39,245 bases of DNA, from positions 1-39,245 of the IMG/VR virus record IMGVR_UViG_3300046656_000250, one strand, 5' to 3'. Positions 1 through 39,245 of this stretch are shown here, one piece after another. The translations under genes were made by a program, and so were the position numbers. This DNA is from a virus. The notes below the pieces were generated by a model. That model worked only from the letters and a program-made list of their open reading frames with translations. It was not told where the DNA came from and did no database searches. Numbering within the stretch: position 1 is the first letter of the stretch; every line of letters starts with the position of its first letter.

Positions 1-1088
1 AGAAACGGCTTGACACTACCTTTCTTCGGTTGCACACCCCAGCCTGACCAGATGTTATAGATCGGCGGTGAGTTCACGAGGAACTTCGGTTCGCCGGGTT
101 TGTAAGTTAGCTTTGATACCTCACAGCGAAGCGGCCACCGAAGCCAAGCCGCAGCTGCAGCCACAGGCTTATAGGAGATGACGCCATCTTTCTTAAGCTC
201 CCGTTCTTGATATTCTAATGGCGCAGCCACATGTTCTTTGAATGCGGCTGGTGAGATCTTATCATGAGTTCGTTGATTCAACACCAACCCGGGACTGGCA
301 ACGTATACATACTTGTCGTTGAGGTCGAACAAGGTGCGTGCGAGGCCTAATGGCTCAGCTTCATGGAGCAGCTGACGAAACTGCTCAGGTGCACACTGCA
401 CGAGGAAGTCATCAAGACCCACCTTCTCGACCTGCGGCAGCTGCGGCAGGGAGACAAGGTGGACGAACGAGCCGCGTTGGTGGAGAGCCTCAGCAAGCTC
501 CTGTAAGGCATGGCAAACAAGTACATTCTGCCGATAGTCTGAATCGAAGCAGATGTAAGTGTGGCGCCTAGCCCAGATAATAGGTTCTAGCGAAGGTAAC
601 CACATGATACCCAGCTTATGGGCCCGCCAGTTATAGACGCCACCTAACCCAAGGGTGGGGAACCCAGCTTGGCACCCCTTGATGGCCTTCAGCTCGCCTT
701 CAGTGATGATCAGCGGCTGGTTTGGATCATTCACTAAATCAGTCCAGGTGTGGTTCAATGGGTAATAAGCAACCGGCGCTGTATTCGGCTCCTGCACGTA
801 GCGCACCGGCTTCTTATCAGTGAGCGCTTGGAAGTCAGACGGGACCTCGAGATACCGCAAGCGGTAAAATGGTTTCTGTCCAGGCAGATCGCTAAGCGGC
901 TTGCCGAGGTGGTCGTGGTAGTTGATCTTGAGCGCGCAGACTGGCTTAAATGAACTGTGGAGTTTGGGTGTTTGGGTGTTATCGAGGAAGCTGAGACCCA
1001 GCTGCTTAAGCTGCTTGGGGTCAATACCCGACGACTTTAGTTTAGCCTCGCCCAACGAGACAGCCTTAGATGACGTCTTCTTTATCAT
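1..1088 (-). CDS. Primase-helicase, N-terminal part (Toprim-like primase), cut by window edge
   Basis: The frame is open from an ATG at 1088-1086 to the window start with no stop, giving 362 codons. A GAGG ribosome site lies just upstream (on the minus strand before 1088). Residues about 127-153 read LIITEGELKAIKGC and then GLGGVYNW, a Toprim-like signature of the DUF3854 type. FDSD at 181-184 supplies the second acidic cluster. The family makes primers at phage forks. The reading ends at ...KKGSVKPF, where related proteins continue into a P-loop helicase; that part is found at the other end of the window (38299-39245). I therefore read the two as one gene broken by linearisation. Family assignment is strong; the exact enzymology is inferred. 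Confidence 0.85.
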   Translation of the reverse strand, partial: MIKKTSSKAVSLGEAKLKSSGIDPKQLKQLGLSFLDNTQTPKLHSSFKPVCALKINYHDHLGKPLSDLPGQKPFYRLRYLEVPSDFQALTDKKPVRYVQEPNTAPVAYYPLNHTWTDLVNDPNQPLIITEGELKAIKGCQAGFPTLGLGGVYNWRAHKLGIMWLPSLEPIIWARRHTYICFDSDYRQNVLVCHALQELAEALHQRGSFVHLVSLPQLPQVEKVGLDDFLVQCAPEQFRQLLHEAEPLGLARTLFDLNDKYVYVASPGLVLNQRTHDKISPAAFKEHVAAPLEYQERELKKDGVISYKPVAAAAAWLRWPLRCEVSKLTYKPGEPKFLVNSPPIYNIWSGWGVQPKKGSVKPF

Positions 1089-1102
1089 TGTAACCTCTAG
1101 TT

Positions 1103-1233
1103 GAAAACCTACCACCTAAGCGGCAAGGTGGGTGTCGGCGAGGACCACCACCGCTTAGTGGTTTTCACATGGAGGCTTCATGGCTGAGGACTAACTCAAG
1201 CTGTTTCGCTCGTTGTAAGTAGTCCTCGCCGAC
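1103..1233 (-). promoter_or_regulatory. Structured 5' leader of the primase gene with competing inverted repeats
   Basis: Several complementary segments are nested here. GAAAACC at 1103-1109 and CTAAGCGG at 1116-1123 pair with CCGCTTAG at 1151-1158 and GGTTTTC at 1160-1166. GTCGGCGAGGAC at 1134-1145 is a perfect 12-base inverted repeat of GTCCTCGCCGAC at 1222-1233. TAGTCCTC at 1220-1227 can instead pair with GAGGACTA at 1186-1193. The last two pairings use the same bases and exclude each other. Transcripts starting near 1231 from the promoter at 1239-1268 would contain all of them ahead of the primase start at 1088. This resembles an attenuator or switching leader; the role is inferred. Confidence 0.5.
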
Positions 1234-1238
1234 GAGAA

Positions 1239-1268
1239 ATCGTAATCCTGGAACTACGCGCAAGTAAA
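1239..1268 (-). promoter_or_regulatory. Promoter for the primase transcription unit
   Basis: On the minus strand there is TTTACT (1268-1263), an 18-base spacer and TACGAT (1244-1239). The same -10 sequence and exact spacing occur with TTTACA at 38261-38290 and 35393-35422, each ahead of minus-strand genes. Initiation would be near 1231, leaving a leader of about 140 bases before the primase start. It fits a sigma-70-like promoter apart from the one-base longer spacer. The repetition at three unit starts is the main support. Confidence 0.65.
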
Positions 1269-1362
1269 TATATGAAGCGACGTTTCGGAGTTAGTTATTT
1301 AGAATCAAGCACTTAGCTGCTTCACACGCTTCAATACTTCGCGCTTCAGTACTCGCTACCCT

Positions 1363-1402
1363 TATATATATATATTTCTTTCTTTCTTTCTTTCTTTCTT
1401 TC
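1363..1402. repeat. (TA)n tract followed by seven TTTC tetranucleotide repeats
   Basis: An alternating TA tract (1363-1375) runs directly into seven perfect TTTC units (1375-1402). The tract is a simple sequence repeat with a purine-only complementary strand. It is easily melted DNA in the divergent intergenic region. Copy number could vary by slipped-strand replication. No coding frame depends on it. Confidence 0.8.
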
Positions 1403-1415
1403 TAAAAAGAAGAAT

Positions 1416-1438
1416 GAAGTTATCGAAGTTATCGAAGT
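1416..1438. repeat. Tandem GAAGTTATC iterons
   Basis: GAAGTTATC is repeated directly at 1416-1424 and 1425-1433, and a third partial copy GAAGTT begins at 1434. Short tandem iterons next to an AT-rich melt region are typical of replication initiator or regulator sites. The rest of 1440-1612 shows no clear gene. A short plus-strand frame at 1414-1653 has no ribosome site and a composition unlike its neighbours. I see no convincing promoter for the late block here. Confidence 0.5.
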
Positions 1439-1612
1439 TTGTTTTGCAGATTAATAACTTACGAAGCTTCACAAACTTGCTTCATAGCTCTGCTAGCAGC
1501 GCATATGTGGCCACAAAGTATTTGCTCCCCACATGTGTACGGAGGCCACGACGAGGTGTATATACGTGGCGCCATAGGCCGTGGGGTCTTGAAATAACAT
1601 TGGATAACATCT

Positions 1613-1924
1613 GTGGGTGCGAGAAAAGGTCACAAAGGTTTTGTGAAAGGTGAACCTCGCGTCAAAGGTGCTGGGCGCAAGAAGGGTACACCCAATAAGA
1701 TCACCGCTGATATTCGCTCATCGATCAAGCTGCTTTCAGAGCGCAATGTCACGGGGTTTGAGGCGCTTATCGACCGTGTGGCTAAGAAGGATCCAGCTCG
1801 TGCGATGGACCTCCACCTCAAGGTGTTGGAGTTCAACATCCCGAAGTTGCAGCGCACTGAGATGACTGGGTTGGATGGCGCGGCACTAACTGTGGAGCTC
1901 AGCGCAGGAGACTCGAAACTTTGA
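1613..1924 (+). CDS. Terminase small subunit
   Basis: This 103-residue basic protein begins at GTG 1613; a stop lies shortly upstream in frame and no ATG lies between, so GTG is the only credible start. Residues about 18-28 (GAGRKKGTPNKIT) match the N-terminal motif of DUF5681-type small terminase or packaging proteins, and the rest is predicted helical. The family binds phage DNA at the packaging site and presents it to the large subunit. The stop overlaps the large terminase start by four bases (TTGA). It is shorter than P22 gp3. Position directly before the large terminase is the strongest evidence. Confidence 0.75.
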   Translation: MGARKGHKGFVKGEPRVKGAGRKKGTPNKITADIRSSIKLLSERNVTGFEALIDRVAKKDPARAMDLHLKVLEFNIPKLQRTEMTGLDGAALTVELSAGDSKL

Positions 1925-3318
1925 ATGCCGCGGCTCAAGCTGTACATGAGACGCTCTTCCGCTTCACAGCGAAGCAGGAGGAGGCGCAGGAGTATTGCAC
2001 TGGTGAAGCCACCCATTGCATGCTCTTCGGCGGCAGCCGCTCAGGTAAGACGTTCCTGATTGTGCGCAACATCGTTGCCCGCGCCTTGAAGGCGCCAGGT
2101 TCACGCCACCTGATCTGCCGCTTTCGCTTCAACCACCTGAAGTCGTCGATCATCCTTGATACATTTCCGAATGTGATGCGTCGTTGCTTCCCGCAGGTGA
2201 AGTACAACCTGTCAAAGTCGGATTGGTACGTGACGTTGCCCAACGGTAGTGAGATCTGGTTTGCTGGTTTGGACGACAAGGAGCGTCTCGAGAAGATCTT
2301 GGGTAAAGAGTACGTTACCATCTATCCCAACGAGTGCTCGCAAATTGCGTGGGACTCCATCCAAGTGTTAATCACACGTCTTGGCCAGAAGGTGATGCAG
2401 GTTGTCAAGGGTCTGCGTGCGCAGCTCTTGAAGCTGCGCATGTACTATGACTGCAACCCACCGACGAAGGCGCATTGGACCTTCCGCGTCTTCAAGCAGA
2501 AGGTGGATCCTGAGACGAAGCTGCCGCTTGCGCAGGCCAGTGACTACACCTGCTTCCAGATGAACCCTATCGACAACCAGGAGAATCTCTCGCCTGAGTA
2601 CATGCGCATGCTGTCGCAGCTCTCAGCGCGGATGCAGCGTCGATTTAAGGATGGGGAATTCGGTGAGGCGGCACCAGGTGCATTGTTCGACGAGTCCATC
2701 ATTGACCGTTGGAGGGTGCTCGATGGCAACCTGCCGCAGATGGTGCGGGTGGTGGTAGGTGTGGATCCATCGGGGTCGGGTGATACTGACAACGCAGATA
2801 ACGACGAGATTGGCGAGGTAGTTGGCGGCTTAGGTGTGGATGGTCGCGCTTATCTCATGGAGGATCTGTCGTTGAAGGCGGGTCCAGCGACGTGGGGCCG
2901 TATGGCCGTGGTCTCGTATGGGCGTCATAAGGCGGACGTCATTGTCGGTGAGACGAACTTCGGTGGTGATATGGTGAAGGCCACGATCCAAACAGCGGCA
3001 TCAGCTGAGAATATGCGCGTCAACTTCAAGAAGGTGGTGGCCTCGCGTGGTAAGCATGTACGGGCCGAGCCATTCAGCGCCTTGTACGAGCAAGGGAAGG
3101 TACGCCACGTAGGTATCATGTCGAAGCTGGAGGATGAATTATGTGGGATGACCACCACTGGTTATACCGGCACCGGCAGCCCTAACCGCGCCGATGCTTG
3201 GATCTGGGTGTTGGCTGAGCTCTTTCCCTCAGTCGTGAATGCAAATCGTGAGAAGGTCGCTGTGGCTCCACCACAACCATCTAAGAACTTTTACAAAGGT
3301 ATGACTCGACATGGCTAG
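1921..3318 (+). CDS. Terminase large subunit (packaging ATPase and nuclease)
   Basis: The protein has 465 residues. The start is TTG 1921, overlapping the previous stop, with AGGAG at 1906-1910. Residues 37-44 are GGSRSGKT, a Walker A site; YVTIYPNE at 131-138 is Walker B with the catalytic Glu. The C-terminal half carries an RNase H-like nuclease: VGVDPSG (Asp282), VGETNFGGD (Glu344) and an acidic position in the C-terminal NRADAWIW segment. It would pump DNA into the prohead through the portal and cut concatemers. P22 gp2 is about 499 residues. Assignment is firm. Confidence 0.95.
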   Translation: MNAAAQAVHETLFRFTAKQEEAQEYCTGEATHCMLFGGSRSGKTFLIVRNIVARALKAPGSRHLICRFRFNHLKSSIILDTFPNVMRRCFPQVKYNLSKSDWYVTLPNGSEIWFAGLDDKERLEKILGKEYVTIYPNECSQIAWDSIQVLITRLGQKVMQVVKGLRAQLLKLRMYYDCNPPTKAHWTFRVFKQKVDPETKLPLAQASDYTCFQMNPIDNQENLSPEYMRMLSQLSARMQRRFKDGEFGEAAPGALFDESIIDRWRVLDGNLPQMVRVVVGVDPSGSGDTDNADNDEIGEVVGGLGVDGRAYLMEDLSLKAGPATWGRMAVVSYGRHKADVIVGETNFGGDMVKATIQTAASAENMRVNFKKVVASRGKHVRAEPFSALYEQGKVRHVGIMSKLEDELCGMTTTGYTGTGSPNRADAWIWVLAELFPSVVNANREKVAVAPPQPSKNFYKGMTRHG

Positions 3319-5416
3319 ACCTACTGCCGAGGAGCGTTTGAATGGTGTGCATGAGCGCGCCATTCGTGAGTTTAATCGCATTCAAGCAGCTTTGCGTGAT
3401 GAACGTAGGCAGTGCTTGCAGGACCGTCGTTTCTATTCAGTGGCAGGAGCCCAGTGGGAAGGTCCACTGAATGAGCAGTTTGAGAACAAGCCGAAGTTTG
3501 AGGTCAATAAGGTTCACCTCTCAGTTATCCGCATCATTAACGAATATCGCAACAACCGCATCACGGTGGATTTCGTCAGCAAGGATGGTAACGATGATGA
3601 TTTGCTAGCTGACACCTGTGACGGGCTGTACCGCGCCGACGAGCAAGACTCAGGGGCTGAGGAAGCTTACGACAACGCCTTTGAGGAGGCGGTGGGCGGC
3701 GGCTTCGGAGCGTGGCGACTGCGCACCAAGTACGAGGATGAGGAAGATCCTGAGAATGAGCAGCAGCGTATCTGCTTTGAGCCGATCTATGATGCGGATT
3801 CGTCGGTGTTCTTCGACCTCGATGCAAAGAAGCAGGATAAGTCAGATGCGAAGCGCGCCTATGTCATCATCTCGAAGTCACGTCAAGACTATATTGACGA
3901 GTACAATGACGATCCAGCTTCTTGGCCGAAAACTGTTCATCAGAATGAATTCGACTGGTCCACGCCGGATGTCGTGTACCTGGCTGAGTACTATGAAATC
4001 GAGGAGCGTCGTGAGACGACACACATCTATAAGATGCTAGATGGTACTGAGGAACGCTACTCTGACGATGAGCTTGAGGAGCCGGCACGTGAAGCTGGCG
4101 AAGGCGAGGACGAAGAGGCGCTACCCACGAAGCGCGATGAACTGAACTCACTTGGTGCTGAGGAGATCCGCACTAAGAAAATCAAGCGGAAGCGTGTGCA
4201 TAAGTACCTCTTCTCAGGTTCGAAGATCCTAGATGATATGGGACTGATTGCTGGGTCATGCATCCCGGTGATCCCGGTATATGGCAAGCGGTGGTTCGTC
4301 GACAACGTCGAGCGGTGCATGGGCCACGTGCGGCTCGCCAAGGATGCGCAGCGCTTGAAGAATATGCAGCTGTCGAAGCTGGGTGAGATCAGTGCCTTGT
4401 CCTCAGTGTCGAAGCCGATCGTGTCGCCTGAGCAGATTGCCGGCCACCAGCTGATGTGGGAGGAGGACAACATCAAGAATTTCCCCTACCTGCTGCTCAA
4501 CCCCGTGACTGACAAGGAGGGGAATGAGCAGACGGTTGGGCCGACAGCCTACACTAAGTCACCCGAGATTCCGCCGTCGCTCGCAGCGTTGTTGCAGCTA
4601 ACTGAAGATGACATGAAGGACCTGCTTGGTAACCAGCAGGCTGGCGAGGAGATCCAAGGAAATATCTCGACTGAGACCGCCCACCTCATTCAGAACCGCG
4701 TCGACATGCAGACTTTTATCTACTTATCGAACATGGCGAAGGCTGTGAAGAGGTGTGGTGAGGTCTGGCTCTCGATGGCGCGCGACGTCCTCGTGGAAGA
4801 AGGGCGCGTTATGAAGGCGCGCGGCGCCTCAGGCGAGCTCAGCCGCGTGCAGCTGATGAAGCCGATGATCAACGAGAAGACCGGTGAGGTGGAGCACCGC
4901 AATGACTTGGCTAAGGCGAAGTTCGACGTAGCTGTTGAAGTGGGGCCGTCCAGCTCAACGAAGCGGGCGGCGACAGTCCGTGCTCTCATCAACATGGCGC
5001 AGCTAACTGAGGACCCGGAGACTAAGCAGGTGCTTGGCTCTATGGCCATGATGAACATGGAGGGTGAGGGTGTCGGCGATGTCCGTCGCTACTTCCGCCA
5101 GAAGCTGATTCGCATGGGCGTAGTAAAGCCAAATGAGCAGGAGGCCATTGAGCTCAAGCAGGAGCAAGCTAACCAACAACCTTCGCCGCAGGATCAATAC
5201 TTAACCGCGGCTGCTGGGGCTGAGCAAGCGCGCGGCGTGAAGGCGCAGGCTGATACCATCGCAGTGCAGGCGAAGGCTGATAAGGACCGCGCGGATACAC
5301 TGAAGACTTTAAATGACATTGATAAAGATCAAGGTCATCTAGCAATCAAGGCGATTCAGGAGCTGGGCCCGCGTGTAACGCCGCCAAGCTTGCCTGGTTC
5401 GCCAGTGCAGAATTAG
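3311..5416 (+). CDS. Portal protein, P22 gp1-like
   Basis: This is a 701-residue protein (P22 gp1 is about 725) starting at ATG 3311, overlapping the terminase end by eight bases. The N-terminal region with FEVNKVHLSVIRIINEYRNNR is characteristic of P22-type portals: a conserved stretch before the wing domain. An acidic segment occurs near residues 255-275. The C-terminal 100 residues are rich in Gln, Ala and Lys and probably form the barrel helix. Twelve copies would form the DNA channel at one capsid vertex. Its position between terminase and scaffold agrees with P22 synteny. Confidence 0.92.
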   Translation: MARPTAEERLNGVHERAIREFNRIQAALRDERRQCLQDRRFYSVAGAQWEGPLNEQFENKPKFEVNKVHLSVIRIINEYRNNRITVDFVSKDGNDDDLLADTCDGLYRADEQDSGAEEAYDNAFEEAVGGGFGAWRLRTKYEDEEDPENEQQRICFEPIYDADSSVFFDLDAKKQDKSDAKRAYVIISKSRQDYIDEYNDDPASWPKTVHQNEFDWSTPDVVYLAEYYEIEERRETTHIYKMLDGTEERYSDDELEEPAREAGEGEDEEALPTKRDELNSLGAEEIRTKKIKRKRVHKYLFSGSKILDDMGLIAGSCIPVIPVYGKRWFVDNVERCMGHVRLAKDAQRLKNMQLSKLGEISALSSVSKPIVSPEQIAGHQLMWEEDNIKNFPYLLLNPVTDKEGNEQTVGPTAYTKSPEIPPSLAALLQLTEDDMKDLLGNQQAGEEIQGNISTETAHLIQNRVDMQTFIYLSNMAKAVKRCGEVWLSMARDVLVEEGRVMKARGASGELSRVQLMKPMINEKTGEVEHRNDLAKAKFDVAVEVGPSSSTKRAATVRALINMAQLTEDPETKQVLGSMAMMNMEGEGVGDVRRYFRQKLIRMGVVKPNEQEAIELKQEQANQQPSPQDQYLTAAAGAEQARGVKAQADTIAVQAKADKDRADTLKTLNDIDKDQGHLAIKAIQELGPRVTPPSLPGSPVQN

Positions 5417-5496
5417 TTGTGGTTGAGTATCATCCAACCATGACATGTTAACGGTATCCGCCCCGCCGCTGAGTGGGTGAGTTAGACGAGGTCAGT

Positions 5497-6402
5497 ATGG
5501 GTAACGAAACGGCAGAGACGACGACTGAAGTGGTAGTTGACGAAGCGGCGCAGGCCGCAGCGGCAGCTGCTTTGGCGACTGCAGGCGCTGAGCAAACATC
5601 CGGCGCTGATGACACCAAGACAGGCGAGACGCTCGCTGGTGAAACAGGAGCTGAAGCAGATGAGGTCGTAGTCACCATTGGGGATGAAGCGCCGCCCCAA
5701 GAAGAGGAAGAAATTGCTAAGGCCCCAGAGTGGGTGCGTGAGTTGCGTAAGACGAATCGCGAGCTGGTGCGTCAGAATCGAGAGCTGCAACGACAACAAG
5801 CTGAGAAGACCCAGGCTGCGCAAGCAGCTGAGCTGGGCGCTAAGCCGAAGATGTCGGATCCAGAAATCGACTATGACGCCGCTAAGTTCGAGGAAGCGTT
5901 GAGTGCGTGGAATGACAAGAAGCGCCAAGCTGATCAAGAATCTGCAAACCGTCAAGCTGCTGAGCGTAAAGCTCAAGATGCTTGGCAAGCGCAGCTTGAT
6001 AAGTACGGTGCGGCTAAGGGTCAGCTGAAGGTCAAAGACTTCACTGAAGCTGAGGCCACGGCAATGGAGGCTCTCAACCAGGTGCAGCAAGGCATTGTGG
6101 TGCAGGGAGCTGACAACGCTGCGCTTGTCATGTACGCGCTTGGCAAGAACTCTGCTAAACTCAAGGAGCTTAGCTCAATCACTGACCCCGTGAAGTTCGC
6201 CTTCGCGGTTGCCAAGCTGGAGAAAGACTTGAAACTTACAACACGCAAGGCGCCACCGCCGCCTGAAAAGACGGTGACTGGCTCGGCTCCTAAGTCAGGA
6301 GCTGTTGACTCACAACTCGATCGGCTGCGCGCTGAAGCTGAGAAGACTGGCGACTACACGAAAGTGAACCAGTATCATCGGCAGAAGCGTAAAGCTTCGT
6401 AA
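5497..6402 (+). CDS. Scaffolding protein, P22 gp8-like
   Basis: I place the start at ATG 5497, preceded by GAGG at 5487-5490; an in-frame GTG at 5473 lacks a good site. The product has 301 residues, close to P22 gp8 (303). It is acidic and Ala-rich at the N-terminus, has a long charged coiled-coil centre (about residues 75-160), and ends in a basic tail (YHRQKRKAS) like the coat-binding end of P22 scaffold. It would guide coat assembly and then exit. Sequence similarity alone is weak; position between portal and coat decides the call. Confidence 0.8.
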   Translation: MGNETAETTTEVVVDEAAQAAAAAALATAGAEQTSGADDTKTGETLAGETGAEADEVVVTIGDEAPPQEEEEIAKAPEWVRELRKTNRELVRQNRELQRQQAEKTQAAQAAELGAKPKMSDPEIDYDAAKFEEALSAWNDKKRQADQESANRQAAERKAQDAWQAQLDKYGAAKGQLKVKDFTEAEATAMEALNQVQQGIVVQGADNAALVMYALGKNSAKLKELSSITDPVKFAFAVAKLEKDLKLTTRKAPPPPEKTVTGSAPKSGAVDSQLDRLRAEAEKTGDYTKVNQYHRQKRKAS

Positions 6403-6426
6403 CAACATTTTTCTTGGAGTTCTACA

Positions 6427-7695
6427 ATGAGTAATTCATTCAGCAAAGAGGAGCGCGTTGCATTTGAGCAGCTGATCCTGGGTTTTGACGATGCCCTGGT
6501 CCTGTCTCGCAACGTTGCCAAATACAACCCATCGTCGCAGGAGATGGAGCGCGCCGGCGACGTCATTTGGCGTCCACAGCCGTACATCGCGCAGTCGTTC
6601 GATGGCATGGATCAGACCGGCAACTTCCAGAACCAAACGCAGCTGTCAGTGCCGGCTACGCTTGGCTTCAGCAAATCCTCGCCGTGGATCATGGATGCGA
6701 AGGAGCTGCGTGACGCGTTGCAGGAGAACCGTCTAGGCGAAGCCGCGAAGCAGAAGTTGGCGTCGGACATCAATGTCGCTATCATGAACGTTGCGGCTCA
6801 ACAAGGCACGTTGGTTGTGAAGCGCACGGCAGCAGCCACGGGCTTCGACGATGTCGCGGCAGCCGAGGCGATCTTCAACGAGCAAGGCGTGCAAATGTAC
6901 GACCGTTGCTTGGCGCTCAGCACGCGCGACTACAACGGCATGGCGTCGAACTTAGCAGGTCGTCAGACAATGCAGGGCAAGGTGCAGACGGCTTACGAAA
7001 AGGCCTATGTGGGTCTGATCGCGTCGTTCGACACTTACAAGCTTGACTACGCGAACCGCCAGGCGGTAGCTGCGGGCGGCGGTGGTCTCACCATCAACAC
7101 CACGTTGGCAGGTGCACAGTTCTACGTGCCGAAGGCGACGTCAGTTGCGGCAACGGGCGAAAAGAACAACGTCGACAACCGCTTTCAACGGGTGACGATC
7201 TCGTCCACCACCAACGTGGCAGCAGGCGACTGCTTCACCATCGCGGGTATGGATTCGGTCCATCACATCACGAAGGGCGATACCGGTCAGCTGAAGACGT
7301 TCCGCGTCATCAGTGTGGACTCGGCTACGACGATGACCATCAGCCCGCCGATTATCAACGCTTTAGGTGGTTCGACAGCTGAGCTGCAGTACAAAAACTG
7401 CGTGGCTGTTTCAACGTCGACTACTGCTGCAATCGTGTTCTTGAACACGGCTACGGCCTCCATCAACCCGTTCTGGCAGCGCGACGCCTTGGAAATTCTT
7501 CCAGGCCACTATGCGGTGCCGACGGATGCCGGCACGGCTGTGATGCGAGCCACCACGGAGCAAGGTATCGAGGTGGTTTGGCAGAAGTTCTACGACATCA
7601 ATACGATGAAGACGAAGTATCGTCTTGATACGTTGTTCGGTGTTGTGAACAAGCAGCCTGAGATGAGCGGGATCATCCTGTTCAGCCAGCCGTAA
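6427..7695 (+). CDS. Major capsid (coat) protein, P22 gp5-like
   Basis: This is a 422-residue protein (P22 gp5 is about 430), with GGAG eight bases before ATG 6427. Recognisable P22 coat segments include DVIWRPQPYIAQ near the N-terminus, KNNVDNRFQRVTISSTTNV in the middle (P22 has NVDNRFATVTLSATT) and INPFWQRDALEILP late in the protein. It therefore has the HK97 fold with the inserted I-domain typical of P22 coat. It forms the icosahedral shell. Confidence 0.93.
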   Translation: MSNSFSKEERVAFEQLILGFDDALVLSRNVAKYNPSSQEMERAGDVIWRPQPYIAQSFDGMDQTGNFQNQTQLSVPATLGFSKSSPWIMDAKELRDALQENRLGEAAKQKLASDINVAIMNVAAQQGTLVVKRTAAATGFDDVAAAEAIFNEQGVQMYDRCLALSTRDYNGMASNLAGRQTMQGKVQTAYEKAYVGLIASFDTYKLDYANRQAVAAGGGGLTINTTLAGAQFYVPKATSVAATGEKNNVDNRFQRVTISSTTNVAAGDCFTIAGMDSVHHITKGDTGQLKTFRVISVDSATTMTISPPIINALGGSTAELQYKNCVAVSTSTTAAIVFLNTATASINPFWQRDALEILPGHYAVPTDAGTAVMRATTEQGIEVVWQKFYDINTMKTKYRLDTLFGVVNKQPEMSGIILFSQP

Positions 7696-7725
7696 TCAAC
7701 CGTTTCAACTTCTCAGGAGAATATC

Positions 7726-8319
7726 ATGGGTTCACAAACAGTTCCTCCGTTCGGCACACTGACTGTGTCAGTAGCTGCTTCGGCCAAGGTTGCAACCTAC
7801 TCGGCTGCTCCTTACACGGTGGATCAGGTCGTCGGCTTTCCTAACGAGCCGCCTGCCTTATCCAATTTGTTCAACAACTCAGGCAGCAACACATCGGCGG
7901 CGTTCACGTTAGCTGGTCAGGCAGTCATTAACGCTGGTTCACAACCGGTGCTCGTCAACGTCGGCGCCTCGGCGTCGGTTTATGAGCGCTTAGATGTGAC
8001 TCAGCCCACTCCAGGGGTGCTCAACGCGACCGGTGCCCTGACTGCTGCGTTGATCCTCGCTGGCATCGTCACGTCAACCACGGGTGCGGCTGTCGCCGCC
8101 ACCTTGGATACTGGTACGGTGATGGATGCAGCGTTGACCATGGCGGTCGGTGACTCGTTCGACTGGTCGGTAATTAACACCGGTGCGAATACATTCACGG
8201 TGACGGCTGCAGCGGGCCACACCATCGTGGGTGTGGCTGCAGTGGCGACAGTTACGTCTGCCCGATTCATCACGACGAAGACTGCTGCGAATACGTTCAT
8301 CACGTATCGCGTTAGCTAG
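7726..8319 (+). CDS. Beta-rich head-associated structural protein (possible decoration protein)
   Basis: This 197-residue protein is rich in Ala, Thr and Val. It follows the coat gene, has a strong CAGGAG site and is followed by a terminator-like hairpin. The last 50 residues (NTGANTFTVTAAAGHTIVG, then TTKTAANTFITYRVS) form a small beta module seen at the C-termini of phage head or tail surface proteins. A related but diverged ending occurs in the gene at 9217-9693. The module and position suggest a shell decoration or fibre protein. The family is not identified with certainty. Confidence 0.55.
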   Translation: MGSQTVPPFGTLTVSVAASAKVATYSAAPYTVDQVVGFPNEPPALSNLFNNSGSNTSAAFTLAGQAVINAGSQPVLVNVGASASVYERLDVTQPTPGVLNATGALTAALILAGIVTSTTGAAVAATLDTGTVMDAALTMAVGDSFDWSVINTGANTFTVTAAAGHTIVGVAAVATVTSARFITTKTAANTFITYRVS

Positions 8320-8329
8320 TCTTGAAGAG

Positions 8330-8363
8330 GAGGGCGGTGGGTAACTGCCGCCCTCACCTTATT
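8330..8363 (+). terminator. Terminator-like hairpin after the head genes
   Basis: GAGGGCGG (8330-8337) pairs perfectly with CCGCCCTC (8348-8355) around a ten-base loop, followed by ACCTTATT. The run of T is short, so it may be a partial terminator or an mRNA-stabilising hairpin that separates abundant coat transcripts from downstream tail genes. Confidence 0.55.
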
Positions 8364-8394
8364 CGCACGGCAAAACTAACAGGAGTGAGCGACG

Positions 8395-8724
8395 ATGAGT
8401 TTTCCAACAATTGTATACAAAGACAAAGGTCCGCACCAACGAAAGGGTGGCACCTACGATTATAAGGGCGTTGCTGACCAAGAGGAGCTAGATGCAGCCA
8501 TCGAAGCCGGTTGGCATACTACGCTGCCAGCGGCGACTGGCGAGGTTGTATCCGTTGCGGCTGATTTTGATCGCTTGAAGAGTGAAATTGAAACACTCGG
8601 CGACAATGAGCCACCTACCCGCGCGGAACTTGAGCACCAAGCAAAGGAACTGGGTATCAAATTCAGCAAGAAGATGACTGACGCCGAGTTAGCTAAGCTG
8701 ATCGACGTCGAATTGGGGAGCTGA
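8395..8724 (+). CDS. Small structural protein with HeH-like C-terminal domain
   Basis: This is a 109-residue protein with AGGAGTGAG ahead of ATG 8395. Residues about 4-45 (IVYKDKGPH... GTYDYKGVADQEELDAAI) form an N-terminal module seen in phage head-neighbourhood proteins that ends in an AGWH segment. Residues about 76-107 (PTRAELEHQAKELGIKF then MTDAELAKLID) fit a helix-extended-helix (HeH/LEM-like) fold, a DNA- or protein-contacting module common in virion genes. It lies between head proteins and the gp4-like adaptor. The function is not established. Confidence 0.5.
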   Translation: MSFPTIVYKDKGPHQRKGGTYDYKGVADQEELDAAIEAGWHTTLPAATGEVVSVAADFDRLKSEIETLGDNEPPTRAELEHQAKELGIKFSKKMTDAELAKLIDVELGS

Positions 8725-8726
8725 CC

Positions 8727-9206
8727 ATGGGCTGGACTAAGCGGCAATTTGTCGAGGCGGCCTTTGAGGAAGTGGGCTACGCTTCTTATGCCTACGATCT
8801 GCAGCCGGAGCAGCTGCAGTCTGGGTTGCGGCGCCTCGAAGCGCTAATGGGCACCTGGAATGGCCGCGGCGTGCGCATTGGTTATCCGCTGAGCTCCAAT
8901 CCAGATAATGCTAGTTTAGATGAGGTGACGAGTGTGCCTGACGCCTCCAACGAGGCGATCTACTCGAATTTAGCGTTGCGCGTGGCGCCGCTTGTCGGTA
9001 AAACTGCCTCGGCTGAGACGAAGACGACGGCGCGCAGCGCTTATTTGGAACTGCTGAGCCGTTGCACGAAGCCAAATGAGATGCAGCTTCCGCATACGCT
9101 GCCATCGGGGGCGGGGAACAAACCATGGCGGACTGACACGCCGTTTTTGCAGGTGCCAGACGATCAACTCGATGCTGGCGACGACAGCACAATTGATTTT
9201 AACTGA
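8727..9206 (+). CDS. Head-to-tail adaptor, P22 gp4-like
   Basis: This 159-residue protein (P22 gp4 about 166) begins MGWTKRQFVEAAFEEVG and continues with helical segments typical of the P22 tail accessory factor family (YAYDLQPEQLQSGLRRLEALM, ...WNGRGVRIGYP). The family forms the first ring below the portal. GGGGAG lies close upstream of ATG 8727. Its order before a gp10-like gene agrees with P22. Confidence 0.8.
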   Translation: MGWTKRQFVEAAFEEVGYASYAYDLQPEQLQSGLRRLEALMGTWNGRGVRIGYPLSSNPDNASLDEVTSVPDASNEAIYSNLALRVAPLVGKTASAETKTTARSAYLELLSRCTKPNEMQLPHTLPSGAGNKPWRTDTPFLQVPDDQLDAGDDSTIDFN

Positions 9207-9216
9207 GGATTTTGTC

Positions 9217-9693
9217 ATGACTCAAATCAACCAACTTACAAGAGCCTCAGACGTAGCCGCTGGCGATTTGGTGCCGGTGTTCAGCACTGATAACGGCGAT
9301 GCGCGGGCGGCGGCCATCTCAGTGCTGTTGGCGTATATGCAAGCTAACTTGGATTTCCCGTCGACGTTCGCTGAGTATGTGACGCAGTATTCAGCGCCGA
9401 ACGCATCAGGGTTTAACGTCACCATCACGGATGGGGCGAGCAACAACACCAACGTGCACTTGATCTTGACGCCGACTGGCGGTTTCGCGGCCGGGACGAT
9501 CACGCTCCCAGCGAAGGCCGGGCTCGCGGATAAGCAGGAGGTGCTCGTCAACTGCACGCAAGCTGTTACGACATTGACCATTGGGCTTAATGGCGCCACT
9601 GGCGCGGTTGGAGCCCCGACTACCTTGGCGGCAAACGCCTTTTTCCGGCTCAAATATGATGCCGTCACTTCTAACTGGTACCGAGTGGGGTAA
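9217..9693 (+). CDS. Small beta-rich virion protein
   Basis: ATG 9217 with GAGGAT upstream gives 158 residues; a frame open from 9076 lacks a ribosome site and would overlap the gp4-like gene. The N-terminal 45 residues are helical (RASDVAAGDLVPVFSTDNGD then AISVLLAYMQANL), a module found at the base of phage tail-surface proteins. The C-terminal half is a Thr/Gly-rich beta domain ending FFRLKYDAVTSNWYRVG. It is probably a decoration, neck or fibre component. No enzyme motif was seen. Confidence 0.5.
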   Translation: MTQINQLTRASDVAAGDLVPVFSTDNGDARAAAISVLLAYMQANLDFPSTFAEYVTQYSAPNASGFNVTITDGASNNTNVHLILTPTGGFAAGTITLPAKAGLADKQEVLVNCTQAVTTLTIGLNGATGAVGAPTTLAANAFFRLKYDAVTSNWYRVG

Positions 9694-9699
9694 ACTACA

Positions 9700-9942
9700 A
9701 TGGAACGCATTAATAAATCTCCGAATGTCATTCCGGTCACGGCAAGTGATTCCACGGTCTATACACCGGCATTGATTGCCTTGCGGGTGGGGACGACAGC
9801 TGGTACGCTTGTCGTCTTCAGCGGCGGCCAGCAGGTAACGATCCCGAATGTCCTCGCCGGCGAGACAATCTACGGGTCATTTAATAAGGTTATGGCTGCC
9901 TCGACTGCAGTCGGCATCAACGGCTTCCAATTTCCTGAGTGA
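9700..9942 (+). CDS. Small conserved virion protein
   Basis: This 80-residue protein is predicted to be all beta. It has the pattern IALRVGTTAGTLVVFSGGQ, VTIPNVLAGETIYG and then KVMAASTAVGING. This matches a family of tiny phage proteins with an ALYVGG...G...VPAGT pattern found among neck and tail genes. It probably forms a small structural subunit. It is tightly packed between its neighbours and the role is not known. Confidence 0.5.
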   Translation: MERINKSPNVIPVTASDSTVYTPALIALRVGTTAGTLVVFSGGQQVTIPNVLAGETIYGSFNKVMAASTAVGINGFQFPE

Positions 9943-9945
9943 GTC

Positions 9946-11346
9946 ATGCAGATTCCTGTACTCAACGGTGTTTATACGAATGAGGCCGCAGATTTCCGTG
10001 TGTCTTACCCGTATAATTTGGTGCCGGTGCCAGTCGATCAAGGAATCAGCCAAGGCTATTTGAGGCCGGCTGAGGGTGTGACTGCCTTCACTGGTTCAGG
10101 GCCAGGGGTGGATCGTGGCGGCATTAACTGGAATGGAGTCTGCTATCGGGTGATGGGCACCAGTTTGGTGTCGATTGATTCGGGAGGGGTCATCTCCGTG
10201 CTGGGCGCCGTGGCTGGCACAGATCAAGTATCATTCGACTACTCATTCGACTTCTTAGCGGTATCTGGTGGCGGCAACCTATATCTGTGGAACGGCGCCA
10301 CCTTGGTGCAAAATACGGACCCTGATTTAGGGACGGTCGTCGACTTCATCTGGGTAGATGGTTACTTCATGACTACTGATGGATCATTCTTAGCTGTCAC
10401 GGAGCTGACAAACCCCTTCTCAGTGTTACCAACGAAGTACGGCTCATCTGAGGTGGACCCTGACCCGATTTTAGCGCTGCTGAAATTGCATAATGAGCCC
10501 ACTGCAATCAATCGTTACACGATGGAAACCTTCAGCAACATCGGCGGGGATGGTTTCCCATTCAGCCGTATTGATGGTGCGATGATTGACAAAGGGGCGG
10601 TTGGTACGCACGCTTGCTGTGTGTTTATGGATAACATCGCCCTGGTAGGCGGCGGGCGGAATGAGGCGATCTCAGTTTATCTTGGTTCAAACGGTCAGAT
10701 GACACGCATCGCGACTCGTGAAATCGATTTGATCTTGGCTTCGTATACAGACGAGACACTCGCGAAGGTTAAGATAGAGCCGCGAGTGGATAAGGGGCAC
10801 CAGTTGCTCTATGTTCATCTGCCTGATAAAACATTGGTCTATGACGGCGCCGCTTCGGCGGTGACTAATGATCGTGTGTGGTTTATTGTCGGGTCGAATC
10901 TTAGCCAAGCTCAATATCGCATTAGGAACTTCGTGCGTTGTTATAGCCAGTGGCTGGTGGGTGATACAGTGAACCCAGTTATTGGAACGATGACCACTGC
11001 AGTGTCAACTCATTGGGGCGCGCGAATTGGCTGGGAGTTTTCGACTGTTGCGCTTTACAACGATGGCGCTGGATGCATCTTCCACGAGCTCGAGTTGGTG
11101 GCGTTGTCTGGGCGAGTAGATCTCGGTGTCGATCCACGCATCAGCACACAGTATTCCTACGATGGTGAAATCTGGAGCCAACAGAAGTGGATTTCCCCAG
11201 GTAAGCTTGGGCAGAAGCAGAAGCGATTGGTTTGGCTTAATCAAGGGCCAATGCAACACTGGCGTATTCAGAAATTTAATGGCGATAGTGACAGCCGGCT
11301 GTCTATCGCGCGATTAGAAGCTCGCGTCGAGCCGTTGACGGTGTAG
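9946..11346 (+). CDS. Tail hub / packaged DNA stabilisation protein, P22 gp10-like
   Basis: This is a 466-residue protein (P22 gp10 about 472). It shares the family layout: an N-terminal PVLNGVYTNEAADF... YPYNLVPVPVDQGISQGYLRP segment, then repeated beta-propeller-like strands with IARL-type endings. Central segments such as IATREIDLILASYTDETLA and HQLLYVHLPDKTLVYDGAA correspond to P22 gp10 IEKIIRSYTAEEMA and HELLIIHLPRHVLVYDASS. It would close the portal channel after packaging and anchor tailspikes. Start is ATG 9946, three bases after the preceding stop. Confidence 0.9.
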   Translation: MQIPVLNGVYTNEAADFRVSYPYNLVPVPVDQGISQGYLRPAEGVTAFTGSGPGVDRGGINWNGVCYRVMGTSLVSIDSGGVISVLGAVAGTDQVSFDYSFDFLAVSGGGNLYLWNGATLVQNTDPDLGTVVDFIWVDGYFMTTDGSFLAVTELTNPFSVLPTKYGSSEVDPDPILALLKLHNEPTAINRYTMETFSNIGGDGFPFSRIDGAMIDKGAVGTHACCVFMDNIALVGGGRNEAISVYLGSNGQMTRIATREIDLILASYTDETLAKVKIEPRVDKGHQLLYVHLPDKTLVYDGAASAVTNDRVWFIVGSNLSQAQYRIRNFVRCYSQWLVGDTVNPVIGTMTTAVSTHWGARIGWEFSTVALYNDGAGCIFHELELVALSGRVDLGVDPRISTQYSYDGEIWSQQKWISPGKLGQKQKRLVWLNQGPMQHWRIQKFNGDSDSRLSIARLEARVEPLTV

Positions 11347-11347
11347 C

Positions 11348-11617
11348 ATGGCCAGTGAAAATGATCCACGGCCGGTCCTGCGTCAAGAGCTCGCACGAGT
11401 TTTTAAGAATCAGCGGGTGATTCGAGCGTTTGAAAAGATTTTTGATCTAATTCCGCCTGAGTTTATTGACCAACAGCAACAGATTGACGAGTTGACCACC
11501 GCTTTGGCTGATGTTTTGGCTGAGTTGTCGATTGTGCCTCAGCTGGGTGAGCTACAAGCCAGAGTGGCTGAACTCGCAAAAGAGATTCAAGACTTGAAAC
11601 AGGGTGTAGTTATATGA
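11348..11617 (+). CDS. Small coiled-coil virion protein at the gp26 (needle) position
   Basis: This is an 89-residue protein. Residues about 1-35 are conserved-looking and charged (LRQELARVFKNQRVIRAFE). Residues about 40-85 show heptad spacing of Leu/Ile/Val (IDELTTALADVLAEL, then LGELQARVAELAKEI), consistent with a parallel coiled coil. It sits directly after the gp10-like gene, where P22 encodes its trimeric needle gp26, but it is far shorter (gp26 about 233). It could be a reduced needle or a chaperone. The next gene overlaps it by four bases. Confidence 0.5.
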   Translation: MASENDPRPVLRQELARVFKNQRVIRAFEKIFDLIPPEFIDQQQQIDELTTALADVLAELSIVPQLGELQARVAELAKEIQDLKQGVVI

Positions 11618-11952
11618 CCGTCCAAGCAAAAGTTCTTATCACTGCTGTGCAGGCGGCTGGCGTGGAGACTACGCAGTACACCGCACCAGCTAACACGCGC
11701 ACCATCATTGATAAGTTCACCGGGACGAATACGACAGCTGGCGCGGTGACGTTGACAGTTAAGCTGGTCCTATCAGGCGGTGCGGCTGGGGCTTCTAATA
11801 CGATCGTCTCAGCGAAGTCGTTGGCGCCGGGTGAGTGCTACACCTTCCCAGAGCTTGTCGGCCACGTGTTGGGCGCGGGCGATTTCATCAGCACGTTGGC
11901 TGGTGCCGCCACTTCGATCACGATCCGAGCCTCAGGCCGGGAGATCACCTAA
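11614..11952 (+). CDS. Small beta-rich tail protein
   Basis: This 112-residue protein starts at ATG 11614, overlapping the preceding stop (ATGA). It is Thr/Ala/Gly-rich with predicted beta strands (YTAPANTRTIIDKFTGTN, AVTLTVKLVLSGG, then ITIRASGREI). Similar small beta sandwiches occur in phage tail regions. It may belong to the needle tip or an accessory tail layer with its neighbours. No catalytic motif was seen. Confidence 0.5.
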   Translation: MTVQAKVLITAVQAAGVETTQYTAPANTRTIIDKFTGTNTTAGAVTLTVKLVLSGGAAGASNTIVSAKSLAPGECYTFPELVGHVLGAGDFISTLAGAATSITIRASGREIT

Positions 11953-11953
11953 C

Positions 11954-12304
11954 ATGCCGCACATCGGTGAGTTCGTAACATTTGATGATGTGGATTGGGT
12001 GACGGCGACGCTGCTTAATTCGTGGACGTCGTTCAGCGCAACCTACAACGATCCAGCTTATGCGCGTGATTCATTGGGTGTGGTGCATCTGCGCGGTGCG
12101 GCGAAGGGTGGTGTGGCGTCGCCCGCGCTGGCGTTGTTTGTGCTGCCAGCGGGGTTTCGGCCGAATAAAGATATGATTTTCCCAGTAGTTTCGAACGACC
12201 TCTTCGGTTTGGTCATCGTGCAGGCGAATGGGAACGTGCTGATGACTGTGGGGTCTGGCGTGTACGTCTCGCTCGACGGGATCGATTTTAGAGCTTATAA
12301 ATAG
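11954..12304 (+). CDS. Tail-tip or fibre C-terminal-domain-like protein
   Basis: ATG 11954, two bases after the preceding stop, gives 116 residues. A frame open from 11780 would overlap the upstream gene in a frame without a ribosome site. The pattern W..Y...AYARDSLGVVHLRG, then LFVLPAGFRPNKDMIFPVV and a final VSLDGIDFRAYK, resembles the receptor-facing beta domains at the ends of phage tail fibres. It may form the distal tip of the short coiled coil encoded at 11348-11617. This is inference from position and pattern. Confidence 0.5.
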   Translation: MPHIGEFVTFDDVDWVTATLLNSWTSFSATYNDPAYARDSLGVVHLRGAAKGGVASPALALFVLPAGFRPNKDMIFPVVSNDLFGLVIVQANGNVLMTVGSGVYVSLDGIDFRAYK

Positions 12305-12388
12305 TTTACTTTGTCAGGTAGTCGCGGTAGAGTCCGAACTAGCTGAGTTTCGGCAGCCAGCGGCCACCTCCACCTAGGAGAGCCGTTT

Positions 12389-12976
12389 GTGAAGAATTTT
12401 CAATTACTCGCCACCGCCGAGATCGATCCGCTGCTGAATCAGATCTTGCGTCAACCCCAGCTCTGGCAAGCTGATACCTACCTGCGCGACTATCCACAAG
12501 GCCCCTTCGGGGAAGTTGAAACGATTTTCCTACGCTTTCCACCAGCTTCGGTCAGCGAACTGGAGCGTTCACAAAAAGATCAGCATGAGTGCGTCTGGAT
12601 GGACGGCTACCTGCACCTACCTGAGGCGCGCGAGCTCATCTTTGGTTTGATGACCAAGGTCAGGGGGGAGCGCCTGGGTCGTGTCATGATCAATAAGATC
12701 AACCCCGGTGGGCGTATCTACCCGCACGCTGATACGCCAGTGCACGCTGAGTACTGGGATCGTTATCACATTGTGCTGCAATCAACCCCAGATTGTAAAT
12801 TTCGCTGCAGCGACGAAGTTGTCAACATGCAAACCGGCCAAGTTTGGTGGTTTCAAAACGCACTTGAGCATGAGGTAATCAACAACTCGGCTGAGGCGCG
12901 ACTACATCTCATCATCGATATCCGCACGCAGCGGCTAGCTTTCACCGGGCTCACGCCGACTAAGGTGACGCCATGA
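12389..12976 (+). CDS. Aspartyl/asparaginyl beta-hydroxylase-like 2OG-Fe(II) oxygenase
   Basis: GTG 12389 with AGGAG at 12376-12380 gives 195 residues. The double-stranded beta-helix iron site is visible: HAD at 113-115 (His113, Asp115), distal His161 in the ALEHEVINN segment, and Arg171 in EARLHLIIDIR as a likely 2-oxoglutarate ligand. The fold matches the AspH-type family that hydroxylates Asp, Asn or other residues in proteins. It sits in the P22 gp14 slot, between tail hub and ejection genes, and overlaps the GNAT gene by four bases. The substrate is unknown: virion protein, host protein or small molecule. The 84 bases before it (12305-12388) show no clear element. Confidence 0.75.
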   Translation: MKNFQLLATAEIDPLLNQILRQPQLWQADTYLRDYPQGPFGEVETIFLRFPPASVSELERSQKDQHECVWMDGYLHLPEARELIFGLMTKVRGERLGRVMINKINPGGRIYPHADTPVHAEYWDRYHIVLQSTPDCKFRCSDEVVNMQTGQVWWFQNALEHEVINNSAEARLHLIIDIRTQRLAFTGLTPTKVTP

Positions 12977-13455
12977 TTACCTGCCAAGTTGAGTCGCTGA
13001 CTGAGAAGCTTGAGGAGCTCAAGCCGCTCTTCGACCCGCATTGGCGTGAGCTGGCCTTGGATCAAGATAAGGTGCCATTGGACCCGCAGTATGACATCTA
13101 CTTGGCGCGCGACGCGCTCGGTGAGGTGCTGCTGGTCACGGCGCGTGACAACGGCAGGCTCGCCGGCTACTTTATCGGGTTTGTGGCACCGGGGTTGCAT
13201 TATAAAACCTGCTTAACGCTGACGATGGACATCTTTTGGATACACCCTGACTATCGTGCGGAAGATAGTCTCTCGCAGCTGGAGGAGCTCGTCTTAGGTG
13301 AGGAACTCTTCAAGTTGGTGCACAAAGCTGCACAGATGCGTGGGGTGCGACGTATCTTCGCTGGATCCAAGCTTCATAAAGACGCCTCATTTTTATTCGA
13401 GCAGCTCAAATATCAAGAAGTTGAGCGTTACTACAGCCTTTGGATTGGAGAGTGA
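12973..13455 (+). CDS. GNAT-family N-acetyltransferase
   Basis: This 160-residue protein starts at ATG 12973, overlapping the hydroxylase stop (ATGA). Residues about 45-67 (LVTARDNGRLAGYFIGFV) and 76-91 (TCLTLTMDIFWIHPDYR) match GNAT strands beta 2 to beta 4. The acetyl-CoA loop is atypical, with RAEDSLSQLEELVLGEELFK in place of a clear Q/RxxGxG/A. The family transfers acyl groups to amines. Coupling to the oxygenase suggests the two act on the same target or in the same step of virion maturation. The target is unknown. Confidence 0.65.
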   Translation: MITCQVESLTEKLEELKPLFDPHWRELALDQDKVPLDPQYDIYLARDALGEVLLVTARDNGRLAGYFIGFVAPGLHYKTCLTLTMDIFWIHPDYRAEDSLSQLEELVLGEELFKLVHKAAQMRGVRRIFAGSKLHKDASFLFEQLKYQEVERYYSLWIGE

Positions 13456-13456
13456 C

Positions 13457-14089
13457 ATGGTCGCAGCAGCAATCATCGGTGGCGCAGTAGTAACTGCAGG
13501 TGCCACAGCATATTCTAGCAACAAGGCTTCGAAGGCGCAGGGAGCTGCGAGCGACGCTGGCGTAGCTGAGTCGCGCTATGAGTTCGACGAAGCTAAGAAG
13601 CTGTTGAAGCCCTTTGTTGAAGCTGGGACTGGGTCATTGACTGCGCAGCAGGATCTTATTGGATTGAACGGCCCCGATGCGCAGGCTAAGGCCATCGCTG
13701 GTATCCAGTCATCGCCGCAGTTTCAATCGTTGGTTAAGCAGGGTGAGGATTCCATTCTGCAAAATGCCTCGGCCACTGGCGGGTTGCGCGGTGGCAATAC
13801 GCAGGCGGCGCTGGGGCAGTTCAGACCACAGGTACTAAGTCAGCTGATTGAGTCGCAGTACAACAAGCTGGCTGGCATCACGCAGGCGGGACAAGCTTCA
13901 GCTGCGGGTCAAGCTTCAGCCGGCATCCAGACTGGGGCCAACATCGCTCAGCTGCTGCAAGCAGGTGGTGCCGCTAAGGCGGGCAACGCGATGGCGCAAG
14001 GTCAAGCCATCGGTCAAATTGGTAACTCAATCGCCTCAGCGGCAATTTTAAACAATCTCAGTTCAAACAGCGGCGGCAAGGTGTTCTAA
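13457..14089 (+). CDS. DNA ejection protein, gp7-like
   Basis: ATG 13457, just after the preceding stop, gives 210 residues (P22 gp7 about 229). The N-terminus is a hydrophobic glycine-rich helix (AAAIIGGAVVTAGATAYSS) that could enter membranes, followed by helices rich in Ala, Gln and Gly. There are short internal repeats of GQASA near residues 141-155. P22 gp7, gp20 and gp16 leave the virion first and form a conduit across the envelope. The call rests on synteny, size and composition. Confidence 0.7.
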   Translation: MVAAAIIGGAVVTAGATAYSSNKASKAQGAASDAGVAESRYEFDEAKKLLKPFVEAGTGSLTAQQDLIGLNGPDAQAKAIAGIQSSPQFQSLVKQGEDSILQNASATGGLRGGNTQAALGQFRPQVLSQLIESQYNKLAGITQAGQASAAGQASAGIQTGANIAQLLQAGGAAKAGNAMAQGQAIGQIGNSIASAAILNNLSSNSGGKVF

Positions 14090-14090
14090 C

Positions 14091-15395
14091 ATGACGCAAC
14101 CTAACGACTACACGCTTAAGTTAGCAGATCCAACTCAAAATGTGCTTGGGTCAGTGCAGCTTGGTGCTAATCTGATGCAGTTCCAGGCAGCCAAGCAGCA
14201 GATGGCACAGGCTGATGCTGCTATGAAAGCTCACCAAGCAATGAACGCGGACATCGCCAAGCTGTCTCAGAACCCGACTCCAGCTGGTGTCGCCCAGATG
14301 ATGGTGAAGTATCCGCAAATGAGTGAGCAGTTCAAACGGGGTTATGATGCACTTGGCTCAGAGCAGCAGAAGGCGAAGGTGAATCAAGCCTCGCAGGTTT
14401 ACTCAGCTCTGCTGGCGGGTGACCATGACACAGCTTATAGCACCTTGAAGGGGTACGCTGAGGCCTATCGCAACTCCGGCATGACGCAAGACGCAGATTC
14501 CTCGGATGCCTTGGCTGAAATCATTAAGCTGCATCCAGATACGGCTAAGACGACGGCTGGAGTGTACCTCGCTTCCGCTATGGGGCCGGAGAAATTTCAG
14601 GAGACCTTCAGCAAGCTAGAGTCTGAGCGCCGAGAACGTGATTTGGAACCTTCGAAGCTGACTGAAGCTCAGGCCGCAGCGCGAGCAGCAGCCACCAAAG
14701 CAGACTTTGCCCAATCTGAAGCTGTTATGGACCTGCAGAAGAAAGGATGGGACATCTACAAGATTCAGGAAGATGTTAAGATTGCAAAGGAGAACAACCG
14801 CATCGCCGCCATGAAGGCCGCAGCGGACAAGGAGACGAACGACTTGAAGCGGCAGGAGCTGCAGGATAAGTTGAAAGACGCTCAGCTAGCACGCGACCAA
14901 GCAGTGCGCGACCGTGTAGCTTCAGTGGAGCAGTCGCGTGGGACAATCGACAATTCACTGAGCACGATTGATCGGGTGTTGCAAAACCCGGCATTGAATG
15001 ATGTCATCGGGTCAATGGAGGGCAGTTCGTTGTACCCGCATTTGCTGTCAGACAACGCGCAGAATGCGATTGCGGACATTGATACGATCAAGTCGCAGAC
15101 TTTCCTAACGCAGCTGCAGAACTTGAAGAACGCCTCAGCGACTGGCGCCTCCGGGCTGGGTGCATTGAGTGAGCAGGAAGGCGAGCGGCTCATGAACGGG
15201 TTGCAGAGCTTGTCGCGTAAGCAGGGTGAGGATCAATTCCGCGCCAACTTAGGTGAGGTGCAGCGATTGCTGTTGAAGTCGCGTAAGGGGTTAGTTAATA
15301 AGTACGGCGTGCCTGACACCATCCCCGATACTCCACAGGTCAAAGCTTCGCCTGAAGAGGTTGAAGCCATCCTGAAGAAACACGGCGGGGGTTGA
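14091..15395 (+). CDS. Ejection protein, gp20-like
   Basis: This is a 434-residue, almost wholly helical protein (P22 gp20 about 471). The N-terminal third is rich in Gln/Ala/Met (GANLMQFQAAKQQMAQADAAM). A long charged coiled coil spans about residues 180-275. Such extended helices fit ejected internal proteins. It has no catalytic motif. Position between gp7-like and gp16-like genes, with one-base gaps, supports the call. Confidence 0.7.
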   Translation: MTQPNDYTLKLADPTQNVLGSVQLGANLMQFQAAKQQMAQADAAMKAHQAMNADIAKLSQNPTPAGVAQMMVKYPQMSEQFKRGYDALGSEQQKAKVNQASQVYSALLAGDHDTAYSTLKGYAEAYRNSGMTQDADSSDALAEIIKLHPDTAKTTAGVYLASAMGPEKFQETFSKLESERRERDLEPSKLTEAQAAARAAATKADFAQSEAVMDLQKKGWDIYKIQEDVKIAKENNRIAAMKAAADKETNDLKRQELQDKLKDAQLARDQAVRDRVASVEQSRGTIDNSLSTIDRVLQNPALNDVIGSMEGSSLYPHLLSDNAQNAIADIDTIKSQTFLTQLQNLKNASATGASGLGALSEQEGERLMNGLQSLSRKQGEDQFRANLGEVQRLLLKSRKGLVNKYGVPDTIPDTPQVKASPEEVEAILKKHGGG

Positions 15396-15396
15396 G

Positions 15397-17331
15397 ATGG
15401 CCACGCTTGATCAACTTGAGAGGGCGTTGGTTAACGCCAACAAAGCTGGTGACATGGACGCTGTACGTAAGTTAGCACCGATCATCCGCGCTGAGCGTAA
15501 ATCGCGTGATAACTTCAACAGCGCGCTAGACCCAACGACGGGGCAGCGTGTAAAGTTGGCGCCTATCCCGGGCGATGGGGACAATGCGCAAATTGCTGGT
15601 ACTACTGCCGGTCCTGCCCCACTGTCTTTTGGACAGAAGGTCTTAGGTACAGGTGAGGCGGCGCTCACCACAGCTACTGGTGCCACCACTGGTACGCTCG
15701 GGACGCTTGGCGGTATGTTGAAAGGGTTAGCGGACGACATCATCTCAGGCAAGTACGGTACGCAGGAAGGGGCGGATATGGTGGCCAAGGCCGCTGAGGA
15801 GGGTGCTAATGCGCTCACTTATCAACCACGTTCTGAAGGCGGTGAGCGGATTGTCGGCAAGATGGGCGAGATGCTGGGACCCGCCGCGGGGCCGTTGCTG
15901 ACAGTCGCACCGGAGCTAGGCATCGTCAGCGACGCAGCTGCGGCTGCGCGGCCGGTAGCACGTGCGGCTGTCGCTGAGCGCGTCGCTCCTATCAAAGCTG
16001 CGGCTGCAGACTTGGCCGAGCAGGTGAAATCCAAGATCACTGGCCAACCAGATGTCGCGCCGACGCCAGGCACTGGCCAATCGGCCGGTGCCGCGGCTGT
16101 GGATCAAGCAGCGCTCCGCCAAGCGGCTGCTGATGAACTGCCAGTGAAGATGAAGCTGACGGAGGGTCAAAAGACTCGCGACTTTGAGCAGCAGCGGTTT
16201 GAGCGTGAAACGGCAAAGCTGCCTGAGACGGGGGAGCCCATTCGACAACGTTTCCAAGAGCAGAATTTACAACTGCAGCAAAATATGGATGCCTTCATTG
16301 ATTCTACCGGAGCTGAGCTGACTGATACGCGTGGCATAGGCGAGGTTGTAGATAAGGCACTGCGTTCACGCGCCGCACGCGATAAGACGAAGATCCGGGC
16401 GCTTTATAAGGAAGCTGACAAGTCGGGTGAGTTGAAGGAGCCAGTTGACATGTCACCGGTAGCCCAGGTGCTGAAAGATTCTGAGTCAGCTCGCAGCACA
16501 GCCCCGATTTTGGAAGCCACGGAGAAAGAACTTACTCGCCTACAGGCTACGCAGGTGCTGGATGGCGATACCAGCGGCAAGCTGACGCTGGGCAATGCAG
16601 AGCAGCTGCGCAAGTTCGTTAACAAGGTGACGGGGGCAGACCCTACCAACATCAAATTTGCTCGTGATATCAAGGAGGCGATCGACGCCTCAACCGAGGG
16701 TAAGGGCGGAGAGTTGTATAAGCAGGCGCGCGCAGCTCGTGCCCAATACGCAACTGACTACGAGAACTTCGGGCTCGCGAAGCGGCTCTTGAATACAAAA
16801 CGCGGCTCCTCTGATCGCGCCATTGCGATGGAGGATGTACTGCATAAATCGATCATCTCACCCTCATCCTCACTTGACACAGTTGCCCAACTGCGGCAAT
16901 TGCTGGAGTCAGAAGGCCCTGGCGGGCAGCAGGCCTGGAAGGAGCTGCAAGGCGGGATGCTTCGCCATATCCGCGACGAGGCTTTGAAAGGTGTATCTAC
17001 GGATTCAGCTGGAAACCGCGTTGTCTCCGCGTCGCAACTGGATCGCGTCATCAATGCCTTGGATAAGAACGGCAAACTCGATTATGTGTTGGGTAAGAAG
17101 CAAGCTGAGCGCGTGCGTACTGTGAATGAGGTGGCTAAGAGCGTGCTGACTTCGCCGCCAGGTGTGGTCAACACCAGCAACACGGCGACAGTACTCGCTG
17201 GTTTGCTCGACGTCGGCATCAGCGGTATGACGGGTGTACCTGCACCAGTGGCGTCAACTGTACGACTCGTTACTTCAAGAATCAAAGATGCGAAGCTACG
17301 TGCGCGCGTTAAGAAATCTTTAGGAGAGTGA
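15397..17331 (+). CDS. Large internal/ejection protein, gp16-like
   Basis: This is a 644-residue protein (P22 gp16 about 609). Residues about 80-110 (GEAALTTATGATTGTLGTLGG) and 150-190 form Gly/Ala-rich hydrophobic stretches suited to membrane insertion. The rest is helical and charged. The C-terminal 60 residues have another hydrophobic segment (VLAGLLDVGISGMTGVPAPV). No muramidase motif was found. As the third protein of the ejection set it probably helps DNA cross the inner membrane. Confidence 0.7.
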   Translation: MATLDQLERALVNANKAGDMDAVRKLAPIIRAERKSRDNFNSALDPTTGQRVKLAPIPGDGDNAQIAGTTAGPAPLSFGQKVLGTGEAALTTATGATTGTLGTLGGMLKGLADDIISGKYGTQEGADMVAKAAEEGANALTYQPRSEGGERIVGKMGEMLGPAAGPLLTVAPELGIVSDAAAAARPVARAAVAERVAPIKAAAADLAEQVKSKITGQPDVAPTPGTGQSAGAAAVDQAALRQAAADELPVKMKLTEGQKTRDFEQQRFERETAKLPETGEPIRQRFQEQNLQLQQNMDAFIDSTGAELTDTRGIGEVVDKALRSRAARDKTKIRALYKEADKSGELKEPVDMSPVAQVLKDSESARSTAPILEATEKELTRLQATQVLDGDTSGKLTLGNAEQLRKFVNKVTGADPTNIKFARDIKEAIDASTEGKGGELYKQARAARAQYATDYENFGLAKRLLNTKRGSSDRAIAMEDVLHKSIISPSSSLDTVAQLRQLLESEGPGGQQAWKELQGGMLRHIRDEALKGVSTDSAGNRVVSASQLDRVINALDKNGKLDYVLGKKQAERVRTVNEVAKSVLTSPPGVVNTSNTATVLAGLLDVGISGMTGVPAPVASTVRLVTSRIKDAKLRARVKKSLGE

Positions 17332-17332
17332 G

Positions 17333-19435
17333 ATGGCTGTTATCAATATATCCCCACCGTTCCCGTCGTTTTTCGATACCGACGGGTCGCCGTTAGAGGA
17401 TGGCCTCATCTACATCGGGCAAGCTAACCTTAACCCGACGATTGCAGCCAACCAGGTGCCAATCTACGCCGATTCGACGCTACTGGCGCCACTGGCTCAG
17501 CCGGTGCGAACTTTAGGTGGCTATCCAATCATTAACGGCGCGGCGACTAAGGTCTATGCTGGGGTGGGTGACTATTCAATCGTGGTGTATGACAAGCACG
17601 GTCGTTTAGTCTATGCTGCGCTCTCCAATAAGACCAAGTTCGGGTTGATTGACCTCTCTACTGACGTCACCGGCTTTTTACCGGCGTCGATGATTGAGTA
17701 CCCACCTACTTTGGCTGAGATCGCAGCTGGGGCCATTATCACCAACAAAAGCATCCCCTCGCACGACTATGGTGGGATCATCTACCCTATCCGCTACGGA
17801 TTTTTGCCGACGGCCTCGGCCGCGGCGAATGTCAACGCCTTAGCAACAGCCGCCTTGGTGTTGGCGCAAGCAACAACTATCAAAATTCGTGATGCCGTGG
17901 TTTACGCTGTCGACACTGGCACGATGCCTGAGGTGCATCTCACGCCTGGGGCGCATGACATTAACAATGTCATCAGTTGGCCCGCGTATGTCACCATCCG
18001 AGGTGATCGGACAATTATCCGTCAAACTGACGTCACGAAGGTTCATTTCACCACCGCCCCGTCGTACCGCGTCGAGATTGAAGGCATCACCTTTGTCGGG
18101 GGTAAGAACGCCTTTTGGGGTACAGGTGTCAACACGGATACTTCACGAGTGGTGTTGCGCCGCTGTAACTTCCAAACTGACAACTTGACTAACTACGCAG
18201 TATTAGTTGATACGCAGACCTGCAACACGCTGCTCGATGAGTGCTGGGTGATGAACTCGCCTTTGTTTGCTGATATCTACGGTGACTTCTGCGAGATCCG
18301 CAACTGCTGGGTCATCGGCTACTACAACGCCACTGGTCTGAAACCAGACAACACGGACAGCGTGGCAAATCACTGCCGCTACATGCGCATCTGCGGTGGT
18401 TCATGGGTGCCTGAGGCGGGGCCTGGGTTGTCAGTCAATACGCGTTGGATCAGCAATCGCGGCGGGTTTCTTTCCGTGGAGGACGTCCAGTTCGGTGGTG
18501 AGAACGCAGGTCTACCCACCATCTACGAATTCGGATCGGCGGTGGTTGTTGGACCCACCTTCTTAACGTTGTCTGGCGTGGTAGTTAAGAACTGCCAGTT
18601 ATCCTGCGGCCACCAATCGCGCGCTGACCGTGGCATCCTCATTTTGCAGGGCTCAGTGCCGTCGATAATCGACATCGAGGACGGTTTCGGTTCAGCAGCA
18701 ATCGCCAAGCTGATTAATGACAATGCGATGACCGCCCCCACCCTGGCGACGTGGCTGTTGACGAACATCTATAACACGAATGCGAAGATCAGCATCCGCA
18801 TCCGTGGGATGAACTACGAACCGGCAGTGACAACCATCTTGGGCGATCAGATGCCGGCGGCGCTGCTGCCATTCGCAAAGACTGATACAGCTTGTCGTGG
18901 CGTCAACCCGGGTTACAACCAGTTGGGTCCGATTAATACACCGATGCGGGAATACGATCCAGATTGGTCTGGCGTCGCAGCTTTGGCATTGAGTGCTGTA
19001 GCTGGTAAAGTTGAGGATATCGCCACAACTGCGTATCAAAATATGTTGTCGGTAACTAAGTCGGCTAACGGCGCAGTTGGCATGGCTTCTTGTATCATTG
19101 AAGTGGAAGTCAGCGCCGCTATAATATCCGCGGTGCCAGTATATACAGCAAACTCCGCGAAATTTCGCATCACATTAGTGGCTGGCGCGGCTAATGCTAT
19201 CACTGGTGTGATTACAACTCTTGATCAGAATAACATCGCGCAAGGCGGGGCTGGGCCTGGTAATGTCCTTGGGTTACAAATTCTTGCGGGGGCCACCGCC
19301 ACGTCAGCAACTATTCAAGTTCGAGCCAATGATGGTACGATGGTCAAAGGTTCAATAGCGTGGAACGCTAAAATGATTTCGGTGACAGCTAACAACAACA
19401 CTGACGGTAAGGTGTTCTCAATAGCAAGCTTCTAA
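17333..19435 (+). CDS. Tailspike with P22 gp9-type head-binding domain
   Basis: This is a 700-residue protein (P22 gp9 about 667). Residues about 8-100 match the P22 tailspike head-binding domain (FFDTDGSPLEDGLIYIGQAN, NPTIAANQVPIYAD, YSIVVYDKHGRLVY). Residues about 130-480 are likely a right-handed beta-helix with pectate-lyase-like repeats. From about residue 540 a separate beta domain begins. The beta-helix and tip would bind and possibly cleave the host surface polysaccharide. Base composition becomes more AT-rich over the last 400 bases, suggesting exchange of the receptor end. Confidence 0.88.
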   Translation: MAVINISPPFPSFFDTDGSPLEDGLIYIGQANLNPTIAANQVPIYADSTLLAPLAQPVRTLGGYPIINGAATKVYAGVGDYSIVVYDKHGRLVYAALSNKTKFGLIDLSTDVTGFLPASMIEYPPTLAEIAAGAIITNKSIPSHDYGGIIYPIRYGFLPTASAAANVNALATAALVLAQATTIKIRDAVVYAVDTGTMPEVHLTPGAHDINNVISWPAYVTIRGDRTIIRQTDVTKVHFTTAPSYRVEIEGITFVGGKNAFWGTGVNTDTSRVVLRRCNFQTDNLTNYAVLVDTQTCNTLLDECWVMNSPLFADIYGDFCEIRNCWVIGYYNATGLKPDNTDSVANHCRYMRICGGSWVPEAGPGLSVNTRWISNRGGFLSVEDVQFGGENAGLPTIYEFGSAVVVGPTFLTLSGVVVKNCQLSCGHQSRADRGILILQGSVPSIIDIEDGFGSAAIAKLINDNAMTAPTLATWLLTNIYNTNAKISIRIRGMNYEPAVTTILGDQMPAALLPFAKTDTACRGVNPGYNQLGPINTPMREYDPDWSGVAALALSAVAGKVEDIATTAYQNMLSVTKSANGAVGMASCIIEVEVSAAIISAVPVYTANSAKFRITLVAGAANAITGVITTLDQNNIAQGGAGPGNVLGLQILAGATATSATIQVRANDGTMVKGSIAWNAKMISVTANNNTDGKVFSIASF

Positions 19436-19438
19436 GGT

Positions 19439-19771
19439 GTGATGATGCTAAAAGAAATAATAACACAACATTGGCCTGAAGGATTGGTTGCAACTATGAC
19501 TGGATTACTTACATTTTTTAGTCGACGTGAATTAAAACGCAATGATGATCGGCATCTTGCGCATGAACAGCGCTTGAAGCAACTTGAAGGTGAGGTCATT
19601 ACGAAAAATGATTTTGACGAATTGCGCAGTTCAATGACAGCTTCAATGACTAACTTGGCTGATGGCATCGATCGACGCATGTCAAGTATGCATACTGAGA
19701 ATGTTGATACTTTGAATCGCATTCATACTCGTGTAGACGATCTTTGGAAGAGTCATCACTCAAAGCAGTAA
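19439..19771 (+). CDS. Small membrane/coiled-coil protein of the lysis region
   Basis: The protein has 110 residues from GTG 19439; the next codons are ATG ATG, so the true start is uncertain by two codons. Residues about 12-28 (WPEGLVATMTGLLTFF) form one short membrane segment, followed by a charged coiled coil to the end. Such small proteins often precede endolysin genes and may be holin-like or accessory. The gene is clearly more AT-rich than its neighbours, pointing to recent acquisition. Confidence 0.55.
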   Translation: MMMLKEIITQHWPEGLVATMTGLLTFFSRRELKRNDDRHLAHEQRLKQLEGEVITKNDFDELRSSMTASMTNLADGIDRRMSSMHTENVDTLNRIHTRVDDLWKSHHSKQ

Positions 19772-19776
19772 CTATT

Positions 19777-20256
19777 ATGAACACCAACGTCAAAGCTTTC
19801 CTCGATATGATCGCCTTCAGTGAAATCGGGCCTAAGTTGTTAGCGCGATCTGATAATGGCTACAACGTGTTGGTGGGCGGGGCTTTGTTTGATGACCGAG
19901 GCACCCCAGAGCTCTTTGACGACTATGCTGACCATCCTCGTAAGGTGGTAGCGTTAGGTCGTGGACTGAAATCTTCAGCTGCGGGCCGTTACCAGATTTT
20001 AACGCGATACTACGATGCTTATAAGAAGCTGCTGAGTTTGCCAGACTTCTCGCCGGCTTCGCAAGATGCTATTGCGGTGCAGATGATCAAGGAACAGCAC
20101 GCATTAGAGGATGTGGAAGCTGGCCGATTTGATGAGGCGGTCCATAAATGCCGTAACATCTGGGCGTCGCTGCCTGGTGCGGGCTACGGTCAGCACGAGA
20201 ACGACATTGCAGATTTGCGTAACGCTTATTCCTCAGCCGGTGGGCTCGTAGCATGA
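19777..20256 (+). CDS. Endolysin, lambda R-type lytic transglycosylase
   Basis: ATG 19777 gives 159 residues. The whole protein parallels lambda R: VKAFLDMIAFSEIG with catalytic Glu16, NGYNVLVGGALF, DDYADHPRKVVAL, SSAAGRYQILTRYYDAYKK, and CRNIWASLPGAGYGQHE. Family GH104 enzymes cut the MurNAc-GlcNAc bond and form a 1,6-anhydro end. No signal sequence is present, so release depends on a holin. The stop overlaps the next start (ATGA). Confidence 0.93.
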   Translation: MNTNVKAFLDMIAFSEIGPKLLARSDNGYNVLVGGALFDDRGTPELFDDYADHPRKVVALGRGLKSSAAGRYQILTRYYDAYKKLLSLPDFSPASQDAIAVQMIKEQHALEDVEAGRFDEAVHKCRNIWASLPGAGYGQHENDIADLRNAYSSAGGLVA

Positions 20257-20570
20257 ACTACACCAAATTACTCATGGTGGTTGCGCTGGTGGTTGTCATC
20301 TTAATGGCGGCCACCATGCTTACCAAACGTGATCGCTCCTCAGCTAGTGCGATCAATCTCGAAGACTTATTGCTGGGTGATGATGGGAAGCTTAGCAAAG
20401 CTGCAGCCGTCATGATGGGTGCGTTCGCAATGACAACGTGGTTGATGGTTTATCTAGCTTTGAATAATAAGATGACCGAGGGGTATCTAGCCATCTACGT
20501 AGGTGCCTGGATTGCCCCAACGGTCACACGTTTGATTATCGTCAAACCCACGCCTGGAACTGCGCCATGA
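20253..20570 (+). CDS. Putative holin
   Basis: This is a 105-residue protein with three hydrophobic stretches: about residues 5-23 (KLLMVVALVVVILMAATML), 51-70 (AAVMMGAFAMTTWLMVYLAL) and 78-95. The short, highly hydrophobic form and the place between endolysin and Rz fit a holin controlling lysis timing. No specific holin family was recognised. It overlaps both neighbours by four bases. Confidence 0.7.
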   Translation: MNYTKLLMVVALVVVILMAATMLTKRDRSSASAINLEDLLLGDDGKLSKAAAVMMGAFAMTTWLMVYLALNNKMTEGYLAIYVGAWIAPTVTRLIIVKPTPGTAP

Positions 20571-21013
20571 ATACTACCATAGTCTATTTGCTTGTTTGCC
20601 TAGGTGTTTTCGGTGCTGGGTTCGCCACTGGCCATCACATGAAAACAGTAAGCGACAACGCGGCAATCGTCAAGCAAGCGGTGAAGGTCGCCAAGATCGA
20701 CGCCAAAAATGAAATTCAAGTGGAGAAGCAAGATGACTCAGATAAGCTTAAGATCCGCCAACTGGAAGACGACCTCAGCGCTGCTCGTCGTGCTACCGCT
20801 GTGCAGCGCGTGCCAAAGCCTGCCGTCACAAAGTGCGTGCCCAGCGCCGAAGCCCATGCCCCAGCTCGTGCAGCAGGCGACGCCACTAGAGAATCAGCTG
20901 ACCGCTATGAAGAAGCGTATCGCACATTTCGAGACGACCTCCTCGTCGCCGGCGCCGTAGCCGAGCAGCTGCGCCTGCAGGTGCTTGCCTGCCAGGCACA
21001 GTGGCCTAAGTAG
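20567..21013 (+). CDS. i-spanin, Rz-like
   Basis: This is a 148-residue protein with an N-terminal membrane anchor (residues about 4-21, TIVYLLVCLGVFGAGFAT) and a long charged periplasmic coiled coil, the usual i-spanin layout. It would link the inner membrane to the Rz1 lipoprotein and fuse membranes in the last lysis step. A complete Rz1 gene is embedded in another frame at 20733-20960. Confidence 0.85.
   Translation: MNTTIVYLLVCLGVFGAGFATGHHMKTVSDNAAIVKQAVKVAKIDAKNEIQVEKQDDSDKLKIRQLEDDLSAARRATAVQRVPKPAVTKCVPSAEAHAPARAAGDATRESADRYEEAYRTFRDDLLVAGAVAEQLRLQVLACQAQWPK
20733..20960 (+). CDS. o-spanin lipoprotein, Rz1-like, embedded in Rz
   Basis: ATG 20733, preceded by GGAG at 20722-20725, gives 75 residues entirely inside the Rz gene in the +1 frame. 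Residues 12-26 are a lipoprotein signal (KTTSALLVVLPLCSA) with probable modified Cys27; the -3 residue is Cys, a slightly unusual lipobox. A proline-containing mature part follows (PSQSACPAPKPMPQL), as in other Rz1 proteins. It would sit on the inner face of the outer membrane. Confidence 0.8.
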   Translation: MTQISLRSANWKTTSALLVVLPLCSACQSLPSQSACPAPKPMPQLVQQATPLENQLTAMKKRIAHFETTSSSPAP

Positions 21014-21133
21014 GCCTGCAGCAGTTAAATCTAACATAGGTTGCTGCCTAGTCTGCTTGTAGGACATAGCCTAACATAGGGCGTAGGACTGCGATTACCT
21101 CGGGGCTTCGTATGCAATCCTACAGCGTGCCGC
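21014..21133. terminator. Convergent intergenic region with direct repeats and a hairpin
   Basis: The plus and minus gene blocks meet here. CTAACATAGG occurs twice, at 21031-21040 and 21071-21080. GTAGGACTGC (21083-21092) pairs with GCAATCCTAC (21114-21123) with one mismatch around a 21-base loop, giving a symmetrical structure readable from both strands. No long T run follows. It probably limits read-through between the convergent transcripts. Confidence 0.45.
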
Positions 21134-21607
21134 TTATGTTAACTGCTCCCAGACCCGCCCGGCCTGGACCCACAGCTCCCGCGCTGCAGTATGTGGGTAC
21201 TCCTCCACAAAAACGATCCGCCCACATGAGGTATTGAGCAGCAGCTTCACACAGGTGATGCACGGCGAGGCTGTTACATAACAGGTGTGGATGGCATAGA
21301 CGTCGCGGCACTGCAGCAGGGCATTCTGCTCAGCATGGATGGCCTGACACCCATCCAAGTTGGTGCCGCTTGGGCTACTGGCGCCAGGGCAAGCTGTTGG
21401 GTAGAGCGTCATCGGCCCCTCCCCTACATCCACCAGCTCAGGTTCATTGCAGTGCGGTTGCCCAGCCGCCACCCCGTTGTAGCCTGTCGCCAGCACGTGG
21501 CCCCGAGCGTTGATCAGCACACACCCCACCTGCCGACGGCAGCAGGTGGCGCGCTTCGCGGTGACTTGGGCCAGCTCCAGCGCCCATTGGTCTTTGCTAG
21601 GACGCAT
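21134..21607 (-). CDS. dCMP deaminase
   Basis: This is a 157-residue protein with GGGAG eight bases ahead of ATG 21607. The zinc-dependent cytidine-deaminase core is complete: HAE at 91-93 (His91, Glu93) and PCITC at 115-119 (Cys116, Cys119). ATGYNG at 40-45 is typical of dCMP deaminases. It converts dCMP to dUMP. It is the last gene of a five-gene coupled operon and overlaps the hydroxymethylase-like gene by 11 bases. In T4 the analogous enzyme works beside dCMP hydroxymethylase and balances pyrimidine pools. Confidence 0.92.
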   Translation of the reverse strand: MRPSKDQWALELAQVTAKRATCCRRQVGCVLINARGHVLATGYNGVAAGQPHCNEPELVDVGEGPMTLYPTACPGASSPSGTNLDGCQAIHAEQNALLQCRDVYAIHTCYVTASPCITCVKLLLNTSCGRIVFVEEYPHTAARELWVQAGRVWEQLT

Positions 21608-22397
21608 TTTGGCGCTCCCACCAACGCAGGATGTGGCCAGGCTTGGTATCTCGGAGGTCCCGTAGCCACTCTAAGCAACTGTCCTCATCGCGCCAGAGGA
21701 ACTTCGGTGTGTCAGCTTGTGGCAACGGGTCTTGATCAGTCAAGCAGTTGAACGCCGCCTCCCAGTTGTCTTGGTAAAGGTGGCTTGAGGCTGCGGTGAG
21801 ATACAGGATGCCTGGCTGCACAAAGTCGGCCGTCAACCTGGTCTTGTTTAGCAGCGCACAGATATAGTGGCCCAGCATCGCGAAGTTGAAGACATCATAC
21901 GGCACGCCAAGCCACAGGTCTGAGCTCCGCATGAAGACATGCATGTTCAACTTTTCATCGCGGATCGAGGCAAAAATCGCCACCGTGCAGGGTACATCTT
22001 TAGTCGTTGGTGGATTCTCACGCCAGATCGTGAGCCCAGCTTGGCGTGACATTCGGTCGGCGTTGAGCTTGTCGATTACATACGGCAGCTGTGCCAGAAT
22101 CTTCGGGCCATAGGCGCCGAAGAAACGCTCGCCATCATCCGAAAATTCTGCAATGCGGCTGTTGTAGGGTGAGATGGTCGCCACCCGGTCATCCCCGGTG
22201 AGAATCCAATAAGCCTCAGCTGCCATAAATTGGTAGCTGAGCTGACGTTTCTCCACGCGTAGCACCGGCTGTTGCATGTTGACCTCTAGTGTGCGCTGCG
22301 GCAACTCCTTGGTAAGCCTGCCACGCGGCGCTACAGTGAGGCCACGCGCCATGGTTTCATCAAGCGCAGTTAACCAAATTTGTGAAAAGTCTTTCAT
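21597..22397 (-). CDS. Thymidylate synthase-like enzyme, probable dCMP hydroxymethylase
   Basis: This is a 266-residue ThyA-fold protein, AGGAG eight bases before ATG 22397. Visible sites are Glu61 (AEAYWILTGDD), catalytic Cys137 (KDVPCTV), RSSD at 157-160, and HLY at 206-208. In thymidylate synthase the loop after the RSxD motif reads LGLPFN; here it is LGVPYD, so Asp168 replaces the Asn that selects uracil. In T4 gp42 the same Asn-to-Asp change marks dCMP hydroxymethylase. It would add hydroxymethyl to C5 of dCMP using methylene-tetrahydrofolate. Start overlaps the kinase stop (ATGA). A dUMP enzyme remains possible but less likely. Confidence 0.8.
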   Translation of the reverse strand: MKDFSQIWLTALDETMARGLTVAPRGRLTKELPQRTLEVNMQQPVLRVEKRQLSYQFMAAEAYWILTGDDRVATISPYNSRIAEFSDDGERFFGAYGPKILAQLPYVIDKLNADRMSRQAGLTIWRENPPTTKDVPCTVAIFASIRDEKLNMHVFMRSSDLWLGVPYDVFNFAMLGHYICALLNKTRLTADFVQPGILYLTAASSHLYQDNWEAAFNCLTDQDPLPQADTPKFLWRDEDSCLEWLRDLRDTKPGHILRWWERQNAS

Positions 22398-23305
22398 CGG
22401 TGTGCTCCTATGAAGTCAAATAGTTGATAACGCAGGTGGGAGTTGAAGCGTTTGTGGTGCTGTGGGTGCGGCACCTCGACGGCGCGGATCTTCAACCGAT
22501 AGAGTTCCGCCGCCGCCTTCGCGCCCAGCGCAATGACTTGACCAGGTCGGGCGTGCAAGAACTCGAGGTTTTGATCGGCGTTGATCCACAGCAGCTCACC
22601 TTCTGGAACCATCGCGGCGTCAAGCTGGTCCGTGAGCCAGCGGCTGCAGCCCTCGCCTGAGAAGGAGCCGAAAGGCCACTGGTACCACGGGTCTTGGTCC
22701 TTGCGCTCGGCAAAGCCCTCGCCCACCAGCACGGTGGGGGCGTCCCAGCTGCCGGCTGAGGCGAGGTACAGCGGGTGCTGATCATGCCGGTAGCGCTCAA
22801 TGTCTGGGATCAGGGTGTACTCCACGCTGCCGTCGGTGTAGTCGTAGGTTACCACCGGCAGCTGACACGGCTGGTCGCGATAGGTCTGGTGGACCTGCTT
22901 CAGCTGCGCGGTAGTCTTGAGGTACTCCTGACCTTTCCGCTTGAGAAAGTTAGCTTCTGCCGTTTCGTAACCCGGGTCACACAGCACCATCACGGCGCCG
23001 CAGCGCAGTGCTAAACGTTCGAGCATCCGCCGGCACGCGCCCGTGAGGCGATCTTGACCTTCACGAAAGGCCTCGCCGTAGGGGGTCTCGCTGAACCACG
23101 AGCGGTCGAAGACCACATCTTCGTGGCCGAGCAGCGCCGGCAACATGGCCTCGACGTAGAGTCGCCCCAGCCCGTGCTTGATGTGCGGCAGGTTGTTGAA
23201 GTGCACGTAGGTGGCGCCAGTCATGGTGGCGTACTCACGGGCGGCGGTAGTCTTACCGGAGCCGTCGCAACCTTCAAAGATGGTCAGCTTCTTAGATGTT
23301 TTCAT
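22394..23305 (-). CDS. Nucleotide kinase fused to a uracil-DNA-glycosylase-like domain
   Basis: ATG 23305, with GAGGA upstream, gives 303 residues; a longer frame from 23395 would run over the MazG gene and has no site. Residues 10-20 contain the P-loop GCDGSGKT (12-19), and DRS at 67-69 fits a thymidylate-kinase-type dNMP kinase. Residues about 188-303 look like a family 4/5 uracil-glycosylase fold: TVLVGEGFAE (191-200), FSGEGCSRWL, VIALGAKAAAEL (257-268) and VPHP (278-281). The kinase may phosphorylate hydroxymethyl-dCMP as T4 gp1 does. The second domain could recognise or remove a base, or act as a nucleotide-binding scaffold. Confidence 0.78.
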   Translation of the reverse strand: MKTSKKLTIFEGCDGSGKTTAAREYATMTGATYVHFNNLPHIKHGLGRLYVEAMLPALLGHEDVVFDRSWFSETPYGEAFREGQDRLTGACRRMLERLALRCGAVMVLCDPGYETAEANFLKRKGQEYLKTTAQLKQVHQTYRDQPCQLPVVTYDYTDGSVEYTLIPDIERYRHDQHPLYLASAGSWDAPTVLVGEGFAERKDQDPWYQWPFGSFSGEGCSRWLTDQLDAAMVPEGELLWINADQNLEFLHARPGQVIALGAKAAAELYRLKIRAVEVPHPQHHKRFNSHLRYQLFDFIGAHR

Positions 23306-23883
23306 TTGATCGTCCTCGTGGTGGTGTCGAAGTAGTTGGGGCTGATGACCATGCCGGCGGCCAGCAGCGTGGCTTGGTGACAGGGCGCCAGCCAACCCGG
23401 TGGCTTCACGACGTCGAGCGTCGATTGGCGCTTGGACTGGCTGAGGTCGGTGGCTCGGACCTTCGCCATGTTGGCACGTTGGACCTCAGCCCAGAGCTGC
23501 TCCCACGGCAGGCCCATCATCAGGGCGGTGCCGTGCACCACGTAGGCCAGGTCCACCAGGGCATCCGCAGCCTTGGCCAGGTCTTGGGCGTTGACCGCTT
23601 CTTTGAACTCATCAAGCTCCTCCTGCATGAAGTCCACGCGGAATTGGGTGGCTTTGCTGTCGAGGAAAGCCGGTGCCGAAGCCATCGGGATGTCGAACTT
23701 CTGTTGAAAGGCGAGGACATCTTTATTGTCACTTTGTTGCTGTAAGCGCAGCACGGTATAGCCGTCAGCTCGCTTCAACCACGTACCGACTGCGATTGAC
23801 TTGCCAGTGTGGTCTTCCACCTCAACAAATTCGCAACCATCTGGGCCGGGCGGCCCGGTAAATACAAAGTCGATGTGGTTCAT
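23302..23883 (-). CDS. MazG-like nucleotide pyrophosphohydrolase
   Basis: This is a 193-residue protein. Residues 87-92 (QEELDE, with Glu88, Glu89, Glu92) and ADALVDLAYV at 106-115 (Asp107, Asp111) form the metal site of the all-alpha NTP-pyrophosphatase family. VVKPPGW at 158-164 is a tail motif of the phage branch. The N-terminal 45 residues (TGPPGPDGCEFVEVED) are a separate small module. It would split a dNTP to dNMP and pyrophosphate. In this operon dCTP is the expected substrate, the job of T4 gp56, although a dUTP or dGTP role cannot be excluded. Overlaps both neighbours by ATGA. Confidence 0.82.
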   Translation of the reverse strand: MNHIDFVFTGPPGPDGCEFVEVEDHTGKSIAVGTWLKRADGYTVLRLQQQSDNKDVLAFQQKFDIPMASAPAFLDSKATQFRVDFMQEELDEFKEAVNAQDLAKAADALVDLAYVVHGTALMMGLPWEQLWAEVQRANMAKVRATDLSQSKRQSTLDVVKPPGWLAPCHQATLLAAGMVISPNYFDTTTRTIK

Positions 23884-24683
23884 TTTTTAGGTTTCCTGCA
23901 GATCCAAAGGTTGTTGCGCGCATGATCGGGATAGAGTGGCCCGAAGATGTTGCTGATCGCATCGTTGTCGAAGTACTCGGCCAGTTCTACCGCGACGCTG
24001 CGAATCGACTTCACAAATTCATCGGTGTACTTCTCTGGCTTCGATTTCTTGATGTGCTTGATGTGCTTGATGTCCATGAAGGTACCGAATCGCTGTTCCA
24101 CGATAAATCCCGCCTTCTCCGTCGCTTTCTGGAGCTCCGGCACGGTGTACTCGTGGATGTGGTTCGCTGCGTGGCGTACGCCGTCGTACACCGGCGTCGA
24201 CATGAGCATCACCCCGCCTGGCTTAAGGCAGGCGAAGCAGGCTTTCAAGAAGTTCGTGCCGTGCACGGCCTTCATGTGCTCGATCACCTCCAGGTGCACC
24301 ACGACATCGAACCCGCCTGGGTGGGTAACATGATCTTTGTCCCACTTCTTATCGAGCAGCTCCTTGTACCGCTCCACGAAGTTGAACTCACCGAGAAATT
24401 GGAGCCGTTGGGACCCGCTGGGTTTCAGCTTGTTCAGATCCACCCCTGTGTAGTGGCCCACGTGTGCCGCCGCGCCGCCGGTGAGGATCTTGCTGAGCGG
24501 CTTATCTTCGCCGCAGCCGATTTCCAGCACCGTGTCCTTGATGCCGATGAACCGGCGGGCGAAACTCCACCGGAAGAAGTGCGCCGAGTAATCCCGGTGC
24601 AGTGTCCGACCGTGGCCTGCCTCATGTAGTTGGGTGGTGTCGTAATCGCGTTGATCGCGTTGAATCTCTTTAGTCTTGGGCAT
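23880..24683 (-). CDS. Class I SAM-dependent methyltransferase
   Basis: I choose ATG 24683, with GGAAGAG just upstream, giving 267 residues; an upstream ATG at 24704 has no site. Motif I is VLEIGCGEDKPLS and the acidic end of strand 2 is GVDLNKL. VVHLEVIEHM and LKPGGVMLMSTP are motifs II and III of a UbiE/COQ5-like enzyme. There is no DNA-methyltransferase catalytic DPPY or PCQ motif. It is translationally coupled to the MazG-like gene and begins the nucleotide operon. It may act on a modified nucleotide or on a protein; the substrate is unknown. Confidence 0.75.
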   Translation of the reverse strand: MPKTKEIQRDQRDYDTTQLHEAGHGRTLHRDYSAHFFRWSFARRFIGIKDTVLEIGCGEDKPLSKILTGGAAAHVGHYTGVDLNKLKPSGSQRLQFLGEFNFVERYKELLDKKWDKDHVTHPGGFDVVVHLEVIEHMKAVHGTNFLKACFACLKPGGVMLMSTPVYDGVRHAANHIHEYTVPELQKATEKAGFIVEQRFGTFMDIKHIKHIKKSKPEKYTDEFVKSIRSVAVELAEYFDNDAISNIFGPLYPDHARNNLWICRKPKK

Positions 24684-24834
24684 GGCTCTTCCCCCACAGC
24701 ACATCAGCTGTGCGTACGCCGCGGTGAGGTCGAACGAATTGCAACCACTTCACAAATTTGTGGTAGTTGCTAATTCGGACAGCTTGTGCGCGGCGCACAG
24801 CCTGTTCGACTCGGGTTAATCTTGGTTGACTCAT
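24670..24834 (-). CDS. Small basic protein ahead of the methyltransferase
   Basis: ATG 24834 with GGAGAG close upstream gives 54 residues, rich in Arg and Lys (RVEQAVRRAQAVRIS, then KFVKWLQFVRPHRG). Its end overlaps the methyltransferase start by 14 bases, which suggests coupled translation. A basic amphipathic helix is likely. No family is recognised. Confidence 0.6.
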   Translation of the reverse strand: MSQPRLTRVEQAVRRAQAVRISNYHKFVKWLQFVRPHRGVRTADVLWGKSHAQD

Positions 24835-24852
24835 CTTGCTCTCCGAAATAGG

Positions 24853-24900
24853 AACAGCCGCGGGTTAGCCTTCCGCGGCGTCCCAAAGTGGGCGGCTGTT
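24853..24900 (-). terminator. Hairpin between the WYR-domain gene and the nucleotide operon
   Basis: AACAGCCGC (24853-24861) pairs perfectly with GCGGCTGTT (24892-24900). CCGCGG elements inside the loop can add to it. It begins right at the stop codon of the upstream gene (24899-24901). No clear T run follows in the minus direction, so it may be a partial terminator or an RNA-processing and stability element that sets expression of the operon below. Confidence 0.5.
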
Positions 24901-25429
24901 ACTCCTTGGCTTCCGGGGGTTTCTTGCCGTCCTTCTTCAGCTTGTTGCGGTACCATGCCACGTAGCTGCGCTTCTTGTCATCCAAGCCGAACTTTTCCTT
25001 CACCTTCGCGAAGATCTTGTCGTCGGTCAGGTTGCCTGCCATGATCAAGTCGCAGAACAGCTGCGCCGCTGTCGCCCGCTTCTCGCCGGTGGCCTTGCGC
25101 GCCTTCGCGTCCTTCTTACTTGCCTTGGCTTTCGCTTTCTTAGTCGCCATGTCAATCTCCTCATCAGTTGGTTTGTGGAGAAGCTGCTCCACGTCAGTTG
25201 CCTCAGCAAGCCTATCGCCCACCTCAGCTAATTTCACAAGTCCTTGCACGAACACCCGGGCTTCACCCCACCCAAAATCGCCCGCAAAATCCAAATCTAA
25301 GCTCACCTTGCCTTGTTTGGAGTGGGTGAGCTTCGCCCGCCGTCCACCATCGATGTATAGCTGGTAGATTGTAGCACCGTCTTCATCCTCTTCGACGATT
25401 TTAATCGTGTTGGGGTTTGAAATAGCCAT
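24899..25429 (-). CDS. WYR-ending small DNA- or RNA-binding candidate, with possible internal start
   Basis: This is a 176-residue protein. The first 93 residues form an acidic alpha/beta domain (TIYQLYIDGGRRAKLTH, LDLDFAGDFGWGEARVFV). A Lys/Ala linker follows, then a C-terminal helical module (about residues 122-168: TAAQLFCDLIMAGNLTDDKI, VKEKFGLDDKKRSYVAWYRN) shared with the gene at 26594-27052. An in-frame ATG at 25150 is preceded by GAGGAGATTGAC, a stronger site than the gene's own. It would give an 83-residue form holding only the basic linker and the module. Function is unknown. Confidence 0.6.
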   Translation of the reverse strand: MAISNPNTIKIVEEDEDGATIYQLYIDGGRRAKLTHSKQGKVSLDLDFAGDFGWGEARVFVQGLVKLAEVGDRLAEATDVEQLLHKPTDEEIDMATKKAKAKASKKDAKARKATGEKRATAAQLFCDLIMAGNLTDDKIFAKVKEKFGLDDKKRSYVAWYRNKLKKDGKKPPEAKE

Positions 25430-25433
25430 GTGA

Positions 25434-26108
25434 TCAACTCTTAGTTAAACGTGGCCGTGCCACTTCATTCACAGGTCGGTGAATGGATTCTTCAGCACCT
25501 GCGCGATGACCAGCAGCCAACCCCAACCCACCGACGTGGCGTCGCTGGCTGTCAGCCTGCTTGCCCCCGGTCTGAGTCTCGATCTTCTCGCGGATTAGCC
25601 TGCGTGTTTCATCTGGCACCGCAAACTCTTGCACGGTGCGGCGCACGGCCTGCACCCAACCGTGGCAGAACCCATCAGCTTCCACAATCTTGGCCTGGCG
25701 AAAGCCGGTGAGCGTCTTCACAAACTCGCCGCGCGCCTTAATGAGCTTGCGCGTCATCACGTCCGCGGTGTACTGCGCCAGCTGTACCTGCGCCTTCACA
25801 CCCACGAGTACGTAGCGGCCGTACACATCCTGCGCCCAGCTGTTGGAGCTGCGCCACATAAGTTGGCAGCCGAACGCCTTCGCTACGCAGCTGAGCAGTG
25901 CGAGCTCCCAGTCCTTCACGCGGCTGACTGACGCCTTGCTCTTCACCTCGCCTTCGCCAATCTCAGCCTTGGCTAGGTCAAGCGCCGCCACGCCATGCAG
26001 CTCCATGAGCTTCTGCGCTTGGCGCATGGCCGCAGCCGCCTCAGCTGGCTCAGGTGACTGGCTCAGCGCGAGGCACTTCTTGATCTTGCGTAAGATGTTC
26101 TCGTCCAT
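25434..26108 (-). CDS. DUF2786 domain protein
   Basis: This is a 224-residue protein with GAGGTG just before ATG 26108. Residues about 5-42 (LRKIKKCLALSQSPEPAEA, then MRQAQKLMELHGV) match DUF2786. The middle (about 65-175) is the usual partner domain of this family, and the end (GLAAGHRAGAEESIHRPV) matches its C-terminal motif. Such proteins are frequent in phage early regions and their role is not established. No frameshift is needed despite a Gly/Arg-rich end. Confidence 0.75.
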   Translation of the reverse strand: MDENILRKIKKCLALSQSPEPAEAAAAMRQAQKLMELHGVAALDLAKAEIGEGEVKSKASVSRVKDWELALLSCVAKAFGCQLMWRSSNSWAQDVYGRYVLVGVKAQVQLAQYTADVMTRKLIKARGEFVKTLTGFRQAKIVEADGFCHGWVQAVRRTVQEFAVPDETRRLIREKIETQTGGKQADSQRRHVGGLGLAAGHRAGAEESIHRPVNEVARPRLTKS

Positions 26109-26111
26109 ACA

Positions 26112-26267
26112 TCACCTCAAGACGTCAAGCAGTTTCACCAGCTCACTGCGCTCAGCGTGGCGGTATGCGGCCACGCCGTCGATGCGCAGCACCCACCAGC
26201 TGCCGGTTAACCGGCGCGCGCGATCGACTTCACGCTTGTAGGTGAGCTGTTGCAAAATGATTCTCAT
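26112..26267 (-). CDS. Small protein upstream of the DUF2786 gene
   Basis: ATG 26267 overlaps the previous gene's stop (ATGA) and the stop at 26112 lies four bases before the DUF2786 start. The 51 residues are basic (RIILQQLTYKREVDRARRLT) with WWVLRIDGVAAYRHAE in the centre, probably a small beta-hairpin/helix fold. Tight packing within the operon is the main support. Confidence 0.55.
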   Translation of the reverse strand: MRIILQQLTYKREVDRARRLTGSWWVLRIDGVAAYRHAERSELVKLLDVLR

Positions 26268-26470
26268 GTTAATTCCCGCTTCATCTTCTCAATGTGAGAA
26301 TTCAACAACGCCTCAGCTAGCTGCAGCTGTGCGTCGATAGCCGGCACATCAACTGGGTCGCCACCACCTTTCCACGACTCAGCGATAGCCGCATCACGAT
26401 ACTCTTCAATGCGCCGCATTAACTCAGCCCACTGATCGATGATGCGTCTATTTATCTTCTTGGTTGCCAT
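26264..26470 (-). CDS. Small helical protein of unknown function
   Basis: This is a 68-residue protein that opens MATKKINRRIIDQWAELM and is helical and charged to the end (LQLAEALLNSHIEKMKREL). It has no recognised family. It overlaps the small membrane gene upstream by 23 bases and the next gene by ATGA. Confidence 0.55.
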   Translation of the reverse strand: MATKKINRRIIDQWAELMRRIEEYRDAAIAESWKGGGDPVDVPAIDAQLQLAEALLNSHIEKMKRELT

Positions 26471-26597
26471 AAACTGACCCAGAATCCTTTACAAAGATAG
26501 CGTCACCGAGTAACAGCAGGACCACCACCGGTCCTGCTATTGAGGCGACGAACACCACAATCCAGAAGAAGTCCTCCAAGATGCTTAACAGGCTCAC
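26448..26597 (-). CDS. Small single-pass membrane protein
   Basis: GTG 26597 overlaps the upstream stop (GTGA) and gives 49 residues. Residues about 12-31 (WIVVFVASIAGPVVVLLLLG) form one clear membrane segment. The gene contains a perfect nine-base hairpin, AGCAGGACC (26515-26523) with GGTCCTGCT (26530-26538), loop six; this could also act as an RNA structure. The hydrophobic pattern argues for coding. Confidence 0.5.
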   Translation of the reverse strand: MSLLSILEDFFWIVVFVASIAGPVVVLLLLGDAIFVKDSGSVYGNQEDK

Positions 26598-27052
26598 TTG
26601 GCCGCCAACTTACCAGCACGCTTCAGCTGGCAACGGTACCACGTTGGGTAGTGACGCTTGTCGTCAGACAGTTTGAACTGCTCCTTGAGGGCAACCCACA
26701 CTTCCTCGTTAGTTTTGCCGGCGAGGATCAAATCGCGCGCCACGGACGAGCAGGAGACGCGCGGCGCTTTCGCTGCCTTGGGTTCCTTCGTCGGCTTAGG
26801 TGTCTTGGCAGGTTTCACTGCCTTCACCTTGGCGGCCTTCGGCTCCTTAGCCGGCTTTGCCGTTTTGGCGGCACCGCTCTTCAAGTTCACACCGTAACCT
26901 TGCTCATAGAGCTTCGGCAGGTTGATTTCCCAGCGGCCGTCAGGCAGCCGCGCCATGAACGTCGTATAAGCCGGTGGTTTGAGACCCAGCTTGCGCAGGA
27001 TCGACGTAGCGGCATCGCGGGTTTTCACCACGCGAGGTTGAATTGTACTCAT
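26594..27052 (-). CDS. WYR-ending paralogue with Lys/Ala/Pro repeat linker
   Basis: This is a 152-residue protein with GAGGA before ATG 27052. Residues about 1-55 form one domain (TSILRKLGLKPPAYTTFMAR, DGRWEINLPKLYEQGY). Residues about 60-98 are a histone-H1-like linker built from AKPAKEPKAAK and PAKTPKPTKEPKAAK repeats. Residues about 100-147 (SSVARDLILAGKTNEEVWV, LKEQFKLSDDKRHYPTWYR) match the C-terminal module at 24899-25429. Basic repeats suggest nucleic-acid binding. Function is unknown. Confidence 0.6.
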   Translation of the reverse strand: MSTIQPRVVKTRDAATSILRKLGLKPPAYTTFMARLPDGRWEINLPKLYEQGYGVNLKSGAAKTAKPAKEPKAAKVKAVKPAKTPKPTKEPKAAKAPRVSCSSVARDLILAGKTNEEVWVALKEQFKLSDDKRHYPTWYRCQLKRAGKLAAK

Positions 27053-27078
27053 GTGTTAGTCCTCAGCAGTTTGTTAAA

Positions 27079-27399
27079 TTAATTTCTCACTAGATCGTCA
27101 ATGATAGCATCAGGATCATTTTGAAGAACAACTTCATCTATAGTATCTCTGAAATCGTCTTCACCAGCACCCCAATCAGCGATGATACAACTGTCATCAC
27201 CTGTTTGTGGATGGAGCACCAACCAAGATTTTCTCCCGTCAGCGTGGGTGAAAACTAAGTCGATTGCATATGGTCGTTGGTACACCGCCTTCATGATGGT
27301 TGAAAGCGACAATCCACGCGTGCGGCTGCAAGCTGTAAGAGTCCAACCGGCTTTCGCCAAAGCTGCTAAGCAGGTTCTGATTTCAGATTTGTGGCTCAT
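27079..27399 (-). CDS. Small acidic protein with possible Ner-like helix-turn-helix
   Basis: This is a 106-residue protein that is AT-rich in base composition compared with its neighbours. Residues about 7-45 (IRTCLAALAKAGWTLTACSR, TRGLSLSTIMKAVYQRPYA) resemble the helix-turn-helix of Ner/Nlp-type phage regulators. The rest is acidic and ends DPDAIIDDLVRN. It lies one gene after a promoter with a perfect palindromic operator, so it may be an autoregulator. The helix-turn-helix assignment is tentative. Confidence 0.45.
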   Translation of the reverse strand: MSHKSEIRTCLAALAKAGWTLTACSRTRGLSLSTIMKAVYQRPYAIDLVFTHADGRKSWLVLHPQTGDDSCIIADWGAGEDDFRDTIDEVVLQNDPDAIIDDLVRN

Positions 27400-27405
27400 G
27401 GTTAA

Positions 27406-27603
27406 TTATCCAGGATTGCGCATCAACCAAGTTTGAGATGGCGTCGAGATTTCATCATAAGCGCTACGAACGCTTTGATTAAATTCACGTTGTGAACACT
27501 CTGAGAAGTCGAAGCCGTTCTCACTCAGGTGATCTTGCACTGTCAACGCCGCTTCAGCGTCGACGTTCAAGAGCTTCATGATGTCACGTGTAACTTTGTT
27601 CAC
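27406..27603 (-). CDS. Small protein of unknown function, first gene of its unit
   Basis: GTG 27603 with GAGGA six bases upstream gives 65 residues, mostly helical and acidic (MNKVTRDIMKLLNVDAEAAL, TVQDHLSENGFDFSE). It is AT-rich like the next gene. Being first after its own regulated promoter is typical of early host-takeover proteins. No family is recognised. Confidence 0.5.
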   Translation of the reverse strand: MNKVTRDIMKLLNVDAEAALTVQDHLSENGFDFSECSQREFNQSVRSAYDEISTPSQTWLMRNPG

Positions 27604-27646
27604 AACCTAATCCTCAGCACAACCGGTCATATTCGACCGTGGAATC

Positions 27647-27687
27647 ATTGTATCATGATATCCGGTCTTGTAAACACCTATTTACAA
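27647..27687 (-). promoter_or_regulatory. Promoter with palindromic operator for the fourth early unit
   Basis: On the minus strand there is TTTACA (27674-27669), 16 bases and TACAAT (27652-27647). The -35 lies within a perfect palindrome, TTGTAAA at 27668-27674 and TTTACAA at 27681-27687, separated by six bases. A repressor bound there would block polymerase. Further short palindromes follow downstream (TATCATGATA at 27651-27660; CGGTC/GACCG at 27624-27639 in the leader). The 116-base gap 27604-27719 holds only these elements. Confidence 0.65.
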
Positions 27688-27719
27688 CTATTTGTGATAT
27701 TTGATCAGTGTGAAATCAA

Positions 27720-29240
27720 TCACTTACGCGCCTTGAGAGTTTGGAGCGCTGAAAACAGGGCCTGTTGGCCACGGTCCTTGCTCTTTAAAGCCAGCAACAT
27801 CACCTCGTCGATGGTGCCACTTGCCATAATGTGGTGTACGTAGACCCGCTTGGCCTGCTGGCCAGAGCGCCGGATCCGCCTGATGAACTGATCGTAGAGC
27901 TCGTAGTCCCACGTCATGCTGTGCCACGCCACGTGGAAGCCCGACTCCTGCAGGTTCAAGCCGTGGCCGGCGGATTGGGGGTGCGCCAGCAGCAATGGCA
28001 GCTCGCCACGGTTCCACGCATCCTCAATCACCTTGCTCTTCTTAGGTGAGACGCCTGAGCCGATGTAGGGCACGTCCTTGCCGAACCTTGCCTGCAACCG
28101 CGCCAGGTCGTGGTTGAAGTCGTACGCCACGAGCAGCGGCGACCCCTGCAGCTCCTCGACAAGCTCCTCCACGACATCCGTCTTAAGGTCATGTAAATCG
28201 ACCCAATCGCGTGCCGACTTCGGGAGCTTCACCAGCGCCTTCACCTCTTGGTCGAGGTAGATGCCGCCGTTGGCCACCTGCCGGCACTTCATGCTGGCCG
28301 CTGCCGCGGTGGCAGCGCGCACCGTGCCCTTCTTCAGGCGCGTGATGAGGTCCTGCTCAAGCTCGAGATAGACCTTCAGGACATCATCCGGCAACTCAAC
28401 CTTGATGTTGTTCTCAATCAGCTTCGGCATGTCGATGTAATCTTCCGCCGCCATGCGCAGCGCGAGTGGCCGCACGCGCTCGTAGATCTGCTCGTCGGCT
28501 CCTTCTTTCAGGATCCAGCTGAACCCGTCGAAGCCGGGGTTGAAGTACTTTGTGCGATAGTGGCTGATGTAGGGACCCAGCGAGCGCCCCTGGTCGAGCA
28601 TGTAGCACTGGCCGAAGAGGTTCAGCAAGCCGTTTGACGCGGGCGAGCCGGTGAGACCCCAGCGGCGACCGAAGGTGTGCAGCACCAGCTTCATCGCCTT
28701 GTAACGGTTCGTGTTGGTATGCTTAAACTTGCTGAGTTCGTCGATGACTAAGGTATCAAACCCTAGCCGCTTCCACCGCGCGAGGTCAACTGTGACCTTT
28801 ACCTTACCCGAGGGCAGCCGTGTCTTCTGCATGTCGAGGAGCCAGTCAAGCCCCTCCGGGTTGATCACGTAGATGTCCGCGTCTTGCTTTAGCAGTTCGT
28901 CCTTGTCCTTCCCATGCAACACCGCCAACTTCAGGTGGTTGAAGTCCGTCCACTTATCCCGCTCCGCCGGCCAGACGGAGTAGCAGACACGCAGTGGCGC
29001 CACGATGAGCACTTTGCTCACCAGCCCCTTCTTGATGAGGAAGGTCAACGCGGCTAGTGTGATGCTGGTCTTACGGAGGCCGGGATCTAAGAAGAGCGCA
29101 GCTGCGGCGTGCTCGAGCAAGAACTTGACGGCTTTGCGCATGTACGCAACTGGGTGCCACGGCGTCGATGACAGCTTGAAAAGCGTCAACTGCGGAGACG
29201 TGGACTTGGACTTCGTAACCGAGGTCTTGGAGGTACGCAT
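27720..29240 (-). CDS. SNF2-like DNA helicase/translocase
   Basis: ATG 29240 with AGGA six bases upstream gives 506 residues; a TTG at 29291 lacks a site. SF2/SNF2 motifs in order: motif I LDPGLRKTS (about 51-59), motif II VIDELSKFK, motif III LTGSPASNGL, motif V HGLNLQ and motif VI QFIRRIRRSGQ. Motif I has Arg where most members have Gly (GLGKT). The family moves along duplex DNA and may aid replication or recombination. It overlaps the VRR-NUC gene by 170 bases in another frame. Confidence 0.88.
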   Translation of the reverse strand: MRTSKTSVTKSKSTSPQLTLFKLSSTPWHPVAYMRKAVKFLLEHAAAALFLDPGLRKTSITLAALTFLIKKGLVSKVLIVAPLRVCYSVWPAERDKWTDFNHLKLAVLHGKDKDELLKQDADIYVINPEGLDWLLDMQKTRLPSGKVKVTVDLARWKRLGFDTLVIDELSKFKHTNTNRYKAMKLVLHTFGRRWGLTGSPASNGLLNLFGQCYMLDQGRSLGPYISHYRTKYFNPGFDGFSWILKEGADEQIYERVRPLALRMAAEDYIDMPKLIENNIKVELPDDVLKVYLELEQDLITRLKKGTVRAATAAAASMKCRQVANGGIYLDQEVKALVKLPKSARDWVDLHDLKTDVVEELVEELQGSPLLVAYDFNHDLARLQARFGKDVPYIGSGVSPKKSKVIEDAWNRGELPLLLAHPQSAGHGLNLQESGFHVAWHSMTWDYELYDQFIRRIRRSGQQAKRVYVHHIMASGTIDEVMLLALKSKDRGQQALFSALQTLKARK

Positions 29241-29436
29241 GGGTGTCCTGCTGTTTAGGTTCAGGTTCGTAACCGGGTTGCTTGAATTCAATTAAAAGTG
29301 GGCGGCCACCCGGGAGCCAGAAGATGCGATCTGGCCACGAGGTGTCGCCCACTACTTTAAGTTTAGACCCCTTGATGCCGAGATGGCGCCAGATGAGGTC
29401 ACAGGCATCATACTCAATCTTCTCCTCAGGTCTCAC
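29071..29436 (-). CDS. VRR-NUC domain nuclease
   Basis: GTG 29436 overlaps the upstream stop (GTGA) and gives 121 residues. The active-site pattern is WPDR (Pro35-Asp36), LLIEFKQ (Glu50, Lys52) and Gln62-Gln63 in PKQQDTHAYL, as in VRR-NUC PD-(D/E)XK enzymes that cut branched DNA. The last 40 residues, Arg/Ala-rich, lie where the gene overlaps the helicase start. It probably works with the adjacent helicase on replication or recombination intermediates. Confidence 0.85.
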   Translation of the reverse strand: MRPEEKIEYDACDLIWRHLGIKGSKLKVVGDTSWPDRIFWLPGGRPLLIEFKQPGYEPEPKQQDTHAYLQDLGYEVQVHVSAVDAFQAVIDAVAPSCVHAQSRQVLARARRSCALLRSRPP

Positions 29437-30017
29437 CTGAGGAGCTCAATGGCGTGCAGCGCCTGCGACTTCGCGTCATCCAACGCGTTGTGGTAGGTAC
29501 CTTCGCGGACCAGCTTGGGTCCCGGGCGCAACGCCTTCAGTGTGCGGTAGCAACGATTGTGCCAGAAGTCCCACGGCACTTCGCGGCCGGTAGCGCCATA
29601 GCAACAGCTGAGGATCGCGTTGTCAAAGTCCGAGCCATTGCCCCAGACCTTCACGCGCTTGAACCCTACTGGTTGCAAGAAGTCCGTGAAGCGATCGAGC
29701 GCGACTGGCAGTGTCGCAGCGTCATTCTGCTGGGCCTCAACCAAGACTCGCTGTGCCTCAGGTGACTGGCTCAACCACCACTTGAGCGTTGCCGGGTCCT
29801 CGTGCAGCCCGAGGCCCAGCTGCGAGGTGCGGGCAACCACGAGGTAGAACTCGCGGCCCAAGCCCTCCGGCCCAAACTCGACGGCCCCGATGGAGAGCAC
29901 CGCGCAGCCGGGTCGCCGCCCGAGGGTCTCGAGGTCGACCATGACGTTGCTGAAGTCGGTGATCTCAACTGGCTTGGGCGCAGCCTTGCGCTGTGGCGCT
30001 AGTTTATTGTTCTTCAT
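29433..30017 (-). CDS. DEDD-family 3'-5' exonuclease (Rv2179c-like)
   Basis: ATG 30017, preceded by GGAG, gives 194 residues; a longer frame from 30119 has no site. Catalytic residues appear as MVDLETLG (Asp28, Glu30), WGNGSDFDNAIL in the middle and HNALDDAKSQ near the end, typical of the DUF5051/Rv2179c-like RNase H-fold exonucleases. It may degrade RNA or single-stranded DNA. It overlaps neighbours by ATGA and GTGA. Confidence 0.82.
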   Translation of the reverse strand: MKNNKLAPQRKAAPKPVEITDFSNVMVDLETLGRRPGCAVLSIGAVEFGPEGLGREFYLVVARTSQLGLGLHEDPATLKWWLSQSPEAQRVLVEAQQNDAATLPVALDRFTDFLQPVGFKRVKVWGNGSDFDNAILSCCYGATGREVPWDFWHNRCYRTLKALRPGPKLVREGTYHNALDDAKSQALHAIELLR

Positions 30018-30574
30018 ACGCTGCTCCAACGTTGCAAGGCATAGCTGACGGCCATTTGAATCTCGTGCTCCTTCGCGGGTCGCGGCTCCGCCGAGACCCA
30101 CTCGGTCCCACGAGGCCACAGCACGACAGTTTCCTGCAGCGGGTCGCCCATGGGCCGCTCCAACAATGTCACGGTGCCGTCTTGCGGGATGGATCGATGC
30201 AGCTCCTCAGGTAGCTGCTGATACTCACGTCCAGGACCGTAGGTCTCAGGTAGTTGTGGTTCCAGATGTACTAGCTGTGGCTTATCTAACAGCCCGCCAC
30301 CTTCGCCAGTGGCGATCTTCTGCATCAAGTAAGGTAGCGTACCGCCGACCTTGAAGCGCTGGTTGATGAGCTCACCTGAGATGATGGTTGAGCACAGCGG
30401 CCATGGATGCGCATGGACATCTGACACTAACGGTACGCGGAGACGTGAGTCCCATATGTGGATGCGGCCCACATCATAGATCTTCGTACGTACCATGCCG
30501 AACCCCTGCACGGTCCACTCATAGGCCTGCCAGTGCTCGAGCACTGACTTAATCAACGCAGCTTGCATATTCAT
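30014..30574 (-). CDS. Conserved phage protein with cupin-like HxHPW motif
   Basis: ATG 30574 with GAGGG eight bases upstream gives 186 residues. The segment RIHIWDSRLRVPLVSDVHAH and following HPWPLCSTIISGELINQRF has a paired-His pattern like a metal-binding cupin fold, which recurs in phage proteins of unknown role. A second His late in the protein could complete a site. No substrate can be inferred. It is coupled to the exonuclease gene. Confidence 0.5.
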   Translation of the reverse strand: MNMQAALIKSVLEHWQAYEWTVQGFGMVRTKIYDVGRIHIWDSRLRVPLVSDVHAHPWPLCSTIISGELINQRFKVGGTLPYLMQKIATGEGGGLLDKPQLVHLEPQLPETYGPGREYQQLPEELHRSIPQDGTVTLLERPMGDPLQETVVLWPRGTEWVSAEPRPAKEHEIQMAVSYALQRWSSV

Positions 30575-30584
30575 TCTTAAACCC

Positions 30585-31316
30585 TCAAAATTTACACAAC
30601 CCGGGTCCACCTTTCACCTTCCCACTCTGGCCGTAGAAACACCATTTGCAGCGATCGTTGGGTCGTGGCGCGAACGTGGTGTCGTTCAACAGCGCCTTCG
30701 TACGCTTCGCCCAAAGCTTTTTAAGCTTGGGTACATCGCTTTGCTCGAATACCAACTCCTTGCCCGTGGGTGGGTAGATGATGCCGTGATCCACGTACTT
30801 CAACTGTGGCCGCACCTCCCGCACCTGCGGGTAGAGCACCAGCGCCGCGAGCGCTTGCAACTCCAGCTGCTCGATGTACTGGTCGACTTCCTCCGGTCGG
30901 AACTTACCGCTCTTCCAATCGGTGATGATCAAAATCTCACCACCGTCTTGGAACAACCCGGCGTCGAGTTTCACGCGCAGCACGCAGTTGTTCCAGTCGT
31001 TCCACGTCGTCTGCGTCCAATCTTTGGTGAAGGCCCAATCCTCTTCAATGATGGGGCGCAGGGCCTTCTTCTTGAAGGCCTTCTTAGCCTCATCAAGCCA
31101 CCCCACGGCGACAGCGGGGAAGCCACACTCCTTGATAGTCTTCTTCACGCCTCGGATGTAATCCCGGATAGTGTCATGCAGCACGCCGCCGCGTTCCATC
31201 GCCGCATTCTTGGGCTCACGAATCTTGTCGAGGTGGTTGAGCTTCGCCTTTAGCGGGCACATTTTGTAGTCGTAGTAGCGCGACCACGACCAGCTAGTAA
31301 ATCTAAGTTGCTTCAT
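30585..31316 (-). CDS. PD-(D/E)XK exonuclease, RecB/Cas4-like
   Basis: ATG 31316 gives 243 residues. SWSWSRYYDYKMCPLKAK (7-24) is the N-terminal signature with Cys20. The nuclease core is LDAG (Asp118), IITDWKSGK (Asp133, Lys135) and QYIEQLELQ. A C-terminal CKWC and a later Cys, with Cys20, could hold a 4Fe-4S cluster as in Cas4 and AddB. It probably processes DNA ends during replication or recombination. The start overlaps a 57-residue small gene by 14 bases. Confidence 0.85.
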   Translation of the reverse strand: MKQLRFTSWSWSRYYDYKMCPLKAKLNHLDKIREPKNAAMERGGVLHDTIRDYIRGVKKTIKECGFPAVAVGWLDEAKKAFKKKALRPIIEEDWAFTKDWTQTTWNDWNNCVLRVKLDAGLFQDGGEILIITDWKSGKFRPEEVDQYIEQLELQALAALVLYPQVREVRPQLKYVDHGIIYPPTGKELVFEQSDVPKLKKLWAKRTKALLNDTTFAPRPNDRCKWCFYGQSGKVKGGPGLCKF

Positions 31317-31476
31317 TGGCTTCTCTTGTTTGCATGCGTTGAACTTCATCAATGATGTGCTGAAAGATATCGAGATAGTATCCGTCTGTCTCCGCCATAG
31401 CTTGAGCTACACGGCGACCACGTACTGCCGTGCGCTTGATATTCTCAAGCGTCTCTTGCTGGTACGTCGTTAGCAC
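31303..31476 (-). CDS. Small helical protein between polymerase and nuclease genes
   Basis: GTG 31476, preceded by AGGGG, lies inside the polymerase 3' end and gives 57 residues. It is helical (YQQETLENIKRTAVRGRRVA, then YLDIFQHIIDEVQRMQ) and ends within the next gene's start. It fills an otherwise empty gap exactly, overlapping both neighbours, which supports it being real. No family is recognised. Confidence 0.6.
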   Translation of the reverse strand: MLTTYQQETLENIKRTAVRGRRVAQAMAETDGYYLDIFQHIIDEVQRMQTREANEAT

Positions 31477-33413
31477 AACTTCCCCTTCTTATCGTAATCT
31501 TTGAGCTCATTCCAGTTGGCACTGGATACTGAGCCCTCAGTTAAGATCGGCACATCAAACTCCACGCTCTCCATGCAGATACGCAGCCACTCCATGGCGT
31601 CCTTGTAGATCTTCTTCGGCGCCGAGGCCGTCAGCTGGTCATGCACATTGAGGAGCAGGCGTACGACGCCCCACAGCCCGCGCGACTTGAGCTCCTTGGC
31701 AAAGCGGATGATGGCCTCCTTCGTGCAGTCGGCAGCCGAGCCTTGAATCAGCACGTTGACGAGCTTGTAGTCGAACATCATCAAGCGGCCGTTGACGATC
31801 GCCGGCTCTTCGCAGTAGTACTCGCGGCCGCCCCAGGTCCGGATCGGCTCCTTAGCCAAGGCGCGGCGTTTCATGTCCTTGTACATGTCGGCCAGCCCAG
31901 GATAGAGCTTCAGGATCGCCTTCTTGAGCTCACCCGCCTCCTCCACTGACATGTCATTCTTGAGCGCCAGCTTGCCGACCCCCATGCCATAGATAAGCCC
32001 GAGGTTGGTGTTCTTCACCGGCTTGCGCTCGTAGATGCGCCCGGCCTTCGCCAGCTCTGCCCGCGCATAATCGTGGAAGTCGATCCAATTGTCGTCCAGG
32101 TACTTCCGCATCAGGTCACCGCCGTCGAAGTGCGCGAGAATCCGTGGCTCTTGTTGCGAGTAGTCGCGGTCAATCAGCACGTGGCCCGGCAGCGGTATGA
32201 CGTAGCCGCGGCACTGCGGCAGCGGCGGTAGCTCCTTGAACGGGCACCTAGGCAGGCCCTTCGCCTCGTGGCTGAAGATGGGTGCGAACTCCTTCGGCAT
32301 GTTCATGAACCAGCTGGCTGACAGGCGGCCGGTGCGCGTACCCACATTGGAGTCGCCAGACGGCTGCTTGGTTTGATTCCACGTCGTGAAGATGAAGCCC
32401 TTCGAAGCTTCCGCCATCCGCAGCCACGGCTCCATGAAGATGTTGAGACAGGTGTTCAGCTGCACGCGGTACTTCAGCACCGCCAGGAGCACTTTGTCCG
32501 TCACACCGAGCAGCAACGAGTCCTTAGCCGTGCTGATCTTCCCTGTGGCCGTGCGTGGCATCTTAGCCGGGTCTGCCTTCCCAGCCGCGATCATCGCTGC
32601 CACCAGCTGGTCGCCCGAGTCTAGGTTGATGTCAGGTGCCGCCTTCAGCTGCTTGATAACCCAAGCGTTCACCTTATCGCGCCAGGTGTTGTACAGCTGG
32701 ATGTCACCGCGCAAGCGTTTTAAATCTACCGGCACGCCCCACCGCTCCATGTCGAGGAGGATGGGCATCAGCTCTCGCTCGCGGTCGTAAGCGCGGAGCA
32801 TCTCCCGCTTGACAGTCTTAGGATACAGCAGCTGGAAGATCGCCTCGGTGCGGTCGACGTCACCGCAGGCATACTCACCTACCAAATCGCCTGGCGCGTA
32901 GCTGATGTAACCACCCCAGTACAAGTCCGAGGATTTGCTCTTGCTGAGCTTGATATTGGGCACCGGTTGGTGCTCCAGCAGCCAGGTCATGACCGCCTCC
33001 TGCTCCTCCGCTGGCCAGTCTAGCAGTCGTGCCGCAGACTCCTTTAAGCCCAGCTCGCGCTGGTGCGGGTCATCGAGGAACAGGAGGAACATGGTGTCGT
33101 GAATCTGATCCCAGCGAGGTTGCGCCATACCCATGTGGGTAACTGCGACGTCTATATCAAACTTCCCATTTTGGAAGAGTAGCCCGTCGCCACCGCGCTC
33201 ATCAGGTTCTGACCATATAGCAGCCAGTGCTTTAATAGCCTGCTGCTTCGTGCAATTATTCTTAGTTGGATGGCCCCAACTATAATACCGACTCTTCTTG
33301 CCTGGTAGCTTGATGGCTACCCCCACCGGTTCTGGTGGATATGCAGGCCGGTCTTCAATCTTCTTCGTTTCGAAGTCGATTACGGTGGGTCTCGGTTGTT
33401 TGAGCTTCTTCAT
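31470..33413 (-). CDS. Family A DNA polymerase with 3'-5' exonuclease domain
   Basis: This is a 647-residue protein. Exonuclease motifs: VIDFET (Asp13, Glu15), LLFQNGKFDIDVA and CGDVDRTEAIF. Polymerase motif A is RDYSQQEPRILAHF (Asp417). Motif B is R463...K467...L471...Y475, with the same spacing as E. coli R754, K758, F762, Y766, so Leu replaces Phe762. Motif C is NVHDQL (Asp592) where HDE is usual. It lacks a 5' nuclease domain. It would be the replicative polymerase. The start overlaps the deformylase stop (ATGA). Confidence 0.95.
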   Translation of the reverse strand: MKKLKQPRPTVIDFETKKIEDRPAYPPEPVGVAIKLPGKKSRYYSWGHPTKNNCTKQQAIKALAAIWSEPDERGGDGLLFQNGKFDIDVAVTHMGMAQPRWDQIHDTMFLLFLDDPHQRELGLKESAARLLDWPAEEQEAVMTWLLEHQPVPNIKLSKSKSSDLYWGGYISYAPGDLVGEYACGDVDRTEAIFQLLYPKTVKREMLRAYDRERELMPILLDMERWGVPVDLKRLRGDIQLYNTWRDKVNAWVIKQLKAAPDINLDSGDQLVAAMIAAGKADPAKMPRTATGKISTAKDSLLLGVTDKVLLAVLKYRVQLNTCLNIFMEPWLRMAEASKGFIFTTWNQTKQPSGDSNVGTRTGRLSASWFMNMPKEFAPIFSHEAKGLPRCPFKELPPLPQCRGYVIPLPGHVLIDRDYSQQEPRILAHFDGGDLMRKYLDDNWIDFHDYARAELAKAGRIYERKPVKNTNLGLIYGMGVGKLALKNDMSVEEAGELKKAILKLYPGLADMYKDMKRRALAKEPIRTWGGREYYCEEPAIVNGRLMMFDYKLVNVLIQGSAADCTKEAIIRFAKELKSRGLWGVVRLLLNVHDQLTASAPKKIYKDAMEWLRICMESVEFDVPILTEGSVSSANWNELKDYDKKGKLC

Positions 33414-33901
33414 TGCAGCGTGAACCTGTTCATCCGTGCCACGATGATGCGGTCCACGAACAAGATGCCATCAAGGTGGTCAATTTCATGATGGATGCAA
33501 GCAGCCATCAAGCCGGTGAACTTCTGCCGCTTCAACTCCCAAGTGAGTGGATCACGCCACTCAACCAGCAGTCTTTTAGGACGCTTGGTCTGCGCGAAGC
33601 GCTGCCCGTGGTCCACCGACATGCAGCCGTCACGCACCAGCTGCAGATCCGAGCTCAGCTTCAAGATGGTCGGGTTCACCATGACATAGGTCTGACCCCG
33701 CTCCGGCAGCACATCTACGACGATGGCGCGCCAGAGGTAGCCAAGCTGCGGCGCGGCCAACCCGATGCAGTTGCTCGTCGCATCAAAGGTATCCAGCAGG
33801 TCCTTGATGACCAGCCGGTGCTCTGGGCCAGGTTCGACTGGCATCGGAGTAGCGGTGAGCTTCAGCTGCGGATCTGGTGCCTGAATTATGTTCTTAATCA
33901 T
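33410..33901 (-). CDS. Peptide deformylase
   Basis: This is a 163-residue protein. Motif 1 is CIGLAAPQLG (45-54; usual GxGLAAxQ). Motif 2 is DGCMS (Asp91, Cys93 metal ligand; usual EGCLS). Motif 3 is HEIDH (138-142) with the catalytic Glu139. The enzyme removes the N-formyl group from new proteins. It is placed between a small helical gene and the polymerase, both coupled by ATGA. Phage copies may speed maturation of phage proteins in a stressed host. Confidence 0.92.
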   Translation of the reverse strand: MIKNIIQAPDPQLKLTATPMPVEPGPEHRLVIKDLLDTFDATSNCIGLAAPQLGYLWRAIVVDVLPERGQTYVMVNPTILKLSSDLQLVRDGCMSVDHGQRFAQTKRPKRLLVEWRDPLTWELKRQKFTGLMAACIHHEIDHLDGILFVDRIIVARMNRFTLQ

Positions 33902-34095
33902 GCTAGCTCCGCCCGCTCACGCTCAGCCCGTACCTTGTTGAGCCGCGAGTGGATGCGCTTGAGAAACTGCTGGCGCTTCCTACCGGCCCGCTCTACCTTC
34001 AGCAGGCGCTGGCACAGCCGTTCGTCAGCTGTACGCAGCGCCTCGTTCAGCGCCAGCCAAGTAGTTAAACACGGATCCTTGATTGGCTTCTTCAT
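33898..34095 (-). CDS. Small basic helical protein
   Basis: ATG 34095 with GAGG upstream gives 65 residues, very rich in Arg, Lys and Leu (RLCQRLLKVERAGRKRQQFL, KRIHSRLNKVRAERER). A single long basic helix is likely, suited to nucleic-acid contact. Its stop overlaps the deformylase start. No family is recognised. Confidence 0.55.
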   Translation of the reverse strand: MKKPIKDPCLTTWLALNEALRTADERLCQRLLKVERAGRKRQQFLKRIHSRLNKVRAERERAELA

Positions 34096-34103
34096 CACTC
34101 ACC

Positions 34104-34946
34104 TCAATACTTACGAGACGGCTTTGCCCCACGTGTCGGCGCAGCTTGACGCGTGGGGGCCGCGCGTCTGGCTCCACGCGCAGGTGGTGCCTCTTCTTCA
34201 TTTGGCTGGTAGGGGAAGTCGATCACGGCCATCGCATCCTCGTGGCGCTTCATAATGACGCCCATGAGCTCATCAGGCACCTTCTCGAGAGGTTCGAACA
34301 CGACCTTGAACTGGTCCTTGTTGTCGGGCACCACACGCACGCGGGTGACGATGCCGTGCGGCGGCCGGCGCAGGGTCCCCACCACCTGCTTCACGAAGCC
34401 GGCATAACCCTTGACGCTTGTCACGGGCAGCTTCATGTAGCCGATCGCCGCGTTCTCGAAGTGCTCAGCATCGTCGAATAGGTTGAATTTTCCCGCCTTG
34501 TCGAAGTTGCCGGCTGGGATCAGTGCCAGCCGCCGGGTGTTCTTGCACGCCTTGCCACGCCCCACCTCCGCAGTCCCGAACTCGTTCTGCGGGCAGCCTT
34601 GGCAGAGCCCGGAGGCGCCGCACTGCTGGTTCTTGGCTTCGACCACGAGTTTGTGCGGCGTCATCTTGGCATCATCCCGGCCGAAGGCGAAGCACGTGGG
34701 TCCACGCGGGTTGTCAGCGTCATACCGGCCCTCGTAGAACACATTCTCGAGGATAGAGTCTAGGATGACGACTGCCATCTCATTGCCAGGCAGCGGGGCA
34801 TCTTGCCAGCTGAGCACGCCAGACTTCAACGAGAAAAATTGCCCGCCGCCAGTGTTGGCCTCCATCGCGGCTGCCACCTCCGCGTCCTTCGCCAGCTGCT
34901 CATCCCACTTGACGAGCGCCTTACTTGTCGATTTCTTACCAGCCAT
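34104..34946 (-). CDS. Putative ssDNA-binding or replication protein with Cys cluster
   Basis: This is a 280-residue protein with GAGGTG before ATG 34946. Residues 106-135 contain QQCGASGLCQGCPQN and then GRGKACKN: Cys109, Cys115, Cys118 and Cys134 could bind zinc or an iron-sulfur centre; Cys85 is also nearby. The C-terminal 35 residues are Arg/Ala/Pro-rich with two AAPTR repeats. A compact beta-rich body and charged tail near the polymerase suggest a single-strand-binding role. That role is inferred from context. Confidence 0.5.
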   Translation of the reverse strand: MAGKKSTSKALVKWDEQLAKDAEVAAAMEANTGGGQFFSLKSGVLSWQDAPLPGNEMAVVILDSILENVFYEGRYDADNPRGPTCFAFGRDDAKMTPHKLVVEAKNQQCGASGLCQGCPQNEFGTAEVGRGKACKNTRRLALIPAGNFDKAGKFNLFDDAEHFENAAIGYMKLPVTSVKGYAGFVKQVVGTLRRPPHGIVTRVRVVPDNKDQFKVVFEPLEKVPDELMGVIMKRHEDAMAVIDFPYQPNEEEAPPARGARRAAPTRQAAPTRGAKPSRKY

Positions 34947-34970
34947 AACTCACCTCTGTTGGTTACAAAC

Positions 34971-35363
34971 TCAAACCTTATTGATGGACACAGACACAGC
35001 GTTGAAGGTCTCCACGCCAGGCACTGACTTACCCGCCTCCCACCGCTCTTGGATGGCAGAATCGGTGAGCCGCCGCTGCAGGAGATCGAATGACCCGGTC
35101 TTCTTGACGAAGGCGTAGAGCTTATCCCAGTCAGCGACGCGCGGGATGGTCTTCGTCACCACTGAGACTCGCGCAATTTTTCCGGCGACGCCGGACGCTT
35201 CGGATTTAGGTAGGGTATTGATGATGTGCTCCTTTAATGCCTTCTCCTCCGCCTCGACGACATCAACCGCCTTCTGCATCTCCAGGCGCTTCTCACGCAA
35301 CTGGTAAAGCTTGTCGGCGCAGGCGCCCATCTTAGGCGGGAATTTATACTTGATTTCAGCCAT
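34971..35363 (-). CDS. Conserved phage early protein with coiled-coil N-terminus
   Basis: This is a 130-residue protein with GGAG before ATG 35363. Residues about 14-50 form a coiled coil (DKLYQLREKRLEMQKAVDVV). The C-terminal part, with RRLTDSAIQERWEAGKSVPG and VETFNAVSVSINK, is a conserved phage pattern seen in early replication regions. It follows the promoter at 35393-35422 and begins the polymerase unit. The role is unknown. Confidence 0.55.
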   Translation of the reverse strand: MAEIKYKFPPKMGACADKLYQLREKRLEMQKAVDVVEAEEKALKEHIINTLPKSEASGVAGKIARVSVVTKTIPRVADWDKLYAFVKKTGSFDLLQRRLTDSAIQERWEAGKSVPGVETFNAVSVSINKV

Positions 35364-35392
35364 GGCAGTTCTCCAAAGTATTTAGGAATTAG

Positions 35393-35422
35393 ATCGTACT
35401 TCGCTCGTCAGTGTGATGTAAA
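35393..35422 (-). promoter_or_regulatory. Promoter for the polymerase transcription unit
   Basis: On the minus strand there is TTTACA (35422-35417), 18 bases and TACGAT (35398-35393), the same as at 38261-38290 and matching 1239-1268 except for one base. It lies in the short gap between two genes and would start RNA about 25 bases before the gene at 34971-35363. Upstream it reads AGTTATTTACA, like ACTTATTTACA at the 38 kb site. Confidence 0.65.
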
Positions 35423-35425
35423 TAA

Positions 35426-35623
35426 CTAGTTTCTACTTAAGCCTTGTGCACGGATATCCAGTACCGCAGCGTCGATTGCTTCACGAATCGTAGGTGCGAG
35501 AATCGTCCGTTCACCGTAGACCACCACCCACGTGCGTGTCCACCCGCTGTGGCTCAAGACGTCGTGGGTGGCGAGGCACAAGCCGTAATCCTCAAGTGCA
35601 TTGAGGCGCTGGGTATCATTCAC
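35426..35623 (-). CDS. Small protein after the DNA ligase
   Basis: GTG 35623 overlaps the ligase stop (GTGA) and gives 65 residues; a TTG at 35647 would run further into the ligase. Residues about 10-40 (DYGLCLATHDVLSHSGWTRT, WVVVYGERTI) and a C-terminal helix (IREAIDAAVLDIRAQ) suggest a small alpha/beta fold of the kind often encoded by phages. No family is recognised. Confidence 0.5.
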   Translation of the reverse strand: MNDTQRLNALEDYGLCLATHDVLSHSGWTRTWVVVYGERTILAPTIREAIDAAVLDIRAQGLSRN

Positions 35624-36470
35624 GAGAGGTCCCGTCGGTCGCGCCAACCGAGGAAGACTGGGAACCTGGGCTTATCTTTCACACCTACGGGCTGCGATTT
35701 GTACTTGACCAACTTCCCACGTAAGTTCATGCGGTCAAGCCAGAGCTCAACGCGCTGTTGCTCAGTGAACCCAGTGCCGATTTCAAACTCTACTTTCGAC
35801 TTCAGATCTCGCACCAAAAGTGACCCCAGCGCAGCCATCGGGATCTTACCAGCTTTATGAGAAGATTGGTCGTTGGTACGTTGGTGTTGTGCAGCCGCGG
35901 GCTGAACCCTAACACCTCCGCTTCAGAGTCGATGAAGCGCTTCAGCTTGAGAAGCCACCCCTCCTTCAACGTGCTGCGCCCATGCTTGTACGGCCCATGT
36001 GGGTCCCGCAGCATGCTGCCCTCGTAGCCTTCACTGACATGATGCTCCTCCAGTTGTTGGAGGTGCAGCTCATCCCGCACCAGCTCGTGGCGCACGACAC
36101 ACAGATTTACAAACCCCTTCGCACGCTTGGTGACGTTCGCATGACGCAACTTAAACGGTGCGGGGTGCAGGTGATCGTCGAAGATGAAGAATCGCACGTC
36201 AGGCTTGCCGGCGTGTGACATCACGCCTGAGGTCGTCACCTGGAAGACGTTCTTCGCCGTGGGCTCACCCACGATCAGCTCCCCATCTAGGCCGTTGAAC
36301 TCCCTCCGTCCAAACAGCCGCTGTACATGGGCGTTCGGCAACGGCTTCAGGCTGCGACTTAACGCCACCCCGTCGACAATGATGCACCGCACTCCATCCA
36401 GCTTCGGTGAGATGAGCAGTGGGTATTTTAACCCAGTGCCGTCAGTGGCGCTAGCTAGCATTGGCTTCAT
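35620..36470 (-). pseudogene. ATP-dependent DNA ligase, frameshifted
   Basis: ATG 36470 opens a nucleotidyltransferase domain: KLDGVR with adenylated Lys23, LDGELIVG (Glu64), EGYEGSMLR (Glu150) and LLKLKRF (Lys175, Lys177). This frame runs out at 35802 with an unrelated tail (LVRSRWLRWGHFW). The next frame carries the expected junction SSHKAGKIP and an OB-fold end (AALGSLLVRDLKSKVEFEIG) to the stop at 35620. A -1 shift near 35879 would give HNTNRTNDQSSHKAGKIP and restore a full ligase of about 283 residues. No slippery heptamer was seen. An indel, a sequencing error or recoding are all possible. Confidence 0.78.
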
Positions 36471-36768
36471 CTTGGTCCCCAGGGATAATTTTTATCAAGA
36501 GCGATTTGGTCGGATTCATAATCAACTGCAACTTGATGTCATGCAGCGCCTTGGCGAGGCTCGGCAAATCGGTGAAGTCACGATGCAAAAACGTCAGCTT
36601 AGGAATGCCCATGAGACGGCGCATATCATTAAGCCGCTCATCCTTATGCTCAGCGCACATGTTGTGCTCATGAGGCGAGCTACAGCCACAATCCAGTGGG
36701 TACTTCACGCTGCCATCATTGGTACGCGGCGCCTCAGCTAATACCGCAACTAGGGGCTTAAGGCTCAT
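36451..36768 (-). CDS. Conserved small phage protein with Cys/His cluster
   Basis: ATG 36768 overlaps the J-domain gene stop (ATGA), with GAGGGAG upstream, giving 105 residues. DCGCSSPHEHNMCAEHKDER holds three Cys and three His and could bind a metal. The C-terminal part (LAKALHDIKLQLIMNPTKSL) is helical then beta. The gene overlaps the ligase start by 20 bases. Function is unknown. Confidence 0.5.
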   Translation of the reverse strand: MSLKPLVAVLAEAPRTNDGSVKYPLDCGCSSPHEHNMCAEHKDERLNDMRRLMGIPKLTFLHRDFTDLPSLAKALHDIKLQLIMNPTKSLLIKIIPGDQDEANAS

Positions 36769-37040
36769 TTGGTACCACTCCCTCGGCAGACTTGGCACGT
36801 CACCGTCACCTGGTTGAAGCCGCGAACCACGCTAGTCTTACCAGCGCCGCCGCACTCACTACATAGCTTCGGCTCCTGAGCTAGTGGCAGTGCCGCTTCA
36901 TATGCCTCACGGCACAGACGAAACGCCTCGGGGTCGCCACCACGATCTGGGTGGTGCTCACTGGCGAGTTCGCGCCAGCGCCTCGTCACCTCCTCAGGTG
37001 AAGCCTCGGCATTCAACCCCAGCACCTCAAATGGGCTCAT
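36765..37040 (-). CDS. J-domain protein with half zinc finger
   Basis: ATG 37040 overlaps the upstream stop (ATGA) and gives 91 residues. SPFEVLGLNAEASPEEVTRR then HHPDRGGD is a J domain with HPD at 30-32. Two CxxCxGxG-type elements follow, CSECGGAGK (60-68) and CQVCRGSG (82-89), a shortened DnaJ zinc module. It would stimulate host DnaK, perhaps to remodel replication proteins as lambda does with host DnaJ. Confidence 0.85.
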   Translation of the reverse strand: MSPFEVLGLNAEASPEEVTRRWRELASEHHPDRGGDPEAFRLCREAYEAALPLAQEPKLCSECGGAGKTSVVRGFNQVTVTCQVCRGSGTK

Positions 37041-37186
37041 GTAGCCCACCACACAAGTAGGATTAGCAGAGCACCGACCATGGCGAGGAGCAGCGGGCGT
37101 GCGGCCTTAGCTCGCGCCTCCTTTTCAGCAGCGGTGTAGGCATCGGGTCCTGGCGCGCCAGGATCATCTTCATAGAAGCTAGTCAT
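37037..37186 (-). CDS. Small C-terminal-anchored membrane protein
   Basis: ATG 37186 with a strong AGGAGG six bases upstream gives 49 residues. The N-terminal part is acidic (TSFYEDDPGAPGPDAYT); a basic-flanked membrane segment ends the protein (PLLLAMVGALLILLVWW). It is coupled to the J-domain gene. A longer frame from 37258 has no site. Role unknown. Confidence 0.65.
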   Translation of the reverse strand: MTSFYEDDPGAPGPDAYTAAEKEARAKAARPLLLAMVGALLILLVWWAT

Positions 37187-37319
37187 GATAGCCCTCCTGA
37201 AACAGCCGCCAAGTGATGGGGAAGATTTGCTTGATGACCTCACCGACGGCATGCGCATACTGCCGAATCTCCCACTGGGCCGCTGGGTCTAGCCGCAGCG
37301 TCAGAAACTGCAGCTTCAT
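37179..37319 (-). CDS. Small protein of unknown function
   Basis: ATG 37319 with GAGGA upstream overlaps the DUF3310 gene stop (ATGA) and gives 46 residues (KLQFLTLRLDPAAQWEIRQY then AHAVGEVIKQIFP). It overlaps the next gene by eight bases. Coupling and the ribosome site support it as real; no family is recognised. Confidence 0.55.
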   Translation of the reverse strand: MKLQFLTLRLDPAAQWEIRQYAHAVGEVIKQIFPITWRLFQEGYHD

Positions 37320-37621
37320 ACAATCGTCCTCGCGTCTTGATCTTGGCACGTACAAGGCAACCGGCCTTGGTTGCAGTCGCACATCTTTTTAGCGGGGCTT
37401 GGTTCATCGCCGCCCAGGCGCTTAATCTCATCGTTGAGATACCACGCAGCTTTCTTAAGGTCCTGCACAGTCGGCGCCTGATCTTTCAACCCCGCTCGCC
37501 AGAGATACTTGACGACATTCCCCAAATTAAACGACATATGTCGCGTAATCTCAATGCACTCCACGCCACTTGGGTGGCTGTTATAGTGCGGCGGGTTATT
37601 TACCGGATCAGGCGCCGCCAT
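37316..37621 (-). CDS. DUF3310 family protein
   Basis: This is a 101-residue protein with GGGGGAGG upstream of ATG 37621. NPPHYNSHPSGVECIEITR, FNLGNVVKYLWRAGLKD and DLKKAAWYLNDEIKRL match the DUF3310 family, common in phage early regions. The tail CDCNQGRLPCTC has four Cys and may bind a metal. DUF3310 has no settled function; links to nucleotide metabolism or host takeover have been proposed. Confidence 0.85.
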   Translation of the reverse strand: MAAPDPVNNPPHYNSHPSGVECIEITRHMSFNLGNVVKYLWRAGLKDQAPTVQDLKKAAWYLNDEIKRLGGDEPSPAKKMCDCNQGRLPCTCQDQDARTIV

Positions 37622-37622
37622 G

Positions 37623-37829
37623 TTACACCTCCCCCTTCAGGCACTTATTGAGATACTCGATCTTACCGGCTTTATCATCCGGCACATCGACCTCGCTGAC
37701 GCTGACATCCTTGCGCTTCGCGCCTTCATCGAGCCACGCCTTCTTCTGGGCAGCGACCTCAGCCTGGGTCCCGCAGAAAACCTTGGTGGTCGGTATGTGG
37801 AAGCTGCTCGTTACTAGATAACATCTCAT
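37623..37829 (-). CDS. Small protein of unknown function
   Basis: ATG 37829 with GGAG eight bases upstream gives 68 residues (YLVTSSFHIPTTKVFCGTQA then EVDVPDDKAGKIEYLNKCLK), probably alpha/beta. It ends one base before the DUF3310 start, so that gene's ribosome site lies within it. No family is recognised. Confidence 0.55.
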   Translation of the reverse strand: MRCYLVTSSFHIPTTKVFCGTQAEVAAQKKAWLDEGAKRKDVSVSEVDVPDDKAGKIEYLNKCLKGEV

Positions 37830-37858
37830 GATCAGGCTCCGATAGTTGATGGGTTTAC

Positions 37859-38203
37859 TCAGCCACTTTGACGAGCCAAGGCCGTCAAGGTCGAGCGCAG
37901 CAAGTAGCCCTCAAGCGCCCAGATCTTGTCGCGCGCGTTGCGTCTGGCGATATCCCGCCCGATTTGCTCGTTAAAATTCGCCGGCGAGGCAGCCGCCGAC
38001 TCCCCACATACACAGAAGCCGTTCTGCAGCTCCAGCAGGCAAACGGTCACCGTCGTGTCTGGGAAGACGTGGTAGTCCTCGCGCACAATTTGGCTGTCGA
38101 TGTGGTCCGGGGTGATTCGAGGTGCATTCAAGCCAGCAGCTTGGATCCGCTGCTCCACAGCAGATTCGTCAGTTTGCGGTACTTCACCATCGCGTGAGTT
38201 CAT
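37859..38203 (-). CDS. gp49/gp66-like conserved phage protein
   Basis: ATG 38203 with GGGAG upstream gives 114 residues. PRITPDHIDSQIV, CLLELQNGFCVCGESA, NFNEQIGRDIARRNARDKI and WALEGYLLRS match the N4 gp49 / Sf6 gp66 family, a small early protein found in many phages, function unknown. It is the first gene after the promoter at 38261-38290. Confidence 0.85.
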   Translation of the reverse strand: MNSRDGEVPQTDESAVEQRIQAAGLNAPRITPDHIDSQIVREDYHVFPDTTVTVCLLELQNGFCVCGESAAASPANFNEQIGRDIARRNARDKIWALEGYLLRSTLTALARQSG

Positions 38204-38260
38204 ATTAGCTCCCAAGTAAGTAGGTAAATCGACTGTTTTACTGTAATCGTCGTCTTACGT

Positions 38261-38290
38261 ATCGTAGGCCAACGACTACAGACTTGTAAA
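38261..38290 (-). promoter_or_regulatory. Promoter for the second early unit
   Basis: On the minus strand there is TTTACA (38290-38285), 18 bases and TACGAT (38266-38261). The plus strand reads TTGTAAATAAGTGGTTTAAAA across the -35 region, an imperfect version of the palindrome at 27668-27687. It lies in the short gap after the primase-helicase stop (38299) and gives a leader of about 50 bases before the gp49-like gene. Confidence 0.65.
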
Positions 38291-38298
38291 TAAGTGGT

Positions 38299-39245
38299 TT
38301 AAAATTTCTTCTTCGGTGTGGAGGTAATGTGTGCATGATCTATGTGAGCTGCGCATTCCTTCGGCTGCTTACCAAGCCAGGTAGTGGCGTTACGAATGGC
38401 GTAATAGCGACCTTGTGAGCCGTCCTTCAACCTTAACTGCATGCCGCGCGCCACCTGCTGTACGCCCGCCCGCGCGAGCTCGCGACCCAAGCCATTCGCC
38501 GTCAGCTGCCCGCCGCCGTGAGGTTGGTACAGCTGCAGCAGCTCCTTCGCGGTATAAAGATCGCTACTTAGTTTGACGTCACCAACACGTAGAATGTAAT
38601 CTGGGTTCATTAGCAGCTGACGCACCCACGTAGCGAGATCTGACTGCACATTGGCAATCATCCGCTCCTTCGCAGCCGTTCTAAACGCCGGTGCCGCCGG
38701 GTTGAAATCCCCGAGCTCTAGCTTCAAGAGGTAGTCAAACACCGCTGCGGCGCCGTCGGTCTCCAGCCACAGCTCATACTCCTTATAGAAATCCTCTTCC
38801 AACGGCGCCACCTGCACCTCATGGATGAAGAAGCGCCGATCGTCATCCTCCAAGAAGAATGAGTCAGGGTGGTTAGCAGTGAAGAAGTAGTTGATGCAGT
38901 CCGGCACCACGTAGCTGGCCACGTACTTTGCGTTGATGCGAATTGACTTTTGGGTAATGAGCTTCTTGAGAAAGTCCGCATCTGCTCGCTTATTCGATCC
39001 CGTGACGTCATCACCCATCACAAACTGCTTACCCTCGCACCACTCATTAAAATGGCTGTGTAAATCGATTTGGCTAATCTCAGTGAAGTTTTCCCCATAG
39101 ATTTTCCCTAAGGTATACCCGATAAACGACTTACCTGTGCCGTGCTTGATGCCATGCAGCACCACTGAGCTGAACAGCTTCGAACCGGGGTACCTTAAGG
39201 GGTATGCGCACCACCGTAGAAACCACTGCTTCGCCTCAGGCTCCG
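38299..39245 (-). CDS. Primase-helicase, C-terminal part (P-loop helicase), cut by window edge
   Basis: The frame is open from the window end to the stop at 38299, about 315 codons. It begins EPEAKQWFLRWCAYPLRYPG and continues into a Walker A HGIKHGTGKS, then KQFVMGDDVTGS as Walker B, YFFTANHPDSFF and DRRFFIHEVQ, the DUF5906-type superfamily 3-like helicase core. A C-terminal helical domain follows. It belongs to the primase at 1-1088. The two ends do not join in frame directly: a gap of 2 modulo 3 bases, probably a few tens, is missing. Confidence 0.88.
   Translation of the reverse strand, partial: EPEAKQWFLRWCAYPLRYPGSKLFSSVVLHGIKHGTGKSFIGYTLGKIYGENFTEISQIDLHSHFNEWCEGKQFVMGDDVTGSNKRADADFLKKLITQKSIRINAKYVASYVVPDCINYFFTANHPDSFFLEDDDRRFFIHEVQVAPLEEDFYKEYELWLETDGAAAVFDYLLKLELGDFNPAAPAFRTAAKERMIANVQSDLATWVRQLLMNPDYILRVGDVKLSSDLYTAKELLQLYQPHGGGQLTANGLGRELARAGVQQVARGMQLRLKDGSQGRYYAIRNATTWLGKQPKECAAHIDHAHITSTPKKKF

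Follow-up and report, generated by a model that had tools for sequence, protein, structure and literature searches.

A coupled five-gene operon encoding a predicted cytosine-replacement pathway with an added methyltransferase in a phage with P22-like capsid genes

Phage T4 makes 5-hydroxymethylcytosine (5hmC) with gp56 (dCTPase), gp42 (dCMP hydroxymethylase), gp1 (dNMP kinase) and the deaminase Cd, and it has glucosyltransferases as well. In phage Xp12 all cytosine is replaced by way of a dCMP-specific enzyme of the thymidylate synthase family, a route to which the pathway described below can be likened. Two further systems share parts of that pathway and differ in the tailoring enzyme. In the modified contigs of MetaGPA, which carry 5-carbamoyloxymethylcytosine (PMC8670742), domains for a thymidylate synthase with Asp177, PRA-PH and dCMP deaminase co-occur as they do here, and the tailoring enzyme is a carbamoyltransferase. 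Genes gp313-gp319 of Bacillus phage G encode a thymidylate synthase-like enzyme with Asp, a fusion of a kinase with a uracil-DNA glycosylase (UDG)-like domain (gp315) and a dCMP deaminase, again as here, together with an annotated alpha-glucosyltransferase. The present locus has a methyltransferase instead, and a scan of cassette genes and neighbours revealed no carbamoyltransferase domain. Its closest counterparts are Stenotrophomonas phage AXL3 (Axeltriavirus) and Pseudoxanthomonas phage PW916, with identical gene order and roughly 42-72% protein identity; the papers on both phages read the cassette as one for thymidylate synthesis.

The window is the whole stretch of viral DNA analysed, 39,245 nucleotides of IMG/VR record IMGVR_UViG_3300046656_000250. 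Its minus-strand block 21134-24683 consists of five translationally coupled genes, MT, MazG, KIN, TS and DCD (Table 1), joined by ATGA overlaps at three junctions (23883/23880, 23305/23302 and 22397/22394) and by an 11-nt overlap between TS and DCD; the MT start at 24683 matches the starts of MT homologues. A preliminary description of this DNA had proposed just such an operon, and all its reading frames and overlaps were borne out. The same description called the phage P22-like, a label borne out by the capsid genes (P22_CoatProtein 7e-89, plus portal and scaffold). The early module is common to the siphovirus AXL3: gp27-gp64 of that phage are largely syntenic with the window, and nearly the whole early module is shared, as most of it is with PW916. 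AXL3 and PW916 are siphoviruses with an intact thyX, whereas the window phage combines P22-like capsid genes with a C-terminal remnant of thyX.

Table 1. Features of the operon and its upstream neighbours
Feature	Position	Strand	Assignment and best match
MT	23880-24683	minus	class I SAM-dependent methyltransferase; PF13489, E 1.4e-13
MazG-like NTP pyrophosphohydrolase	23302-23883	minus	PF01503 PRA-PH/MazG, 1.3e-16
KIN, whole ORF	22394-23305	minus	thymidylate-kinase-like P-loop; phrog_761, 2.6e-17
KIN N-terminal domain	22766-23305	minus	thymidylate-kinase/YorR-like P-loop kinase; predicted hydroxymethyl-dCMP kinase
KIN C-terminal domain	22394-22765	minus	uracil-DNA-glycosylase-superfamily-like
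TS	21597-22397	minus	predicted dCMP hydroxymethylase; PF00303, 3.9e-17
DCD	21134-21607	minus	dCMP deaminase; PF00383, 4.3e-20; phrog_174, 2.2e-36
orf24899	24899-25429	minus	small conserved protein; WYR domain at C-terminus
orf26594	26594-27052	minus	second WYR-domain protein (residues 102-147)
SNF2-type helicase/ATPase	27720-29291	minus	PF00176, 6.2e-14; phrog_62, 3e-129

Compared with T4, the operon specifies the same predicted set of reactions, includes a deaminase and a homologue of gp42 with the same Asp and Thr, and unites all these genes in one coupled unit. Unlike T4, the phage has a methyltransferase, and no hmC glucosyltransferase was recognised among the window ORFs scanned, several small ORFs lying outside that scan.

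The identity of TS is central to the argument. Its nucleophile, C137, is invariant in 18 aligned relatives, as are D168, which aligns with ThyA Asn177 and with the active-site Asp of T4 gp42, the Thr at the ThyA 147 position (T138), and R118 and S158 at the positions of MilA K133 and A176. Asp occupies the ThyA 177 position in all 77 distinct relatives; the count for Thr is partly by construction, because the seeds of the TS scan contained the PCT motif. Arg and Ser at the two MilA positions mark members that prefer deoxyribonucleotides (PMC5175136), and Asp together with Thr147 has been tied to modified cytosine by MetaGPA association (PMC8670742). Profile comparison with PDB ranks CMP 5-hydroxymethylases first, and T4 gp42 itself is detected at E 4.7e-11. 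TS carries the residues of dCMP hydroxymethylases and of deoxy-specific enzymes, and its predicted product is hydroxymethyl-dCMP rather than methyl-dCMP. The family has also lost the residues corresponding to ThyA Trp80 and Trp83, as have SPO1 gp29 and, by alignment, MilA; T4 gp42 retains a Trp there, and the loss is thus only suggestive.

The MazG-like protein, kept in 60 of 65 TS loci, matches the profiles of DR2231 and 3nl9. DR2231, its closest named solved relative, is known for dUTP/dTTP rather than dCTP; the window enzyme is predicted to be a dCTP and/or dUTP pyrophosphatase. An AlphaFold model of KIN (pLDDT 88) matches YorR and human thymidylate kinase at Z 13.6, the fold comparisons (VIA-align, Foldseek) spanning the kinase half only, and the N-terminal domain is predicted to phosphorylate hydroxymethyl-dCMP. 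The preliminary description had proposed the logic of T4 with a pyrophosphohydrolase of another family. Neither the MazG enzyme, of the DR2231 type, nor the kinase-UDG fusion has detectable similarity to its T4 counterpart (hhalign probability 0.3 for MazG against gp56 and 0.6 for KIN against gp1, single-sequence comparisons in which absence of a match is weak), so that at most they would be analogues in function. As for the glycosylase-like domain proposed earlier, its likeness to the UDG superfamily is real, but the match stays sub-threshold. PF03167 is matched by four of 12 members (best 7.7e-4; the window's own, 0.071), and type-4 UDGs head the sub-threshold PDB matches. Motif I is altered, with GExFAERK in place of GExPG, and HPQ replaces HPS, the His-Pro being retained. 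A glycosylase annotated in MW202510 (P0001) was considered as a detached partner of this domain and rejected, the match being of low probability and only 20 columns long. DCD bears HAE and a PCITC zinc motif.

The order orf24899-MT-MazG-KIN-TS-DCD recurs in AXL3, PW916, ctUtU524 (MW202621) and dozens of IMG/VR loci. Because it is found in dozens of independent contigs, this order is far beyond chance, and the cassette is widespread rather than unique to the window phage. The conserved block is bounded upstream by the SNF2-type helicase, which, followed by a small conserved gene, precedes the same gene order in dozens of IMG/VR contigs and in the isolated phages AXL3 and PW916. Nearly all relatives have orf24899 immediately upstream of MT; the C-terminal 47 amino acids (residues 121-168) of its product form the WYR domain. 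This domain, for which no credible fold or family match was found in PDB or Pfam, is common to orf24899, orf26594 and the C-termini of C5-methylase-like and glycosyltransferase-like enzymes that lie in the MT position elsewhere. Among 65 TS loci, that slot holds MT alone in 44, MT with a C5-methylase-like gene in seven, other tailoring-type genes in 11 and none of the genes sought in three; the alternatives to MT are C5-methylase-like genes, glycosyltransferase-like genes and SGNH/PLP-enzyme cassettes.

A reading of MT as a classical DNA methyltransferase was rejected. A domain search gave only PF13489/PF08242-type domains and no match to the C5, N4 or N6 DNA-methylase families, and neither PC..ENV nor (D/N/S)PP(Y/F/W) occurs in the conserved columns of 18 relatives. 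The linkage of MT to the pathway is exclusive: it occurs in five of 50,697 phage records, every one with an Asp-type TS, and TS lies close by at 44 of 46 MT loci, the other two being at contig ends. Its median pairwise identity, 72%, is also higher than that of the other four cassette genes in the comparison. Because it is the most conserved, is found beside the pathway only and occupies the slot taken in relatives by other tailoring-type genes, MT may be inferred to tailor hydroxymethylcytosine, perhaps by O-methylation. These same two facts of linkage and position weigh against a reading that we judge unlikely, though the most serious of the rivals, namely that 5hmC is produced by a T4-like core while MT is merely co-transcribed and acts on tRNA, mRNA, protein or a host metabolite. 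That reading draws on the fold of MT, nearest to tRNA-modifying CmoM and other small-molecule or RNA methyltransferases (RebM, METTL6), on a lower distance-matrix correlation with TS (r 0.58, versus 0.77-0.83 for the other cassette genes) and on Votkovvirus S28C10, which has the core and no MT.

The remaining rivals turn on TS and on the DNA of AXL3, which resisted 35 of 37 restriction enzymes, namely all those with G or C in the site, and was cut by TasI and Tru1I alone, according to the published digests; these data belong to the syntenic phage, and at palindromic sites a modified C and a modified G are indistinguishable. TS could be a dCMP methylase, giving DNA with 5-methylcytosine as in Xp12. 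Asp177 alone turns ThyA into a dCMP methylase, as related in a paper citing that work, and Asp can for that reason not tell methyl from hydroxymethyl. KpnI and Eam1105I are, however, among the enzymes that AXL3 DNA resisted, although its genome has 13 KpnI and 14 Eam1105I sites, whereas Xp12 DNA, with 100% 5-methylcytosine, is digested completely by both KpnI and AhdI, the latter an isoschizomer of Eam1105I. Plain 5-methylcytosine is on this comparison disfavoured, and with the TS profile nearest to CMP hydroxymethylases and the Trp pair lost as in SPO1 gp29, we regard a dCMP methylase as improbable. Ordinary thymidylate supply, in which the deaminase would yield dUMP, ThyA dTMP and the kinase dTDP while MazG cleans the pool, is the reading of the AXL3 and PW916 papers and fits the thymidylate-kinase-like fold of KIN. 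It is rejected here as very improbable, given Asp rather than Asn at position 177 in all 77 relatives, the separate ThyX of AXL3, PW916 and the L022 phage, and a resistance of AXL3 at G/C-containing sites that a dTMP pathway leaves unexplained.

We consider it probable that the five genes are the functional core of a cassette for cytosine replacement in which 5hmC is made and then tailored by MT. The MazG-like enzyme would convert dCTP to dCMP, TS would convert dCMP to 5-hydroxymethyl-dCMP, and the thymidylate-kinase-like enzyme would phosphorylate the latter towards 5-hydroxymethyl-dCTP, surplus dCMP being turned by the deaminase into dUMP for thymidylate. The polymerase would insert 5hmC in place of C, and MT, probably aided by the WYR-domain protein encoded just upstream, would tailor it, most simply by O-methylation of the 5-hydroxymethyl group, leaving DNA that host restriction enzymes could not cut. 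Each single reaction is put forward by inference, and so are the choice of C over G as the modified base, that of a hydroxymethyl over a methyl group, and what MT takes as substrate and makes from it. The T4-like logic proposed at the outset, with DNA carrying 5hmC or a derivative, is supported by the diagnostic residues, the synteny, the resistance of AXL3 and the Xp12 comparison, the chemistry itself being conjectural. Against this cytosine-replacement reading stand, besides the origin of the restriction data in AXL3 and the association of DR2231 with dUTP/dTTP, the resemblance of MT to generic small-molecule and RNA methyltransferases, the fact that a dCMP methylase would have the same Asp as TS, and the three TS loci with no recognised tailoring gene.

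A more specific form can be offered tentatively: MT may O-methylate hmC, in DNA or as nucleotide, to give 5-methoxymethyl-deoxycytidine, and the slot upstream of MazG may be a hot-spot of exchangeable hmC-tailoring enzymes that the WYR domain addresses to DNA. The literature searched held no report of methoxymethylcytosine or 5-methoxymethyl-deoxycytidine as a DNA base and no methyltransferase in a phage hmC pathway.

If true, the cytosine-replacement reading would give a specific explanation for the hitherto unexplained resistance of AXL3 DNA. MT would represent a methyltransferase family apparently dedicated to hypermodified cytosine, of which no member is described in the literature searched. 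The approximately 65 syntenic loci outline a slot of alternative tailoring-type genes on a common hydroxymethylcytosine core, and this slot would yield new enzymes that modify DNA as well as new anti-restriction chemistry.

The five minus-strand genes named in the preliminary description are present at the positions assigned to them, are coupled through ATGA overlaps at three junctions and an overlap of 11 nt at the fourth, and match the families proposed. P22-like head genes are also found in the 39,245-bp window, which is an IMG/VR virus record. The reading of T4-like dC to 5hmdC logic with an added methyltransferase was right in substance; MazG and the kinase count as analogues of T4 gp56 (dCTPase) and gp1 (dNMP kinase), not as demonstrated homologues.

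Features of the cassette, related loci (L-numbers) and the rest of the window
Feature	Position	Strand	Match or remark
MT, methyltransferase	23880-24683	minus	PF13489
MazG, MazG/PRA-PH	23302-23883	minus	PF01503
KIN, thymidylate-kinase-like P-loop protein	22394-23305	minus	
TS, thymidylate synthase	21597-22397	minus	PF00303
DCD, dCMP deaminase	21134-21607	minus	PF00383
54-aa ORF	24670-24834	minus	overlaps MT gene start
WYR domain	24926-25069; C-terminal part of 26594-27052		orf24899; orf26594
Peptide deformylase	33410-33901	minus	PF01327, 1.1e-35
ThyX-matching short ORF	37179-37319	minus	PF02511, E 3e-8
AXL3 gp64 primase homologue	1-1073; 38299-39245	minus	residues 23-382 and 394-703
C5-cytosine-methylase-like genes	L066:3273-4595; L070:3212-4558; L084:3515-4624; L098:2380-3411; L109:2749-4284		PF00145
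SGNH-like/unknown 380-aa/PLP-dependent-enzyme trio	L083:1736-4796; L085; L086; L104; L105; L106; L108		
Hydrolase-like ORF in KIN's place (examples)	L010:7118-7549; L014:7229-7648; L021:7167-7547		

The residue at ThyA position 177 selects between dUMP and dCMP. In TS this residue is Asp168; T4 gp42 (dCMP hydroxymethylase) has Asp in the aligned column, whereas E. coli ThyA and SPO1 gp29 have Asn. Loss of the ThyA Trp80/83 residues from the TS family, likewise from SPO1 gp29 and apparently MilA, fits a hydroxymethylase because L. casei TS Trp82 variants fail in the reductive step, but is suggestive only, since gp42 retains one Trp. At ThyA 147, a second discriminating position (MetaGPA, PMC8670742), TS has Thr, as does gp42, and at the two positions by which the MilA study (PMC5175136) tells enzymes for ribonucleotides from those for deoxyribonucleotides it has Arg118 and Ser158, the deoxy type. 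These four residues are invariant among 18 aligned relatives; Asp occupies position 177 in all 77 distinct TS sequences among the matches listed, a set whose Thr count is partly by construction, the scan seed having included PCT. The TS profile finds CMP 5-hydroxymethylases as its top PDB matches, and gp42 is detected from TS at E 4.7e-11. By its residues, the window TS is of the cytosine type.

Among 50,697 phage records, near-full-length KIN matches occur only in Stenotrophomonas siphovirus AXL3, Pseudoxanthomonas phage PW916 and MW202621, and MT matches only in these and MW202510, every one with an Asp-TS within the same cluster. IMG/VR scans yielded at least 80 TS loci and 50 MT loci (overlapping sets, with certain contigs near-identical), the dominant order being SNF2 - orf24899 - MT - MazG - KIN - TS - DCD, and a bacterial-genome scan gave one close relative: a contig of a betaproteobacterial MAG that carries this cassette, with MT lying in two frames. 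The cassette is widespread and not peculiar to this phage; it is ancient and moves as a block. Of five genes compared, MT shows the strongest conservation, with a median identity of 72%; the values are 64% for DCD, 60% for SNF2, 57% for TS and 43% for MazG.

KIN joins a thymidylate-kinase/YorR-like N-terminal half (Z 13.6) to a UDG-superfamily-like domain with an altered motif I. Bacillus phage G gp315 shares this architecture and adjoins an Asp-TS, a deaminase and an annotated alpha-glucosyltransferase. At 16 of 65 TS loci among the matches listed the kinase is absent, replaced by a phrog_18404-hydrolase-related ORF of ~125-145 aa with a weak, sub-threshold DUF1599 match.

Synteny with the minus-strand half of the window extends over most of AXL3 gp27-gp64, and the AXL3 genome has 13 KpnI and 14 Eam1105I sites, Eam1105I being an isoschizomer of AhdI. 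According to the AXL3 paper, only TasI (AATT) and Tru1I (TTAA) among 37 enzymes cut AXL3 DNA; its authors named no modification and read the cassette as thymidylate synthesis (PMC7504290). Since Xp12 DNA with 100% 5mC is completely digested by KpnI and AhdI (PMC7653180), AXL3 DNA is probably not simply 5mC-substituted. The restriction data fit 5hmC or a derivative alike and, strictly, modified C or modified G alike.

Domain searches and the conserved columns of 18 relatives revealed no DNA-methylase family or motif in MT. Its predicted fold (pLDDT 76) is closest to CmoM (Z 18.3) and other O/N/C-methyltransferases acting on small molecules and RNA. The strongest functional evidence on MT is its position, in the slot between orf24899 and MazG. 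For 65 TS loci among the matches listed, 4 kb or more of upstream sequence was present; there the slot held MT alone in 44, MT with a PF00145 gene in seven, the SGNH-like trio in seven, C5-methylase-like or glycosyltransferase-like genes in four, and none of the gene types sought in three. The PF00145 genes adjoin dCMP-hydroxymethylase-type TS; in such phages, where cytosines would already be C5-substituted, they may perform other chemistry on hmC. The trio, in MT's place upstream of kinase and Asp-TS, possibly directs amino-acid-derived cytosine hypermodification. The 54-aa ORF is preceded by a GGAG-type ribosome site, and a terminator-like hairpin follows orf24899 just upstream of it.

The 47-aa WYR domain is common to orf24899, orf26594 and slot enzymes of the C5-methylase-like and glycosyltransferase-like types, in which it is C-terminal, and occurs in nearly 190 ORFs across the fetched loci, fused to various slot enzymes; neither Pfam nor PDB gave a credible family match. 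MT lacks it, yet directly adjoins orf24899. We infer that WYR directs tailoring enzymes to DNA or to a shared partner.

Elsewhere, the short ORF that aligns with the last ~32 positions of ThyX looks like a thyX remnant, because AXL3 and PW916 have full thyX. The deformylase gene immediately precedes, on its upstream side, that of the DNA polymerase. The primase homologue is divided between the contig ends, so the genome in this record is probably circularly permuted and almost complete, with a few bases missing at the join.

The cassette most likely serves dC replacement followed by MT tailoring. For MT, O-methylation specifically is a tentative assignment, while a role as hmC-tailoring enzyme is somewhat favoured and the replacement core is given considerable confidence: 5hmdC would take the place of dC, and MT would then tailor the hydroxymethylated cytosine.
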